Shown here: positions 1 through 64,000 of the stretch, piece by piece
Layout: each line of letters opens with the position of its first letter
How positions within the stretch are numbered: the stretch's first letter is position 1
Source of the DNA: Capsulimonas corticalis
GTDB lineage: Bacteria; Armatimonadota; Armatimonadia; Armatimonadales; Capsulimonadaceae
Assembly: GCF_003574315.2 (NCBI RefSeq)
Contig: NZ_AP025739.1
Location: 7,192,001 to 7,256,000, forward strand
DNA length: 64,000 bases
Direction: 5' to 3'
Translations under genes and position numbers: made by a program
The notes under the pieces: model-generated
What the model was told of the DNA's origin: nothing
Database searches by the model: none
What the model saw: only the letters and a program-made list of their open reading frames with translations

Positions 1-1351
1 TCCACGGTCGAAGGCTGTTGTAAATCCGGTTCCAGACCACAGCCGGGCCATGGAGATTGTAGACTGTGATATCCGCAGCAGGCGAGTATTCCTCTTCACC
101 CGTCGCCAAATTCACAGGGTCTCCGCTGGATGGACCCGAACATCCGCCGTTACCGCCGGCGCCGTCCGCCATTGGACACGTCACGTTGGGAGGGCAGTGA
201 AGCGAATAGGAGGCAGAGGCGCATCCAAGCGTAGCGGTCCCTGTATAGCGGGCCACATGGCGCAGCGCAGGCAGAACGGAAACATGGGCGAGCAGCTGTT
301 TTTTCAGGTGCAGGCTCGCCAGCGATCCGATTGAGCTGATTTGCACGCCCTCGGTCGGCTTGGTGTTTTCACAGGCGTGAGCCACTATTTTATCAGACGT
401 GGAACCTGGCTTGGTCACCGCAATGTAGAGGCCTGGATCCATCGCGCGCCACTGCTTCCACGTGAGATTGACACGGCCGCCTGGCCAGCATCCACAGTCA
501 GAGCAAAGGTACGATATTCCGGATTTGTCTGCTCGAATGAGTGCGACAAAATGGTCATGCTCCACGAAGGCCACGAGAGGCTTAGGCAACGCGATCAATC
601 CGGCCTCATCCGCAACAACGGCTCGTGTAGCAAGTTTGAGATGTGGTCCCGCCTTGATGACATCGTCCACAGTGCTGCCGATACCGGTCACATTACAAGC
701 GGCAAGAATTGTCTTTTTGTCGAATGGCTGATGCAGAGATTGAACGCATGCCGCCAACGCGGCGGCTCCGCAGAGCGGATCAAGATTGGGAGGCTCGGGA
801 ATACCAAGCTTTGAGTGCTCGGCATGATATCCAGCGCAAGCGCGAGCGTGTCGGAGCCACAGGGTACAATTTTGCGTATTCAGGCCAGGCTGTTCATTCG
901 CCGTCCGCAACAAACGCTGAAACGCTTCCGTGGAATCTTGATATGAGCCTTTTGCTTCAAGCGTAATAGCGTCATCGTAGGATGCGAGAGTTTTGTATTC
1001 AGCGCTTACGTCTGGTTGCGCGCTTACGGAGGCGAATCGTTTGCGCGCGGAGATCGGATTGAGATTTTTACTCAGCTCATATTCTCCGAGCCAGATGTTT
1101 AGCACCGCCGATCGATTAGCCGACGGCTTCAGGAGGTGAAGTTCGGTCTTCCAGGCGTCAACGCTTTGTTGAGACACGGGGTGAGCGAGGTGTCCACTTT
1201 CATCAAGCAAAGTCGATGGACCAACGGTGGGCAGAGGAGGCTTAGCTCCGAAGGCTTGCGGTGTGATCACCGTGCCGAATAAGATAGCGATAATAGAATA
1301 AGCTACCGGAATTTTCTTCCGGAGGTTATCTACGTGGCGAGGAAATGGCAA
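1..1351 (-). CDS. RHS-type protein with N-terminal C39-like peptidase domain (5' part only)
   Basis: The minus-strand frame is open from a stop at 1352-1354 to the window edge, so only about 450 residues are visible. The start is TTG at 1351, with GGAG six bases upstream; no in-frame ATG precedes the conserved part. The product opens with a signal peptide (basic RKK, then a hydrophobic run ending AFGA). Around residues 205-330 lies a papain-like domain of peptidase C39 type: a CGAAAL segment supplies the likely nucleophilic Cys and an EHDHFVAL segment the likely His. After a Gly/Cys-rich linker comes GDPVNLATGEEEYSPAADI and then VVWNRIYNSLRPW, typical of the entry into an RHS/YD shell. In known systems C39 domains cleave double-Gly leaders; here the domain may process the RHS product itself, which is inference. 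The C-terminus is outside the window. Confidence 0.75.
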   Translation of the reverse strand, partial: MPFPRHVDNLRKKIPVAYSIIAILFGTVITPQAFGAKPPLPTVGPSTLLDESGHLAHPVSQQSVDAWKTELHLLKPSANRSAVLNIWLGEYELSKNLNPISARKRFASVSAQPDVSAEYKTLASYDDAITLEAKGSYQDSTEAFQRLLRTANEQPGLNTQNCTLWLRHARACAGYHAEHSKLGIPEPPNLDPLCGAAALAACVQSLHQPFDKKTILAACNVTGIGSTVDDVIKAGPHLKLATRAVVADEAGLIALPKPLVAFVEHDHFVALIRADKSGISYLCSDCGCWPGGRVNLTWKQWRAMDPGLYIAVTKPGSTSDKIVAHACENTKPTEGVQISSIGSLASLHLKKQLLAHVSVLPALRHVARYTGTATLGCASASYSLHCPPNVTCPMADGAGGNGGCSGPSSGDPVNLATGEEEYSPAADITVYNLHGPAVVWNRIYNSLRPW

Positions 1352-1673
1352 CTAGTACTCCATACGTTTCACGGAACGCTCTGTATTTTTTGGAACACCT
1401 AAACACTACATTGGAATACACTATTCCGGAATGGTCCCTTGGTAATATACCATGGCTATTCGAGAATCCGCCAAACTTTTTCGGCAGAGTTGTACACCTT
1501 CGGCCCCTTCAGAGTGGCGTCACCTTACTTCGTATTTTTAAGAGCGTGTTAAAACACTGTTGATTCTTTTGGCGCCGAGTGCTAGCCAAGCCCGAAACTT
1601 GCGAATGCAGAAGACGTTTACAATCAAATAAATTAATCGCAATTATCTCATTAAGCTGTAATCTAGCCGAAAA

Positions 1674-1698
1674 GAGCCTGTAGCACCGCTACAGGCTC
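1674..1698 (-). terminator. Rho-independent terminator candidate
   Basis: A perfect 11-bp stem (1674-1684 with 1688-1698) closes a 3-nt loop. Read on the minus strand it is followed at once by TTTT, so it would end transcripts coming from the glycosyltransferase/NifU-like pair upstream. Confidence 0.6.
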
Positions 1699-1730
1699 CA
1701 GAACTTATTCTTCGAAATGCCAGGTAAGCT

Positions 1731-1756
1731 GTAGTTCAGGCTCGCGCCTGAACTAC
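1731..1756. repeat. Second hairpin of a tandem pair
   Basis: A perfect 11-bp stem (1731-1741 with 1746-1756) with a 4-nt TCGC loop, 32 bp from the terminator hairpin. There is no T-run on either side, so it may be a processing or stabilising hairpin or a REP-like element. Confidence 0.5.
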
Positions 1757-1925
1757 TTGCCGCCGATCAGATCGGAAACTGTACAGTATATGGATGCTCC
1801 GTGACCTACTGTTTTTTAGGCCAGGATCAAATTGCAGAAACGCTGATGCAATATCGAGCATGCTTCACTACGTAGGACTTAGCCACTATTTTGCGCTATT
1901 TAACTGGCAAAATGCATTAGCACGC

Positions 1926-2315
1926 CTAGAGACTGTCTTCCTCGTTCGCCCTGGCGCTCGCGACCGCTAGCCGAAGCGCGCGTATTGTCATTCCTGGGCA
2001 ATGTTCCCGTCCCAATGGCATTCGTCCGATCTCCCGCAAGAAATCTTCTTCCGACAGATGTATGGCCGCAGACAGCGGTTTACCCGTTAAGTAGTCAGAC
2101 ACAAACTCACCACATGCCCGCGCCGCAGGACAGCCGTATGTCTGGAAATGCAATGCAATAATATTAATATCCTCAGCGTTCAATACGCCGCTGACATCCT
2201 CTACGTCGATCACGACGGCCATGAAGGGCCCCTGCCCCGGCGTACCGTCGCAGCCGGCAAGTCGCCTCACCGGGCTTGGCGCTCCTGGAGTTTCTTCTGT
2301 ACGATCGACTCTCAT
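1926..2315 (-). CDS. NifU/IscU-like Fe-S scaffold protein
   Basis: This 129-residue protein resembles the NifU N-terminal/IscU scaffold family, which assembles Fe-S clusters on three Cys. Cys62 (in QTYGCPAA) and Cys106 (in GREHCPGM) are 44 residues apart, the family spacing, and Cys22 could be the first ligand. The gap from Cys22 to Cys62 is about 14 residues longer than usual. The ATG at 2315 follows the TAG of the upstream gene with no gap, implying translational coupling. A shorter start at Met32 is possible but would lose Cys22. No nifS, iscS or radical-SAM gene is nearby, so its client is unknown. Confidence 0.65.
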   Translation of the reverse strand: MRVDRTEETPGAPSPVRRLAGCDGTPGQGPFMAVVIDVEDVSGVLNAEDINIIALHFQTYGCPAARACGEFVSDYLTGKPLSAAIHLSEEDFLREIGRMPLGREHCPGMTIRALRLAVASARANEEDSL

Positions 2316-5300
2316 CTATGTGCCCCTAACAGCTGTGGCCTGCAGAGCATACCGCATGCGTAGCGCATCCCCAATGCCCAATCTCTCAAGGTTTTCCACT
2401 ATTCTCTCAGCCTCCGAAAAACGACCTGTACTGATAAGTAAGTCGCCCAGCCCAACCAGGGAGGGGACGAAACTCGGCTCTTGCTGTACCGCATGCCGGA
2501 AGTAAACCACAGCGTCATCGAAGCGCGACATATCCAGGTAAACGAGGGCCAGGTTGTGATGAGCCTTGAACCCAACCATTGTTTCGTCAATACTGTCGAT
2601 ATGTCCCGTTTCACGATCGTTCAGAAGCTTAAGGTAGCTCGCCTCAGCTTTGTCCAGACTTCCCACTTCTTTGTAGACTATTCCGGCGCGGAACAGAAGC
2701 TCCGGGTCCTTGGGGAAGAGGGCGAGCCCGGTTTCAATCAGTCGACGCGCCCCCATCAGGTCCTTCGTTTCCAACGCGCATCCCGCCAGCATCGCGTAGA
2801 CCTTGCGCACCGTCGACTCTTGGGGCTGACTCACCGCTAGGCATCGTTCCAGGGCGGAGACAGCCTTGGGGTAGTCCTTCATATGGTAGGCGGTCATTCC
2901 GATGTTGAACAGGACAAAGGGATGATCCGGGCGTTCCGCTAGGTCTTTTTCAAGGAGCGCGAGGTCGCGCTTCCGCTTACCTGCCTGTCCCTCAGGGCTG
3001 TAGTCGTATCCGCTGTGCACCACGTAGGCGTCCGTTCGTTTAACTATTCCTCCCAGGCTGTAGATAGGCCCCAGGATTTGCTCGTGGATCCTCCCCTCAA
3101 ACTGGAGCCCCATGTGGTTGCGGAAGAGCTTGACATGGTCTACAACGGTCAGTCCGACCTCGCCGGGCGCCGGTGGGATACGCACCTGCATGATCAGGCC
3201 TGTTACCTTGGCCTCCGTCAGCAACGCAAACTCGCGAAGCTTGGCTCCGCAGTGCTCGGGGATGGTATCGTCGGCGTCCATCCACAGGATCCAGTCGCAC
3301 GTCGCATGGGACAGGGAGACGTTGCGCGCCTCCGAGAAGCTGTCGGTCCAGGGGAAGTGGAAGACGCGCGCGCCGTGCTCCTCGGCGATCTCCACCGTGC
3401 GGTCCGTCGAGCCGGTGTCCACGACGATGATCTCATCCACCCAGGCCCTGATGCTTTGGAGGCAATTTCCCAGCACCCGCTCCTCGTTCTTGACGATCAT
3501 GCAGAGCGAGATCGTCGGCGCGCCGGTCGAAGCGGGCAATGATGGCTTCACAGCCGTTGTCCCTAGGGCTTCCATCGTATCCGCTGGTGCCGCTGCAATA
3601 GACGGCATCGCCCGCAGCGCCTTCAGCCGGTCCATGATGCGCGCCGTCGCGTGTACCCACGTCCAACCGGAGCGCACGCGCTTCGCCGCAGCCTTGCCGC
3701 GCTTCTGCGTCTCCTTGCGGCTTCCGGAGACCTGGCGCATCAGCTTCGCGAGGTCGTCCACAGAGACCTCGAACATCCAGGTCGGCCCCGCGCACTCCCA
3801 CTCGCCGATCTTCCCGTCGCCGAACGGGACCTTCGCCGCCGGCAGGCGCCAGCCCACGGTCTCGTCCACGAAGTCGTCGGTCGGGCCGCCCCCCGTGACG
3901 ATCGCCGGAACGCCGCAGGACATCGCCTCCAGCACGGGCAGGCAGAAGCCCTCACCCCGGTACGGAGCGACGAGGCAGTCCGCTGCCGTGAAGACGCCGG
4001 CGAGCTGGTGCGCCGTCAGGTCGTCCTCGACGTAGGCGATGCGCGGGCGGCTGGCGTCCCCGGCCAGCTCGATCAGACGCTCACGGTGGTTCTGGCCCTG
4101 GTAGACGGTCTTGGTGCACGTGTCCTTCACCAGCAGCAGCACGTCGTCGTACGCGGAGAAGGCCTTCAGATACGCTTCCAGCAGAATGTCGAAACCCTTG
4201 CGGTGCAGCGTGCCGCCCACGAACAGGAAGATGAATGGGCGCTCCGTCCCCCGTCCGAAGGCGCGGCTGGCTCCCGGCTCGTCCGTCAGCACGAACGGCG
4301 GCGCGCCTGGGTGGAAGACGTCGGCGTCCGCGCCCAGCGGGACCATCGCCAGCTTCTCCGGCGGGATGCCGCTGCTCAGATAGACGTCGCGCACGTAGCC
4401 GCTGTTGCACCACACCTCGGCCACCCGATCCTGGATCGGCTCGACCCAGTGCCTGGGCAGGTAGCCGTACTCCCACGGCTGCATCAGGACGAACCGCCCC
4501 TCGTCGGGAGCGTCGAAGCGCGGCGGGAAGCCGTGCCGGACATGCACGTCCGCCGGCTTGTCCAGGGGGGCGAAGCACCGGCCGACGAGGCCCGCGAGGC
4601 GCGGCTCGTCGGCCGGCGAGAAGTCGTTCGGCTCCGTCGGCACGAGCGAGAGGTCCACGCCCCCTCCCAGCATCCCCAGGCACAGCTCGCGGTTGACGTG
4701 CCCCAGGCTGTGCTGGCGGAAGATCGCGCCCTCCCAGCGCACCGAGGCCGCGCTCGCCCCCGGCTGCGCCTCGCCCGACGCCCGGCCGGCCTCAGCCGCG
4801 CGTTCGAGCTCGCGCCGGATCAGAGGCCCGACCGCCTCGCGGCTGAACCGCGCCAGCACGTGCTCCCGGCCGCGCGCTCCCACGGCCCTCGCCTCGTCCC
4901 GGCCCAGTACGACGCCGCGCATCAAGGACTTCACGTGCTCCAGGCGCGGCTCCGCCCAGCGGTGCCCCTTGTACGTCGCGACCTCCCGCCACGCCTGCTC
5001 GGGGACGGATACGAGATCGTACTCCGCCAGGTAGCTGTTCTCCGGCGTCATGAAGGCGGTATTGCCGCTCCAGCCCGTCGCGATCGCCGGCAGGCCGCAG
5101 GCCATCGCCTCCATGTAGGGCCGCCCCCACCCCTCGCCCCGGCTGGGCAGCACATAGGCGTCGGCGGCAATGTACAGGGAGCGCATCGCTTCGTCGGGCA
5201 GATACTCGTCGATGAACAGCACGCGTGGGTCGGACGCCAGGTCGACGCCGAGTTCCCGGCTTGCCAGCTCGGACGCCTGCCGCCGGATCTCGGCGTGGTC

Positions 5301-7502
5301 GTACCCCATGGTGGACCAGACCTTGAACGCGAGGCGCACGTCGTCCCGCCCCGCGAACTCGCCCAGGAAGGCGCGCAGCAGCACGTCCCACCCCTTGTGC
5401 CGGGTCCAGTCGAAGACGGAGAGGAACGTGAAGCGGCCGTCCGCCGCAATCTCCCGCACCACTTGCGGCAGCTCGGCATTGGCGGCGATTTCCTCGCGCG
5501 ACGGCAGGCTGCGGTACGGGGCGGCGTCCAGGCACTCGGGAACGACGACCAGCTTTGCCGCCTCGACGCCCGCCTGCGCGAACGTCTGCCGGTTGAACTC
5601 GGTGGCCACCCAGACGAAGTCCATCCTGTTGCATGCCGCGACCCACTCCTTGGGCAGGCGGTCCGTCTCGAAGATGGTCCGCCCGATGCAGACGCCCGCC
5701 TGCGGGTGCCGCTGGAACTGAGTGGCGAACGTGTGGCAGAGCTGCGTGAAGCCCGGCGCGGCGGCGCGTCCTTCCATGTTCTCCAGGCGCGCCAGGTCGT
5801 TCCCCGGCATCGCAGCGTCCCGCTCGCCCCACGGCAGCGACTGCGCCGCCACGGCGGCACCCGCCCCCTCCAGCGCCAGCAGCATCTGCCGGCTCTCGTC
5901 GCCGTAGCCGCTGCGGTCCCGCACCGGCCCCGACCAGAGGAAGCGCGCCGCCCCCGGCTCGTCCGACACGCGCACGGGCGTGGCCTGCCGCGCGGGCTTG
6001 GCGCGGGTCAGGCGCAAGGCGTACTCCAGCATCTCCTCCATGCTCGCGGGGATCGCCTGCTCCCAGTCGCTCACCTGCCCCTGCGCCCAGCGCCGCTCGA
6101 AGAGCTTGGCGTGCTGCTCGAAGCGGTAGAAGGCGGACATGAAGGAATACAGGAAGCCGTGGACGCCGTCTACGGGGGCGTTGCCCTTCTCGTAGTAGTT
6201 CTGGAAGTCGTGGACGAAGTGCGCGATCGCGTTCTGCCAGTGGAAGACCTGGCCGTCGCGGTGCATGTTGAGCGCCTCGCCATCCGTGTAGCCGTTGAGC
6301 TTGCCGAGGTAGTGCGAGAAGCTGTCGAACGAGTAGTGGACCAGCGCCAGATCGGGATCGTCCGCCGGGAAGGCGATGACCGGCCCGTCTACCTGCGCCC
6401 CCGAGTGCAGGCGCGCGTTGAATACGAAGCTGCCGTTCCTGAGCAGGCGCGGCGCCGTGTAGCCCGGATACATGGACCGCATCCAGTGCCCGGCGAAGTG
6501 GTGCCGGAACGGGACCAGCATCGCGTCGAACTCAGCGGGATTGGAGAGCGCGATGCGCCGCAGTTGCTGCCCGAGGCGCGCCGGCACGCGCTCGTCGGCG
6601 TCCAGGAAGAAGACCCACGCGTGCCGCGCCCGCATGGCGCTGACGTTGCGGGCGCGGTCGAAGTTGGGGATGCGCGGGTGGCGCACGATCTGATCCGTGA
6701 ACTGCGAGGCGATGGCGACCGTGTCGTCGTCGCTCTCCATGTCGCAGACGATGATCTCGTCCGCCCACCCTGCGAGCGTCTGGAGGCACTCCGCGATCCG
6801 CGCCGCCTCGTTGCGCGTATGGACGATCGCCGACACACCCTCCCGATACGGCTGCGCCCCAGGATGCATCAGCGCCATCAGGTCCTCATCCACGGGCTGC
6901 CCGCGCAGCACGCACAGGATCTGCTCGCGCGCACCCAGGTTCGGGTCTCCGTAGTAGCGCAGGTCCTCCACCTGGAACGGCTCCAGGATTCGCGCCCACT
7001 CCTCCAGAGGCAGCAGCCGCTCGTCGCCGAACTCCGGCTCGAAGGGATAGTTGACGCTCGGGACGCTAAACACCACGTGATTGGCGCACGCCACCTGCTG
7101 CGCCAGCGCCGCCCGGATCTTCGGCCCGGTAAAGTGCTCCAGTACCCCCTGGTGGTGGATGGCATCGTAGCGCCGCAGGTTCTTGTCGTGCAGGTTAAAC
7201 AAATCGCCCAGCGCAAACTGCGCCTGCCCGCCCAGCACCGAGTTTACCTGCCGCGCCCGCTCGACGATCCCCGGCGAATAGTCCATCCCCTCCGCCTGAA
7301 TACCGCGCAGCGAGAGCCACACGGAGCCATAACCTGATCCCACGCCCGTCTCCAGAACACGTCCGCAGCGCGGAGTGCGGCGGAGTACTTCAGTGAGATA
7401 CTGGATCATGAAGGGCGAACCGCTCATCCCGGAGTAGTGGCTAGGAACGGAGGCTAGGGGGACGTCGTAAATTGCTTCCCAGCGATGTACAGTGTTTGTC
7501 AT
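2316..7502 (-). CDS. Multidomain methyltransferase/glycosyltransferase polyprotein
   Basis: A single 1728-residue frame joins at least six modules. Residues 1-210 are a class I SAM methyltransferase (VLETGVGSGYGS). Residues about 220-430 are a GT2 glycosyltransferase (IVHTRNEAARI, then FFLDADERVP). Residues about 520-900 are a GT4 enzyme (SRGEGWGRPYMEAMACG). Residues about 920-1300 are a second GT4 (PYRGEGFCLPVLEAMSCG). Residues about 1330-1520 are a second GT2 (MIVKNEERVLGN, WMDADDTIPE), and from about 1530 there are TPR-like helices. Such chains build surface glycans or glycosylate proteins, in the cytoplasm or at the membrane. The ATG at 7502 has GGAG about 12 nt upstream, a long spacing. 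The acceptor is unknown. Confidence 0.85.
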   Translation of the reverse strand: MTNTVHRWEAIYDVPLASVPSHYSGMSGSPFMIQYLTEVLRRTPRCGRVLETGVGSGYGSVWLSLRGIQAEGMDYSPGIVERARQVNSVLGGQAQFALGDLFNLHDKNLRRYDAIHHQGVLEHFTGPKIRAALAQQVACANHVVFSVPSVNYPFEPEFGDERLLPLEEWARILEPFQVEDLRYYGDPNLGAREQILCVLRGQPVDEDLMALMHPGAQPYREGVSAIVHTRNEAARIAECLQTLAGWADEIIVCDMESDDDTVAIASQFTDQIVRHPRIPNFDRARNVSAMRARHAWVFFLDADERVPARLGQQLRRIALSNPAEFDAMLVPFRHHFAGHWMRSMYPGYTAPRLLRNGSFVFNARLHSGAQVDGPVIAFPADDPDLALVHYSFDSFSHYLGKLNGYTDGEALNMHRDGQVFHWQNAIAHFVHDFQNYYEKGNAPVDGVHGFLYSFMSAFYRFEQHAKLFERRWAQGQVSDWEQAIPASMEEMLEYALRLTRAKPARQATPVRVSDEPGAARFLWSGPVRDRSGYGDESRQMLLALEGAGAAVAAQSLPWGERDAAMPGNDLARLENMEGRAAAPGFTQLCHTFATQFQRHPQAGVCIGRTIFETDRLPKEWVAACNRMDFVWVATEFNRQTFAQAGVEAAKLVVVPECLDAAPYRSLPSREEIAANAELPQVVREIAADGRFTFLSVFDWTRHKGWDVLLRAFLGEFAGRDDVRLAFKVWSTMGYDHAEIRRQASELASRELGVDLASDPRVLFIDEYLPDEAMRSLYIAADAYVLPSRGEGWGRPYMEAMACGLPAIATGWSGNTAFMTPENSYLAEYDLVSVPEQAWREVATYKGHRWAEPRLEHVKSLMRGVVLGRDEARAVGARGREHVLARFSREAVGPLIRRELERAAEAGRASGEAQPGASAASVRWEGAIFRQHSLGHVNRELCLGMLGGGVDLSLVPTEPNDFSPADEPRLAGLVGRCFAPLDKPADVHVRHGFPPRFDAPDEGRFVLMQPWEYGYLPRHWVEPIQDRVAEVWCNSGYVRDVYLSSGIPPEKLAMVPLGADADVFHPGAPPFVLTDEPGASRAFGRGTERPFIFLFVGGTLHRKGFDILLEAYLKAFSAYDDVLLLVKDTCTKTVYQGQNHRERLIELAGDASRPRIAYVEDDLTAHQLAGVFTAADCLVAPYRGEGFCLPVLEAMSCGVPAIVTGGGPTDDFVDETVGWRLPAAKVPFGDGKIGEWECAGPTWMFEVSVDDLAKLMRQVSGSRKETQKRGKAAAKRVRSGWTWVHATARIMDRLKALRAMPSIAAAPADTMEALGTTAVKPSLPASTGAPTISLCMIVKNEERVLGNCLQSIRAWVDEIIVVDTGSTDRTVEIAEEHGARVFHFPWTDSFSEARNVSLSHATCDWILWMDADDTIPEHCGAKLREFALLTEAKVTGLIMQVRIPPAPGEVGLTVVDHVKLFRNHMGLQFEGRIHEQILGPIYSLGGIVKRTDAYVVHSGYDYSPEGQAGKRKRDLALLEKDLAERPDHPFVLFNIGMTAYHMKDYPKAVSALERCLAVSQPQESTVRKVYAMLAGCALETKDLMGARRLIETGLALFPKDPELLFRAGIVYKEVGSLDKAEASYLKLLNDRETGHIDSIDETMVGFKAHHNLALVYLDMSRFDDAVVYFRHAVQQEPSFVPSLVGLGDLLISTGRFSEAERIVENLERLGIGDALRMRYALQATAVRGT

Positions 7503-7521
7503 ACTGGTTATCGGCTCCTAT

Positions 7522-7692
7522 TCCAACGTGTTCACACCGTACGAGATCGTGTTCTGACACATCTTTAGTGCCCGACTCGGTCACATGGCTGACTGTACTG
7601 CCAAGCCGCCACAGGTAAGGAATATAATCGGAGAGGTTCGCGCAGACACTCGCATTGAGGGCCCCAGCCATATCCGTCGCGCTCGGAGTCAA
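7522..7692 (-). pseudogene. Relic of the shared GT C-terminal module
   Basis: Minus-strand codons in this stretch read NLSDYIPYLWRLGSTVSHV followed by TESGT. This is close to DISEHLPYLFRLASTVNHV plus TEMGT in the gene at 22808-24214. A few codons later HDLVRCEHV resembles YDLVRHQEV of the same gene, with about 15 residues missing between. The rest of the module is gone and the frame continues into the start of the 1728-residue gene. I read it as the remnant of a fourth gene of the same family, or of a domain once carried by the downstream gene. Confidence 0.6.
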
Positions 7693-8559
7693 TATCGATG
7701 TGGAGTATCATTCTGGATTGGCCCGAACGACCGCCGGAGACGTCTTGCCAACCAAAACTGGCTACTACGACCAACCTACTTTTGTTACTTTTCGTCGTTT
7801 CTACACAGTACGTGGACGTGCTCCTGTACTTTGGGAGCCACACGAAGATTCGTTCCACGCCCCAGTGCCGAGGCAGGTTAACAAAGCCTTTCTGAGTAGA
7901 AGATACACCTTGGGTTTATGTGGGCCAGCCTGATCATGCAAGCCGGCAAGTCTCTCTCGGCGACACAGCTATGCCGCCGACTGATAACGTTATTGGGGCG
8001 GGCAACAACCTCTCAGGCAACGTCCTGAACTTGCTCGCCTAGGATATAGGCAAGGACAATGCGGGAACTCAACCGGATGCGCTTTCATCGTACGACTGGC
8101 GGAACAGCATGTTAAGGTCGACAAATCGGACGGCGAACAATCAACGATTGGTTGGCCCCTGGGTTTCACGCAATACACATCATGACCAAATTATACCGGT
8201 ATCATCGATTAACCATTCAGCTAAATATTAGCGCCTAATTGCACTATTAAGTGATAGAAATATCAGCCCCATTTTAGATTGAAGATGCGTTAGCATCACC
8301 TTGATTGTTGTCGCAATTAAACACTAACATAGTCTTGTAAACGTGCAGGCGTCAATGATGCCCCCGGCTAGCCAGGACAATCGGTCAAAACAAATGCCAA
8401 CCTAGATTATCTCTTGTATATTCCCACTTTGTATTTGGCAATTCCGGAAGGCCACGGTCTTCTAGCACTAGCATGGTATATTCTCCGCGTAGACCGATAT
8501 TTTCTCGGACTAAATTGACTTTATGCGGATAAGGTCCCAGAAGCCACCGAGTAACAGAA
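7693..8559. other. Intergenic, no gene seen
   Basis: About 870 bp with only short overlapping frames and no family resemblance on either strand. The right half is clearly AT-richer than the flanking glycosyltransferase genes. The region probably contains decayed sequence, given the relic at its left border. Confidence 0.5.
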
Positions 8560-9180
8560 TCAATGTCTTTGCGCAGGAACTCTTAATTCCTTTGCCCCGT
8601 ATTTTTTTAGTAATATCACTGCCGATACTTGCTTGCAAGATTCTGCAGCAGTTAGCACTGAGGCGGCATCACTTGTATGTGAATTTTCAACTGAATTCGG
8701 ATTTGCTCCATGAGACAAAAGGAAACGCATAGCACTTATTTTCCCATTAACAGCAGCAACCCATAAAGCCCTACTATTTCCATCCCCATCGTCGTTTATT
8801 TTCGCACCGCGTGAAGCGAGGGCTTGCAACACGTCAACATTGTTCGAACTTGCCGCAGCCGAAATAGGAGTGCCTTGCCATCCATCATGAATATTCGGAT
8901 CAGCATGGTAGTCAAGCAAAAGATTTACAATTGGTAAATTCCCATCATAAGCAGCAACACATAAAGCAGCTTCGTCAAGTTCGTCTTCGTGTGGAAACTT
9001 GTTTGGATTCACGCCGTCGGATAGATCCTTGGTCACGGCGGTAATATTATTTTCACGAACATCATTAACAAGTTTGACATAAATATGGGATGTAGAATTT
9101 TTCCCTCGATTTGCAAAGAAAACTATGCACAATAACAAGAGAACAAAGCTGATAAACAGCGTTAATTTGTACCTGATCAA
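8560..9180 (-). CDS. Membrane-anchored ankyrin-repeat protein
   Basis: A 206-residue protein with one N-terminal hydrophobic segment (about residues 5-23, LTLFISFVLLLLCIVFF) and then four or five ankyrin repeats. Repeat cores include ALCVAAYDGNLPIVNLLLD, PISAAASSNNVDVLQALAS and ALWVAAVNGKISAMRFLLS. The function of such proteins is protein binding; the partner is unknown. The only available start is TTG at 9180, because an in-frame TGA lies 12 bases upstream; that TGA is also the stop of the IS5-like remnant next door. The gene is AT-rich compared with its surroundings, which fits acquisition together with the mobile elements. Confidence 0.7.
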   Translation of the reverse strand: MIRYKLTLFISFVLLLLCIVFFANRGKNSTSHIYVKLVNDVRENNITAVTKDLSDGVNPNKFPHEDELDEAALCVAAYDGNLPIVNLLLDYHADPNIHDGWQGTPISAAASSNNVDVLQALASRGAKINDDGDGNSRALWVAAVNGKISAMRFLLSHGANPNSVENSHTSDAASVLTAAESCKQVSAVILLKKYGAKELRVPAQRH

Positions 9181-9326
9181 CGAATTTTCTCATTTCGGAT
9201 ATCTATTAATAAAATACATAGTACTAGAAGCAGTTATGACTTTCATAATTAATGCATATTTGGCGAGCATTAATATGATGAAGGACAAATAGTGTAACTT
9301 TTGACGGTCTCGGGAAGCCGATTGTA

Positions 9327-9347
9327 AGTAGTCGATCAAAAGAAATC
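9327..9347 (+). repeat. IS630 left terminal inverted repeat
   Basis: Starts AGTAGTCGATC and continues AAAAGAAATC. It is preceded by TA at 9325-9326. Confidence 0.75.
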
Positions 9348-9393
9348 GTGCCCGCTTGTTTGCGTTGATTTCTGGCTGGCGTACAATAGAGAC

Positions 9394-10394
9394 ATGAAAT
9401 TTGTCTCTCCACTTTCTGAGGCCGATCAAGCCGATCTGGCGGCGGTGTATCGCAGCAGTCCATCGTATCGCCAGCGTCAACGCGCTCAGGCCGTATTGCT
9501 CAGCGCTAAAGGCTTCACGCTTGACCAACTCTCAGACATTGTCGAAGCAGAAAGCGCCACGATCAGCCACTGGCTCGATCAATGGCAAGCTCATGGTCTT
9601 CCAGGTCTGAGCGATGCTCCCAAATCAGGACGTCCGCGTAAGATTGATGCGGTCGTCGAAGCGCACTTGCACGATATTCTTCAATTTCCGACGCCTAATC
9701 TCAAAGCCGCCTTGGAAGAGGCGCTTCAAAAAAAGGGATCCAAATAAGCTGGCAGACAGCAAGACGCACTTTACGCCGCCTGGGATATTCCTATCGTCGA
9801 GCGCGCCGCAGCCCTCCCAAAGCCCCTTCGCAAGAAGTGCAGGGGCGAAAGGTGCGTGCTCTTTCGCGTCTGCATCGTCTCGAAGAACAAGGGCGATGCC
9901 AGGTGTTTTATGGAGACGAAAGCGGCTTTTGCCTCCAGCCATGTGTCCCCTACATGTGGCAGAAGAAAGGACAAACCGCTTGTTTGCCCTCACAAGGGCA
10001 TTCACGGCGACTGAACGCCGCCTCATTTCTGAGCAAAGACAACCAGATTTATACGTTTCTGGGATACGAGCCGATTACTGCTCATCACATGATCGAAAGC
10101 CTCGATAAGATTGCCAGTCAGATTACTAATCCGACCGTGATTGTTCTGGACAACGCCAGCATTCATCGCGCCAAGAGCATTCAGGAAAAGCGCGCTCAAT
10201 GAAAGAAGCAAGGGCTGCGCCTCTTTTTCCTGCCGCCGTACTGTCCGCATCTCAACAAAGTTGAAACATTGTGGCGCATGGTCAAATACCGATGGTTAGC
10301 TCCCAAAGACTACGCAAGCTTCGACTGTCTCTACAAAAGTGTTGAAAATATTCTAAGCAGAATCGGACAAGAATATCGGATTTCTTTTGCTTAG
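9394..10394 (+). pseudogene. IS630 transposase, frameshift plus internal stop
   Basis: The first frame (9394-9747) encodes the helix-turn-helix half. The second (about 9737-10394) encodes the DDE half, with YGDESGF, VIVLDNASIHRAK and PPYCPHLNKVETLW carrying the three acidic residues. The frames are joined by a -1 shift at A AAA AAG (within 9729-9738), a classic slippery heptamer, so the join may be programmed. After the shift the reading is KKGIQISWQTARRTLRRLGY, which fits the family. A TGA at 10200-10202, in the second frame, separates the second and third acidic residues. That stop makes the copy inactive unless suppressed. Confidence 0.8.
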
Positions 10395-10399
10395 ATACT
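10379..10399 (-). repeat. IS630 right terminal inverted repeat
   Basis: On the minus strand it starts AGTATCTAAGC and continues AAAAGAAATC, matching the left end. It overlaps the transposase stop codon and is followed by TA at 10400-10401. Confidence 0.75.
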
Positions 10400-10827
10400 T
10401 AATCACGCACCAGCCGCCGGAAGCGCAACTTCCAGGCGAAGGAGCGCTCGATCACCCATCGCCGAGGCAGAATCACAAAACCGCGCTTGGCTTCCGACAA
10501 TTTGGCGACCTGAAGCGTAACGCCTTGCTCTTTGGCGACATTAGCCGCCGTGTTGCCCGTATAGCCTTGATCGACATAGTAAGCTTGACGCTACCGCCCG
10601 TCGCTTTCTGAACGGCCTTGGTCAGCTCCGAGACTTGCGCTCGCTCCTGTTCATTTTTCTCCGTTTTGTGAGCTTCGAGCGGTTCCAAAAAGAGAATGAC
10701 GGATGACGCTTGGAAATATAAACATTTATAAGTCCCCTGCAGTGCCGGCGCCTACCGGATTGATTATTTACGTCTACTGTTAAGATAAGTGGCAAGCCAA
10801 TTTAAAGTACAACCAGTAGGGTTCAGA

Positions 10828-13800
10828 TTAATAGGCACCAGGCAAAGGCGTCGGATGAGAAAGAAATTTACAACAATCGTATGTGACTCCGCTAACAGTT
10901 TGGAAATCGCAACATGGCGATGGCGGTTTTGTCCACGGAAAAGCCGCTATACAACCTTGATGACAAGACTGATTTGAGCCAGCAACTTTTATGCCGGCAA
11001 CACAAGCCGTCCCTCGACCCTGGTTTGAAGAGCCAGCATCCTGAATAAGTTGGAAGGCTATTGCACAGGATGCATCTACCGCATGTGTTATCTCGCAACA
11101 AGCCATACAGTGAGTATATCCGTGGTTGCATGCATGCTGCGGGGTATGGACATACGCAAGATAAACACCAATTGAGACCTCCGCACAAATAAAGGGATCC
11201 GTCGCAATTGATATCGGAATGTTACCCGAAGGATCAAAATATTTAATTGGGTTATTGAAACTGTATTGATATAAGTTTAAAAGGTTTGTTCTCCCTCGTA
11301 GCGCCAGTGCAGAATATAGAGCTCCATCAAACCCAATCGGGTCCCTGCTGAACCAGCGCCCATGGTTGATCTCCACGTACATCCACCGGTCCCGCACGTA
11401 GTAGAACGCGTTCGAGCCGGGCCAGTAGTACCCGTACTTCCCCTTGTAGCGGTACATCAGCCGCGTGAAGTTCGTCGTCTGGGAGCCCCCCGCGATGTCC
11501 CCGAACGCATAGTAGTCGAACGTGTCCGTCACCGTGCCCGTCGCGTCAACCATCGCCCGCACGTCCCCGGACATGTCGTACACGTAGAACAGGCTGTCCA
11601 GGTTCTGGAGGTCGCGCAGCGACGTCAGCCCGCCCCACTCGCCCGGGTAGTCCGTGAAGTGCAGGATGGAATTGCCGCTGAGGTCCGTCTGCCCCAGCAC
11701 GTTCTCCCCGTCCCACACGAACCGCCCGTTGCCCCCCGACTGCCGCTTCCCGTCCGCCGAGTACGCGTTCGCCCCGCCGTTGAACGAGACGATCCGATTC
11801 TCCGCGTCCCACAGGTACGTCGTCTGGACCCCGGTCCCCGCCTGCGGGATTACCCCGGTCAGGTTCCCGTTCCGGTCGTACGTGTTGGTCGTCCGCGCCT
11901 GGTTGGAGAACTGCGAGGCGGTCAGCTGGTTCGCCGCGTCGTAGCTGAACGTCGTCTGGAAGCCCAGCCGGGTCAGCGCCGCCCGGTTGCCGGCCCCGTC
12001 GTAGGCATAGGTGACGCTGCGGCTGTTCGCGCCGCCCTGCTCCAGGACCAGCTGGTTCGAGGCGTCGTAGCCGAACGTCGTGACGATGCCGCTGAGTTCC
12101 AGCATCATGAGCCGGTTGCCGGCCGCGTCGTAGGTCGCCGTGTAGGTCGCCACCGCCGTCCCGTCCGCCCGACGGCTGTCCGTCACCAGCTCCCGACCCG
12201 CCCCGTCGTAGAGGTGGCTGACGGTCATGCCGTTCGCGTACGTCTTGATCCGCTCCCGGTCCAGCGCGTCGTACGTGAAGGTCGTGCGCTCGGCGTAGGG
12301 GTTCCAGATCGAGGTGAGCCGGTTCTGCGCGTCGTAGGAGTAGGTGGTCAGCCTGCCGTCGTTGTCGAGCAGGAGCGATCGGTTGCCGGCGGGGTCGTAG
12401 GCGTAGGAGAGGGCCTTGCCGGCGCCGTTGACCTGGCGGGAGAGCCGGCCGGCGGCGTCGTAGGCGTAGGTGGTGGCGCCCGTGACGTCCTGCAGCGTCG
12501 TCTGCTGCCCGGCCCGGTCGTACGTGAAGGTGTTGAGCGTGCCGTCCGGGTAGACCCTTCCGACCTGCCGGTTCAGCACGTCGTAGGTATAGGTGGTGAC
12601 GATCCCGCGCGCGTCGGTGCGAAGGCTGGTATTGCCGACGGGGTCGTACTGGAAGGAGGTGAGTTGGCCAAGAGCGTCCTGCGTCGAGAGCACCGCGCCA
12701 CGCTTGTCGTAGAGGTTGGTCGTAGCGTGCCCGTTGGCATCCACCACCGCGAGACGCTGCCCCGCCGCGTCGTACACGAAGGTCGTGAAGTAACCACGCG
12801 CGTCCTGCTGAGCCAGCGTCCGGCCGGCCCCGTCGTAGGCGGTCGTGCTCAGGCGTCCGAGCGCGTCCTGGAATGCGACGGCTTCTCCCGCGCCGTCGTA
12901 CAGAGCGGTCACGCTCTGGCCCAACGGGTTTACCTGGGCGACGGCCCGGCTGGCGACGTCGTAGACGGTGGTCCAGAGCTGGCCGAGCGCGTCCTGCGTC
13001 GCAACGTTCCGGCTGGCGGCGTCGTAGAGCTGCGTCGTGCGATAGCCCAGCGCCGAGACGCCCGCCTGGAGGCGACTGTCCCGGTCGAAGACGTTTGTGG
13101 TCACATTCCCGCGCGCGTCCTGCATAGTCGTCCGACGGCCTGCCGCGTCGTAGCCGTAAGAGGTGCGTGCGCCGGTCGCGTCCACCGAAGCGATCATCCG
13201 GTTAGCAAGGTCATAGACCGTGGTGGCAGTACGGCCGAGTGGGTCGACAGCGGAAGTCCGGCGGCTGGCCGCGTCGTAGGCATTGGTCCAGCGGTTGCCC
13301 AGAGCATCGATCGAGGCAATGGGACGGCTGGCGGCGTCGTAGACGCTGGTCGTCAGCCGGCCCAGCGCGTCCTGGGATGCGACAGGGCGCTGAGATGCGT
13401 CGTAGAGAGTCGTTGAGCGGTAGCCCAGCGCGTCGATGCTAGCGAAGGGACGGCCGACGAGGTTGTAGACCGCCGTCGTGGCGCGTCCGATCGGGTCGAT
13501 GTGAGCGATGCGCTGTCCAGCAACGTCGTAAACGGTTGTACTTGTGTTCCCCAGCGGGTTCGTCAACGCAACCTGGCGACTGGCGGCGTCGTAGCCATAC
13601 GTCGTCATCCGTCCCAGCGAATCAATAGCCGACTGTTCGCGACCGTTGGCGTCGTACACCGTGGTGCTGCGGTTGCCCAGTGGATCGATGCGCGCCAGCG
13701 GACGACCCAGCAAATCGTACACCGTCGTGCTCACGGCGCCGATCGGATTGGTCGCCGTGACAGGCTTGTCCCACACGTTGTAGGTCCACGTCGTACGGTT

Positions 13801-15330
13801 CCCCAGCGGGTCGATCTGGATCGTGCGGTTGCCGTTGCTGTCGTAGCCGTTCGTCGTGACGTTGCCCAGCGGGTCCGTCTCCGCGACGACCCGGTTCTGC
13901 GGGTCATAGGATACGCTGCTGCGGTTGCCCAGGGGATCCACTTTCGCGATCACGTTGCCCGCCAGATCGTACACGCTCGTCCATATGTTGCCCAGCGGGT
14001 TTGTCACCGTCGTCTGATTGCCAAAGGGGTCATAGCCGTACGTCGTCGTATTGCCAAGCGGGTCAACTCGGCTTGCGATCTGCCCCCGATTCGTATAGCT
14101 TAGTGTCGTCGTATTCCCCAGAGCGTCAATGGAAACTTGGGGAAGCCGCTTTGTGCCGGTGGAGTCGAATGGGCTCCCTGCATAGCCGTACAGGTTGACG
14201 GCATTCGTCCCGTCCGCGTACGTCAACGTCACCACGTTTCCAAACCCGTCTCGCCCGTACGATGTGGTCCGGCCCAGCGCATCTATCGTCGAGGCCGGGC
14301 GAGATCCGATGTCGTAGTTTGTCGTCGTAATGGCACCGGTCGGCTCAAGGCGGCGGAACTCAAGGCCGTTAGAGAGCCCGAACGAGGTTACCTGCCCCAG
14401 CGGCGTCTGGATGGCAAGTATCGTTCCCTGGACTCCCAGCGAATAGGTCGTCACTGCTGAAAGCGAGTCCACCACCGTCATATGGCTGCCGGTATAAAGG
14501 TACTTCGTCAGTCCCGCCGCCGGGACAAATCGCTGGATAGCGCGCCCCTGTGCGTCATAGGCATAGCTGGTCAGATAACCATTCGGGTCGGTAATGGAAT
14601 TCAGTAGTGGCGTGGCGTCATAACCGTATTGGGTGATGCAGCCCGATGGCCCCTGGACACTCGCGAGGACGGTCTTGCCTCCGGCCGTGCCGTAGGCGAA
14701 CGTAGTATTGCGTCCGGCCCAGTCCTGGATGCGCTGCAGCTTGTTTGAGACATCGTAAGAGAAGGTGACCTTCCGCCCCGCCCCCTCGGTAAGGCTCTGC
14801 AGAAGTCCCGAGCTTAGGTATGAGAAGGTATGCGTGTTACCGACCGCATCCTGGGCGTAGGAGACGGTGGTGACCTTTCCAGTTGTGTCAAGGGGATACG
14901 CTGCGGTAATGCCGCCCTGGGTGGTCTCCTTCCAGTAACTGTTGGTGGTATCCTTGACCAATGTGTTCAGCACGCCAAGTGACTGGGGATAGAATGTGCC
15001 CGTACCCAAGTCGGTGTACGTGACAACTGCCCCGTTGCCGCGAGTGAGTGTGACCAGGGTGAACGTGGTGGGCGTGGTGAAGAGCTGTGCCTGGCAAAGG
15101 AGGTTGGTGCTGAGGGTCCGTCCGTACCCGAACGGGCCGTCGTAGGCGGAGGCGGCGTTGTAGAAGTAGGCGACATCGACGTCCATCCCGGGGCTTGGGA
15201 GCGAGATCTCCGGGTCAACCCGCAGATTGCCGTCGGTTTGCGGGTGAGGTCTCCAAGCGGCGCACGGGGCGCACCACGCTTCCGAGAGGTCAAGCACGTC
15301 GTATCCGCTTGCGTCGATGGTCCTGAGCAT
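10828..15330 (-). CDS. RHS/YD-repeat protein with Cys-rich variable tail
   Basis: 1500 residues. After a short entry region come dozens of YD repeats (patterns such as YDAAGRRT, YDPLGN, TTVYDLAGR) that in relatives fold into a closed shell. The RHS core boundary is seen at GRWFSRDPIGFDGALYSAL and YQYSFNNPIKYFDPSGN, ending near residue 1370. The last 130 residues are unlike the rest: 13 Cys, several as CC pairs, and no family I recognise. By analogy with RHS proteins this tail should be the released effector. There is no classical Sec signal peptide. ATG at 15330 has GGGAG six bases upstream. Two small genes lie directly upstream on the same strand. No immunity-like gene follows; only the IS remnants do. 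Confidence 0.85.
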   Translation of the reverse strand: MLRTIDASGYDVLDLSEAWCAPCAAWRPHPQTDGNLRVDPEISLPSPGMDVDVAYFYNAASAYDGPFGYGRTLSTNLLCQAQLFTTPTTFTLVTLTRGNGAVVTYTDLGTGTFYPQSLGVLNTLVKDTTNSYWKETTQGGITAAYPLDTTGKVTTVSYAQDAVGNTHTFSYLSSGLLQSLTEGAGRKVTFSYDVSNKLQRIQDWAGRNTTFAYGTAGGKTVLASVQGPSGCITQYGYDATPLLNSITDPNGYLTSYAYDAQGRAIQRFVPAAGLTKYLYTGSHMTVVDSLSAVTTYSLGVQGTILAIQTPLGQVTSFGLSNGLEFRRLEPTGAITTTNYDIGSRPASTIDALGRTTSYGRDGFGNVVTLTYADGTNAVNLYGYAGSPFDSTGTKRLPQVSIDALGNTTTLSYTNRGQIASRVDPLGNTTTYGYDPFGNQTTVTNPLGNIWTSVYDLAGNVIAKVDPLGNRSSVSYDPQNRVVAETDPLGNVTTNGYDSNGNRTIQIDPLGNRTTWTYNVWDKPVTATNPIGAVSTTVYDLLGRPLARIDPLGNRSTTVYDANGREQSAIDSLGRMTTYGYDAASRQVALTNPLGNTSTTVYDVAGQRIAHIDPIGRATTAVYNLVGRPFASIDALGYRSTTLYDASQRPVASQDALGRLTTSVYDAASRPIASIDALGNRWTNAYDAASRRTSAVDPLGRTATTVYDLANRMIASVDATGARTSYGYDAAGRRTTMQDARGNVTTNVFDRDSRLQAGVSALGYRTTQLYDAASRNVATQDALGQLWTTVYDVASRAVAQVNPLGQSVTALYDGAGEAVAFQDALGRLSTTAYDGAGRTLAQQDARGYFTTFVYDAAGQRLAVVDANGHATTNLYDKRGAVLSTQDALGQLTSFQYDPVGNTSLRTDARGIVTTYTYDVLNRQVGRVYPDGTLNTFTYDRAGQQTTLQDVTGATTYAYDAAGRLSRQVNGAGKALSYAYDPAGNRSLLLDNDGRLTTYSYDAQNRLTSIWNPYAERTTFTYDALDRERIKTYANGMTVSHLYDGAGRELVTDSRRADGTAVATYTATYDAAGNRLMMLELSGIVTTFGYDASNQLVLEQGGANSRSVTYAYDGAGNRAALTRLGFQTTFSYDAANQLTASQFSNQARTTNTYDRNGNLTGVIPQAGTGVQTTYLWDAENRIVSFNGGANAYSADGKRQSGGNGRFVWDGENVLGQTDLSGNSILHFTDYPGEWGGLTSLRDLQNLDSLFYVYDMSGDVRAMVDATGTVTDTFDYYAFGDIAGGSQTTNFTRLMYRYKGKYGYYWPGSNAFYYVRDRWMYVEINHGRWFSRDPIGFDGALYSALALRGRTNLLNLYQYSFNNPIKYFDPSGNIPISIATDPFICAEVSIGVYLAYVHTPQHACNHGYTHCMACCEITHAVDASCAIAFQLIQDAGSSNQGRGTACVAGIKVAGSNQSCHQGCIAAFPWTKPPSPCCDFQTVSGVTYDCCKFLSHPTPLPGAY

Positions 15331-15378
15331 GGCGTTCTCCCGGAGCCCTTATCGGCTCCCGGTCGAGTTCCGTCCTGA

Positions 15379-15576
15379 TTACTTCTTCAGGCAGACACAT
15401 ATGCATTTATTGCAGGTGCAGCACTTGTATATCGAAGGCAGTCCCGCGATGTCGGGAGGCGGGCCATAATCCGACGAGGTCTTGGCATGGTTTTGGCTCG
15501 CGTCCGAGCCGGAGCAGGCGACGCACAGGGGCGACGCCACGACGTTGCCGGTGGTGTTGGGGGACGGTCCGATCAT
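15379..15576 (-). CDS. Small Cys-rich protein of unknown function
   Basis: 65 residues starting MIGPSPNTTG and ending in a CCTCNKCICVCLKK cluster, eight Cys in total. The start is backed by GGAGGAA about eight bases upstream of the ATG. It sits 48 bp upstream of the large RHS gene and 22 bp downstream of the 125-residue gene, so the three are probably cotranscribed. I do not recognise the family. The Cys pattern could bind a metal or form disulfides in an exported protein, but no signal peptide is visible. A partner or chaperone of the Cys-rich RHS tail is a guess from context. Confidence 0.6.
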   Translation of the reverse strand: MIGPSPNTTGNVVASPLCVACSGSDASQNHAKTSSDYGPPPDIAGLPSIYKCCTCNKCICVCLKK

Positions 15577-15598
15577 TGCTCTGTTCCTCCAGGCGCTA

Positions 15599-15976
15599 CT
15601 ATGGGCATGGGTCTATGCCATCAATGGTAGTCTTAGTCGGGTCAGGGTTGGCGATGACAGTGAAATCTGCACTTTTAGAAGCAGTAGTTCCATCCATAGA
15701 ATTGACAGGAAACATGCACACAACACTATAGACACCTGGAATGGCGTCACAAGGCACCCAAACTCTGGCCGTTCCAGGTCCGTAGTTAGGCCCCACGGGG
15801 TCCACTGGCGATTGATTTGTGACATTCCACCCATTTGTGCCAAAGTCTGGCACACAGTCGTTGCACGCGGCAACGCTGAAGGGTTGACCAAATATCGTCC
15901 ATTGGTCAGCTCTCCCCCCCGAGCCATGGGTGGTGGGGAAACTTATTGTAATCGCCACACCTTGGGAATCAGCCAT
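15599..15976 (-). CDS. Hypothetical beta-rich protein upstream of the RHS gene
   Basis: 125 residues if started at the ATG at 15976, which has GGAGGAGG six to seven bases upstream. A longer frame to 16072 exists but lacks a ribosome site and its first 32 residues look unlike protein. The sequence (ITISFPTTHGSGG, WTIFGQPFSV, GTARVWVPCDAIPGVYSVVC) suggests an Ig-like or C2-like beta sandwich with five Cys. No signal peptide, and I recognise no family. It is the first gene after the promoter at 16119-16147 and probably heads the RHS operon. Confidence 0.6.
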   Translation of the reverse strand: MADSQGVAITISFPTTHGSGGRADQWTIFGQPFSVAACNDCVPDFGTNGWNVTNQSPVDPVGPNYGPGTARVWVPCDAIPGVYSVVCMFPVNSMDGTTASKSADFTVIANPDPTKTTIDGIDPCP

Positions 15977-16118
15977 CCTGAACCTCCTCCTGCATATCAA
16001 ATGCACATCCGATACGAAAGCAATAACGTACAGAGCGTCGCCTTGCGCTTTCCGGCAGGAATCACGGGACAAGGTAGCTTGCTTTATTAGTGCATTTAAA
16101 ACAACATAATCTCACAAC

Positions 16119-16147
16119 ATTGTAAGCCGCCATTAGCAATCTGTCAA
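16119..16147 (-). promoter_or_regulatory. Sigma-70-type promoter for the RHS operon
   Basis: On the minus strand TTGACA (16147-16142), a 17-bp spacer and TACAAT (16124-16119). It lies about 140 bp upstream of the first gene of the 15976-10828 operon. It starts TTGACAGATT like the promoter at 20005-20033. Confidence 0.65.
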
Positions 16148-16188
16148 TACATTTTTGCAGTGCTATGTTGAATCTATAATTCGGTAAG

Positions 16189-17304
16189 TCACCCTGTGTA
16201 CTCCTGACCAAAGCAATCCACTGCATGTAATAGCCTGTTTACCGTATTCCGCCAGGTAAGCGGTTGGACGGTTTCTACGCCAGCCTGATTGAAAAGATCT
16301 TCCCCCGCTTGCTTGAGGACGTGTATATGGCGCATGTGCCCAACCATTTGTTCTTCCTGGGCACTTCCCAGCCTGGCCCAATCGCCATCGCCATGGAACC
16401 AAATCCCGTCGTTTGCCGTTTCTCGCTCATCAATGTCGATCAGCAGCGAATTGTTGCGATTGCAGTGTTCTGTATGCGCAGAGCAATTGGTGACGATGAC
16501 AGGCTTGCCCATTCCCATCATCTCAAGCGCCTCGGAACACCAAGCTTGAGCCCGCGATGGGAACACACCGCAATCCGCACATGCCATCAACCTGGCAATC
16601 TCCTCTTGAAACTGGAAATGATCGTTGCACACCAGGATCTTGTCGGCTAGTTTGCAGTTCCGGCACAGGTCGCACCAATAACGATTGACATCGCGGTTTT
16701 GATGATTATGGCATACAAGTATCAGAGCCACCCGATCGCCGGGCTCGAATGCCTTGTTGAAGGCCCGTACAAGTTCGTTCTGCCCCTTCCTGGTTTCCCA
16801 TTTGCCGACACTGATGAACTTGGTGGCGTTGCCAAACAAGTGGGCAAACGGCTCGACGTTCGGATGGAACACGGCTGTGTCGACCCCTTCCGGCACAACG
16901 CTGCATGGTATCCCTGGCAGTTCCTGCTCGATCACACTACGAGCCCACTTCGATGGAACAACCGCCAAATCCTGGCTGCGCAGTTGCAGTGCATGATGCG
17001 CGCGAAATTTAGTGGAAGGATTGGCAACCCAGGCTACTCTCGGTCCACCCCCCACGTGAAGGCAGCTCATCGAGAGCGGCAGGATATTAACACTCGGTAA
17101 GGTGTAGTCACAGGTCTCTTGCCCTGCAACGGCTTTTGAATACTCCTTATGAAATTCTGGCAGATATTCAATCTCTCCAAAGGGCCAGAGCGATACGTCC
17201 AAAGCTACATCGATTGCCGCTCTTGCAATATTCAAGGTGTGATAGCCATATGCCGTTCTATTCACCAACCCCAAAATATTAAAGCCACATGTTAGACCGG
17301 CCAA
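16189..17304 (-). CDS. GT4-type glycosyltransferase
   Basis: 371 residues with the GT-B layout of family 4. The N-terminal half starts LTCGFNILGLVNRTAYGYH. Later comes the donor-side Rossmann half, with VPEGVDTAVFHP, FISVGKWETRKGQ and the C-terminal segment SRAQAWCSEALEMMGMGKPVI carrying the expected acidic residues. The start is TTG at 17304, with GGAGGAGG six bases upstream; an ATG four bases earlier is in another frame. It follows the 17339 gene after 34 bp and is the last gene of the glycosyltransferase run. Substrates cannot be told from sequence. Confidence 0.8.
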   Translation of the reverse strand: MAGLTCGFNILGLVNRTAYGYHTLNIARAAIDVALDVSLWPFGEIEYLPEFHKEYSKAVAGQETCDYTLPSVNILPLSMSCLHVGGGPRVAWVANPSTKFRAHHALQLRSQDLAVVPSKWARSVIEQELPGIPCSVVPEGVDTAVFHPNVEPFAHLFGNATKFISVGKWETRKGQNELVRAFNKAFEPGDRVALILVCHNHQNRDVNRYWCDLCRNCKLADKILVCNDHFQFQEEIARLMACADCGVFPSRAQAWCSEALEMMGMGKPVIVTNCSAHTEHCNRNNSLLIDIDERETANDGIWFHGDGDWARLGSAQEEQMVGHMRHIHVLKQAGEDLFNQAGVETVQPLTWRNTVNRLLHAVDCFGQEYTG

Positions 17305-17338
17305 TCATGACCTCCTCCTCGGCCAACCGGGATGTGAT

Positions 17339-18037
17339 TCAGAGAGATTCTGAAAAACAGGCTGCTCTATGATAGAAGCTGCCCAATCCAGTTGTCTCTT
17401 CACCGATGTGCTGAACCAACGATGGAGCAGTGACAATCAGGCGATGGCGATTCTCCGCCACATACCGTCCCAAAAGAAGGTCATATGGCTCGCGAAACTC
17501 ATCGACCCCATGCTTCCTCAAGTATTGCGCAAACCCAGTTCGGATTGCTGCTGGATAGTAGGTGGCCTGGGTCCCATAAAAGCTCTGGGGCGGAAACTCG
17601 GCATACATTGCTCCCCCAGCATAGGCGTACCCGCAAAACGGATGGGCGGAGTAGAGAGACAATACGTATCCGCAGCCATATCGGGCATTGATAACGGCCG
17701 TTGTGTCCAGAAATCGACTAAGCCACCCCTGAGCAAATTGTATATCGTCCTCAAGCAGAAGGAGATCTCGATCCAATGGCTGCAATGCAAGGCAACGCCA
17801 ATAATTCCATGAAGCCCGCCGCCGGACCGGCTCCTGCTTTAGCAGTTCCCATTCCTCATCCGCCTCAATTATCCTAAGATCCGTTGAGGAGCGATAGCCT
17901 TCCAGGTATGCCGATTCCGGTGATCCTACGACAAGGGACACAGGGCTCGAAATATTCATGCTGTCAAAAAGTCGATCTAAATAGTTTCTTTCTCGCAATA
18001 CCGTCGAAATCACAACATCACATTCAAGAGTGTCCAT
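17339..18037 (-). CDS. Putative GT-A type glycosyltransferase
   Basis: About 232 residues. The N-terminus (DVVISTVLRERNYLDRLFDS) and LLLLEDDIQFAQGWLSRF fit a GT-A fold with an EDD/DXD-type metal site, resembling MGAT4/LgtD-like transferases. A late segment YDLLLGRYVAENRHRLIV followed by an HIGEET motif supports this. I chose the ATG at 18037. A GTG at 18052 is also possible, but neither has a strong ribosome site. It lies between two GT4 genes on the same strand, with 41 bp to the upstream one. The exact family is uncertain. Confidence 0.6.
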   Translation of the reverse strand: MDTLECDVVISTVLRERNYLDRLFDSMNISSPVSLVVGSPESAYLEGYRSSTDLRIIEADEEWELLKQEPVRRRASWNYWRCLALQPLDRDLLLLEDDIQFAQGWLSRFLDTTAVINARYGCGYVLSLYSAHPFCGYAYAGGAMYAEFPPQSFYGTQATYYPAAIRTGFAQYLRKHGVDEFREPYDLLLGRYVAENRHRLIVTAPSLVQHIGEETTGLGSFYHRAACFSESL

Positions 18038-18078
18038 TTTCAGACCTACCACAGAGTTATCTCACCAAGAGGCCGCAA

Positions 18079-19758
18079 TCAGGTTTGTTGTGCAGCAGTC
18101 ATATGACCATATTTGATTAGCCAGAGGATGTGCGCCATCAGGCGTGATGGAGAGAAGTGATAGCGTTTACCGAATGGGACGACGAGTTCGTCAACCGTAA
18201 CTGAACGCTTTAAACTCTTCCTGAACCTCAGAAACCGGAGTAATGCAATCATTGCGCGCTGCGAAAGGACGCCTCGCATCTCGTCATGTATAATCATGGA
18301 TTGAGGCGTTTTGGCCGCATGCAAGCCGCGCTCAGTTATCGTCAGATGGTCGCTTGTTGTGAGACATCTCGTCGGGAAGTGCGAGAACGCTTCGAAATAA
18401 CGGGGCTGATCGCCCATCGGCAGTGTTGAAGGGTATTCTGGGTGTTGCCGAGACGTCGCTATCGATGCCAATTCATTCCAAAGCGCCCAATACTGGGAAA
18501 TTACGTTTTCCCATCGGTAATTAGATACGCAGTGTTGCCTAGCGGCATCCCCCATACCCTTACGCAGATCTTGGTTTGAGACAAGCAAATCCAAATAGTG
18601 CGTCAAGAAGTGCAAGTCAGTCGAGATAGACTGTTCAAGATGAAGATCATCTTGTTTCCAATTGATCAATGGGGAAAATAGTGCAACCTCATCGTCGGCC
18701 TTGCCCCAGAGAGTGGGTACATGGAAGCCTGTCCTGCCGTGTTCACTCGTCTCGCGATAGCCAGACCAATCGGACACCACAACTGGCAGCCCTGAGGCCA
18801 TCGCCTCAAGAATGGACAAACCGAAAGACTCTTGCGGGGTGTCGCTCAAGCCAACAAAGATGTCTGAAGCCGCGTAGTAAAGCGGCCCTTCCAATAGAGA
18901 CGGCGACGGGCGCAAAACAACCTGATCAGCAATTCCAAGGCGCCGACAAAACGCTTCTATGCTCACCACTTCGACTGGCGTTGCGTTCCCAGCGAGCAAC
19001 AAAACGATCTGATCTCCATGTTTCTCAACCAGGTTCTGAAACGCCAAAAGCAGAGGATTGAGGTCAGCCTTAGTGAGATGATTAATCCGGCCAAAATATA
19101 ACAGAATAACCTTATTAGGAGGTAACCCTAGTTGACGAACCGCGATAGCCCTGTTCTGCGGTTGGTAATTATTGATATCTACTCCGAGAGGCAGCACATC
19201 GAAGCGGCATGGACGGTCTGGTATCCGGCAGCCGGTAGCCTCCAAACTTTCCCGCGCATGACCGATCATTTTAATAAATGCGCATTTTGCGGCGTTGGAG
19301 GTGCAAATAATTGAATCATACGGCTGTGTTGGTGTCAGGAGATATCTGGTAAAGAACTCGTACAGGACTGGCTGTACGCTGAATCCATGCGTCAGCGCGG
19401 TAATCGGGAATGGCTTGCTTGCAAATTTGGAACGTATGTACGCGAGGATATGTAGTTGAGGAGCTAATATGTTGTGAAATGCAGTAATATCCCGTTGCTG
19501 GATAGCCTCACCAATTTGTTCAAACTCCCATACACTCGCAGTGTCAGTGTTCCCGCCATCGACGCTTTGCAATAATGCCAAAGCCCTTCGCGTTTGCTCA
19601 ACTTCGGCTTGACTTACGAATAGGCCAACATCTCCTGCTGGTGAATACTGCGCCAGATTCTTCACAAATTCGCGGCAAGCAACCTGCACTCCGACAAACT
19701 CGCTAGTATCAGCGCGCTTGTTTGAAATTGGCAGCATTGCCGAATAAATGCCAATCAT
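18079..19758 (-). CDS. GT4 glycosyltransferase with C-terminal extension
   Basis: About 559 residues from the ATG at 19758; a longer frame begins at 19851, but its first 31 residues look unlike protein. The GT4 core shows LPLGVDINNYQPQ, LLYFGRINHLTKADLNPLL and DTPQESFGLSILEAMASG, which includes the E-x7-E motif. The last 110 residues form a separate helical region (RMAHIL-like segments, PFGKRYHFSPSRL) that could be a winged-helix-like domain. It is the first gene after the promoter at 20005-20033 and is followed by two more glycosyltransferases. Confidence 0.8.
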   Translation of the reverse strand: MIGIYSAMLPISNKRADTSEFVGVQVACREFVKNLAQYSPAGDVGLFVSQAEVEQTRRALALLQSVDGGNTDTASVWEFEQIGEAIQQRDITAFHNILAPQLHILAYIRSKFASKPFPITALTHGFSVQPVLYEFFTRYLLTPTQPYDSIICTSNAAKCAFIKMIGHARESLEATGCRIPDRPCRFDVLPLGVDINNYQPQNRAIAVRQLGLPPNKVILLYFGRINHLTKADLNPLLLAFQNLVEKHGDQIVLLLAGNATPVEVVSIEAFCRRLGIADQVVLRPSPSLLEGPLYYAASDIFVGLSDTPQESFGLSILEAMASGLPVVVSDWSGYRETSEHGRTGFHVPTLWGKADDEVALFSPLINWKQDDLHLEQSISTDLHFLTHYLDLLVSNQDLRKGMGDAARQHCVSNYRWENVISQYWALWNELASIATSRQHPEYPSTLPMGDQPRYFEAFSHFPTRCLTTSDHLTITERGLHAAKTPQSMIIHDEMRGVLSQRAMIALLRFLRFRKSLKRSVTVDELVVPFGKRYHFSPSRLMAHILWLIKYGHMTAAQQT

Positions 19759-20115
19759 TGATCGTAGACCTCGGCCAAGTGGCTTACTAAGCGCGCTCGC
19801 CCAGCATGAGACCCAATACAGATATACAGAATATCCAATGACTGCATCCACTCCCTAACCTTCACCAAATAAGGTTTTCTTGCTATCCTCTGAGTACTGG
19901 GCTCAGAATTATGCGAGATCCGCGTAAAAGCCGTTGGAGAGCACGATTGCCGATGGCGGATATAATGCAGAAGCGGGAGCGCCAATGATTGGTGATGTTA
20001 GCCGATTGTAACACTGATGCCAGAATCTGTCAAATCCTTTTAGTGGGTGAAATCCAATTAATACATGCATTCTACTGGGATAACTCTGTGCGGAATTTTG
20101 CTCCTTTAGCATCTT
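19759..20115. other. Intergenic region holding one promoter
   Basis: A gap between two glycosyltransferase genes on the same strand. Short frames here show no protein-like features. The one supported element is the minus-strand promoter at 20005-20033, which separates the cluster into two transcription units. Confidence 0.55.
20005..20033 (-). promoter_or_regulatory. Sigma-70-type promoter for the 19758-16189 genes
   Basis: Minus-strand TTGACA (20033-20028), a 17-bp spacer and TACAAT (20010-20005), about 245 bp upstream of the GT4 gene start at 19758. Confidence 0.65.
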
Positions 20116-21447
20116 TCATGCTCCATCGCGCACAAACACCGTCAATCCATTGTTGTTTGGCAGATGCGACTGGAGCGTCCATTCCGGATGCTGGCGCATG
20201 TAGGCAGACACGGCGGGCCAGATCCCACGGTGACCGGGCGTCTCACCGCGCTCTCCGTACGACTCCGTGTCGTGCAGCACCAGGAAGCGACGTACGAACG
20301 GCGCATGGATGTCCAGCTCCAATGCCACACGCTCCTCGTCATGGAGTCCGTCGATGAACAGAAGGTCTGTCGATTCCGGGCGTACGACCTCTCCTTCGGC
20401 GGGAATGCGCTCGAAGTCGATCCCGGACAGGCGTGCGGCGTATTCCACGCGCACGTTCGCCGCAGTCCGTGGGACCTCGTACACGCGCAGTTTTCGCGGG
20501 TGGGTGTACGCGAGCGCGCAGGTCGACTGCGCCATGCCCACGCCGATTTCCGCCACATCGTGCACCGAAGAGGCGAGCCGGTAGAGCATCTCCAGGTGAT
20601 CATTGATGTCCGAGGGCGTGTCCACCGCCGTCCAGAACAGCTGCTCAAGACGTCGAGCCTGGGTGTCCCGGTCCTGATCCGCTTCCCGCCCGAACGGGAA
20701 CGCGCTGTACTCGGACAGCATGTCCTCGCGCGTGCCCGCAGGCATGCGGCCCCACTTCGTGCGGAAGTACTCGGCGTTCCGCCCCGCCCGTTGCTGGATC
20801 AGCGGCTGGGTCTTGGGGTTGTTGTTCACCGTGCGCATGCTGTGATGGAAATATGGCGCGCAGTACAGGCGTAACGCCTGCTCGTCCGCCCGCACCAGCC
20901 GCGCATAATAGTCATTGTCCTCGAAATAGGCTCCCAGGAAGCCCTCGTCGAACCATCCGACCCGGCGGATCGCCTGCTCGCCCAGCATAAAGCAGGAGAA
21001 GTCCAGGTGGTGGTCTTCTCGCTCCTCGGCGGGGTCCCACGTGAAGACATCCTTCGGAGCGTTGCAGCGCGGCGCTATGTCGTCCCCGGTCACCAGCACC
21101 AGATCCCCACGCCCCAGCCGGGCCGCCATGCGGTCGATGGCCTGAGGATGGAGCAGGATGTCGTTGTTGATCACCAGCACCTGCGTGCATCCGTCCGCGA
21201 GGGCTGCTGAGATCCCCAGGTTCCAGTTCCATGCCAGGCCCGTGCTGCCCGGCGGATCTGTGAACGTGATGATGTCTGGACGGCTCGCGAGCCACGACTT
21301 CATCGGCTCGTCGCTGTAGTCGTCAATGACGTAAAGCTGATAGGGGTGCCTCGTGCGGATCGTCTCCAAGGCCGCCTGGGTGTAGTCAAGGCAGTTGCGC
21401 ACTGGAATCACGATCCCGATTTTCGCGAGAGGTATTTGTGTGGTCAT
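20116..21447 (-). CDS. GT2 glycosyltransferase with C-terminal methyltransferase-like module
   Basis: 443 residues from the ATG at 21447, which overlaps the upstream stop as ATGA and has GGAGG seven bases before it. Residues 1-230 are a GT2 domain (IGIVIPVRNCLDYTQAAL, VIDDYSDEP, VLVINNDILLHP, GAYFEDNDYYARL). After a linker, residues about 280-440 are a class I SAM-type module: DINDHLEMLYRLASSVHDV, VAEIGVGMAQST, DLLFIDGLHDEE, LVLHDTESYGERGETPGHRG. The same module ends the next two genes upstream. Whether it methylates or only binds is unknown. Confidence 0.8.
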   Translation of the reverse strand: MTTQIPLAKIGIVIPVRNCLDYTQAALETIRTRHPYQLYVIDDYSDEPMKSWLASRPDIITFTDPPGSTGLAWNWNLGISAALADGCTQVLVINNDILLHPQAIDRMAARLGRGDLVLVTGDDIAPRCNAPKDVFTWDPAEEREDHHLDFSCFMLGEQAIRRVGWFDEGFLGAYFEDNDYYARLVRADEQALRLYCAPYFHHSMRTVNNNPKTQPLIQQRAGRNAEYFRTKWGRMPAGTREDMLSEYSAFPFGREADQDRDTQARRLEQLFWTAVDTPSDINDHLEMLYRLASSVHDVAEIGVGMAQSTCALAYTHPRKLRVYEVPRTAANVRVEYAARLSGIDFERIPAEGEVVRPESTDLLFIDGLHDEERVALELDIHAPFVRRFLVLHDTESYGERGETPGHRGIWPAVSAYMRQHPEWTLQSHLPNNNGLTVFVRDGA

Positions 21448-22811
21448 GCCGTTTCCTCCCGCGCCCCTGTCGGGCTCGTCCGGCGCAGCACCGTCAGCCC
21501 GTTGTTGTGCGGGTAGTGCTGGTGCAGCAGCCATTCGGGATGCCCCCTTAAGAACTCTGAGACCGCCGGCCAGACGCCGCGATGCCCCGCCGTTTCCCCT
21601 ATGTGGCCGTACGTCTGGGTATCGTGCAGTACGATGTACCGCTGCGCCTGCCCGGCGTGCAATCGTAGGTCCTCACGCATCCGACTTTCTACGTGCGTCG
21701 TGTCGATGAAGAGAAGGTCCGTCTCCGCGATGGGCTTGGACGCGTCGGAGCGTATCCACTCGAACTCCGTGCCGGCAATCCGGGCCGCTCCTGCGAGCAG
21801 AGTCAGATGGGCGGACCTTGCCGGCTCGTAGACCCGCAGGCTTCGTGGCCGGGACTTGAGGAAGGCGCAGGTGGAGCAGGATCCTCCCGGCGAGATTTCC
21901 GTGATGCGGTCGACGGAAGCCCCCAGCCGCATGAGCAGCTCCAAGTGCCCGTTGATGTCGCTGGGAATGCGAACGACGCGCTCGAACAGTTCGTCCACCC
22001 GCGCCTGCGCCGAATCCCTCGGCGGGCGTTCCCGGTTGAATGGAACCGGGAAGTACGTTCGCCGCATCTCCTCCTCACTGCCCGCCGGCAGTCGACCCCA
22101 TTTGGCCGCGAAGTACTCCTTGTTGCGCGAAGCGGCCTGGCCGATCTCCTCCGAAGCGCGCGGGTCGTCCCGAATGGTTGCCGTGCCGTGGTGGAAGCAG
22201 GGGGCGTTGATCAGGCGAACCGCCCTCAGCCGCGCCAGGGCGACGCGGGCGTGATAGTCGTTGTCCTCGTAGTAGGCCCCCTCGAAGTTGTCGTCGAACC
22301 AGCCCACCTGTTTGAGCGTGTCCCTGGTGAGAGCGAAGCAAAAGAACTCCGGCCGCCCGTCTTCGCCGTCGATCCCCACCGGCAGCGCTATCACCTGGTT
22401 CGGATCCCGGTACGTCCCGCCCACGTCGTGCGCCGTCACGATCGCCGCATCGCCTCTGCTGATGCGCTCGACCATCACGTCAATGGTCCGGGGATGGAAG
22501 ATGATGTCGTTGTTGGCGACAAGCACGTGGCTGCAGCCGTCCACGATCGCCGCCGCGATTCCAACGTTCCAGTTGTAGGCGACCCCGGTGCTCTCGGGAG
22601 GATCGGTAATGCTCACGAAGTCGGGACGGCTTTTGAGCCACTGCTTCATTGGCTCGTCCGAGCGGTCGTCGATGATGTAGATCTGATGGGTATGCCTTGT
22701 CCGGATGCTGGCAACCATCTCCTGGGTGTACTGCAGACAGTTGCGCACCGCCGCGACGATGCCCAGGCGCACCAGTTCTGGATCGTTTCCCGTCAGGATG
22801 GTGCGTGTCAA
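21444..22811 (-). CDS. GT2 glycosyltransferase with C-terminal methyltransferase-like module (paralog)
   Basis: 455 residues, a clear paralog of the 20116 gene over its whole length. The GT2 part has IVAAVRNCLQYTQEMV, IIDDRSDEP, VLVANNDIIFHPRTID and GAYYEDNDYHARV. The C-terminal module has DINGHLELLMRLGASVDRI, TEISPGGSCST, DLLFIDTTHVESR and IVLHDTQTYGHIGETAGHRG. The start is TTG at 22811, overlapping the previous TGA by four bases, with GGAGG seven bases upstream. In the module's SAM loop the usual acid/Gly pattern is replaced by SPGGSC, so activity may differ from its neighbours. Confidence 0.8.
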   Translation of the reverse strand: MTRTILTGNDPELVRLGIVAAVRNCLQYTQEMVASIRTRHTHQIYIIDDRSDEPMKQWLKSRPDFVSITDPPESTGVAYNWNVGIAAAIVDGCSHVLVANNDIIFHPRTIDVMVERISRGDAAIVTAHDVGGTYRDPNQVIALPVGIDGEDGRPEFFCFALTRDTLKQVGWFDDNFEGAYYEDNDYHARVALARLRAVRLINAPCFHHGTATIRDDPRASEEIGQAASRNKEYFAAKWGRLPAGSEEEMRRTYFPVPFNRERPPRDSAQARVDELFERVVRIPSDINGHLELLMRLGASVDRITEISPGGSCSTCAFLKSRPRSLRVYEPARSAHLTLLAGAARIAGTEFEWIRSDASKPIAETDLLFIDTTHVESRMREDLRLHAGQAQRYIVLHDTQTYGHIGETAGHRGVWPAVSEFLRGHPEWLLHQHYPHNNGLTVLRRTSPTGAREETA

Positions 22812-24214
22812 GCGATATCCTCCTTCAGGGCGCCTGCCTCAGACGGTTCGCCGTTCATCATGCCAGCGGCCGTTCTGCTTCGCGCTAGCACGGTCAGGCC
22901 GTTGTTGTTGGGGAAGTGCTCCAGGATATGCCACTCGGGAGATGCCCGTAGGAAATCCGTGATGGGTGGCCAAACGCCGCCCATCACGGCGGTCTCTCCA
23001 AGATCCGCAAACGTCTGGGTGTCGTGGAGCACGATAAAGCGGCGCGCCTTGCCGGCGTGCAGAGCAAGCTCCTGGCGCATCTGCTCTTCTACGTGCCAGG
23101 TGTCCAGAAACAGCAGGTCCGTGTCTTCGATCTGCGCCTGCAGCACATCCTGTTCGTGGAAGATGAAGTCGATCCCGCAGGCGATAGCAGCCTGCTCCAC
23201 CTTGTCGACCTCCTGGTGCCTCACCAGGTCGTAGGCGACGATTCGTTTTGGTCCGGCGTGGACGAACGCTGCCGTGCTTTGCCCCGTCCGGGTTCCCATC
23301 TCGGTGACGTGGTTCACCGTGGACGCCAGCCGGAACAGGTAGGGGAGGTGTTCGGAGATGTCTGACCGGGCGTTGGTCGCAGCTACGTAGAGATCCCGCG
23401 CTCTGGCCTCCGCCGGCTTCTCAAACACGAGGTGGTTGTAGCGCTCGCGGTTCCGAGCAATCGCAGCGGGGAAGGTCTCGTCAAGCGGCACGCAGGTGAA
23501 ACCCTCTCCGCCGCGGCCGAAGAGGTCGGTTCCAGCCGCCATGCAGCGCTCGATATGAGCTTCGTCCAGGAACGCCGGACGGTCGAACTCGGTGTGTGCG
23601 GACCCGGCTACCTTTTCCCTTATCGCCTGCACGCCGCCTGCGTAGCTGAAGTGCCACCCGCCGTTCCTGATGACGGCTCCCTGGCTTTCCCGGAGCCTTT
23701 GCATATCCGCGATGTCCTGCCACCGGGCCATGCGGGTGCCATACCATGGCTCGTTGACCCGATAGTTCACGAAGTAGTAGGAGAGATGTTGCTCGAAGAC
23801 GTAGACCGTGCCCGGCACTTCGCGCTGAAGCGTACGAGCGTACCGGGCAACAGCTTCGGCGCGCGGAATTTCGTCGAGATCCGACAGCATCACGACATCT
23901 TCCTGGGAGAGGCCGCTAAGCTCCAGTCGCTCTCGCATCAGGTGGCGCGGATAATTCTCCCGCGCCCATGGCCCCTGCAGGTCATCTGGAAACTTATCAA
24001 TAATGACGTGCTCGATTGGGAATCCAGCGAACCGTTCCTTGTTAACTTCGAAATAGAGTGGCTTCGGCTTACCGGAAAACGTCTCGGTCGCCTCGACGAG
24101 CAGGAAGCGGTCGACCACGGGCATGAGCTCGGCCAGCCGGATCTCGAGAATGTCGAGTTCGTTGAAAAACGGAAACGCATCAATGATCATCGGCATCCGC
24201 TTCCTCATGAGCAT
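22808..24214 (-). CDS. GT17-like glycosyltransferase with C-terminal methyltransferase-like module
   Basis: 468 residues. The N-terminal 270 residues resemble GT17 (the beta-1,4-N-acetylglucosaminyltransferase III family): DAFPFFNELDILEIRLAEL, FLLVEATETFSGKPKPLYF, VMLSDLDEIPR and NGGWHFSYAGG. The C-terminal part repeats the module of the two downstream genes: DISEHLPYLFRLASTVNHV, TEMGTRTGQST, DLLFLDTWHVEEQM, IVLHDTQTFADLGETA. It is the first gene of a three-gene overlapping operon. Four Met codons within the first nine residues make the exact start uncertain; the AGGAAG next to Met7 or Met9 favours one of those. Confidence 0.8.
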   Translation of the reverse strand: MLMRKRMPMIIDAFPFFNELDILEIRLAELMPVVDRFLLVEATETFSGKPKPLYFEVNKERFAGFPIEHVIIDKFPDDLQGPWARENYPRHLMRERLELSGLSQEDVVMLSDLDEIPRAEAVARYARTLQREVPGTVYVFEQHLSYYFVNYRVNEPWYGTRMARWQDIADMQRLRESQGAVIRNGGWHFSYAGGVQAIREKVAGSAHTEFDRPAFLDEAHIERCMAAGTDLFGRGGEGFTCVPLDETFPAAIARNRERYNHLVFEKPAEARARDLYVAATNARSDISEHLPYLFRLASTVNHVTEMGTRTGQSTAAFVHAGPKRIVAYDLVRHQEVDKVEQAAIACGIDFIFHEQDVLQAQIEDTDLLFLDTWHVEEQMRQELALHAGKARRFIVLHDTQTFADLGETAVMGGVWPPITDFLRASPEWHILEHFPNNNGLTVLARSRTAAGMMNGEPSEAGALKEDIA

Positions 24215-24494
24215 CGGGGTTGTCTCGCGCAGCGATGACTCGGATATTCTTCACTGCATATCGAGGATCCTTCTTAATTACTGACGTTGGGTGCAGTTCA
24301 AATTCAAGGCAGGCAAGCATAATTTAGGAGTCTTTTGGCTCATTGATGTCGAAGTCTCTGCTATATCTATTGTGGGAAGCGACACACGATGCCAGATTCG
24401 AACCCTTCGGATTCGCAAAAGCAGAAGTGTCTTACGGAGCGCGAGACCCAAATCCAGAGATGATGCAGCAGATTGAGCAAAACTGCGTGAAGGC
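24215..24494. other. Intergenic, no gene supported
   Basis: Upstream region of the three-gene operon and downstream of the DUF1016 pseudogene. A 50-codon plus-strand frame at 24346-24498 lacks a well-placed ribosome site. I found no convincing promoter. Confidence 0.4.
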
Positions 24495-24859
24495 TTAGTC
24501 GAAGACGCCGGAACGCTCGAAGAGATTGATAGCGATCTGCGTCCACCCAATTTCTGCAACCAATGGTTGCAATTTTGGCTTCGCGTGATACTCCAGGTAG
24601 AACGTGCGCATATATCGGTGTTGCGCTCCGAAAAACCATGGATTCCTGGAAATTCGTTTCGGATGTCCGCCGCCAACTGCCCGACGATCGATTGCCCTCA
24701 GGTCTGTCCCTGCTGCCGATCGGCAATAAGGCGGCCGATGTCCTAATAGAGCCCGATGAGCTCTTTGTTGACCGCCCGCAATGCGCCGTACTGCGCGGAA
24801 CGAATTCGTCCCTTGATTTCTCCCAGAAGGCTTGTGTAATCGGGGGTGATCTCTGTCAT
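24495..24859 (-). pseudogene. DUF1016 (YhcG-type) nuclease N-terminal domain, decayed
   Basis: From the ATG at 24859 the minus strand reads TPDYTSLLGEIKGRIRSAQY, then ALRAVNKELIGLY, a TAG where the family has Trp, DIGRLIADRQQGQT, a TGA again in place of Trp, and GQSIVGQLAADIRNEFPG. After a frameshift it continues RYMRTFYLEYHAKPKLQPLV and ends soon after EIGWTQ. This is the N-terminal DUF1016 domain. The PD-(D/E)XK nuclease half is absent. YhcG-family proteins occur in restriction and defence loci and in mobile islands. Two stops, a frameshift and the missing half make it a pseudogene. Confidence 0.8.
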
Positions 24860-25210
24860 AAGCCAATCTTACCTCTCCGCGTCATCGCGTCCACCACACG
24901 TGTACGGCTAGTGCGTCAAGCAGGGAGGCACGCATGGATCGACGCATAGTAGCAGCTCGCATCCCGTAGGTCGCCATGGCTCGCCAAATCCAGTATTGTA
25001 CACCACCCTAAAATCATTTATTCGTCTTCGCCACCGCTTCTTAATCGATTTACGCGTAGCGTGCAAATCTGCGTCCCTCCAGTTGCCGGATGGTAGTCTC
25101 GGCTTCATGTCTCCGCTACAGTCTCACATGGGTGCGGCTGCGAGGGCAAGAATGGCGGGCGCCGCATTTCACGAGCTTCCTCCCCAACACGGGGATGGAT
25201 CGGAGGAGAA
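24860..25210. other. Intergenic, no gene seen
   Basis: Between the DUF1016 relic and the small gene before the recombinase. Only short frames without family resemblance on either strand. Confidence 0.45.
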
Positions 25211-25423
25211 ATGACAGCCACGACGAACAATGCGAAAGATGCTTCTGTACGCCAAGAGCATGCGCACAGGCGCTGCCCTTCCGCAGGCGACCAAAGTCCG
25301 GCGGGCACGAAGGCATGGCCGCCGGAGGCAGTCGCCGCCCGGTGGGACGGGTTCTTCCTTGAGGCGCGCCGTCTCGCGGCCCTGTCGCGCGAACGCCAGC
25401 AGAAAATCAGCCTTCCGGAATAG
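25211..25423 (+). CDS. Small hypothetical protein upstream of the recombinase
   Basis: 70 residues starting MTATTNNAKDASV, rich in Ala and Arg, with a helical C-terminal half (AVAARWDGFFLEARRLAALS). GGAGGAG lies immediately upstream of the ATG, the best reason to accept the gene. It is 77 bp ahead of the large serine recombinase on the same strand. Small charged proteins in this position sometimes act as directionality factors; that is only a positional guess, since no excisionase motif is visible. Confidence 0.45.
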   Translation: MTATTNNAKDASVRQEHAHRRCPSAGDQSPAGTKAWPPEAVAARWDGFFLEARRLAALSRERQQKISLPE

Positions 25424-25500
25424 CGTTCCTTAGGCGAGTATCAATGAAAGCATAAAGGCGGCGTCCGCCGCTGAAGCCCCAAACAAGAATGAGGTAGAGA

Positions 25501-27111
25501 ATGAAAAGAGCGGCCATTTACTTGCGGGTATCCACGTCGGAACAGCTGAACGGAACGAGCATCGACGGGCAGAAAGCAGCTTGCCTCGGCCTGGCGGCCT
25601 CCGAAGGGGCGCAGGTCGTCGGATGCTATTCCGAGGACGCCAGCGGCGCGCTGTACACCGCGCGCCCCGCGCTGATGGAGGCGCTGGCCTCCATCGAGCG
25701 CGGCGAGGCCGATGTCCTGATTGCATTTAAAATCGACAGGCTGGGCCGGAGCGCCCGGATCATCCGCGACGTCGTGGATCGCATCGTCGCCGCTGATGCG
25801 ACGGTTCTGACGACCGATTACAAGCTCGATAAGAGCGCGATGGGCACGCTGATGCTGAACATGCTCGGGAGCTTCGCCGAAATGGAGAAGGACGGCATTC
25901 TGGAACGCACGAAGGGAGGATCGCTCCGGCGCGCCCAGTCCGGCGTGCAGCCGCAGCGCTCCCGGGTCGCATTCGGCTACCACGTCGTGACAAACCCGGA
26001 TAAGCAGCGCGGACTGTACCCCGAATCAGCGCCGGGCACGTACGTACTGGACCCTCAGAAAGCGCAGGTTATGGGAGAAGCTTTCCGCATGTACGATGGC
26101 GGGGCCAGCCTGCGCTCCGTCGCAAAATGGCTGCAAGGAACCTGCTCGCCAAGCCGAGGGTCAGCCTGGTACGCATCGACCCTTCGCGCATTATTGTCCA
26201 ATCCGATCTTCAAGGGACAGGCCTCCTACGGCCGGCACAAAAAGATCACGAAGGAGAAGGGCAACACCACGATTTCACGGATGGTTCTTACGGGCAACGC
26301 CGTTATCATCCCCTGCCCCGCGATCGTGGATGCGGCGCTCTGGGACCGCGTTCAAATCCGGCTGTCCGAAGCGCGCCAGACGTTTTCCGGCAACCCGGCC
26401 CGCAAGCATCTGCTCAGCGGCCTGCTGCGATGCCCGCTGTGCGCGCGATCCATGAAGGGAACGCGCCGCACGATCAAAGAGACGACTTACCACTATTATT
26501 CCTGTCCCCACTCCCGCCCCTCGCGCAGCATCAGTGGAACCGTATGCAACCCGAAGCTCCTGGACGCCCACGTGGCGGAGTCGCTAATCCTGCACGGGAT
26601 TGGCGACATCGTCTCTCGTCCGGAAGTCCTGCGGGAGGCGCTGGACGCCTATCGGCGCATGGAGATGGTCGTCTTTGACCCAGCGTCCATCGCATCAGCG
26701 GAAGCCGCCCTGCGCGCACTCGACGCAAGAGAAACAGCAACGGTCACCGCGCAGGTTCAAGGCATCCAGGCTGGAGCCAACCCTGCAGTGTATGGGTCGG
26801 CGTTCGCAAAAATCGCGGAAGAACGCACGACCCTCACTAAACGCCTAAATGAGCTGAAAACCCAGCAAAAAAGCTTTGCTTCCGAAAGGCTGGACGATGC
26901 GACACTCATGACGGCGGCGCTCAGGGACGCAACGACGGCGCTTTCGAGCCCTTACCTGACGGACGGAGAGCGGCATGACCTATTGGCGCGCGTTGTGGAG
27001 AAGGTAATACCGGAAGAAGTGGAGGGAGAGACGGGATACCGCGTTTTTTTGCGCTCGGATGCGGAAACTGTTCATATAACTCAGCCGATGCGCCAGCCAG
27101 TCGCGCTATAG
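25501..27111 (+). CDS. Large serine recombinase (integrase)
   Basis: 536 residues. The resolvase-type catalytic domain (about 1-150) has YLRVSTSEQ with the likely nucleophile Ser11, then FKIDRLGRSARI and a long helix (GSFAEMEKDGILERTKGG). Next come the recombinase domain (about 170-270, RALLSNPIFKGQASYGRHKK), a zinc ribbon (LLRCPLCARSM, then YYSCPHSRP and a later Cys), and a coiled coil (about 370-470). Such enzymes integrate and excise phages or islands. The last codons (QPMRQPVAL and stop) lie on DNA that, antisense, encodes the aminotransferase TYSATGWRIG motif. The recombinase therefore ends inside the target gene, which marks the attachment junction. Its ATG is preceded by GAGG. Confidence 0.9.
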   Translation: MKRAAIYLRVSTSEQLNGTSIDGQKAACLGLAASEGAQVVGCYSEDASGALYTARPALMEALASIERGEADVLIAFKIDRLGRSARIIRDVVDRIVAADATVLTTDYKLDKSAMGTLMLNMLGSFAEMEKDGILERTKGGSLRRAQSGVQPQRSRVAFGYHVVTNPDKQRGLYPESAPGTYVLDPQKAQVMGEAFRMYDGGASLRSVAKWLQGTCSPSRGSAWYASTLRALLSNPIFKGQASYGRHKKITKEKGNTTISRMVLTGNAVIIPCPAIVDAALWDRVQIRLSEARQTFSGNPARKHLLSGLLRCPLCARSMKGTRRTIKETTYHYYSCPHSRPSRSISGTVCNPKLLDAHVAESLILHGIGDIVSRPEVLREALDAYRRMEMVVFDPASIASAEAALRALDARETATVTAQVQGIQAGANPAVYGSAFAKIAEERTTLTKRLNELKTQQKSFASERLDDATLMTAALRDATTALSSPYLTDGERHDLLARVVEKVIPEEVEGETGYRVFLRSDAETVHITQPMRQPVAL

Positions 27112-27115
27112 GTTT
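27075..27115. other. Probable attachment-site junction (island right end)
   Basis: Aminotransferase coding sequence stops matching its family just after the codons for GWRIG, at about 27083, where TGA follows. To the right lies the normal 5' part of the gene; to the left lies the recombinase. I could not find the missing 3' part of the aminotransferase gene anywhere to the left in this window. Confidence 0.6.
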
Positions 27116-27818
27116 TGGAGAGGCCGCTGATGGTGATCGTGCGCTCACGCATGCCGGGCAGGTCGGCGATCCGGACGTGTGGTCCTTCGTAAACCATATG
27201 CTCGTAGATCTCGTCGGTGATCGCGGTGACGTCCCATTTTTGACAGAGATCGGCAATTTGAGTGAGCTCTTCGCGCGTGAAGACTTTGCCGGTGGGGTTG
27301 TTCGGAGTGTTGATAATGATCGCGCGCGTCTTGTTGTTGAACGCCGCCGTCAGTTCGGCCAGGTCGAAGCTCCAATCGGGCTCATGCAGAGTCACGAAGC
27401 GCGGCAACGCACCGGACAAGATCGCGTCCGGGCCGTAATTTTCGTAGAACGGCTCGAAGACGACCACCTCATCGCCAGGATCGACCACAGCCATGAGCGC
27501 GGCCATCATCGCCTCGGTCGCGCCGCACGCCACCGTAATCTCCCGCTCTGGATCTGGGCGGTCGCCATAAAAGTGCGCGGTTTTGTCCGCGATCGCATGG
27601 CGCAGCGAGCGAGCGCCCCAGGTGACAGCGTATTGATTGATGTCGTCACGGATCGCGCGGCACGCCGCCTCCTTCATCTCGAAGGGCGCCGGAAAATCCG
27701 GAAACCCCTGCGCGAGATTGACGCCGGGCTTATCCCCGCGCGCAAAAAACAAACGGGTCATTTCACGAATGACGGATTCGCCGAACAGCGCGGCTTTTTG
27801 AGAAGTGCGGATGGGCAT
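27081..27818 (-). pseudogene. Class I/II aminotransferase, 3' part cut off by integration
   Basis: 245 residues against about 385 for the family. Present are NLAQGFPDFPAP, the PLP phosphate region GATEAMMAALM, NTPNNPTGKVFTREEL, TDEIYEHMVYEG and the PLP-lysine motif SGLSKTYSATGWRIG, after which the frame ends. The type resembles YbdL/kynurenine aminotransferase-like enzymes that act on methionine, glutamine or kynurenine. The C-terminal domain that closes the active site is lacking, so the product should be inactive. The start ATG at 27818 has AGG about six bases upstream. Confidence 0.85.
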
Positions 27819-27879
27819 GAAAACCTATCTGTATTACACGATTTAAACTTGTGGTACAATCTACTATAGAGGTAAAACT

Positions 27880-28134
27880 ATGAGCAGTGTTCGATTGGAT
27901 TCTACCACTCAGGATAAGTTACGTCAAATTGCGGCAATAAAAGGGATTACCGTCTCCGAAATTCATCGTCAGGCTTTGGAGCAGTATTTGGAACGTGAAC
28001 TCTCGCCTCCGAAAAAGAGCCGTTACAGCGACCTCATCGGCGTCGGAGCGAGCGGTCGAGATGATCTTTCCGTTCGTCACAAAGAAATTTATCGAGAGAT
28101 TCTCGATGAGAAATACGCCAAATCACAAGAATGA
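27880..28134 (+). CDS. vapB: Ribbon-helix-helix antitoxin (VapB-type)
   Basis: 84 residues. The N-terminal SSVRLDSTTQDKLRQIAA and ISEIHRQALEQYLE-like stretch give a ribbon-helix-helix DNA-binding domain (about 1-45). The C-terminal tail (SRYSDLIGVGASGRDDLSV) is the kind that wraps the partner toxin. The stop overlaps the start of the PIN gene as ATGA, the usual coupling in VapBC pairs. The antitoxin would repress its own promoter. GAGG precedes the ATG by eight bases. It lies on the chromosome side of the island junction. Confidence 0.85.
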   Translation: MSSVRLDSTTQDKLRQIAAIKGITVSEIHRQALEQYLERELSPPKKSRYSDLIGVGASGRDDLSVRHKEIYREILDEKYAKSQE

Positions 28135-28550
28135 ACAGTATCTTGATTGACACCGGCCCAATTGTTGCAATTCTAGATCGCGATGATCGGCACCACACAA
28201 TATGCAGTCAACTCATCGAACAGTTGGATTGCACATTTCACACAACAATGGCTGTGCTTGCAGAGGCAATGTATCTCGCGCATAGTCATGTCGGCTGGAG
28301 AGCACAGGAAGCGCTTTGGCGGTCAATTAATCGTGGAGACTTCATTCTCGAACATCCTTCCGCGCGCGACCTCCTGCGTATGGAGGAGCTGATGTCTAAA
28401 TACAATGATCGTCCGATGGACTTCGCCGACGCCTCATTGGTCGCTCTTGCGGAGCGCCTCTCTCTCACAAAGATCTTCACGGTCGACCGCAACGATTTTT
28501 CCACTTACCGGATTGGCCGAAAAACTCCCTTCACGATCATCGGGCCGTAG
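28131..28550 (+). CDS. vapC: PIN-domain toxin ribonuclease (VapC-type)
   Basis: 139 residues with the PIN acidic set: Asp7 (LIDTGPIVAILD), Glu45 (AVLAEAMYL), Asp97 and Asp100 (MDFADASLVALAE) and Asp119 (TVDRNDF). VapC toxins are Mg-dependent RNases that cut tRNA or rRNA in the cytoplasm when the antitoxin is degraded. All catalytic residues are present and the length is usual, so the toxin should be active. Confidence 0.88.
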   Translation: MNSILIDTGPIVAILDRDDRHHTICSQLIEQLDCTFHTTMAVLAEAMYLAHSHVGWRAQEALWRSINRGDFILEHPSARDLLRMEELMSKYNDRPMDFADASLVALAERLSLTKIFTVDRNDFSTYRIGRKTPFTIIGP

Positions 28551-28727
28551 CACGGGAGACTTTCACAAATAGTCTTTTTGCATTAATTAGCATATTGCAC
28601 AGAAAATCACAGCATGATTCGATAAGAAATTAGCTGGATTGCTGTCTATCATTCTGAGGCGGCCTGTCTTATACTAGGAAGAGGCTAGCGCAAGCAGAAC
28701 GGCGGCGGGTATACTTGCCGTGAAAAA

Positions 28728-28741
28728 TGAAAGCGCTTACA
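28728..28741 (+). promoter_or_regulatory. LacI/CcpA-type operator (cre-like)
   Basis: TGAAAGCGCTTACA fits the catabolite-response consensus TGWNANCGNTNWCA at every defined position. It lies 33 bp upstream of the beta-mannosidase start and just downstream of a -10-like TATACT at 28710-28715, a good place for repression. Confidence 0.6.
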
Positions 28742-28774
28742 TTGCAATGCTCTCACTCTTAGGTAATCACAAAC

Positions 28775-31708
28775 ATGATTTCGACCGCAATTCTCACGAC
28801 ACTTTTGCTGCACGCCACGGCCGGCGGCAGCCCGATAAGCGCGACGGCGCCGGAGCGCGTTGGGCTGGACGGGACCTGGCGACTGACGCAGGCGTCGCGC
28901 GGGATCTCGCTGCCGGCGAAGGTCCCTGGGATCGTCGATACGGATCTGCTGGCGGCGGGCAAGATTCCCAATCCGTTTTATCGCGACAATGAGAAAGCGG
29001 TGCAGTGGGTTGGCGAGGTTCCATGGACTTACTCGCGGAGTTTTACCGTTCCGGCGGCGTTTCTGAAGCATCGTGAGATACGGCTGCGCTGCGAAGGACT
29101 GGATACGCTGTCGAGCATTCGCGTGAATGGGCGCGATGTGGCCCAAACCGACAATATGCACCGGACGTGGGAGTTTGACGTCAGGCCGCTGCTTCATACT
29201 GGCGCCAATCGCATTGAGATCACGTTCTCCCCCATCGAGCCTTATCTGAAAGCGCATGAGAACCAGGCGGCGTTTCCCGGCAAGCCGGTCGAAGCGCATG
29301 GCTGGGGCTACATCCGCAAGTCGCCGTTTCAGATGGGCTGGGACTTCTCGCCGAAAATTATCACCTGCGGCATCTGGCGAAGCATTGGGCTGGTCGGATG
29401 GGACGCAGCGCGGCTGACGGATATCGGCGTCGTCCAGAGCCACTACAAAAACGGCCAGGTCGGACTGGCGGTCGGGATCACGGCAGATACGGCGGCGGCA
29501 ACGACGGCGCACACCACCGTCTTATTTGCGGGACATCCTGTCGCCCAGACCGATACGGCGCTCGCGCAAGGACGAGCTACGCCGCATCTGACGGTTATCA
29601 AGCCGCAGTTGTGGTGGCCGGCGGGAATGGGGCCGCAGAATCTGTATGACGTGCGCGTGGAGCTGCGCGACGCGCGCGGCCGCGTCGTCGATTCCGGAAC
29701 GCGGCGCATCGGCCTGCGGACGCTGGACATGATCGCCAAGACCAGCGCGAACCTGATGACGCTGACCGTGAACGGCTGTCGCTTCTTCGCCAAGGGGACG
29801 AATTGGGTTCCGATGGATTCGCTGATTACCCGCGCCAGTCCCGATCAAGAACGGCGGTATGTGGACAACGCCGTCAACAACAATATGAACCTGATCCGCC
29901 TCTGGGGCGGCGGCTACTACGAGGACGAAGCGCTGTACGACGAGGCCGACAAAAAGGGACTGCTGCTCTGGGCGGAGTTCAAATTCGCCGACGCCTCGTA
30001 TCCCGTATTCGATCCCAAATGGCTCGCAAACGTCAAAGCCGAAGCTGTCGACAACGTGAGCCGTCTGCGGCATCACCCGAGCATCGCCGTCTGGTCGGGC
30101 AACAACGAAGTCATCGGATTTGTGGCGGACAAGACCGACCACAACCATATGACCCACGAGGACTACAATCTCCTCTTCCACCATGTCCTCGCGGATGTCG
30201 TCCATAGCCTCGCGCCGAACGATGTCTACACGCCGGGCAGTCCGGAGTCCGGTGATGAGCACGACTGGTCCGTCTGGCACGGCTCCGCGCCCTTTGAATC
30301 CTACCGGACCGTGCACGGGTTTATGTCGGAGTTCGGGTTCCAGGCGTTCGCGCAGCCCCGCACCGTGGACGCATACACGGCGCCGAAAGATCGAGATTCG
30401 GTGCTTTCGCCGATCATGAAGTTCCACCAGCGCAACTGGGGCGACGGCAACCAGATGATCCTGAGCACGTTCCGCCGCTACTATCGAACGCCAAAGGATT
30501 TCGATTCAACGCTCTGGCTCAGCCAGATCCAGCAGGCCGACGGCGTTCTGACAGGCGTCGAATTCTGGCGGCGCGACTGGCCGCACTCCAGCGCCAGTCT
30601 GGTCTGGCAGTATAACGACTGCTGGCCGGGTACGAGCTGGGCGATGGTGGATTACTACGGTCGCCCCAAGGCGCTCTGGTATCGCCTGCGCCACGCCTAC
30701 GCGCCGGTGATGCTGTCCGGGCAGGCCGATGGACAGAGCGGCCATGCTGAGCTCTGGATCAGCAACGATCATCCCCGCGCGTTGAAGGGAACGATTGACT
30801 GGCGGCTGACGCGAACAAACGGCGCACTGGTCCAAAAGGGGACACAAAGCGCAGCGATCCCTGCCGGAACCAGCAGCACGCGAGCCCTTTCCTTCGAAGA
30901 CGCCGCGATCATCGCCAAGGAAGGCGCGGGCAATTTGCTGCTCTGGGCGGAGTTGCGTGTTCCGGGCGAGCCCGTCTCCACCAGCCTGCTGACATTCGCG
31001 CGCCCGAAACAACTCAATCTTGTCGCGCCGGAGATCCATACTGCCGTCGCCGCGCAAGGCAATGCGTATCAGGTGACTTTGACTTCAGCCCGTCCCGCGC
31101 TCTTCGCCTGGATCGACCTTGCGGGCGCCGACGCCAAATATTCCGACAACTTCGTCCATCTCCGCCCTGGCGCACCGGTCACGATCACCGTCGCCCCTTC
31201 GGCGAAGACAACCCTCGCGCAAGTGCAAAAGGCGCTGCGGGTCCGCACCCTCTTCGACACCTATCTGCCCACGGCGGACGCGACGCCCGTGGTCACCGCA
31301 GACGCCAACGGCGAAGTCGCCCTCTCCGCCTTTTCCGCGCAGATGATCGGCGATACCTTCGTTTTGGAGACGGGGACGCCCGACAATATCGGCAACTGGT
31401 CCGATCCGCACGATTATCTGCAATGGACGGTGAAGAACGCAAAGCCAGGAACCTACGCCATGACGGCGAATGTCTCCAGCCCTCCGGACGAAGGCGGCAG
31501 TCAGTTCGTGGTGGATGTCGCCGGCGCGCAGGTCACGGGGACCGTCCCCACCACCGCCAGCTGGACGACCTACACCGACCTGCCGCTGGGAACAGTCACG
31601 ATCGCGAAATCCGGAACGATTTCCATCTCCCTGAAGCCAACGACCAAACCATCCGTGCATGTCATGAACCTGCGAACGCTCACGCTCAAACCGGTCGCCG
31701 CTCCGTAG
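28775..31708 (+). CDS. GH2 beta-mannosidase-like glycoside hydrolase, secreted
   Basis: 977 residues. A short signal peptide (ILTTLLLHATAGG) is followed by the GH2 sugar-binding jelly roll (about 30-200), an Ig-like domain and the TIM barrel. The acid/base is Glu445 in WSGNNE and the nucleophile Glu519 in FMSEFGFQAF. GTNWVPMDSL and RLWGGGYYEDEALYD are typical of beta-mannosidases. GH2 beta-mannosidases release mannose from the non-reducing ends of mannan or N-glycans. Exo-beta-glucosaminidase is a less likely alternative. The last 120 residues look like an added carbohydrate-binding domain. A cre-like operator precedes the gene. Confidence 0.85.
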   Translation: MISTAILTTLLLHATAGGSPISATAPERVGLDGTWRLTQASRGISLPAKVPGIVDTDLLAAGKIPNPFYRDNEKAVQWVGEVPWTYSRSFTVPAAFLKHREIRLRCEGLDTLSSIRVNGRDVAQTDNMHRTWEFDVRPLLHTGANRIEITFSPIEPYLKAHENQAAFPGKPVEAHGWGYIRKSPFQMGWDFSPKIITCGIWRSIGLVGWDAARLTDIGVVQSHYKNGQVGLAVGITADTAAATTAHTTVLFAGHPVAQTDTALAQGRATPHLTVIKPQLWWPAGMGPQNLYDVRVELRDARGRVVDSGTRRIGLRTLDMIAKTSANLMTLTVNGCRFFAKGTNWVPMDSLITRASPDQERRYVDNAVNNNMNLIRLWGGGYYEDEALYDEADKKGLLLWAEFKFADASYPVFDPKWLANVKAEAVDNVSRLRHHPSIAVWSGNNEVIGFVADKTDHNHMTHEDYNLLFHHVLADVVHSLAPNDVYTPGSPESGDEHDWSVWHGSAPFESYRTVHGFMSEFGFQAFAQPRTVDAYTAPKDRDSVLSPIMKFHQRNWGDGNQMILSTFRRYYRTPKDFDSTLWLSQIQQADGVLTGVEFWRRDWPHSSASLVWQYNDCWPGTSWAMVDYYGRPKALWYRLRHAYAPVMLSGQADGQSGHAELWISNDHPRALKGTIDWRLTRTNGALVQKGTQSAAIPAGTSSTRALSFEDAAIIAKEGAGNLLLWAELRVPGEPVSTSLLTFARPKQLNLVAPEIHTAVAAQGNAYQVTLTSARPALFAWIDLAGADAKYSDNFVHLRPGAPVTITVAPSAKTTLAQVQKALRVRTLFDTYLPTADATPVVTADANGEVALSAFSAQMIGDTFVLETGTPDNIGNWSDPHDYLQWTVKNAKPGTYAMTANVSSPPDEGGSQFVVDVAGAQVTGTVPTTASWTTYTDLPLGTVTIAKSGTISISLKPTTKPSVHVMNLRTLTLKPVAAP

Positions 31709-31739
31709 AGCGATGGCGAACAGGCGTAAACCTTATGTG

Positions 31740-31770
31740 AGAAGACGCGGATGTATAATCCGCGTCTTCT
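31740..31770. terminator. Bidirectional terminator hairpin
   Basis: Perfect 13-bp stem (31740-31752 with 31758-31770) around a 5-nt loop, placed between the converging GH2 and SDR genes. Confidence 0.75.
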
Positions 31771-31779
31771 CATGCGTTA

Positions 31780-32529
31780 TCACCACGGCAATTCATCACC
31801 AAGGTAGATAAACTTACCGCTGTAGCCGTCGTCGGGAAGCAGGGCGAGCAACACGGAGGTCTTGGCGCCCTCCTCCACCGGGATATCTCCATTCGCATTC
31901 ATATCCGTGACAACTGAGCCCGGATGTGCGGCGTTGACTTTGATCGGCGTGTCCTTCAGCTCATGCGCGAGATGCACGACGTAGCCGTTCAGCGCGGTCT
32001 TTGAGATATCGTACGCGGGGACTTTGAAGTTGTAGATCGGGCTGTTCGGATCGTTGTGCAACGTCAGCGAGCCGAGGATGCTGGAGAGAAAGACGATGCG
32101 GCCGGCATCTGATTTTTGGACCAGCGGCAGCAGCGCTTGCGTGACGGCAACGGTGTTGAAAAAGTTGGTGTCGAAAACCCGGCGCAGAACCGCCGGCGAT
32201 GTTTTGCTGGCTTGAACGATTGCGCCGTTTTCTTGTTCGTCCCCCGAAATCCCCGCGTTGTTGACGAGAATGTCCAGTTTGCCGAACGTTTCCTCGATGT
32301 GCTTCGCCGCCGATGCGTGAGTCGCCGCATCGTCCACGTCGATCCGCAGAAACTCGACATCCAACCCTTCGGCCTTTAGTGTTTCTGCCGCCGCCGCGCC
32401 TTTGTCGGCGCTGCGCGCGCCGAGCAGAACTTTGACGCCCTGCTGGGCCAGCTGCCGCGCCGTTTCCAGGCCGATCCCGCGATTGGCCCCAGTAATTAAG
32501 GCAATTTTCTTGTTTTCCAGTGTGCTCAT
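31780..32529 (-). CDS. Short-chain dehydrogenase/reductase
   Basis: 249 residues of the classical SDR type. The NAD(P) site is TGANRGIG near the N-terminus, followed by LVNNAGIS and the catalytic YDISK (Tyr-x3-Lys) with the upstream Ser in FLSSILGS. The Arg after the first strand (GARSADKG) hints at NADP. The end fits the carbonyl-reductase-like subgroup common in soil bacteria. The substrate is not predictable. It is convergent with the beta-mannosidase gene and 60 bp downstream of the MFS gene on the same strand. Confidence 0.88.
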   Translation of the reverse strand: MSTLENKKIALITGANRGIGLETARQLAQQGVKVLLGARSADKGAAAAETLKAEGLDVEFLRIDVDDAATHASAAKHIEETFGKLDILVNNAGISGDEQENGAIVQASKTSPAVLRRVFDTNFFNTVAVTQALLPLVQKSDAGRIVFLSSILGSLTLHNDPNSPIYNFKVPAYDISKTALNGYVVHLAHELKDTPIKVNAAHPGSVVTDMNANGDIPVEEGAKTSVLLALLPDDGYSGKFIYLGDELPW

Positions 32530-32589
32530 GAGTTTCCTTTGTCTTTCGCGCTTCGATACAGCCTTTGTACAGAGTTTCGATGATCCCCG

Positions 32590-33882
32590 CTAGTGCGCCG
32601 CCGCTTCCGGCACAGCGATGGATGCGGGGTCAGGAAGGATACCCATCTGGATGTAAATCGGACGCAGGCCGTTTCGGAAGGTCGGCAGAGACCGGGCAAA
32701 CCAGAGGGCGCCGAGCAGACAGCCGACGCCGCCGAGGGAAACGGCGAAGGGCGCGCCAAAACGGGCGGCGACCGCGCCGGTGATGAGGCTGCCGAAGGGC
32801 GCCGTGCCGACAAACGCCATCGCGTAGAAGCTCATGACGCGGCCGCGCTTGTCGTCCTCCACCACCGTCTGAACGAGGGTATTGGTGGAGGCGACCTGCA
32901 CCATAAATCCGAAGCCTGCGAGAAAGAGCATGAGCACGGAGAGCCAGACGACATGCGAGTAGGCGAAGGCGATCAGCGCAAGGCCGGAGAAGGCCGCCGC
33001 TTTGGGAATGATCCGCCCCAGGCCGAGGATGGTCTTACGGGACGCAAGATACAAGGCGCCGCCCAGCGATCCCAGGCCGGCGGATCCGAGCAAGAGACCA
33101 AGGGTGCTCGGCGCGCCATGCAGAATGCGCGTGGCGAAGATCGGCATGATCGTGGGATAGGACATACCCGCGATGCTGGAGATACCTAGCATGATCAAGA
33201 TCGTTTTGATCGGCGCGAAGCCGACGACATATCGCCAGCCCTCACGCATCTGCGCGATCAAGCCCGAATGCGCGGATGGCTTTCGCGTGTCGGGCTCCAG
33301 GCGCATCAGAAACAGAGATGTCAGGACGGCGAGGTAGCTGATGGCGTCGGCGAGAAAGCACCACGCTTCCCCCACCACGGCGATGAGAACGCCGGCGACG
33401 CTCGGCCCAATGGCGCGCGTGAGGTTGACGAGCGAGGAGTTCAGCGCGATGGCGTTGGAGAGATCCGCCTTGTCGTTGACCATGCGCACGACAAACGATT
33501 GGCGCACCGGCATCTCAAAGGCGTTGACCATCCCCTGGAGGACGCTCAGCACGATGATCTCCTCAATCGTGATCGCGTTCTTGAGCACGAGAATTCCCAT
33601 GATGAGCGCCTGAATCATCGCGAGGATCTGCGTCCAGATCAGCAATTTGTGCTTATCCCAGCGATCAACCAAGACGCCGGCGATGGGCGATAGGACGAAC
33701 GACAGGATCTGTCCCGCGAACCCCACAACCCCCAGCAACAGCGCCGATCCCGTCAGTCGATACACGAGCCAGCTCGTGGCGACGCGCGTCATCCAGGCGC
33801 CGACCATCGAAATGCTCTGGCCGCTGAAATACAGGCGATAGTTGCGATGCCGGAAGGCGCGTAAATAGGAACGCGATGTCAT
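32590..33882 (-). CDS. MFS exporter (EntS/MFS_3-like)
   Basis: 430 residues with about 12 hydrophobic segments. The N-terminal LRAFRHRNYRLYFSGQSIS and MVGAWMTRVATSWLVYRLT are hallmarks of the MFS_3 subfamily, related to the enterobactin exporter EntS. The loop GVLVDRWDKHKLLI is the conserved motif between helices 2 and 3. These inner-membrane proteins expel small molecules by proton antiport. The cargo is unknown. It is followed by the SDR gene and preceded by the dehydrogenase gene on the same strand, without overlap. Confidence 0.85.
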   Translation of the reverse strand: MTSRSYLRAFRHRNYRLYFSGQSISMVGAWMTRVATSWLVYRLTGSALLLGVVGFAGQILSFVLSPIAGVLVDRWDKHKLLIWTQILAMIQALIMGILVLKNAITIEEIIVLSVLQGMVNAFEMPVRQSFVVRMVNDKADLSNAIALNSSLVNLTRAIGPSVAGVLIAVVGEAWCFLADAISYLAVLTSLFLMRLEPDTRKPSAHSGLIAQMREGWRYVVGFAPIKTILIMLGISSIAGMSYPTIMPIFATRILHGAPSTLGLLLGSAGLGSLGGALYLASRKTILGLGRIIPKAAAFSGLALIAFAYSHVVWLSVLMLFLAGFGFMVQVASTNTLVQTVVEDDKRGRVMSFYAMAFVGTAPFGSLITGAVAARFGAPFAVSLGGVGCLLGALWFARSLPTFRNGLRPIYIQMGILPDPASIAVPEAAAH

Positions 33883-33904
33883 GACGGTCTTTCCATCGGA
33901 AATT

Positions 33905-34867
33905 TTAATAACCGCGTGCGATGTCGACGACGTTTTCCAACGGCTCGCCGGCGGCGAAGCGCCGCAAGTTCTCCAAAAAGATCGCCTTTTGCCGGTTACG
34001 CAGGCCCGGCGACCAGCCCGACGAATTGTGGGGAGCGAGGTGGACGTTGTGCAAATCCCATAAGGGACTGTCTTGCGGCAGCGGCTCCTGGGCGAAGACG
34101 TCCAGACAAGCGCCCGCGATTCGCCCCGCCTGCAAGGTTTCGATCAGCGCCGGCTCATCCACTAAACTGCCCCGCGCGATATTGATCAGCCACGCCGCCG
34201 GCTTCATCTTTGCCAACTGATCCGCGCCAATCAAAGCGCGCGTATCATCGGTGGCCGCCGCCGCGATCACCACATAATCGCTCGCTTCCAGCAGGCGGTT
34301 CAAGCCGTCGTCCCCGGTCCACACTTCGTCGATGTGCGCGACCGGATCGGGCTTGCGGCGCAGGCCCACCGTGCGCATCCCGAACGCCTTTGCGCGCGCG
34401 GCGATCCCCTGCCCAATCGGTCCCAGGCCGATAATCCCCACCGTCGCCCCATACAGTTCGTCCTGGATCTCGGATCTCCAGACGTGCGCGCGCTGACTCT
34501 CCATCAGCTGCGGCATGCGGCGCGCGACCATCAGGATCCAGGCCATCACGAATTCGGAGATCGCGATCTCAAACGCCGGGCCGGAGTCGGTCAGCACAAG
34601 CCCTGACTTGTCGCGCACGCCGGCGGGGCGCAGCACATGATCGACGCCCGCGCTTGCTGTGTGAAGCCAGCGCACCTTCGGCCCATTGGCGACAAGTTCC
34701 CCAAAGCGATTACCCCCGACCCAGCGCAGCACGCCCTCCGCTTCGTCCAGCCCCTCCACGGGCGTCTCGGCGTCCTCGGAATATGGGTGCAGCGTAACAT
34801 TGGGCGCAAGGGTGCGAGCCTCGGAAAGCAATCGCCCGTAAAGCGCTTCTGGTACAAGAACAATCAT
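33905..34867 (-). CDS. D-isomer-specific 2-hydroxyacid dehydrogenase
   Basis: 320 residues. The NAD-binding Rossmann motif is GIIGLGPIGQGIAARAKAFG. The catalytic trio is visible as Arg in NIARGSLVDE, Glu in FAQEPLPQDSPLW and His in LAPHNSSG. The length and the GxGxxG followed by RRKP suggest NADP use, as in glyoxylate/hydroxypyruvate reductases of the GhrA type. The enzyme would reduce a 2-keto acid to the D-hydroxy acid. It is probably transcribed on its own: the hairpin at 34894-34928 separates it from the MFS gene upstream. Confidence 0.88.
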   Translation of the reverse strand: MIVLVPEALYGRLLSEARTLAPNVTLHPYSEDAETPVEGLDEAEGVLRWVGGNRFGELVANGPKVRWLHTASAGVDHVLRPAGVRDKSGLVLTDSGPAFEIAISEFVMAWILMVARRMPQLMESQRAHVWRSEIQDELYGATVGIIGLGPIGQGIAARAKAFGMRTVGLRRKPDPVAHIDEVWTGDDGLNRLLEASDYVVIAAAATDDTRALIGADQLAKMKPAAWLINIARGSLVDEPALIETLQAGRIAGACLDVFAQEPLPQDSPLWDLHNVHLAPHNSSGWSPGLRNRQKAIFLENLRRFAAGEPLENVVDIARGY

Positions 34868-34893
34868 CGGTTACTCATTTCTAAAAACAATAA

Positions 34894-34928
34894 GGCTGGG
34901 CGATGTCTTTTGCAGACATCGCCCAGCC
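34894..34928 (-). terminator. Rho-independent terminator of the YnfM-like gene
   Basis: Perfect 15-bp stem (34894-34908 with 34914-34928), 5-nt loop, followed on the minus strand by TTATTGTTTTT. Confidence 0.8.
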
Positions 34929-35014
34929 TCCAGTTTCCCAGTCAGCGCGCATTCCCCAGTTTTACCGGGGTGAAAGTTCTCTGACGAGATTATACTGGAA
35001 GTGAAAGTCATGTG

Positions 35015-36264
35015 TCAACTCACAAAACGCTTACGGGGCCAAAATACCCCGGCAAGCATGGCGGCGAGGGCCTGGATCCCAACGATCAACGCGGCGCAGG
35101 CGGGCCATCGCCCATGCGCCCAGGCAATGCCGGGCAGAACGGCGCCCAGGCTCCCGCCGATATAATAGCACATCACGTAAAGTCCGGTGGCGGATGACCG
35201 CGCCGACTTCGCGGCGACGCCGACAAAGCTGCTCGCCGCCGCCTGGCAGACGAAGACGCCGCTGGAGCAAATCGCCAGCCCCAAGATCACCACCCAGAGC
35301 ACGGGAACAAGCGTCAGCAGCACGCCAACACTGCTGGACGCCAGCGCGAACAGCAGCGCCTTTCGGTGACCGAATAGATCGATCCATGGCCCGGCGGTCG
35401 GCGTCACGATCAGTCCCAGCAGATACACCAGGAAGACTGCTCCCAATGCGACAGCGCTCAGCCCAAACGGCGCCACCGACAGATAAAATGTGATATAAGT
35501 GAACGCCCCCACCAGCGAGAATAATACGTTGAACCCGACGGCGAAGGTTGCGAGCAGCACGGGATTGCGCAGATGGGTCGCGAAGCCCCGCAGGGCGGCG
35601 CCGAGATCCGATTGCCGCACAAACCGTCGCGATGCTGGCAAGAGACAGGTGATGGCGAGGGCGCTGACGAAGTTCAAAATGCCCAGCGCCGCAAAAGAAT
35701 AACGCCACTGGAAATGCTCGGCGATAATCCCCGTGAGAAAACGGCCGACAAAGCCGCCAGCACGCTTCCCGTCACATAGGTGGCCATCATCGAGCCCGCG
35801 CCGCGCCCTTCCCACTCCTCGCTGACGTACGCCATCATGACCGCGAAGATCCCCGGCATGATCAATCCCTGAAGAAAGCGCCAGACAATCAGCGATGTTA
35901 GGCTTCCCGAGGTCGCCGCCAGCGCTGTCGGGATCGTCAGCGCAAAGAGCGAGACGACGATCACCGGCTTGCGCCCGAACCGATCTCCCAGCAGTCCCAC
36001 GAATGGAGCGCTGATCGCCACGCCAACCGTCGCGGCGCTGACCGTGAGGCTGACATGCGCTTCGGTCGCATGAAACAGCCGCATCAAAAGCGGCAGCAGC
36101 GGCTGCGTCGCGTACAGATCAAGAAAGGCGCAGAACCCCGTCAGCGCCACAATCGCCCGCTGTACGCGCTGCGCGGCTTTCTGCCGTGATAACTCTTCCG
36201 CGGCGATTCCCGCCGCGCCCTCTTGAGCAACTATCAATCCCATGCTTCTATTATGGTTGGCCAA
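35015..36264 (-). pseudogene. YnfM-like MFS transporter with a one-base frameshift
   Basis: Two frames cover one MFS protein of about 415 residues. The first (36264 downward) gives the N-terminal half: FLDLYATQPLLPLLM, GLLGDRFGRKPVI and MMATYVTGSVL. Near 35757 the frame is lost where the family expects GSVLGGFVGRFLTG; deletion of a single G in a GGGC context explains it. The second frame continues VGRFLTGIIAEHFQWRYSF through to 35015. Both halves are otherwise intact, so the shift is recent or a sequencing error. E. coli ynfM is likewise divergent from a LysR gene, as here. Confidence 0.75.
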
Positions 36265-36324
36265 CTAATGCCTGTCCAATACATAGATTGCGCAGATTAA
36301 TACGGTTTGGGTATTATTTCGAAC

Positions 36325-37248
36325 ATGGAGCTGCGACATCTACGCTATTTCGTCGCCGTCGCCGACGAACTGCACTTCGGCCGCGCGGCCGAGCAACTTT
36401 TTATCTCACAGCCGCCGCTCACGCGCCAGATCCAGCAACTGGAGCAGGAGATGGGTGTGGTGTTGCTCACACGCACCAAGCGAAGCGTCCGGCTGACGGA
36501 GGCGGGGGCGGCGTTTCTCGAACGGGCGCGGCAGATCTTGTTGCTCGCAGACGAAGCCGTAACCGTCGCACAACGGATCGCCGCAGGCCAAGCCGGCGCT
36601 CTGGGCATCGGCTTCGTCGGCTCCGCCACCTACACGTTGTTGCCGGAGATCCTGAGATCGTTTCGCGCCCAATATCCCGGCATCGAGCTGTTGCTACATG
36701 AAATGAGTTCGGGCGAACAGATCCAAGCGCTTCAAGACGGCCGCATCGATCTGGGCTTCGTCCGCCCCTCCACGCCACAGCGGTCACTCGCTGGAGAAGT
36801 GATCCTGCGCGAGCCACTGATGGCGGCCCTCCCGGATTCCCACTCTCTCGCCGCCTCTCCAGAAGTCAGCTTCGACGACCTGCGCGGAGATCCGTTTATC
36901 CTCTTCCCGCGCCTCCCTCGCCCCAGCTACGCCGACCATATCCTGGCGCTTTGCGCGCAGGCCGGCTTCACTCCAACGATCATTCAGGAAACGCTGGAGA
37001 TACAAACCGCGCTCGGCCTCGTCGCCGGAAACCTCGGCGTCGCCATCGTCCCCGCCTCCGTCAGCCGCCTGCCCTGGCCCGGCGTCGTCTACAAACCACT
37101 GCCGCCGCCCGCTCCCACCACCGAAATGGCGGTCGCCTACCGCGACGGCCCCCTCTCCCCCGCACTCGCGAACTTTCTGGAGATCGTCCACGCCGTCGCC
37201 CGCGAGCTCTCGGCGACCGGTTCTTACACCGCTTTGTCCGTGTCATGA
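36325..37248 (+). CDS. LysR-family transcriptional regulator
   Basis: 307 residues from the ATG at 36325; an upstream TTG would add six residues. The N-terminal winged helix is classical: MELRHLRYFVAVADELHFG, QPPLTRQIQQLEQEMG and TEAGAAFLERARQIL. The effector-binding domain runs from about residue 90 (LGIGFVGSATYTLLPEIL). The gene is divergent from the YnfM-like MFS gene with about 60 bp between starts, the usual arrangement for a LysR regulator of its neighbour, so it probably controls that transporter in response to an unknown ligand. Confidence 0.9.
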   Translation: MELRHLRYFVAVADELHFGRAAEQLFISQPPLTRQIQQLEQEMGVVLLTRTKRSVRLTEAGAAFLERARQILLLADEAVTVAQRIAAGQAGALGIGFVGSATYTLLPEILRSFRAQYPGIELLLHEMSSGEQIQALQDGRIDLGFVRPSTPQRSLAGEVILREPLMAALPDSHSLAASPEVSFDDLRGDPFILFPRLPRPSYADHILALCAQAGFTPTIIQETLEIQTALGLVAGNLGVAIVPASVSRLPWPGVVYKPLPPPAPTTEMAVAYRDGPLSPALANFLEIVHAVARELSATGSYTALSVS

Positions 37249-37265
37249 ATGACGGAGGAACGTTT

Positions 37266-37742
37266 ATGTCTCACCCCACACCGCCGCCCACCCTCTTTGA
37301 ATGGGCCGGCGGCGCCGAAGCGCTCGACCGATTGACAGCCCACTTCTACGACAAAGTCCTGCAAGACCCATTGCTGCGCCCGGTCTTCGAGCATATGTCG
37401 CCCGACCACCCGCACCATGTGGCGTTATTTATTGGAGAAGTATTCGGCGGCTCCAAAGCGTATAGCGACGCGCACGGCGGACACGCGGGAATGGTGACGC
37501 ATCACTTGCATCGCGGACTGACCGAAGAACAGCGCACCCAATGGATGCGGCTCCTGTGCCAGAGCGCCGACGAAGTCGGCCTGCCGAGCGACCCCGAATT
37601 TCGCTCGGCGTTCGTGGGATATCTGGAATGGGGTTCGCGTCTGGCCATGATCAACTCACAGCCAGGCGCGGAGGCGCCGCCTGCGGACTCGCCGATGCCG
37701 AAGTGGGGCTGGGGCGAGGTCGGCGGGCCGTATTTGGGGTGA
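37266..37742 (+). CDS. Group II truncated haemoglobin-like protein
   Basis: 158 residues from the ATG at 37266, with GGAGGA seven bases upstream; a longer frame exists but lacks a site. The truncated globin fold is seen in FEWAGGAEALDRLTAHFYDKV, then HHVALFIGEVFGGSKAYSD and HLHRGLTEEQRTQWMRLL, where the His of HLH is the likely proximal haem ligand. It binds O2 or NO in the cytoplasm. It follows the LysR gene by 17 bp and may be cotranscribed with it. The C-terminal tail after residue 140 is Pro/Gly-rich and probably disordered. Confidence 0.85.
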   Translation: MSHPTPPPTLFEWAGGAEALDRLTAHFYDKVLQDPLLRPVFEHMSPDHPHHVALFIGEVFGGSKAYSDAHGGHAGMVTHHLHRGLTEEQRTQWMRLLCQSADEVGLPSDPEFRSAFVGYLEWGSRLAMINSQPGAEAPPADSPMPKWGWGEVGGPYLG

Positions 37743-37766
37743 GGGAGCGCAAAATGCTTATGACTT

Positions 37767-40019
37767 CTATTCTGACGGCGACGCGGAGACAGACCCCGAA
37801 CGCGCCCATGGCCCGGGTGTCGCGGGCGCGATGAGGACGATGGGGGGTTGCTCCAGCACGCGGGCGAGATGCGGCAAGGGCGATTTCCCCGCTGTCAGCA
37901 AGAACCGGAACCTTAGTTCTCCGCAGTCGAGCGCGGGTCGCCACGGCTCGTCGTCCGCGCCCAGCGTCGCATCCGAGGCGTAATGCGTCGCGCGGCACAC
38001 TGTTGCGCGCAGGGTTCCATCTTTTAAGTCGAAGGCATAGAGAGAGTCGGAAGCGAACCCGAGACTTTCCGTCCGCACCCACCGGCCGCCGGGAACCTCG
38101 CCCAGCGGGCCGCGCGTGATGCTGCCGCCGGGAACGTCAAACTCCGCCTCCGCCGCCCTTGCTGGCAGGACGAGTTTCAGACGCGCGGATCGCTCGTTCC
38201 AGAGCAGACGCGCCGCCACATCGACCGCGTCCCGCCCGTGCGAGACGGAAAACGTGAAGTCAAGCCGCGACGATCCGCCCGCCAGCCGCACCCATAACTT
38301 CGCCCGCTCCGGCCCCGATTCCAGCACACGGCAATGCGTCACCGTCCATGTTTCACGCACGTCGGACAGGCTCAGCGATTCGGGGTTTTCGCCCATATCG
38401 CCCCAGGAGCCATAGGGATCTTCCACAGTCTCCACGGACAGCCCCGCCGCTCCCAGCATAGGCGCGCCGTTTCGCAAGATTTGAACATGGCTGTCTCCGA
38501 TGCGTGCTTCCACGGAATAGACTTCGCTGGCAATCGCGCCGGGCGACGAAGCACGCGCCCCGCCATGGTTCGGGACAGGCTCCGCCGCTTCCGACCATCC
38601 CAGCGTGTAGACCGCCCAGCCGCGCGGAGGGAGCGTGACGGGAACCAGAACGCGCGCCCTCCAAGGCAGGTTCGGCGTGAACTGGTTTTCGGTTTCTATT
38701 CTTTGATAAGGCGCCGGCTTGCCGTCCGGACCGAGCACTTCCAGCGGAACCTCTCCCGGCCGCCCTTCGTAAGTCCAAAGCGGGCGGTAGTCCAGACATC
38801 CCTCCAGTTCGATAGGACCATCCAAGGCAAAAGGATGCGGATTCCAGATCAAAAACGGAACGGCGGTCGGAAGATCGCCGCCAGCGGCGGGAACGGTCAT
38901 GTCCACCTGCCGCGCCAGCGCATTGAGCGCTTCAAACTCCGCCGTTCTTGCGGTATGCCGCGCGCCGCCGAGCTGATCCAGCTGTTCGTCCAGAGCCCGC
39001 TCAATGCTCGTGCCGGGAAGAATATCGTGGAAAGAGTTAAACAGAACGGCGTCCCAAGCCTCCGAAAGATCGGCCGGGGCTTGGTTCAGCGCGGCGGCGA
39101 TCGCAGCAGTCGTCGCGTCCGCCCGGGACACCAGCGCCTCAGTTTGCCGATAGGAAAATTTGAGTTTGGCCGACGTCGCATAGCATCCCCGCAGGCAGAA
39201 CCCTAATTCCCCGGTATGGACGGGAAGGAAGCCCTCGCCTTGAGCGGCAGCTTCGGCGCGCAGAGCGTCGAACAGCGAATGCAGTGTTGAAAAGACAACC
39301 CGCGCCTCTGGATGGGACGCCGCCCACGCGCGAATGTCCGCGATTTGGCGGCGGGTCGGGCCGCCGCCGTGGTTGCCCACGCCGAAAAAGACGCCGACAT
39401 TTTCCAAATCGCCACTGCTCGCCGCCGCCAGCGCCTCGTCCAGCCGCCGGGGAAGTTCGTCGTGTTCGGAGCCGTACCAACCTGCCGGAGGTCGGTAAGC
39501 CAGCACGCATCCGCCGGCCGGGCCCCGCCACCAGAACGCAGGCTTGGCGAGGGAAAATTGCCCCTCCGCCGGGCGAGTGAACGCAAACCCTTCCATCCCT
39601 GCCGCCGCCAGTATGTCTGGAAGGCCAGCGGAATGACCGAAAGAGTCGGCGGCCCAGGCGACGCGAGGGCGGACGCCGAAACGCGATTGAAAGTAATTCA
39701 GGCCGCGCGTGAAGTGCCGTGAGAGAGTTTCGGTGGCGGGAAGGTTGGTGTCGGGCTGGATGTACGTCCCTCCCACCACGTCCCATCGCCCAGCCTTCAC
39801 GAAGGCGCGGATGCGCTCCAGCAAGGCAGGGTCGGTGCGTTCGATGTGTTCGTAGATCGCCGATTCGCCTCGAATAAAGGTCAGCTCGGGGTCTTCATCC
39901 AGTAGATCGCAAAGAGTGCGACAGGTCTGCGCGCCTTCGTTCAGACCTTCACGCGCATCCCACAGCCAGACAGGATCAAGGTGGGCGTTGGCGATCAGAT
40001 GGAAAGTATACGTTTTCAT
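37767..40019 (-). CDS. GH38 alpha-mannosidase
   Basis: 750 residues, cytoplasmic (no signal peptide). Zinc ligands His13 and Asp15 in ANAHLDPVW, the nucleophile Asp125 in AWAADSFGHS (also a zinc ligand) and GVGNHGGGPTRRQI are all present. The helical mid-domain (YRQTEALVSRADATTAAIA, FNSFHDILPGTSI) is typical. The C-terminal beta domain is shorter than in most members, which run to 850-1000 residues. GH38 enzymes trim alpha-mannose from oligosaccharides. With the GH2 enzyme at 28775 it suggests use of mannose-containing glycans. It converges on the haemoglobin gene. Confidence 0.88.
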   Translation of the reverse strand: MKTYTFHLIANAHLDPVWLWDAREGLNEGAQTCRTLCDLLDEDPELTFIRGESAIYEHIERTDPALLERIRAFVKAGRWDVVGGTYIQPDTNLPATETLSRHFTRGLNYFQSRFGVRPRVAWAADSFGHSAGLPDILAAAGMEGFAFTRPAEGQFSLAKPAFWWRGPAGGCVLAYRPPAGWYGSEHDELPRRLDEALAAASSGDLENVGVFFGVGNHGGGPTRRQIADIRAWAASHPEARVVFSTLHSLFDALRAEAAAQGEGFLPVHTGELGFCLRGCYATSAKLKFSYRQTEALVSRADATTAAIAAALNQAPADLSEAWDAVLFNSFHDILPGTSIERALDEQLDQLGGARHTARTAEFEALNALARQVDMTVPAAGGDLPTAVPFLIWNPHPFALDGPIELEGCLDYRPLWTYEGRPGEVPLEVLGPDGKPAPYQRIETENQFTPNLPWRARVLVPVTLPPRGWAVYTLGWSEAAEPVPNHGGARASSPGAIASEVYSVEARIGDSHVQILRNGAPMLGAAGLSVETVEDPYGSWGDMGENPESLSLSDVRETWTVTHCRVLESGPERAKLWVRLAGGSSRLDFTFSVSHGRDAVDVAARLLWNERSARLKLVLPARAAEAEFDVPGGSITRGPLGEVPGGRWVRTESLGFASDSLYAFDLKDGTLRATVCRATHYASDATLGADDEPWRPALDCGELRFRFLLTAGKSPLPHLARVLEQPPIVLIAPATPGPWARSGSVSASPSE

Positions 40020-40042
40020 TAACAGGCAACCTTTATGGGAGT

Positions 40043-42100
40043 TTAATCCGGCACATTGTTCTTCAGCTCATCCATCCAGACATTCGCCTCGGAGTCGCTG
40101 GGCGCGCGCCAGTCGCCGCGCGGGCTCAGCGAGCCGCCGCTGCCGACTTTAGGGCCGTTGGGAATGCAGGATCGTTTGAACTGACTGGTTTTGAAGAATC
40201 GGAATAAGAAGGTTCCGAGCCATTTTTTGATGGTCGGCAGGTCGTACTCGTTGCGCTTGGCAAGGTCGAAGCCGGCGGGCCAACCGCCGTGGGTCTTGTC
40301 GCCCCAGGCGTGCTGGCTGAGGAACGCGACCTTGCTCGGCCGGAAGCCATAGCGTGTCACGTAGTAGATGTTGAAGTCCTGTAGCTCGTATGGGCCGATC
40401 TTCTGCTCGGTGCTCTGCGCGGGCTTGTCGTTGTTGTCCGCATCGTGCGGGACCAGCTCGGGCGAGATTTCCGTGTCCAGGATCGATTGCAAAATCTCGC
40501 TCGTGGCGCTATCAAACTGTTTCGAGCCGATCACCCAACGCAGCAGATATTGAATGAGCGTCTTGGGAACGGAGGCGTTGACATTGTAGTGCGACATATG
40601 GTCGCCGACGCCGTAGGTGCACCATCCCAGCGCCAGTTCGCTCAGATCGCCCGTTCCTAAGACAAAGCCGTCATGGAAGTTCGCCAATCGGAACAAATGA
40701 GACGTGCGCTCTCCGGCCTGCACGTTCTCGAAGGTGATGTCGTAGACGGGTTCGCCCCCGATAAACGGATGGCCCAGATCGCGCATCATTTGCAGGCACG
40801 ACGGCCGAATATCGATCTCATGCGCGGTCGTCCCCAGCGCCTCCATCAATCCGCGCGCATTTTTGAGCGTGATATCACTGGTCGCAAATCCGGGCATCGT
40901 GAAGGCGAGGATGTTCTTGCGCGGCAGTCCCAGCCGATCCATGGTGCGCGCGGCGACGATCAGGGCATGCGTTGAATCCAGGCCGCCCGAAACGCCGATA
41001 ACGATTTTTTGTAATCCTGTACTTGCCAAACGCTTCATCAGGCCGTGGACCTGGATATTATACGCCTCGTAACATCGCTCATCGCGCAAGGCCGCATCGT
41101 TGGGCACGAAGGGGAAGCGCTCGACATGGCGCAGCAGGCCGATCTCGCCTTCGGGGATTTGAAACTCGAACTCGACCTGACGGATCTCGCGCAATCTTTC
41201 CCGGTAATCTCCCGCCGTGTCATGGAAGCTGCTCAGACGCATCCGGTCCTGCGCGAGCCGCTCCAGATCGATATCCGAGGCGATGATCTGCTCGTCCGCC
41301 GAAAACCGGGTCGACTCCGCCAGCAATTCGTTGTTCTCGTAGATCAGGGCGTGGCCGTCCCAGGCAAGGTCGGTCGTTGATTCCCCCGGCCCCGCCGCCG
41401 AGTAAAGATAAGCCGCCACGCAGCGCCCGGACTGCGACGCGCACAGATCCCGCCGATAATCGGCCTTCCCAATCGTGATATTGCTCGCGGACAGATTGGC
41501 GAGCACCGTCGCCCCCGCCAGCGCGCCAAAGGTGCTGGGCGGAACCGGCGTCCAGACATCCTCGCAGATCTCCACGTGGATGCCGAAGTCGCGCACATTG
41601 GACGCCTGGAACACGATGTCGCTCCCAAACGGAACGCGCTGTCCCAACAGCGTCACCTCCCGCGCCACCGCCTCCCGCGCCGCCGCGAACTGCCGCTTCT
41701 CGTAAAACTCCCGGTAGTTCGGCAAGTACGTCTTCGGGACGATTCCCAGGATCGCTCCCCGATAAATCACCACCGCGCAGTTAAATAACTTCCCCTCGAA
41801 CCGCAGCGGTGCGCCCACCAGCAGCACCGGCGTCAGCGCCTTGCTCTCCTCGACCACTTTGCCAATCGCGACAACCGTCGCATCCAGCAGAGCATCCTGA
41901 TGGAACAGATCGTCGTTGGAGTACGCCGAAAGCCCCATCTCGGGAAACAGCGCCACGGCGGCGTGCATCTCCGACGCCCGCCGCGCGAGGCCGAGGGTGT
42001 GTTCGGCGTTGTAGATGGGATCCGCGACACGAACGGACGGAATGCAAACGGCGGCGCGGACGAACCCGTGGGAATAGATCGAGCGAAATATGCCTGTCAT
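40043..42100 (-). CDS. nadE: Glutamine-dependent NAD+ synthetase
   Basis: 685 residues. The N-terminal nitrilase-type glutaminase has the triad Glu54 ([10 protein letters not shown]), Lys123 ([16 protein letters not shown]) and Cys179 (HVEICEDVW). The C-terminal synthetase has the ATP pyrophosphatase loop [11 protein letters not shown] and [20 protein letters not shown]. It amidates deamido-NAD to NAD with ammonia channelled from glutamine. The length matches the long mycobacterial type. No convincing ribosome site precedes the ATG at 42100. It lies 29 bp after the tag gene on the same strand. Confidence 0.93.
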
Positions 42101-42129
42101 GGAGTTAGTTTATCCGATGAGAGAAAAAT

Positions 42130-42714
42130 TTAGACGCCATGCGCGGATTTTTTCGCGGTGCGGCAGACGCAGTCGTCCATGTGGTCGTCCACCATCCCAA
42201 CGGCCTGCATGTAGGCGTAGCAGATGGTGGAGCCGACGAATTTAAACCCGCGTTTCATGAGCGCTTTGCTGAGCGCGTCGGAGACGGGAGTTTTGGCGGG
42301 AAGTTCGGAGGGCGAGGCGTAGTGGTTTGTGATCGGCGCGCCGTCCACGAAGCGCCAGAGAAAGGCGTCGAAGCTGCCGAACTCTTGCTGGACGGAGAGA
42401 AACGCCTTGGCGTTGCCGACGGTCGCCGCGATCTTGCCGCGATGACGGATGACGCCCGGGTCGAGGACGATCTCTTCGATCCGGGCGTCGTCGAACGCGG
42501 CGACTTTGGAGACATCGAAATTGGCGAACGCCGCGCGGTATCCTTGACGGCGGCGCAGGATGGTGGCCCAGCTCAGGCCCGCCTGCGCGCCTTCCAGGGT
42601 CAGCATCTCGAATAGATGCGTGTCGTCGTGCGAAGGAACGCCCCACTCCGTATCATGATATTCGATCATCTCCGAACTGACGGCCCAGGAGCAGCGAATG
42701 GTCTCTTCCGTCAT
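42130..42714 (-). CDS. tag: DNA-3-methyladenine glycosylase I
   Basis: 194 residues of the Tag family, which removes 3-methyladenine from alkylated DNA. Visible are the N-terminal Cys8 (RCSW), EYHDTEWGVPSHDD, LTLEGAQAGLSWATIL with the active-site Glu and Trp, and the C-terminal HMDDC with His and Cys four apart, matching the family zinc site. The start overlaps the upstream stop as ATGA, so translation is coupled to the acidic-tailed protein. Confidence 0.93.
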   Translation of the reverse strand: MTEETIRCSWAVSSEMIEYHDTEWGVPSHDDTHLFEMLTLEGAQAGLSWATILRRRQGYRAAFANFDVSKVAAFDDARIEEIVLDPGVIRHRGKIAATVGNAKAFLSVQQEFGSFDAFLWRFVDGAPITNHYASPSELPAKTPVSDALSKALMKRGFKFVGSTICYAYMQAVGMVDDHMDDCVCRTAKKSAHGV

Positions 42715-43499
42715 GACTGGCCGGCCGCCGGCTCTTCGGAGTCCTCATCCTCTTCGTCTTCTCCGTCCTCGCCCTCTCCGTCCTCGCCCTCTTCATCCTC
42801 ATCTTCGTCTTCCACGCCGCCCGCGAATCCTTCGATCCACTCGCCCAGGCCGGGAACATCATCCTGTCCGGGCATCACGTAATGATAGCCGTCGGGGCCG
42901 ACACGGTCCTCCAGACGCAGCAGGATCGCTTCGACGTTGTCATGCGGTCCGGCGATAAATAGCGGCTTGCCTTCGGGACCGCCGGTCGGGATCTCGACCG
43001 GCGACGCGTCGGCGTCCGCGCCGGCGAGCATCTGTGAGGCGAGACGGTAATCGGAGTTCGGACGGAAGCCAAATTGCGCGGCGTACTCGACCGCCGCGCG
43101 CAGGATCTTCGCGATCAAGTTCAAATCGGCGGAGACCATATGCTGGCTCTCCAGCACGGAAGTACGCAGCTCGCTATAGGCGGCATGCGATTCGAACATC
43201 TGGACAAACGAGTTCTTGACGCCCAGCAGCGCCAGATCGATCAGGAAGACGCCGACGGCAATGCGGCCGTTCGATCCCTCGCGCGCGACCAGGGCCTGCA
43301 CGATCGCGCCCTCTTCATCCCAATCGCGGGTGAGGAACGTCTCCAAGATCGGCCACGCAAAGGCTGCCTGGATCTGCGACTTCGAGTCCAGTCGCGCCGG
43401 CTGATGCTGCGCCTGCTGGCGCAACTGCGCCGCCTTCTGCTTCCGCTTATTCGCCTTCTTTTGCAGCGCCTTCTGGCGCTGCGCGGGTGATTGGGCCAT
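42711..43499 (-). CDS. Hypothetical protein with basic head and acidic tail
   Basis: 262 residues that I do not recognise. The first 40 are Lys/Gln/Arg-rich (QKALQKKANKRKQKAAQLRQ). The middle (about 45-215) looks like a folded alpha/beta domain (FAWPILETFLTRDWDEEGAI, VGVFLIDLALLGVKNSFVQM, RAAVEYAAQFGFRPNSDYRL). The last 35 are almost only Glu and Asp. The charge split suggests nucleic-acid contact or self-association. It is translationally coupled to tag, but a role in repair is only inferred from that. GGAG is 11 bases ahead of the ATG. Confidence 0.7.
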   Translation of the reverse strand: MAQSPAQRQKALQKKANKRKQKAAQLRQQAQHQPARLDSKSQIQAAFAWPILETFLTRDWDEEGAIVQALVAREGSNGRIAVGVFLIDLALLGVKNSFVQMFESHAAYSELRTSVLESQHMVSADLNLIAKILRAAVEYAAQFGFRPNSDYRLASQMLAGADADASPVEIPTGGPEGKPLFIAGPHDNVEAILLRLEDRVGPDGYHYVMPGQDDVPGLGEWIEGFAGGVEDEDEDEEGEDGEGEDGEDEEDEDSEEPAAGQS

Positions 43500-43544
43500 G
43501 GGTAAATAATCTCCGATTTTGTATTATTAGGCCTTCACCAGATA

Positions 43545-43695
43545 TTTTCCCCGGTTATGAAACCCGGGCCTGGGAGGGCTTCGCCCTAACCGTCCGTGCC
43601 GGACGGAGGATATTTGTGATCGATCGCCGGCATTTGCGTCCGGCACGGACGCTTAGCCGAAGGCTCCCAGCCCCGGGTTTCATAACCGGGGAAAT
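43545..43695. repeat. 151-bp intergenic inverted repeat
   Basis: The outer arms (CCCCGGTTATGAAACCCGGG and its near-exact complement near 43672-43691) continue inward through CCTGGGAGGGCTTCG against CGAAGGCTCCCAG. After short mismatches comes an inner pair, CCGTCCGTGCCGGACG against CGTCCGGCACGGACG. The whole could fold into one long hairpin. No coding capacity; not repeated elsewhere in this window. Confidence 0.75.
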
Positions 43696-43705
43696 AAGCC
43701 ACCGT

Positions 43706-45457
43706 CTACAGCCGCTCCACCGTCGAAATCCCCAGCAGTGACAATCCTAGCTTCAGCGTCCGCGCCGTCAAATCCGCGAGAGCCAACCGCGAGGTGCGCG
43801 TGGGTTCGGCGGCGTTTAGCACCGGGCAGGCTTCGTAGAAGTGATTGAACTTCTGACTGAGCTCGAACAGATACGTGCAGAGGCGGCTCGGCAGGAAGTC
43901 TTCGGCGATCTTGACCAGCACGTCGTCGAGTTCGAGGAGATGCTTCGCCAGATCGCGCTCGGACGGTTCGGCGATATGGATATTGTCCAGGCCGGCGAGC
44001 GATGCGAAGTCCACCCCGCCCTTGCGCGCGATGCCCTGGACGCGGACATAGGCGTAGAGCATGTACGGCGCGGTGTTGCCCTGCAAGGCCAGCATCTTGT
44101 CGAAGCTAAAGACGTAGTTGCTGCCGCGATTGGCGCTCAGGTCCGCGTACTTCACGGCGGCGATGCCGACTTTATCGGCGAGATCGGTCTTGAACTCCTC
44201 GGTCTCCTCGCGGCCCTCGGAGGCCAAGCGCTCGTCCAGGTGCGCGCGGGCGCGGACGACGGCTTCGTCCAGCAGGTCGCTGAGCTTGACGGTCTCGCCC
44301 GAGCGGGTTTTGAACTTCTTACCGTCTTCGCCCTGCACGAGGCCGAACGGAACGTGCACCACGCGGACATCCTCCGTCAGCCAGCCGGCCAGGCGCGCGA
44401 CGGCGAAAACCTGCGCGAAGTGGTCGGACTGGCCGATATCGGTGACGATCACGATACACTTGGCCTTATCCTCATTGATCCGGTAGCGCAGCGCGGCGAG
44501 GTCCGTGGTGGCGTAGTTGTACGCGCCGTCGGTCTTACGGATGATCAGCGGCAGCGGGTTGCCTTCTTTGTTGCTGAACCCTTCGACAAAGACACACAGG
44601 GCGCCGTCGCTCTCGGTCAGCAGACCCTGCGCCTCCAGGTCGGTGACCACGGCGGGCAGCAATGGGTTATAGAACGATTCGCCGCGCTCCGTGATTTTGA
44701 TATCGAGCGTCTGGTAGATCTTCTCGAAGGCGGCGCGCGATTGATCGCACAGCAGCTTCCAGGCGTACAGGCTTTCGGCGTCCCCGCCCTGCAAACGCAC
44801 GACTTCGCGGCGCGCGCGCTCCTTGAACTCCTCATCGGCGTCGAACCGCAGCTTCGCGCGCTTGTAGAAGCCAACCAGATCGCCGATGTCCAGCGTGCTC
44901 GCGTCGGTCAGCGCCTCGGGATGGGTATCGCGCAGAAAGGCGATGAGCATGCCGAACTGCGTGCCCCAGTCGCCGACATGGTTCAGGCGCAGGACATCGT
45001 GTCCCAGAAACTCAGAGATGCGTGCGATGCTGTCGCCAATGATCGTCGAGCGCAGATGCCCGACATGCATCTCCTTGGCGATGTTCGGACCGGAGAAATC
45101 GACCACCGTGCGCAGCGGGTTCGCCGCCGGCGCCACGCCCAATCGCGGATCGGCGTACGACGCATTGACCAGCGCGTCGAGATAAGAAGCTTTCAGCTTC
45201 AGGTTGATAAAGCCGGGACCAGCAATCGTCGGCGTCTCACACATCTCGTCCAGCTTCAGCTCGGCGACAATGCCTTCCGCGATCGCCCGCGGCGACTTGC
45301 CGACGGCTTTGGCCAGCTGCAAAGCAACATTGACCTGCAAATCGCCAAACTGAGGATTACTCGCCGGCAGCACCAGCACATCGGCGCCTTCGACGCCGTG
45401 CGCCCGCGCGACGGCTTCTTGAAAACGGGTTCGTAAGAGAGAAAGTGTTGCAATCAT
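43706..45457 (-). CDS. argS: Arginyl-tRNA synthetase
   Basis: 583 residues, the usual class Ia ArgS length. The N-terminal additional domain is followed by the HIGH-type motif in [18 protein letters not shown], then [18 protein letters not shown]. The C-terminal DALR anticodon-binding domain starts near residue 460 ([20 protein letters not shown]) and ends [14 protein letters not shown]. It charges tRNA-Arg. The first ATG is used and a promoter lies 11 bp upstream of it. Confidence 0.95.
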
Positions 45458-45467
45458 AGATGGCGTT

Positions 45468-45497
45468 ATTGTAGCTGATTGCGGGGAGGAATGTCGA
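45468..45497 (-). promoter_or_regulatory. Promoter of argS
   Basis: Minus-strand TCGACA (45497-45492), an 18-bp spacer and TACAAT (45473-45468), 11 bp upstream of the argS ATG, leaving a very short leader. Confidence 0.55.
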
Positions 45498-45506
45498 GGG
45501 GAAGGA

Positions 45507-45652
45507 GGCCCTCATCCCACAGCCCCTTCTCCCAATTTTGGGAGAAGGGGAGTCAGAGGGAGTCGCTGTATTTTGAGGATCAAAGATCCGAACGAAATCT
45601 TAACCCTCTCCCAGAATTGGGAGAGGGTGGCGCTAAGCGCCGGGTGAGGGCC
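45507..45652. repeat. Dispersed palindromic intergenic repeat, copy 1
   Basis: Begins GGCCCTCATCCC and ends GGGTGAGGGCC. Two internal palindromes (CTTCTCCCAATTTTGGGAG and CTCTCCCAGAATTGGGAGAG) lie near the ends, with an AT-richer centre. Same architecture as 53171-53312. Confidence 0.8.
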
Positions 45653-45662
45653 ACACAAAAAT

Positions 45663-45693
45663 AGGCCGGAGCGGGGGAAGTTCGCTCCGGCCT
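45663..45693 (-). terminator. Terminator of the redoxin gene
   Basis: Perfect 11-bp stem (45663-45673 with 45683-45693) followed on the minus strand by ATTTTTG. It lies about 30 bp beyond the stop of the redoxin gene. Confidence 0.7.
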
Positions 45694-45721
45694 TTGGGGA
45701 AATCTTAAGCGCGGGGAACGC

Positions 45722-46330
45722 TTAGGCGGCGGCAAGCGCGGGGGCGGGCGCTTGGAAGTAGGAGGGTTCGTTGCCGGCTTTCCACTTGATGTTGCAGCCG
45801 ATGCTGGCGCGCTGCTCCTGGGAAACCGACTGGCCGCTGAGGACGGCGTCGATGGCGGCGCGCAGATCCTTGCCGGTCACCGGAAGCTCGTTCTTCGGAC
45901 GGCTGTCGTCGAGCTGGCCGCGATAGACCAATTTGTGATCGGCGCCGAACAGAAAGAAGTCCGGGGTGCAGGCGGCGTTGTACGCCTTGGCGACGGACTG
46001 TTCCTCGTCAAAAAGCACCCAGAAGGAGTAATCCTGCTCCTGCGCCCAGATCTTGAGGTTCTCCAGCGAATCGGCGGGATACGCCACGGCGTCATTGGAG
46101 CTGATCGCGGCGATGTGCAACCCCCGATCGGAATAATCGCGAGCGATCTGCCCCAGCTCCTGCTGAATATGCTTCACGAACGGGCAGTGCGGGCTGACGA
46201 AAGCAACCAGCAGGGCTTTAGCGCCCGAATAGTCCTTGAGAGAAACGGCTTCACCGGTGACGACGTTCGGCAGGTGAAAATCGGCGGCGGATGCGCCAAG
46301 CGCGAGCATGGTCGAAGGTGTTGCGGGCAT
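45722..46330 (-). CDS. Thioredoxin-fold redoxin (AhpC/TSA-like)
   Basis: 202 residues, cytoplasmic. The redoxin fold starts ADFHLPNVVTGEAVSLKDYS and carries one active-site Cys in FVSPHCPFVKHIQQELG, the position of the first Cys of CXXC proteins; the second is a Val. GRGLHIAAISSNDAVAYPADS and CTPDFFLFGADHKLVYRGQL complete the fold. Members with this pattern are annotated as thioredoxin-family or peroxiredoxin-like and may reduce peroxides. The gene has its own promoter, and its leader contains a strong hairpin. Confidence 0.85.
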   Translation of the reverse strand: MPATPSTMLALGASAADFHLPNVVTGEAVSLKDYSGAKALLVAFVSPHCPFVKHIQQELGQIARDYSDRGLHIAAISSNDAVAYPADSLENLKIWAQEQDYSFWVLFDEEQSVAKAYNAACTPDFFLFGADHKLVYRGQLDDSRPKNELPVTGKDLRAAIDAVLSGQSVSQEQRASIGCNIKWKAGNEPSYFQAPAPALAAA

Positions 46331-46369
46331 CGGCGTGATCCTTTCTTGAGGGCGGGCGTAAACGACAAA

Positions 46370-46405
46370 GAGGCTAGGAGCGCCGTGAACGGCGCCCCTA
46401 GCCTC
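46370..46405 (-). promoter_or_regulatory. Leader hairpin of the redoxin mRNA
   Basis: Outer 9-bp stem (46370-46378 with 46397-46405), one mismatch, inner 6- to 7-bp stem and a tetraloop. It lies between the promoter at 46479-46507 and the start at 46330, and TTTGTC follows on the minus strand. It could be an attenuator, or a terminator for the upstream gene. Confidence 0.5.
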
Positions 46406-46478
46406 AAGTTGTCTGGTCGGCTACAACGGCATGGCAGAATAAGCAAGTAAAACCATGTCAAAACTGCGTTACGACGTC

Positions 46479-46507
46479 ATTATACTGGCGCGCTTAGGTT
46501 TCGTCAA
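46479..46507 (-). promoter_or_regulatory. Promoter of the redoxin gene
   Basis: Minus-strand TTGACG (46507-46502), a 17-bp spacer and TATAAT (46484-46479), giving a leader of about 140 nt. Confidence 0.65.
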
Positions 46508-46534
46508 GTCCTGGGTAAAGATAATTTGCGGGCC

Positions 46535-47035
46535 TTAGATCGCGCTTCGAGGCGCTTCTTCTTCGGAGACCTGGCGCAGCGATTCCAGCCACTCGTTCTG
46601 GATCCTGCCCAGCGCGCGGGAGATGGATCGGCGAAAGAGCCATGGGACGAATCCCGACAGGGTTTCCTCGACACGCACGACGCAGCCGTCGCCGTCGGGG
46701 ATCAGCAGCCATTCCTGAAAGCCGCGCAGCCATAAACCGTCGTTCTTCCAGCCGAGCCGCGCACCCGGCATGTAATCCGTCACGGTGCTCAGAAGCGTAT
46801 AGCCGCCGCGCCGCCACTGGAAAGAAACTCCCAGCGCGAGCTGCATCGCTGATGCGTCCAGCGGCGCGATATCGGAAATCATGGGATTGTATCGCGGCCA
46901 GAGCAGCACGCCGACAAGCCAGGGCCATACGACCGAGGCGGGCGCGGCGATCCGAATATCGTGAAATTGATGGATGGGTGATTTCTCGGGCGTGCGTTCA
47001 GGAGGCCACGGGATGGACGCATGCGCGCTGCTCAT
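46535..47035 (-). CDS. SRPBCC (START-like) family protein
   Basis: 166 residues from the ATG at 47035. This start overlaps the upstream stop as ATGA and has AGGAGGA five bases before it; a TTG start seven codons earlier is less likely. The fold is a helix-grip: HDIRIAAPASVVWPWLVGV, then PRYNPMISDIAPLD, YTLLSTVTDYMPGARLGW and a long C-terminal helix (SISRALGRIQNEWLESLRQV). The family binds hydrophobic ligands or acts as a cyclase or aromatase; the ligand is unknown. Confidence 0.75.
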   Translation of the reverse strand: MSSAHASIPWPPERTPEKSPIHQFHDIRIAAPASVVWPWLVGVLLWPRYNPMISDIAPLDASAMQLALGVSFQWRRGGYTLLSTVTDYMPGARLGWKNDGLWLRGFQEWLLIPDGDGCVVRVEETLSGFVPWLFRRSISRALGRIQNEWLESLRQVSEEEAPRSAI

Positions 47036-47217
47036 CCATTCCTCCTGTCCAGGCAAGGCCGGCTGCGCAGCGACTCATTCGAACGCAGTCCGACGAATAG
47101 CGTCTTATACAGAGCATGATCAGATATACCCAGGTTGAAAAATTCGCGCCGCAGATGAACATTATGGGAATCTGCGGCGTCAAAGACGACATCGGCGCGG
47201 TAAAATGTCTCGTACAT
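47032..47217 (-). CDS. Small hypothetical protein coupled to the SRPBCC gene
   Basis: 61 residues starting MYETFYRADVVFDAADSHN, not recognised. I accept it because GAGGG sits seven bases before the ATG and its TGA overlaps the SRPBCC start as ATGA. It is divergent from the RND efflux operon, with 85 bp between starts. The C-terminal half is Arg/Leu-rich. Confidence 0.5.
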   Translation of the reverse strand: MYETFYRADVVFDAADSHNVHLRREFFNLGISDHALYKTLFVGLRSNESLRSRPCLDRRNG

Positions 47218-47234
47218 AACTATACCCTCGGCTG

Positions 47235-47274
47235 TTGCGGCGAGCGCGATAGTTAAGGTATATTAATTATTAAT
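47235..47274 (+). promoter_or_regulatory. Promoter and palindromic operator of the RND operon
   Basis: TTGCGG (47235-47240), an 18-bp spacer and TATATT (47259-47264). A perfect palindrome, ATTAAT-T-ATTAAT (47262-47274), overlaps the -10. AT-rich inverted repeats of this kind are typical MarR operators, and the operon ends with a marR-type gene. Confidence 0.55.
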
Positions 47275-47302
47275 TCGAGCACATCTCGATAGATAGGTTT
47301 CC

Positions 47303-48922
47303 ATGAAACGAATATTCACGATCCTGATCCCCGTTCTGCTGATCGCCGCGCTGATCGGATGGCGGCTGCACGCCAACAAGGTGCAGGCGCAGAGCTTGAC
47401 GTCCGACAAAGGACGCGGCGCGTCCAGCGTCGCCGCCGCGAAGGCCAGCGTGCAGGATATCGTCAACACCTTCCAGACGACGGCGAATATCGAATCGCCG
47501 CAAACCGTGAAGCTTTCGCCGAAGGTGGCGGGGCAGATCGTCATGCTGGCGCTGCACGAAGGCGACGCCGTCCATCGCGGTCAAGTGGTCGCGAAGATCG
47601 ACGACACCGAGCTGCAGGCGACCGTGCGCAAGCAGATCGCCACGGTGGAGCAGGCGCAGGCGCGGCTGCTTCAGGCGCAGGCGACTCAGAACACCGTCGG
47701 CGTGGGCGTCGGCACGCAGATCCAGCAGATGGCGGCGGGCGTCGCGGCCGCGCAGGCGGACTACGCGCAGGCCACGCAGACCTACAACGCCCAGGTCGCG
47801 TCCGCCGACGCCGCTGTCGCCGACGCGCAGAGCAAAGTCGGCGTCGCGGAGGCGCAGATCGCCAACGCGCAGGCCGGCGTGCAGAGCGCGCAGGCAAACT
47901 ATAACAACGCCAGCACGCAGCTCGTCCGCCAAACAAACCTGCTTCAGCAGGGCGCCATCGCCCAGCAGGATGCGGACACCGCGCGCACGACGGCGGCGGT
48001 GCAGAAGGGCAATGTCGATGTCGCGGTGGCGCAGCTCAGCTCCGCAAAGGCGAGCCTGGCCTCGGCGCAGTCGCAGCTCGACTCCGCCCGGCATCAAGCG
48101 CAGATCACTCGGACGACCGGCAAAACCACGATCGCATCATCCGCAACCAAAGTCACACAGGCGAAGGCGATGCTGCGCAACGCCAGGGCGAACACAACGC
48201 AGCCCGCCGCCTACCGGGCCAATCTGGTGGCGCTGCAAGCCGATGTCGCGTCCGCGCAGGCCGATCTCACCAACGCCCGCGCTCAGCTCGCGCAGACATC
48301 GCTGATTTCCCCGATCGATGGATTTGTCTCGGCGCGCTACGCCGACCCCGGCACGCTGGCTTCGCCCGGTTCGCCGATCCTGGCGCTGCAAGGGCTGCGC
48401 GAAGTGTGGGCGACCATCGCCGTGCCGCAGGAGCAGATCCAGCACATCATAATCGGTCAGAACGCCGATGTCACGGTCGATTCGCTGCCCGGCCGCAAGC
48501 TCGCGGCGCGCGTCATTCAGGTCAATCCCTCCGGCGACCCGGCCAGCCGGGACTTCACCGTCCGATTGGCGATGAACAACGGCGACGGCGCCCTCAAGCC
48601 CGGCATGTTCGCCCGCGTTTCGCTGGTGACGCAAACCTTCCCGCATGTGACCACCGTGCCGCCGGAAGCCGTGCAGACCGACGCCGGCGGATCGTTCGTC
48701 TGGGTGGTTACGCCCGATTCCAAGTTGCAGCACACGCCGGTTCAGACAGGCGCCAGCAATGCAAGCGCCGTGGAGATCGTTCAGGGCGTAACGCCGGGAA
48801 CACAGGTCGTCACGGTCAGCGGCGGACGCCTGAAGGACGGTCAGCAGGTCTCGGTCAACAGTCCGACGGAGATTGGCGGCAAAGGCGGCAAGGGCGGCGG
48901 CAAACATCACCGCGCCCAGTAG
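47303..48922 (+). CDS. RND efflux periplasmic adaptor (HlyD/AcrA family)
   Basis: 539 residues. An N-terminal membrane anchor (RIFTILIPVLLIAALIGW) is followed by the biotinyl-lipoyl half motif (KVAGQIVMLALHEGDAVHRGQ). Next is a very long Ala/Gln-rich coiled-coil hairpin (about 105-325, e.g. VGVAEAQIANAQAGVQSAQA), then the second lipoyl half (LISPIDGFVSARYADPGTLA) and a beta barrel. The C-terminal tail is Gly/Lys/His-rich. It bridges the inner-membrane pump and an outer-membrane channel; no TolC-type gene is nearby. The hairpin is longer than in AcrA. Confidence 0.9.
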   Translation: MKRIFTILIPVLLIAALIGWRLHANKVQAQSLTSDKGRGASSVAAAKASVQDIVNTFQTTANIESPQTVKLSPKVAGQIVMLALHEGDAVHRGQVVAKIDDTELQATVRKQIATVEQAQARLLQAQATQNTVGVGVGTQIQQMAAGVAAAQADYAQATQTYNAQVASADAAVADAQSKVGVAEAQIANAQAGVQSAQANYNNASTQLVRQTNLLQQGAIAQQDADTARTTAAVQKGNVDVAVAQLSSAKASLASAQSQLDSARHQAQITRTTGKTTIASSATKVTQAKAMLRNARANTTQPAAYRANLVALQADVASAQADLTNARAQLAQTSLISPIDGFVSARYADPGTLASPGSPILALQGLREVWATIAVPQEQIQHIIIGQNADVTVDSLPGRKLAARVIQVNPSGDPASRDFTVRLAMNNGDGALKPGMFARVSLVTQTFPHVTTVPPEAVQTDAGGSFVWVVTPDSKLQHTPVQTGASNASAVEIVQGVTPGTQVVTVSGGRLKDGQQVSVNSPTEIGGKGGKGGGKHHRAQ

Positions 48923-48987
48923 CCGCCCCGCCTTTCCAGCGCCAGGACAGCATTGCCTTCGATGATTTTAGAAACGAGCCATTCGTT

Positions 48988-51900
48988 ATGAGTATCGCCC
49001 AAGTATCCGTCACACGCCCCGTCGCGGTCACCATGCGCATCGCCGCGCTGGTGCTGCTGGGCGCGGTCTGTCTGACCAAGCTGCCGGTCGACCTGCTGCC
49101 GAACGTCTCCATCCCCACGGTGTCCGTCGTGACGCAGTGGCCGAACGTCTCGCCCGAGGAGGTCGAGACGGAGCTAACGCGTCCGATCGAGGAGGCCGTG
49201 TCGGCGACGCCCAACGTCTCCACCGTCACGTCGTCCAGCACGCTCGGCAGCTCGACGGTGCGCATCCAATTCGGCTGGGGCACCGACGTTGGGCAGGCCG
49301 CCATCGACGTTTTGCAGGTCGTCGAGCGCGCCCGCCAGAACCTCCCGAACGACCCGACCCTTCAGGCTCCCACGGTCTTCAAGTTCGACCCATCCCAGCT
49401 TCCCATTCTGGTGTACGGCGTGAGCGGCATCGACGATCCCGTCAAACTGCGCACGCTGCTGGACAACGAGGTTTCGCCGCTCGTGGAGGCGGCGAACGGG
49501 GTGGCTTCCGCCGTCACGACCGGCGGCAACACGCGCGCCATTCTGGTGAACGCCGACCCGGACCGCCTGCGCGCCTATGGCCTGGGCATCGACGACATCA
49601 GCAAGCGGATCATCCAGGAGAACCTGAACCTGCCGGCGGGCATCGCCAAGCAGAGCAATACCGAGCTGACGATCCGCAGCCTGGGATGGTTCGACAGCCC
49701 CGCGCAGATCGCCCAGGTGCCGCTCACTTCAACCAATGGGCGTATCGTGACGGTTGGGGATGTCGCAACCGTGACCGACGCCGCGCAGGAGCAGCGGCTC
49801 TACACGCGCCTCAACGGACAGCTCGCCGCCGGCATTATCATCAGCAAGCAAAGCGGCTCGAATACGGTGGACACGGCTAAAGCGGTGGCCGACAAAGTCG
49901 CCGAGGTCGAAAAGCGCTATCCGCAGCTGAAGTTCAGCAAGGTCTACGATCAATCGCAGTTTATCGACAACGCCATCACGGACTTGAAGGCGAACGCCAT
50001 TCTGGGCGGCGTGCTGGCGGTCGTGATCCTGCTGTTCTTCCTGCGCAACGTGCGCAGCACGCTCGTGGTGGCGCTCTCCATTCCAATCTCGATCACGTCC
50101 ACGTTCTCGCTGCTCTACATGTGCGGCTTCTCGCTGAACACGATGTCGCTCGGCGGCCTGGCGCTCGCGACGGGCTTGATCGCCGACGACGCCGTCGTCG
50201 TGCTGGAAAACATCTACCGCCACTTTGAACGCGACCGGGTCAGGCCCGCCGACGCGGCGATCGCCGGAACGAACGAGATCATGTCGGCGGTCTTCGCCTC
50301 GACGATCACGGTCATCGTCGTCTTCCTGCCGCTGCTGCTGATCAAGGGGCAGACCGGCCAGATGTTCACGCAGTTCGCGCTCGTGGTCATCTTCTCGATC
50401 TCGATCTCGCTGCTGGACGCCGTGACGGTCGTGCCGATGCTCGCCTCGCGCCTGATGAAGGATACCGACCACGATCCCGCTCATAAATCGCACAGTCTGA
50501 TGCAGCGAACCTTTGACAAGTTCGGCGAGTGGTTCGATTCCCTGGATCACACCTATCGACGCGGACTGACATGGACCCTGCGCCACCGGCCTCTGGTCAT
50601 TGTCAGCGTACTGGCGGTGACGGGCCTGAGCTTCCTCCTGCTGCCGCAGATCGGCACGGAGATCATGCCGCAGACGGACAGCGGCGACATGCAGATCAAT
50701 GTCAAGCTGCAGCCCGGAACGTCGCTTGCCACCACGGACAAATTGATGCAGAATGTCGCCAACGTCGTCCAGCAGAACCCAAACGTGGAGACGGTCTTCG
50801 CCGCGTCGGGATCGGGCCTGAGCCTGCGGGGCACGAGCGCCGCTCTGAACGGCAATCAGGGCGCTTTGATGATCCGTCTTAAGGACAACCGCAAGAAAAA
50901 AACCGCGGACGTTGTCAATGAGATGCACGCGCAGTTCGCGAAGTTCCCCGGCGCGCGCGTCAGCGTCAATCAGGTCGATGTCGTCTCGCGGATCCTCTCC
51001 GGCGGCAACAACAACGTGGAGGTGGACGTTTTCGGCAGTGAGATCCCCCAATTGGCGAGTATCGGACAGGACGTCGTGGCGAAGCTTCGGGCGATCCCGG
51101 GACTGAGTGGCGTGGATGTCAACTGGCAGGAAGCGTCGCCGGAGATGCAGTGGAAGATCGACCGGGACAAGGCGATCCAGCAGGGCGTGACGTTCCAGGA
51201 TGTGGCGACGACGCTGGGCGCCGCGACGAACGGCCAGGTCTCCAGCTACTATCAAGAGAAGGGGTACCAGTACCCGATCGTCGTCCAAGTTCCGGAAGAA
51301 AAGCGGCGCACCGAGCAGCAGCTCAACACACTGCCGATCAGTCCGACGCTGGCCGGAGTCGCGCCGCACACGATCATGCTCCAGCAGGTCGCGCACCCGG
51401 TGTACGCCCAGGGGCCCGGCGAGATCACGCGTCAGGACCGCCAGCGTTACATCGCGATCACCGGCACGCCGCAGGGCCGGTCGTCGGGCGAACTCCAGAA
51501 GGATATCACCAAGGCGCTCGCGGGTTATCAGATGCCGCAGGGCTACTACTGGGATTGGGGTTACAATCAGAAGCAGCAGGCGCAGGAGTTCAGCGGAATG
51601 GGCGTGGCGGTCGCGCTCGCGATCGCGCTGATTTACATGCTGCTCGCCGCGCAGTTCGAATCGTTCGTCCATCCGCTGACGATCCTCTGCTCGGTCCCGG
51701 TCGCTTCCGTCGGCGTCCTGCTGGCGCTGTTCCTGACGGGACGCTCGTTTGGACTGACGGCGCTGATCGGCGTCTTAATGCTTGTCGGCATCGTAGTCAA
51801 AAACGGCATTCTTTTGGTAGAATACACCAATGTCCTGCGCGCCCGAGGGTACAAACGCGACGAAGCCGTGCTGGAAGCCGGCCCCACCCGACTGCGCCCG

Positions 51901-52185
51901 ATCCTGATGACGACCAGCGCCACGGTGCTGGGAATGATGCCGATCGCGCTGGAGCTTGGCAAGGGATCGGAGACCAACGGTCCGATGGCGACCGCCGTCA
52001 TCGGCGGCCTGCTGACTTCGACATTCCTGACTCTGTTCGTGGTGCCGACTGTTTATACGCTGTTCGACGACCTTGGCCGGCGCTTCCGCAAAAACGACCA
52101 GGATCTGGCGGCTCCGGTGCTGGTCGAACCCACTCCCGCCGCCGTCGGCGACGGCGCGCTGGCGGCGGAAGCGTCAGAAAGATAG
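48988..52185 (+). CDS. RND multidrug efflux pump (HAE1 family)
   Basis: 1065 residues from the ATG at 48988, typical for AcrB/MexB-type pumps. VSVTRPVAVTMRIAALVLL opens the first transmembrane helix. The proton-relay Asp pair is in GLIADDAVVVLENIYRHFER. GTSLATTDKLMQNV and the second half (ALIYMLLAAQFESFVHPLTI, GIVVKNGILLVEYTN) follow the family order. It exports hydrophobic compounds across the envelope, driven by protons. Lies 65 bp after the adaptor gene. No strong ribosome site is visible. Confidence 0.93.
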   Translation: MSIAQVSVTRPVAVTMRIAALVLLGAVCLTKLPVDLLPNVSIPTVSVVTQWPNVSPEEVETELTRPIEEAVSATPNVSTVTSSSTLGSSTVRIQFGWGTDVGQAAIDVLQVVERARQNLPNDPTLQAPTVFKFDPSQLPILVYGVSGIDDPVKLRTLLDNEVSPLVEAANGVASAVTTGGNTRAILVNADPDRLRAYGLGIDDISKRIIQENLNLPAGIAKQSNTELTIRSLGWFDSPAQIAQVPLTSTNGRIVTVGDVATVTDAAQEQRLYTRLNGQLAAGIIISKQSGSNTVDTAKAVADKVAEVEKRYPQLKFSKVYDQSQFIDNAITDLKANAILGGVLAVVILLFFLRNVRSTLVVALSIPISITSTFSLLYMCGFSLNTMSLGGLALATGLIADDAVVVLENIYRHFERDRVRPADAAIAGTNEIMSAVFASTITVIVVFLPLLLIKGQTGQMFTQFALVVIFSISISLLDAVTVVPMLASRLMKDTDHDPAHKSHSLMQRTFDKFGEWFDSLDHTYRRGLTWTLRHRPLVIVSVLAVTGLSFLLLPQIGTEIMPQTDSGDMQINVKLQPGTSLATTDKLMQNVANVVQQNPNVETVFAASGSGLSLRGTSAALNGNQGALMIRLKDNRKKKTADVVNEMHAQFAKFPGARVSVNQVDVVSRILSGGNNNVEVDVFGSEIPQLASIGQDVVAKLRAIPGLSGVDVNWQEASPEMQWKIDRDKAIQQGVTFQDVATTLGAATNGQVSSYYQEKGYQYPIVVQVPEEKRRTEQQLNTLPISPTLAGVAPHTIMLQQVAHPVYAQGPGEITRQDRQRYIAITGTPQGRSSGELQKDITKALAGYQMPQGYYWDWGYNQKQQAQEFSGMGVAVALAIALIYMLLAAQFESFVHPLTILCSVPVASVGVLLALFLTGRSFGLTALIGVLMLVGIVVKNGILLVEYTNVLRARGYKRDEAVLEAGPTRLRPILMTTSATVLGMMPIALELGKGSETNGPMATAVIGGLLTSTFLTLFVVPTVYTLFDDLGRRFRKNDQDLAAPVLVEPTPAAVGDGALAAEASER

Positions 52186-52190
52186 AAAGC

Positions 52191-52697
52191 ATGAGCGCCC
52201 CACTCAACCCATCCCATGATCCGCTGTCGGATCAGGCGCGACAGCTGGAAGACCTGCTGCCGCGCCTGAACCGCCGCCTTTTCGAGATTCCGCCGGGCGA
52301 CCCGACGGGCGACCTTCCCCTCGCCCAGCTCCGTGTCTGCGCCTTCCTCTTGAGCGGCCCGTCCGGGATGACGGCGCTGGCCGAGGAGCTGGAGATCTCG
52401 GTCAGCGCCGCCACGCAGCTCGCGGACCGGCTGGAGCGCGCCGGCCTGATCCAGCGCATTTCCGACCCCATCGACCGCCGTATCCGGCACATCTCCCTGA
52501 CGGAGCACGGCGTCGAGGTGATGGAGACGCGCCGCCGCCGCCGGGTAAGCCGCGTGCGCGAGGCGCTCGCGCAGCTCGACCTCCCCGACCGCGCCGCCGC
52601 GCTGAGCGCGCTCACCACGCTTCTCGACGCCACGCGCCGTCTGCCCACGGCGAAGGCGCTTCATGAAGATTCCGAGAATGGCGGCAAGCGAGTATAA
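52191..52697 (+). CDS. MarR-family transcriptional regulator
   Basis: 168 residues. The winged helix is clear: LRVCAFLLSGPSGMTALAEE, LEISVSAATQLADRLERAG and RISDPIDRRIRHISLTEHG, the last being the family wing with its Asp-x-Arg core. It starts five bases after the pump stop, so it belongs to the same operon and probably represses it, perhaps through the palindrome at 47262-47274. The C-terminal helices form the dimer interface. Confidence 0.88.
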   Translation: MSAPLNPSHDPLSDQARQLEDLLPRLNRRLFEIPPGDPTGDLPLAQLRVCAFLLSGPSGMTALAEELEISVSAATQLADRLERAGLIQRISDPIDRRIRHISLTEHGVEVMETRRRRRVSRVREALAQLDLPDRAAALSALTTLLDATRRLPTAKALHEDSENGGKRV

Positions 52698-52704
52698 TAT
52701 TGGC

Positions 52705-53166
52705 ATGGCAAATTATTGGCTTGTGAAAAGCGAACCTTCCTGTTTCTCCATCGATGAGCTGGCCCAGGTGGAATCCACCCATTGGGACGGCGTGCGCAAC
52801 TATCAAGCGCGTAACTTCATGCGCGACGGCATGAAGCTGGGCGACAAAGTCCTTTACTACCACTCCAACTGCGATCCGCCCGGCGTGGTCGGCGTCGCCG
52901 AAGTCAGCCGCGAGGCGTACCCGGACTTCACCGCCTGGGACCCGACCAACGATCATTTCGACCCCAAATCTACCCCCGACAACCCGATCTGGATGATGAT
53001 GGACATCAAGTTCGTCGCCAAATTCCCGCGCGAAGTCTCGCTCCCCGAACTCAAACAGGCCGAGGGCCTGGAGGGATTGGTCGTGATCCAGAAAGGGTCG
53101 CGGCTGTCCGTACAGCCCGTCAGCGAAGCGCACTTTGCGTTGATCTGCCAAATGGGCGGGCTATAG
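52705..53166 (+). CDS. EVE-domain protein (thymocyte nuclear protein 1-like)
   Basis: 153 residues from the ATG at 52705; the frame could extend 14 codons into the marR end. The EVE fold is complete: NYWLVKSEPSCFSIDELAQV, WDGVRNYQARNFMRDGMKLG, VLYYHSNCDPPGVVGVAEVS and FALICQMGG. EVE domains are related to YTH and PUA and bind modified bases. The gene starts seven bases after marR and may be cotranscribed. Confidence 0.92.
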   Translation: MANYWLVKSEPSCFSIDELAQVESTHWDGVRNYQARNFMRDGMKLGDKVLYYHSNCDPPGVVGVAEVSREAYPDFTAWDPTNDHFDPKSTPDNPIWMMMDIKFVAKFPREVSLPELKQAEGLEGLVVIQKGSRLSVQPVSEAHFALICQMGGL

Positions 53167-53170
53167 GGAG

Positions 53171-53312
53171 GGCCCTCATCCCCCAGCCCCTTCTCCCAAT
53201 TCTAGGAGAAGGGGAGCAAGAGGTTTAAGATCAGAAATCCTGATCGAAAATTAAATCCTAATCGGACTCCCCCTCTCCCAGAATTGGGAGAGGGGGCTGG
53301 GGGGTGAGGGCC
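53171..53312. repeat. Dispersed palindromic intergenic repeat, copy 2
   Basis: Begins GGCCCTCATCCC and ends GGGTGAGGGCC, with inner palindromes CTTCTCCCAATTCTAGGAG and CTCTCCCAGAATTGGGAGAG. Same plan as 45507-45652, but with a different centre. Confidence 0.8.
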
Positions 53313-53385
53313 TCTGCCGTCCCCCAAAAAATATTTTTCCCCCTCGCGACGCTTTTCCCCCTCAACACAACACTAAGTAACTAGA

Positions 53386-53940
53386 ATGGCAGAATGGGAG
53401 GACGACGAGCGGTTAGCCAAGGCTTACGTAGCCGAGGGCGATCCCCGGGCGCTGGAGACGCTGTATCGGCGGCATGTCGATGCGACGTACGGTTTCGCTC
53501 AGCGCTTCCTCACGTCTCGGGAAGACGCCGAGGAGGCGACGTCCGAGTGCTGGCTGCGCGCGTTCCGCGCTTTGCGCGATGGACAGTTTCGCGGCGACGC
53601 CAGCTTCAAGACCTGGCTGTTCGCGGTGATGCGCTATGTCTGCCTGGAGCGTCTGCGCCAGCCGCGCCTCCCCACCCTTTCGCTCAGCGCGCTCACGGAG
53701 ACCGACCGGGGCGACTATTCGCTCTTTGGATCGTCGTCCCCCGAACCGTCGGCGCTCGACGATGCGCTGGCGTCGCTGACCGACGACCACCGTCTTGTCC
53801 TCACGCTCTGCGACTTGCAGGGCTTTACCGCGGCGGAAGCCGCCGAGATCCTGGGCCGCAGCGCGGCCGCAACCAAATCACTCCACCTGCGGGCGCGACG
53901 CGCCTTGCGGGACGTCCTGGAAAAAGATCGGAGCCAATGA
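53386..53940 (+). CDS. ECF-type RNA polymerase sigma factor
   Basis: 184 residues. Region 2 shows PRALETLYRRHVDATYGFAQ and AEEATSECWLRAFRAL, with FKTWLFAVMRYVCLERLR ending it. After a linker comes region 4, LASLTDDHRLVLTLCDLQGF followed by TAAEAAEILGRSAAATKSLH and the DNA-recognition helix. It directs RNA polymerase to stress-specific promoters. Its stop overlaps the start of the next gene as ATGA, the usual arrangement with an anti-sigma factor. Confidence 0.92.
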   Translation: MAEWEDDERLAKAYVAEGDPRALETLYRRHVDATYGFAQRFLTSREDAEEATSECWLRAFRALRDGQFRGDASFKTWLFAVMRYVCLERLRQPRLPTLSLSALTETDRGDYSLFGSSSPEPSALDDALASLTDDHRLVLTLCDLQGFTAAEAAEILGRSAAATKSLHLRARRALRDVLEKDRSQ

Positions 53941-54203
53941 ACGACGAAGAGATTGCCGAGCTGATCGGCCTGTCCCTTGACGAACAGCTTCCCGAGGCGC
54001 TCCGGCGCACGGTCGACGAATATTTGGCGCAGCACCCCGACGCCGCGCGGGACACAGCCACCCTGCGCGACACCGTCGCCAAACTGCGCGCCGCCCACAC
54101 CGAACGGCCCGACCCCTGGTTCGTCGAGCGCGCCCTCAAAGGCCTGCTCCGCGACAACAACTCGGCCACCGGGCCGGGGGGATATCTGGCAATGGGGGAA
54201 TAG
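53937..54203 (+). CDS. Small protein coupled to the ECF sigma factor, possible anti-sigma
   Basis: 88 residues (MNDEEIAELIGLSLDEQLPE and onward), mostly helical, soluble, with no Cys/His zinc site and no membrane segment. The ATGA overlap with the sigma gene and the N-terminal ELIGLSLDEQLPEALRRTVD pattern, resembling the start of anti-sigma zf-HC2 proteins, suggest a cytoplasmic anti-sigma or a truncated one. The longer frames seen here run through the end of this gene and are shadows. Confidence 0.55.
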   Translation: MNDEEIAELIGLSLDEQLPEALRRTVDEYLAQHPDAARDTATLRDTVAKLRAAHTERPDPWFVERALKGLLRDNNSATGPGGYLAMGE

Positions 54204-54264
54204 GGCCAACTCTCCCCACCCCACACTTTTCGACCTTTTTTACGATTCTGAAGGAGCAACACAC

Positions 54265-55425
54265 ATGGCGGCAACGGACACGGGGACATTTTTGAAGGCG
54301 AGCAGCGCGCGGCGTGAGCTGTTCGACGGGATTCAGACGGTGGGCAAGGCGGTGGCGACGCGGTCGTCGCTGCCGATTTTGACGCATGTGCGCATCACGG
54401 CCAAGGACGGCAAGGTATCGCTGATGGCGACCGACCTGGAGATGTGGATGGAGCACACCCTGCCCCACGCCGTCGTCACCGGCGAGGGCGCAGCCACAGC
54501 CCCGGCGCGCAACTTCACGGAACTGCTCGGCGCGATGCCCGACTCCGATGTCACCTTCACCGTGGAAGATGAAACGAATACCCTGCATCTGCGCTGCAAC
54601 AAGGCGAACTACAAGCTGCTGGGCTTGGCCGCCGACGAGTTCCCGCTGATGCCGCAGGTCAAAGAAGAGTCCCGCTTCGTGATCGACCGCACCCTGCTGC
54701 GCGACGCCATTAAGCAGACCCTCTTCGCGACCTCCTCCGATGAAACCCGCGCGATCCTCACAGGCGTCCTGGTCATCTTCCAGGGCGATTCGCTCAAGCT
54801 CGTCGCCACCGACACGCATCGTCTCGCCGTCCGCGACTGCGCCGTGCAGGAAGGCCGCGGCAGCGCCAGCGCCATCGTGCCCGCGCGGGCCATGAGCGAA
54901 CTCCAGCGCATCGTCGGCAACGAAGAAGGCGAAGTGACCGTCACGCTGTCGTCCAACCAGATCCAGTTCCAGATCGAGAACGAAAAGAGCGGCTCCACCA
55001 CCCTGATCTCCCGCCTGATCGACGGCCAGTTCCCCAACTTTGAACGTGTCATTCCGACTCAGGCCACCAAAACCCTCACCATCCAGCGCGAACCCCTCGT
55101 CGCCGCCGTCCGCCGCGCCGCCATCGTCGCCCGCGAATCCGCCAACCGCATCGTCCTACGCACCACCGAAGACGGCGACCGCCTGACCATCACCGCCGAA
55201 AGCGGCAACATCGGCAACGCCTACGAAGAAGTGGACATGGCCCGCGAAGGCGAAGACGGCCCCGTCGAGATCGCGTTCAACGCCAAATACCTCAGCGATG
55301 TGCTGAACGTGCTGGACACCGAAGGATTGAACATCGAACTGACCGAGCCGCTGCGGCCGGGCGTGATCCGGCCGACGGAGGACGCGGACTACCTCTGCGT
55401 GCTGATGCCGATGCAGGTGGTGTAG
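54265..55425 (+). CDS. dnaN: DNA polymerase III beta subunit (sliding clamp)
   Basis: 386 residues with the three clamp domains. GIQTVGKAVATRSSLPILTH opens domain 1, TLLRDAIKQTLFATSSDETR domain 2 and EPLVAAVRRAAIVARESANR domain 3; the protein ends YLCVLMPMQVV. It encircles DNA and tethers the replicative polymerase. GGAG precedes the ATG by eight bases. It is not next to dnaA here. The last 91 codons and the stop are repeated at 57052-57327 with identical protein sequence, so this 3' end may have been supplied by the insert that follows. Confidence 0.95.
   Translation: MAATDTGTFLKASSARRELFDGIQTVGKAVATRSSLPILTHVRITAKDGKVSLMATDLEMWMEHTLPHAVVTGEGAATAPARNFTELLGAMPDSDVTFTVEDETNTLHLRCNKANYKLLGLAADEFPLMPQVKEESRFVIDRTLLRDAIKQTLFATSSDETRAILTGVLVIFQGDSLKLVATDTHRLAVRDCAVQEGRGSASAIVPARAMSELQRIVGNEEGEVTVTLSSNQIQFQIENEKSGSTTLISRLIDGQFPNFERVIPTQATKTLTIQREPLVAAVRRAAIVARESANRIVLRTTEDGDRLTITAESGNIGNAYEEVDMAREGEDGPVEIAFNAKYLSDVLNVLDTEGLNIELTEPLRPGVIRPTEDADYLCVLMPMQVV
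55150..55425 (+). repeat. dnaN 3' direct repeat, copy 1
   Basis: 276 bp forming the end of the intact dnaN. Pairs with 57052-57327; I count 13 synonymous codon differences plus a changed stop (TAG against TGA). Confidence 0.9.
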
Positions 55426-55473
55426 AACTTTAACGGCCTTTATAAAATGTCCATGATACGAGTGGAGAAATAA

Positions 55474-56529
55474 GTGCTTAATAGCCTCTTGCTAAGAAAT
55501 TTCACCGTATTTCCAACGGCAGATCTCTTCTTTGGGGAAAATCTAAATGTATTTGTTGGAGAAAATGGTGTCGGAAAAACGCATATTCTTAAAGCGGCCT
55601 ACAGCGTCATCGCAGTTAGCAATGAACTACGGACAAGGGGCCATTCTAACACGCCCACGAAAGCACAACTACAAGGGCGCCTAGCTGACAAGCTAGTGGG
55701 AGTATTTCGTGCAGAAGCGCTTGGCAGGCTTGCAAGCAGACGTCTTGGAAGAGAACGATGTGATATCCGCCTTCAGTTTGACGAAGATAAATATGATATT
55801 GCTTTCAGTTTTGCGACAAATAGTAAATCTGAGGTAGCTATTGAAACAGTTCCCACAAGCTGGATAGAAGCTTCGGCTGCATATTTTCCAACACGTGAGC
55901 TAATGACTATATTCCCGAATTTTGTCTCAGTATATGAAGGGCGTTACCTAGAATTTGAAGAAACGTGGCGCGACACTTGTATCCTCTTAGGGGCGCCCCC
56001 ACGTCGAGGGCCAAGAGAGGGCAAAATTCGTGATTTACTTAACCCTTTGGAAGAGGCAATGGGAGGCTCTGTAGATCTCGACAAGAATGGCCGATTTTAT
56101 CTTCGTCCTAATGGAAGTCAATCACGCATTGAAATGCCACTTGTTGCCGAAGGGCATCGCAAGCTCGCTATGCTCTGTCAGTTAATTGCTGTAGGTGCAT
56201 TCAATAGTGGTGGATATTTATTCTGGGACGAGCCGGAAGCTAATCTTAATCCACGACTTATCCGAGCAATCGCTAAGAGCATTGTCGAATTGAGCACAAG
56301 GGGCATACAGGTCTTTATTACAACTCACAGCCTGTTCCTATTACGAGAATTGGATATATTACATGCAACTAACTACGGGCGAAAGCTGCAAATAGAGTTC
56401 TTTGGGTTAAATAGAACGAATGATGGCGTCTCAGTACTTCAATCAGATTCTTTGGATGAAATCGGCGACATTGCAGCATTAGATGAAGAGCTGCAACAAT
56501 CAGACCGATATCTGGAGCAAATATCTTAA
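55474..56529 (+). CDS. AAA ATPase of an inserted two-gene module
   Basis: 351 residues. [20 protein letters not shown] leads into the Walker [10 protein letters not shown] (Gly29 to Thr36). The Walker B is [13 protein letters not shown] with Asp252-Glu253, followed by [18 protein letters not shown] with the switch His. This is the RecF/OLD-like ABC-ATPase plan seen in defence proteins such as those of PARIS, Septu and Gabija, but there is no TOPRIM domain. The start is GTG at 55474 with GGAG six bases upstream. It is AT-rich beside dnaN and lies one base from the nuclease gene. It probably senses a signal and controls that partner; this is inference. Confidence 0.85.
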
Positions 56530-56530
56530 G

Positions 56531-57037
56531 ATGCCAGCGATTACAATTGATGGCCTTGTATTCACTTTTCCCCAAGGCTGGATCGTTGAAAAGTACGATG
56601 ATTGGGCATTTCACCAAAACAGGTTTCAAAGCATTCCGCCAGGAAGGAAAGCTGTAGATCTGATTGCCATTAGCCCTAATAAAACATTGTATTTACTTGA
56701 AGTAAAGGATTACCGTCATTATTCCAGAAGTAAATCCATAGAACTGACGGATGAGATCACGATCAAGGTTGTAGATACGTTAGCGGCTCTCATTCCTGCA
56801 AAGATTCATGCCAACAACAGCAATGAGAAAGATTGTGCGCGTAAAGCTACACAAGCAAATGAAATCCATATTGTATTTCATTTAGAGCAACCGGCAGTTC
56901 ACTCTAAATTATATCCACAGGTGACAAACACGGCAAACCTTCAGCAGCGGCTGAGACAAATGCTACGTGCAGTTGATCCGCATCTAAAGGTTGTCTCCAA
57001 GAATACGATGCAGAGCTTGCCATGGACAGTGACATAG
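56531..57037 (+). CDS. PD-(D/E)XK-like nuclease partner of the AAA ATPase
   Basis: 168 residues from the ATG at 56531; a longer in-phase frame overlaps the ATPase gene. The nuclease motif is AVDLIAISPN with Asp43 and TLYLLEVKDYRHY with Glu57 and Lys59, an Asp-x13-Glu-x-Lys pattern. The C-terminal half is helical (IKVVDTLAALIPAKIHA, LQQRLRQMLRAVDP). I know no named family. It would cut nucleic acid, probably only when licensed by the ATPase encoded one base upstream. AT-rich, as its partner. It ends 14 bases before the repeated dnaN segment. Confidence 0.7.
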   Translation: MPAITIDGLVFTFPQGWIVEKYDDWAFHQNRFQSIPPGRKAVDLIAISPNKTLYLLEVKDYRHYSRSKSIELTDEITIKVVDTLAALIPAKIHANNSNEKDCARKATQANEIHIVFHLEQPAVHSKLYPQVTNTANLQQRLRQMLRAVDPHLKVVSKNTMQSLPWTVT

Positions 57038-57051
57038 TTGAATACTCATCT

Positions 57052-57327
57052 ATTGTCCTGCGCACCACCGAAGACGGCGACCGCCTGACCATCACCGCCG
57101 AAAGCGGCAACATCGGCAACGCCTACGAAGAAGTAGACATGGCCCGCGAAGGCGAAGACGGCCCCGTCGAGATCGCGTTCAACGCCAAATACCTCAGCGA
57201 TGTGCTGAACGTGCTGGACACCGAAGGATTGAACATCGAACTGACCGAGCCGCTGCGGCCCGGGGTGATCCGGCCAACGGAGGATGCCGATTACCTGTGC
57301 GTGCTGATGCCGATGCAAGTAGTTTGA
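57052..57327 (+). pseudogene. Second copy of the dnaN 3' end
   Basis: The last 91 codons of dnaN plus stop, encoding exactly the same residues (IVLRTTEDGD to CVLMPMQVV) as the intact gene. Only codon-third-position changes separate them, ten of the 13 in the final 60 bases. There is no natural start for a separate protein. It marks where the dnaN gene ended before the ATPase/nuclease module came in, or is the copy that came with it. Confidence 0.9.
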
Positions 57328-57334
57328 CAAGTTG

Positions 57335-57725
57335 ATTGCGGCCCATCTGAGGAAACACCCTTGGATGGAATACGATGTCCGCGCCGTCCTGGCGCGAAAC
57401 AACTTTGCGAACCATCATGCCGAGAACTCGCCGCTTCTCGGCTCCCGAAATGTTCGGGCCCGTCATGCCCCGATCCGCGTCCTCAAACGCCTGGTTCACT
57501 AACATCTCGCCGGCATACGTGCGCCGAGTTAGACGATGCTTTCCGGGTTCCCCGCAGCGCCGTGCTGAGGGGGCTCCTCCACTCTTCCAGGTCCTTGCGC
57601 TGGGCGACAAGATTTCTGGAGGCCGCAGCAGAGGCGTCGGCAGACGCTCCAGCCCTGATGCCGACGATCTGGGTCTGGATTGCCGCCGACGCCTCTGCCT
57701 TCAATAGCAGTAGGTCCTTCTCCAT
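57335..57725 (-). pseudogene. Serine recombinase C-terminal remnant
   Basis: Minus-strand codons read KAEASAAIQTQIVGIRAGAS and LVAQRKDLEEW, like DARETATVTAQVQGIQAGAN and the following coiled coil of the intact recombinase at 25501. After a frameshift they continue ISGAEKRRVLGMMVRKVV and ADIVFHPRVFPQ, matching LTDGERHDLLARVVEKVI and YRVFL of the intact enzyme. Catalytic, recombinase and zinc parts are missing. The remnant reads into the dnaN copy without a stop, just as the intact recombinase reads into the aminotransferase. Confidence 0.6.
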
Positions 57726-57817
57726 CCCCGTGATCTCCTTACGAACACTAATGTAGAATCAGTCCCATGGTATACTGGGAATGACGCCGCCATGAGAGAA
57801 AAGAGATTGATTGTAAT

Positions 57818-59164
57818 ATGATGACGATCGCGTGTCCGAATTGCGGTCGCCGCGACAAGCAGGTAAAAGCGGGTATCGCAGGCGATGCCCAGCGATATAA
57901 GTGTGTCTCGTGCGGCCGTCGATACGCGCTGAATGTCCGTCCCCGAAAGTATCCGAAGGAAATCCAGGATCGGGCGCTGGAGCTTCATGTCAGCGGTAAG
58001 TCGAACCGGGAAATTGCCCGCGAGTTGTCGGTGAGCGCTCAGACCGTTGGGAACTGGATCCTCAATGCTCCGCCGGCGGACACGACCACGCCGGCGTCGC
58101 CTCCAACAGAGCCCGTGGTCAAATCGCGGGTCACCATCGCGGACGTCGCCCTGCATGCAGGCGTCTCGACCTCGACGATATCCAACTATCTTAATGATAA
58201 GGGCCGAATGGGTCAGAAAACGCGACTTCGTATCGAAGACGCAATGAAGGAACTATACTTCACGCCCAGTGCGCTTGTCCGATCGCTTCGAGATCGACGC
58301 ACACACACGCTTGGATTAGTGACTTATGGGATTTATGACCTGGAACACAATGTCGAGAAATCCATCATTGCTCCCATGCTTGGAGCAATCAACCGGGCGG
58401 CGGACAGTGCGGGATATGACGTTCTTCTTTACACGGGCTGGCCGCACCGCTCACGCAGCCATACCGGCTCCGATTTCCTCAACGGCCAGATCGACGGCCT
58501 ATTGTGGATGTCGCCACATCCCTATCATCCTCAGATTCGATTTGCTGCGTCCGCTGGTTTGCCGGTAATCGCGATCATGTCGAAACGAGTGCCAAACGGC
58601 GTCGGCTATGTGGTGTCCGACAATGCCGGAGGCATCCACGAAACCATCAATTACTTGGTGGGGCGCGGGCACACGCGAATCGCCTTCCTGGGAGCAAAGG
58701 GCTTATCGGACTTTATCGACCGCGCCGCCGGCTATCGCGAGGGTCTAGCGGCTGCGGGGATCGCCTATGACCCGGAAATGGAGGTAGGCGATCTTAAGTG
58801 GGAGCAATGGTCACCAGAGGGCGTCGCCGCTGTGATACAGCGATGGCTTCGGATGAAAGAACGTCCAACAGCGATTGTGGCAGCCGACGATCTCCTTGCC
58901 GAATACGCGATCACCTGGATCCGTGGATACGGCTTGAGAGTGCCGGAGGACATTGCTATCACCGGTTTCAACGGCCTGCCAAACACCGAGACGCTCTGCG
59001 GGGGAATAACAACGGTCCAGCAGCCGTTTAGCGAAATCGGCAAGATCGCCGTAGAGCGCCTTACGGCCATGATCTCCGGAGCGCCAGTGTCTGAATGCCG
59101 AATCACGGTTCCCGTCAGCGTTATGATTCGCGCATCAACGGAACGGCAGACCGAACATCCATAG
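57818..59164 (+). CDS. LacI-family regulator with N-terminal zinc ribbon and extra HTH
   Basis: 448 residues, about 100 longer than usual. Residues 1-40 are a transposase-type zinc ribbon (CPNC at 6-9 and CVSC at 29-32, with QRYKC). Residues 45-82 are an IS-type helix-turn-helix (REIARELSVSAQTVGNWIL). Then comes the LacI helix-turn-helix (VTIADVALHAGVSTSTISNY) and hinge, and a sugar-binding domain (about 165-440). The first two parts look like an InsA-type DNA-binding unit fused to a LacI repressor. It may control nearby carbohydrate genes; the palindromes at 57763-57780 and 59592-59601 are candidate sites. Confidence 0.88.
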   Translation: MMTIACPNCGRRDKQVKAGIAGDAQRYKCVSCGRRYALNVRPRKYPKEIQDRALELHVSGKSNREIARELSVSAQTVGNWILNAPPADTTTPASPPTEPVVKSRVTIADVALHAGVSTSTISNYLNDKGRMGQKTRLRIEDAMKELYFTPSALVRSLRDRRTHTLGLVTYGIYDLEHNVEKSIIAPMLGAINRAADSAGYDVLLYTGWPHRSRSHTGSDFLNGQIDGLLWMSPHPYHPQIRFAASAGLPVIAIMSKRVPNGVGYVVSDNAGGIHETINYLVGRGHTRIAFLGAKGLSDFIDRAAGYREGLAAAGIAYDPEMEVGDLKWEQWSPEGVAAVIQRWLRMKERPTAIVAADDLLAEYAITWIRGYGLRVPEDIAITGFNGLPNTETLCGGITTVQQPFSEIGKIAVERLTAMISGAPVSECRITVPVSVMIRASTERQTEHP

Positions 59165-59551
59165 CCATCCGGCTCTTCTCGCGTTATATCCCTATTTAGT
59201 CCCCTATGAATCCGCCCTCTCCTTAATTTGACTCCTTAGGCCTGAAAATCCATCCTCTGGCCCGGGCTGCCGGAGCCTCCGCCAATCAGAGCGCTGATTG
59301 ATAAGTTCCGTCGGCGACGCCGGCGAATGGGGCGCCCGTGTGGCGAAAATGCCCGGTCGCTATATCCTTATCTGGACATTATCAACAGATTATATATCCA
59401 TAAAATGGCGAATTCATACTGCCAAACTCGCCTCATTGTGATCCTGCCCCATCGCGATCGAAAACCACGCTCCTCCCCACAAAGCGTAAATGATGGCTAA
59501 TTAAAGCCGGGCGCTTCTCATTTCTCCCGTTTATCAATTTCTCAAAAGCTA
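59165..59551. other. Intergenic, no gene seen
   Basis: Upstream of the pseudopilin promoter. Only short frames; no hairpin with a T-run that I would call a terminator for the LacI-type gene. Confidence 0.5.
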
Positions 59552-59580
59552 TTGACAAGCCGATGCCGCCATGATATACT
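59552..59580 (+). promoter_or_regulatory. Strong sigma-70-type promoter of the pseudopilin gene
   Basis: Consensus TTGACA (59552-59557), a 17-bp spacer and TATACT (59575-59580). The leader to the ATG at 59733 is about 145 nt. Confidence 0.75.
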
Positions 59581-59591
59581 GTGCCCAGACT

Positions 59592-59601
59592 TGATTAATC
59601 A
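59592..59601 (+). promoter_or_regulatory. Palindromic operator candidate
   Basis: TGATTAATCA, a perfect 10-bp palindrome starting about 11 bp after the -10 and so covering the start of transcription. It could bind the LacI-type regulator encoded upstream; no direct support. Confidence 0.4.
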
Positions 59602-59732
59602 GATACACCAAAGTCTACCGTGAAAGGGAGAGTGAAGTATCTAAAGGATCGCCCACAATTGTGTACCGATCTTTTTGATATTCTGCTAGAAACTTTTGCA
59701 ATATCTTGATACTCGTTAAGAAGGAAAACGAA

Positions 59733-60512
59733 ATGAAGAAAAATTCATCAAAACTTGGTTTTACCCTCATCGAACTTCTCGTTGTTATAGCCATCATAGC
59801 TATTCTTGCCGCAATCCTGTTCCCCGTGTTCGCTCAAGCTCGTGAGAAGGCCCGGCAGATCAGCTGCACCAGCAACATGCGCCAGATCGGTCTCGCCGTC
59901 CTGCAGTACGTTCAGGACAGCGATGAGCTTTACCCTATTGTAAATTTTGGTCCCTATGACTGGACACAGGCCGTTCAGCCCTACATCAAAAATGGTAATC
60001 CCCCTGTCGGCTCTTGGAGCGGAACGACCAATACTGGAGTATTCAGCTGCCCATCCTTCCCAGCTGAGGCGAGCGGCAAGATCGAATACGCGCAGTATCG
60101 TCCCATTGAGGACGTGATGGCGAACAACCCTACCCCCAATGCTGTGAGTGAGATCAATGCACCGTCTTCGAAAATCATGCTCTTCGAGGGTAAGAACAAC
60201 GGAAACTGCTGGGGTGGCCCCGCTTCCCTCAGCGCGACAGGCCAACAGTGGTTTTGGGCGAGCGGGGGGCAGAACCCAATAGGCGCGCATACGGACTATG
60301 TCGATATGGACATAGCGGACAATAAGCAAACGGCGTTGGGAGCAGGCTGCTGGCAGTGGTCGAGAGGTTGGTCGCCCGCCTATCGGCATCAGAAACTCGG
60401 CAACTTCCTCTTCACTGACGGCCACGTCAAAGCGATTCACCCTGGTGGACTGAACTACGCCGTCAACATTGGTAACTTCCCTTCCAGAAGTGATGGTAAC
60501 TCAGCATATTAA
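59733..60512 (+). CDS. DUF1559-type pseudopilin (type II secretion/type IV pilin-like)
   Basis: 259 residues from the ATG at 59733. The prepilin signal is [15 protein letters not shown], cleaved after Gly with Phe methylated, followed by the hydrophobic helix [20 protein letters not shown] and [20 protein letters not shown]. The C-terminus has the DUF1559 signature ([19 protein letters not shown]). Such proteins are exported and held in the inner membrane or surface fibres; many copies per genome are usual in Armatimonadota and Planctomycetes, and their exact role is unknown. AAGGAAAA precedes the start. Confidence 0.9.
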
Positions 60513-60537
60513 TCACTCCATAATCGCATGATCTCTG

Positions 60538-60568
60538 GATCGGCCGCCGCAATCCGCAGCGGTCGATC
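60538..60568 (+). terminator. Terminator candidate after the pseudopilin
   Basis: 10-bp stem with one G-U pair (60538-60547 with 60559-60568), an 11-nt loop, followed by TGTCTTT. The T-run is weak. Confidence 0.5.
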
Positions 60569-60613
60569 TGTCTTTGCACTCGGTCTTGAGAGTTCCATTT
60601 TTGAGGAATAGTA

Positions 60614-60937
60614 ATGTTGGATTTACGATCGTTCTTGTCTCGCCTCTCTTCCAAACGACGCCGTTTGCCGTGTAGCACGCTATTCGCCATGACCGCTTGC
60701 GCATTTGGCGCCGTTATGGTTTCTGGGTGCGGAAGCCACGAAACCACCCTCTCTCCTATCGCTATTGCTCCGCCTCCACCCGATGCCATCAAACCAATCG
60801 CCATCCCGCAGCCGCAGCTTCCCGACAATATGCCTGAAGCGCAAAAGCAGCAGATATACGCCAATTGGCAGCAGCAGCAACAGCAAATCAATGGACAACG
60901 GCAGGCGATGTTCGACACAATGAAACCCAAGAAGTAA
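60614..60937 (+). CDS. Small putative lipoprotein
   Basis: 107 residues. A basic N-terminus and hydrophobic stretch (LFAMTACAFGAVMVSGCGS) end in a lipobox with Cys39. The mature part is Pro/Gln-rich (IAIPQPQLPDNMPEAQKQQI, then a run of Gln), suggesting an extended envelope-attached peptide. GAGGA lies seven bases before the ATG. It lies between the pseudopilin and another exported protein, all on the same strand. I recognise no family. Confidence 0.7.
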   Translation: MLDLRSFLSRLSSKRRRLPCSTLFAMTACAFGAVMVSGCGSHETTLSPIAIAPPPPDAIKPIAIPQPQLPDNMPEAQKQQIYANWQQQQQQINGQRQAMFDTMKPKK

Positions 60938-60971
60938 TGACGGCCCTGTCAAATCGGTCAAACTACCGCGA

Positions 60972-61469
60972 ATGTTGAAATCCACGATGTATAAAAGCAG
61001 CCGTTTTGCGGCAATCCTGGGCCTTGCGGCGATCACCGGTACGGGCGCGGCCTTCATTCGCGCCCGCCATACCGATCATCCGCAGGTACACGATAAATTA
61101 CTCGATCTTCCCAGTTCATTTCTGCGCATTCAACCGGGAATGTCCAAGGATCAGGTCGTCACGCTTGTCGGAACGCCGCCGCAAAAGCAAATGAACGCTA
61201 AGTTCGAGCACAAGACTGCGGCCGAATGGGAGCAGCTACGGCAGGAAGTTGACGCGGATGCAAAAGTGCGCAGCGACCCAGAAGCGCCGCCCGATCCCGC
61301 AATGATTAAACGCTCCCTGACACTGGAGCATCGCACGAAGGAGCTATGGACATACCTGCCAAACACAAGTGTGTACGTCCTTCTCGCCTTTGACGGAGAC
61401 GGCAAACTCATCAAGATGAGATCCGACCGGATTAGCAACAACAAGATCACCGGGCCTCCATCCAAATAA
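60972..61469 (+). CDS. Exported SmpA/BamE-like small protein
   Basis: 165 residues. The N-terminal RFAAILGLAAITGTGAAFIR is a signal peptide or anchor. LRIQPGMSKDQVVTLVGTPP matches the core of the SmpA/OmlA (BamE-like) fold, and the second half ends in a beta region (KELWTYLPNTSVYVLLAF, DGDGKLIKMRSDR). A long charged insertion (about 75-110) splits the domain. Start at Met1 or Met6; neither has a clear ribosome site. It follows the lipoprotein gene by 34 bp. Confidence 0.65.
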   Translation: MLKSTMYKSSRFAAILGLAAITGTGAAFIRARHTDHPQVHDKLLDLPSSFLRIQPGMSKDQVVTLVGTPPQKQMNAKFEHKTAAEWEQLRQEVDADAKVRSDPEAPPDPAMIKRSLTLEHRTKELWTYLPNTSVYVLLAFDGDGKLIKMRSDRISNNKITGPPSK

Positions 61470-61578
61470 GTCATCAGAAACAGGAGAGGGGTTATGCTGA
61501 ACGGAGTGCGCCGCAGTGTCGCCATCTCCACTGAAAGAATAGAACGGCCGTGATGGAAAGCATTTAGGGAGGCGGGCC

Positions 61579-62523
61579 ATGAAACGCACTGTCAAGACTT
61601 TAAAGTCCGTTGGATCGGCCGCCCGCATTATGCTGCGGCGCCCTATTACGCTGCCGCAGGTTATCTTTAATCGCTCCACGATCATCATTGTTCGGCGCGG
61701 TGCGATGGAACTTGCCCGTGGCGGCCAGCGCTGCAGCGCCTGCGATAATCAGGTAATCGTGGCGCCCGCCGGCATGGCTTTCGACATTACCTACCGGCCA
61801 AACGATGATGCGCAATTTGTTGCGCATTGGCTGATTCCTTATCCGGCGGAAGACCAGAACGATGCGCCGCCCGAGGAGATGGCGACGTCGCAATGGCTGC
61901 CCCACCCGATCGATGTGGGTCCCGCTCAGTTACGGCTATCGCTCGCCTGTGTAATCAAGGCCATTGAGGAGCCGAATGTATTGCCAGACGTGATTGCGAT
62001 CCATCACATGCGGGAAGTCATGCTCTGGATCGACCGGAATGGCGGATACATCTGCGCCGCGCCTGTCTGTTCAGATTCGTCCCGCATTTGGAATTTTCTC
62101 GCCGCCGATCCCATGCGAGATTGGTGTTCCTCCGAGATCGCGGATCGAATCGGGATGTCGCTCTCCTGCCTGCGGGTCCGGCTCTTTGAGGAAGGAACAT
62201 CATTCGTGCGGCTGCTTCATGAGGTTCGAATGGGCCATGCGCTCTCGGAGATTGTCGCCACGAACCGGCCGATCTACAAAATTGCCAGAGAGATCGGTTA
62301 TCAATGCGCAGCCCAATTTACCGCCCGTTTTTATGAGCGCTATGGCCTGCGCCCCGGAGATGCGCGAGGGCATGACCGTTCGGTTCGGTCAGAGTCCGCT
62401 CCTCCGCGACGAGTTATCGCGCCTGTCCTCGTCCTCAGTGGGACGCATTTGGCCGGAGACAATGAGCAAGATCGGGCGCTAACAGCAATGCAAATGCAGC
62501 GCGTTGTGACCGGCAGTATTTGA
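61579..62523 (+). CDS. AraC-family transcriptional regulator
   Basis: 314 residues. The N-terminal half is a cupin-like sensor (TIIIVRRGAMELARGGQRCS). The C-terminal double helix-turn-helix has SSEIADRIGMSLSCLRVRLF and PIYKIAREIGYQCAAQFTAR, with FYERYGLRPGDARG, the AraC signature with its usual Pro replaced by Asp. GGAGG is eight bases before the ATG. It lies 58 bp upstream of the GH5 gene on the same strand and is the natural candidate for its control. Confidence 0.85.
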   Translation: MKRTVKTLKSVGSAARIMLRRPITLPQVIFNRSTIIIVRRGAMELARGGQRCSACDNQVIVAPAGMAFDITYRPNDDAQFVAHWLIPYPAEDQNDAPPEEMATSQWLPHPIDVGPAQLRLSLACVIKAIEEPNVLPDVIAIHHMREVMLWIDRNGGYICAAPVCSDSSRIWNFLAADPMRDWCSSEIADRIGMSLSCLRVRLFEEGTSFVRLLHEVRMGHALSEIVATNRPIYKIAREIGYQCAAQFTARFYERYGLRPGDARGHDRSVRSESAPPRRVIAPVLVLSGTHLAGDNEQDRALTAMQMQRVVTGSI

Positions 62524-62581
62524 AGTATTCGCTCGTTGGAATACCCTCACGTCCGAGATCAGAAGTAAAAAAAGTAAGTCC

Positions 62582-64000
62582 ATGAAGTTTCGTTCTAGCC
62601 AGACGCGCAGCCTTCGCCCACTGGTCGCAGCCGGCGGCGCCATTTTGGGTTTTCTCGCGCCTTCCATCGCGTTCGCACAGTTGCCGACGCCGACTTACGG
62701 GTGGAATCTCGGAAACTCGATGGAGGCGCCCTGCGGCGTCGGCTGCTGGGGCGGGACGCCCACCCAGGCGCTGATCAACGCGGTTGGGAACGCCGGGTTC
62801 AACACCATTCGCATCCCCTGCGCGTGGGACAGCCACGCCAACCAGAGCACCCACCAGATCGACGCCGTCTACATGGCGCAGGTCAAGCAGGTGGTCGACT
62901 GGTGCTGCGCCCGGGGACTGACCGTTATCATTAACGATCATTGGGACGGCGGCTGGCTGGAAAACAAGCTCACGGGAACAGTAAATCCCTCGATCAACGC
63001 GAAGATGAAGTCTTACTGGACGCAGATCGCGAACACATTTTCCGGATATGATAACCGACTGCTCTTTGCCGCCGCCAATGAGCCAAACGTCAAGACTGCC
63101 GCGCAGATGTCTGAGTTGATGACCTATTACCAGACGTTCGTCGACGCTGTACACGGCGGAGGGGGCAATAACGATGCGCGCTGGCTGGTAGTCCAGGGGC
63201 CGGGCGCCGATATCGACACAACGAATTCGTTGATGAAGACCCTGCCGTCTGACCCGAAGCCCGGCCATCTGATGGTTGAAATACACTTTTATGGCCCGTA
63301 TCAGTTCTGCCTGATGACCAGCGATCAGTCCTGGGGCAAGATGTTCTACTTCTGGGGGCAGGGATATCATTCCGCCACCCTGCCCTCGCGCAACGCGGCT
63401 TCGGGTGAAGAAGCCATTGTAGACGCGCAGTTCCAAAAAATGTACGACCAGTTTACCAGAAAGGGCGTTCCTGTCATCGTTGGCGAACTCCGCGCCGAAC
63501 CACACGCGGCAAACCACGAGTTGAACGGAGCGAACTTGGACCTGAACCATGCCGCGACGACATACTGGAACAAGTATGTCATTGATTCCGCACAGAGCCA
63601 CGGACTGTCTCCTATCTGCTGGGATACTCCGGGAGCGATTTTCAATTTCAAGAACGGCGCGATCCTTGATCCAGCCGCCGCACGCGCATTGACGGGAGGC
63701 TCGGCTCTTCCGCCCCCTGGAGGCGACGGGGCGCAGTACTGTTTTGAGCTTAGCAGACAGGGAATGACATCAAGCGGATCTCCAATCACGGGCGCTGCGC
63801 CGTCAGCCACCCGTAAGTTTGCCGGTTCGCGTTCGCTCGCGCTGAGCTTCAACGGCGCCGCAGGAACATCATCGGTCTCGATCGCGGCGCCGTCCACACC
63901 GGCGGGCAAAAAGATCACGTTCCATGTCTGGATTCCGAGCGGAAGCAAGATCAGCGCGGTCCAGCCATATACGATAGACCACAACGGGGCTCGGACGGGA
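62582..64000 (+). CDS. Secreted GH5 cellulase with C-terminal binding domain (5' part)
   Basis: 473 codons are visible; the gene runs off the right edge. The signal peptide ends near residue 32 (GFLAPSIAFA). The GH5 barrel has GWNLGNSMEAP, FNTIRIPCAWDSH, the acid/base Glu167 in AAANEPNV and the likely nucleophile Glu302 in VIVGELRAEP, with HFYGPYQF between. After a Gly/Pro linker near 378 comes a beta-rich domain (YCFELSRQGMTSSGSPITG) that looks carbohydrate-binding. It would cleave beta-1,4-glucans outside the cell. Confidence 0.9.
   Translation, partial: MKFRSSQTRSLRPLVAAGGAILGFLAPSIAFAQLPTPTYGWNLGNSMEAPCGVGCWGGTPTQALINAVGNAGFNTIRIPCAWDSHANQSTHQIDAVYMAQVKQVVDWCCARGLTVIINDHWDGGWLENKLTGTVNPSINAKMKSYWTQIANTFSGYDNRLLFAAANEPNVKTAAQMSELMTYYQTFVDAVHGGGGNNDARWLVVQGPGADIDTTNSLMKTLPSDPKPGHLMVEIHFYGPYQFCLMTSDQSWGKMFYFWGQGYHSATLPSRNAASGEEAIVDAQFQKMYDQFTRKGVPVIVGELRAEPHAANHELNGANLDLNHAATTYWNKYVIDSAQSHGLSPICWDTPGAIFNFKNGAILDPAAARALTGGSALPPPGGDGAQYCFELSRQGMTSSGSPITGAAPSATRKFAGSRSLALSFNGAAGTSSVSIAAPSTPAGKKITFHVWIPSGSKISAVQPYTIDHNGARTG

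Follow-up and report, generated by a model that had tools for sequence, protein, structure and literature searches.

A HEC-02 ATPase–nuclease pair between two dnaN 3′ ends in Capsulimonas corticalis and its probable arrival by one-sided homologous recombination

The window, by which we mean the whole 64,000-nucleotide stretch of the Capsulimonas corticalis genome analysed here, contains two genes, one base apart, that are flanked on one side by a full-length dnaN gene and on the other by a duplicate of its final 91 codons. A first-pass annotation had described this arrangement, and our comparison of the sequences confirms it. The features of the locus are as follows.

54265 to 55425, plus strand: dnaN, full length, the target gene (92% nucleotide identity to a same-genus dnaN)
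55150 to 55425, plus strand: first copy (copy 1) of the duplicated 3′ end of dnaN, the last 91 codons and the stop, within the intact gene
55474 to 56529, plus strand: HEC-02 ATPase, 351 amino acids, AAA_21 or RecF-SMC type (PADLOC PDLC04146, Pfam AAA_21)
56531 to 57037, plus strand: HEC-02 nuclease-like protein, 168 amino acids (PADLOC PDLC04145, alignment of relatives)
57052 to 57327, plus strand: second copy (copy 2) of this 3′ end (sequence comparison with copy 1)
57294 to 57749, minus strand: frameshifted C-terminal remnant of a large serine recombinase; the end of the remnant lies antisense to the tail of dnaN (tblastn)

The ATPase gene begins with GTG, 48 nt beyond the dnaN stop, and the small-protein gene begins with ATG and stops 14 nt before copy 2. 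Their GC contents of 44% and 42%, against 64% for dnaN and 59% for the window, support the foreign composition that had been proposed for the pair.

Both proteins match models of HEC-02 in PADLOC over their full lengths: the ATPase matches PDLC04146 (E 3.7e-147; residues 1-349 of 351 on model positions 1-342 of 344) and the small protein matches PDLC04145 (E 6.6e-57; residues 3-167 on model positions 4-168 of 170). PADLOC labels these two best models B and A, and its other HEC-02 models use the letters inversely. By these matches the pair is a full-length member of a catalogued candidate anti-phage system, and the earlier suggestion that it may be undescribed is not borne out. Pfam places the ATPase only in the general AAA_21/AAA_15/SMC_N class (AAA_21 at 1.2e-19). 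HEC stands for Hma-embedded candidate, and several of these candidates, HEC-06 included, were antiviral in assays (PMC12988326); the literature that we searched contained no experiments on HEC-02. The window pair resembles HEC-02 in having an ATPase and an adjacent nuclease-type partner that match the models from end to end, but it differs from the system as catalogued in standing alone behind a housekeeping gene, not within another defence operon, and in being bounded by a long target repeat.

Examination of the residues supports the reading of the pair as a RecF/OLD-like ATPase with a partner that carries a PD-(D/E)XK-type nuclease motif. The ATPase has a Walker A motif, GENGVGKT, at residues 29-36 as well as Asp252-Glu253, and the small protein has an Asp43-x13-Glu57-x-Lys59 motif. 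In alignments of eight to ten relatives, the invariant positions of the ATPase include K35, the W-D252-E253-P-E run, H285 and a C-terminal Q...R pair; those of the nuclease (eight proteins) include D43, E57, K59, D60, Y61 and R62. The D...(D/E)-x-K motif of the PD-(D/E)XK superfamily is also found in more distant pairs. No Pfam model reaches the cut-off for the nuclease family. The best lead for the window protein is NERD, the nuclease-related domain (E 0.006, below the cut-off), and one or two of the eight members show a weak likeness to NERD, HSDR_N_2 or pPIWI_RE_REase (E 0.006 to 0.07), all of which we take to belong to the PD-(D/E)XK superfamily. The structure predicted for the nuclease (pLDDT 73) has a non-nuclease as its best PDB match, at E 0.02; SfsA, VRR_NUC and HincII are among its weak fold-search matches, none of them significant, and a sequence search of the PDB with this protein gave nothing useful. 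The small protein was also checked for a match to a non-nuclease family, and no such curated family was reached.

The ATPase belongs to the same broad ABC/RecF/OLD class as PARIS AriA (1.5e-21), PD-T4-4_A (9e-20), Gabija GajA (4e-12) and Septu PtuA (2e-11), and in all four systems, as here, the ATPase adjoins a small effector-type partner. In contrast to these systems, the partner in the window is a D-x13-E-x-K protein that matches none of the models for their partners, and the ATPase scores against their models far less strongly than against HEC-02. The PADLOC models of the TOPRIM partner AriB, the HNH partner PtuB and the helicase GajB do not match the small protein, and the 351-residue ATPase is too short for a fused TOPRIM domain of the kind found in GajA. 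ATPases of this kind that stand beside a nuclease (PARIS, Septu, Gabija and the retron-type PtuA) detect infection and then free or activate that nuclease. By analogy, the pair would most likely serve as a defence of the PARIS or Septu style, a nuclease under ATPase control: the ATPase would sense an infection signal or bound DNA and control the nuclease, and the nuclease would destroy DNA, or another nucleic acid, of the phage or of the cell.

The distribution of the pair fits the sporadic, mobile defence-type module that had been proposed. Matches to the nuclease model occur in 7 of 291 genomes of the phylum, probably Armatimonadota, and in the window's family only in its own genome; matches to the ATPase model at E below 1e-50 occur in 19 genomes of the phylum. 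The pair is absent from the other same-genus and same-family genomes examined. A search of genomes for the pair, with its position recorded as had been proposed, found relatives that follow rpmA or an esterase gene, adjoin hsdM, are carried on plasmids or lie in BREX operons, and none of the other HEC-02 loci examined lies near dnaN; we therefore rejected the idea that the pair is a conserved dnaN neighbour. Further relatives occur in Victivallales and its phylum. The plasmid relatives include one in Pseudanabaena with 59% ATPase identity, one in Paracoccus that adjoins a toxin-antitoxin pair, an integrase and a type ISP enzyme, and one in Sulfuricystis in which the ATPase stands beside an N-6 methylase and no nuclease was recognised. 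More distant pairs lie inside BREX operons; in Methylomonas the neighbours are brxC and pglX, one on each side, in Polaromonas the pair follows pglX, and a distant pair in Sphingobium lies in an operon with the same layout. A collection of viral sequences held one HEC-02 locus, which lacks flanking repeats, and the phage records searched held none.

Defence genes are found near HEC-02 at several plasmid loci, at the BREX loci and at the hsdM locus. With a limited probe set, no restriction-modification or BREX genes were found near the window pair or most loci of the phylum, and on this basis a role as a general guard of restriction-modification systems was rejected; the loci that fit such a role are the hsdM locus (G067), two loci with DUF499-type genes (G489 and G538) and the plasmid loci with BREX, type ISP or methylase genes. 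Two HEC-02 pairs (L095:6012-7949 and L178) stand beside large genes that resemble a DUF1156-type methylase and a DUF499-type ATPase, and the pair's ATPase in the first of these is extended at its N terminus by a further domain, possibly nuclease-like in its own right. Another pair (L002:4200-6048), with an added N-terminal part in its ATPase frame, lies within an apparent sialic-acid-type surface sugar cluster.

The two dnaN 3′ ends are informative in their own right. The repeat is the second match that a same-genus dnaN finds in this genome. Over 272 nt the copies are 95.6% identical, and all 91 of 91 residues are the same. When 464 kb of the genome, including the window, were compared with themselves, no other spaced direct repeat was both 80 bp or longer and 90% identical or more, which argues against chance; because the genome is a single 7.65-Mb contig, a simple assembly join is also an unlikely source. 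The 15 nucleotide differences, which fall in 14 codons with the stop included (TAG in one copy, TGA in the other), are all synonymous, an outcome with P of about 7e-9 under random change without selection. Moreover, the final 76 nt hold 12 of the 15 (Fisher's test, P=2e-5, with the cut point set after inspection), and both copies have private changes relative to the same-genus dnaN. Because the changes are all synonymous and clustered, we rejected decay of a spare copy as their sole source; together with the private changes in both copies, the synonymous-only pattern suggests that both tails most likely come from working dnaN genes. The target-gene repair that had been read from the locus is also supported.

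The explanation that we consider probable is that the HEC-02 pair, an operon of an ATPase and a PD-(D/E)XK-type nuclease with a putative role in ATPase-controlled nuclease defence, is foreign and was inserted behind dnaN by one-sided homologous recombination. The place of the pair in HEC-02, the repeat with its mosaic of synonymous differences, the scattered distribution and the return of long repeats at other loci are observed; the recombination route, the nuclease activity, the defence role and the trigger are inferred. The incoming DNA would have carried the pair behind the 3′ end of a dnaN gene. One end would have recombined homologously with the resident dnaN at a point about 70 nt from the stop, and the other would have been joined by an illegitimate event to a site in the same gene some 200 bp further upstream. 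The product would be a full dnaN with a donor-derived last ~70 nt, then the pair, then the displaced resident 3′ end. The predicted pattern is a shared resident stretch of about 200 nt, followed by the donor tail in copy 1 and the resident tail in copy 2, and the clustering of synonymous differences in the last 76 nt fits an exchange of this kind with a donor dnaN. The process, homology-facilitated illegitimate recombination, is on record and has an experimental basis (PMC3240628). A donor dnaN bearing the tail of copy 1 was not found among the relatives compared, and the mosaic could also stem from gene conversion acting on an earlier duplication. If one-sided recombination is correct, the dnaN copies are a readable record, in the form of a synonymous mosaic, of the event that brought the pair. 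As a defence system the pair is a known candidate and ordinary in kind; what is unusual is the clean record of its arrival.

By comparing left and right flanks across HEC-02 loci, we found long flanking repeats at three of them: 272 bp in the window, 135 bp at G024 and 116 bp at G067. In the phylum, the closest relatives (ATPases at least 40% identical) account for four separate insertions that are intact, and three of these have the repeats; the target gene is whole at all three repeat loci. At G024 the pair begins 20 bp past the stop of an intact esterase-like gene (read by eye), and 135 bp around the end of this gene recur, 96.3% identical, 33 bp past the nuclease stop; the mismatches fall within the first half of this repeat, and some change amino acids. 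At G067 the pair, together with an XRE-type regulator frame (identified by eye), lies between a 116-bp 5′ fragment of hsdM and the intact hsdM, which was identified by Pfam HsdM_N and N6_Mtase; the copies are 95.7% identical, their differences are spread out and include a stop codon, and the fragment is broken. No repeat was found at the one common insertion site of G075 and G077, about 70 bp behind rpmA (within the limits of split contigs), at G082, where the locus is degraded, or at G497, and long flanking repeats were not seen in the more distant members. The weak repeats at G066 (36 bp, 89%) and G065 (70 bp, 83%) were not counted. In a comparison aimed at a site without the insertion, members of the window's family each had a single dnaN end, yet with other genes behind it.

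Restriction-modification genes offer a parallel. The original account of their insertion with long target duplication is reportedly that of Nobusato in 2000, cited in two later papers (PMC3031569, PMC4978471). Here, too, defence genes are bounded by long direct target repeats with no transposase in the unit; the window differs in holding an ATPase–nuclease pair without a methylase, and in that its copies have diverged by about 4%, with all differences at dnaN synonymous. The recurrence of long repeats at unrelated sites extends a pattern hitherto tied to restriction-modification genes, and it is a lead on how small defence operons may move without a transposase or integrase and leave essential genes such as dnaN unharmed.

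This parallel bears on an alternative that we regard as possible but rather unlikely, in which the pair enters at a long staggered double-strand break, fill-in duplicates 100-300 bp of target and the copies diverge later. It accommodates repeats of 116, 135 and 272 bp in different target genes, and the amino-acid changes and stop codon at G024 and G067 are what decay of a spare copy is expected to leave; long and variable target duplications are also on record for restriction-modification systems (PMC3031569). However, dnaN has no non-synonymous differences and 12 of its 15 changes lie in the last 76 nt, so that a staggered cut would need later gene conversion or recombination in addition. One mechanism need not have made all three repeats: the mosaic is clear at dnaN only, and the patterns at G024 and G067 differ from it. 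We think it improbable that HEC-02 is self-moving, with its own ATPase and nuclease cutting or capturing target DNA and so causing the duplications at dnaN, the esterase-like gene and hsdM; if true, one machine would serve both defence and its own spread.

The recombinase remnant behind copy 2 gives information on the order of events. Its tblastn matches are to the recombinases G006:C200 (3e-19), G004:C327 (8e-13) and that of G002 (6e-9). In G002 an intact large serine recombinase (L043:3499-5379) has its last codons antisense to the dnaN 3′ end, and in G004 a serine recombinase with two stops (L045:11508-13259) likewise ends in the dnaN tail. In G006 a related recombinase (L150, G006:C221) overlaps the 3′ end of msrB, and its upstream genes are the same as in G002. 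These positions suggest that this recombinase family settles at the 3′ ends of conserved genes. The remnant adjoins copy 2 rather than copy 1, in the way that dnaN adjoins the recombinases of G002 and G004, which indicates that the copy-2 junction is the older one; by this comparison HEC-02 would have come in between, after the junction of copy 2 with the chromosome existed. The same recombinases invite the reading that the dnaN 3′ end is an attachment site and the pair the cargo of a serine-recombinase element whose recombinase gene has since decayed. The overlaps with the dnaN and msrB ends, and the remnant in the same place in the window, speak for it, but the remnant is found beyond copy 2, not within the unit that the repeats enclose, none of the other HEC-02 loci tested has a relative of the recombinase nearby, and the usual attachment sites of serine recombinases are far shorter than 272 bp; we consider this reading doubtful. 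That copy 2 is instead a working third gene, encoding a free C-terminal clamp domain as, for example, bait or trigger for the pair, is very improbable: its frame (57022-57327, 101 amino acids) is open from an ATG within the nuclease gene and keeps the clamp's 91 residues despite the 14 differing codons, but by eye it has no clear ribosome-binding site, the clustered differences fit a mosaic origin better, and other HEC-02 loci have the ends of other genes or no repeat, with amino-acid changes in the copy at G024.

In other members of the family, behind dnaN lie a TIR gene in G005 (L046:3956-4579), an Mrr-type nuclease or restriction gene in G003 (L047:103-915) and an AT-rich gene for an HD/OB protein in G001 (L004:2240-3383). 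These genes look foreign and differ from one another, and the 3′ side of dnaN thus looks like a frequent landing place in the family, in a sample of seven genomes. Elsewhere in the window, a further large serine recombinase gene lies at 25471-27030, with a relative and similar downstream genes in the same-genus genome (G001:C585), and an imperfect tandem array with a period of 63 bp occupies 12758-13620.
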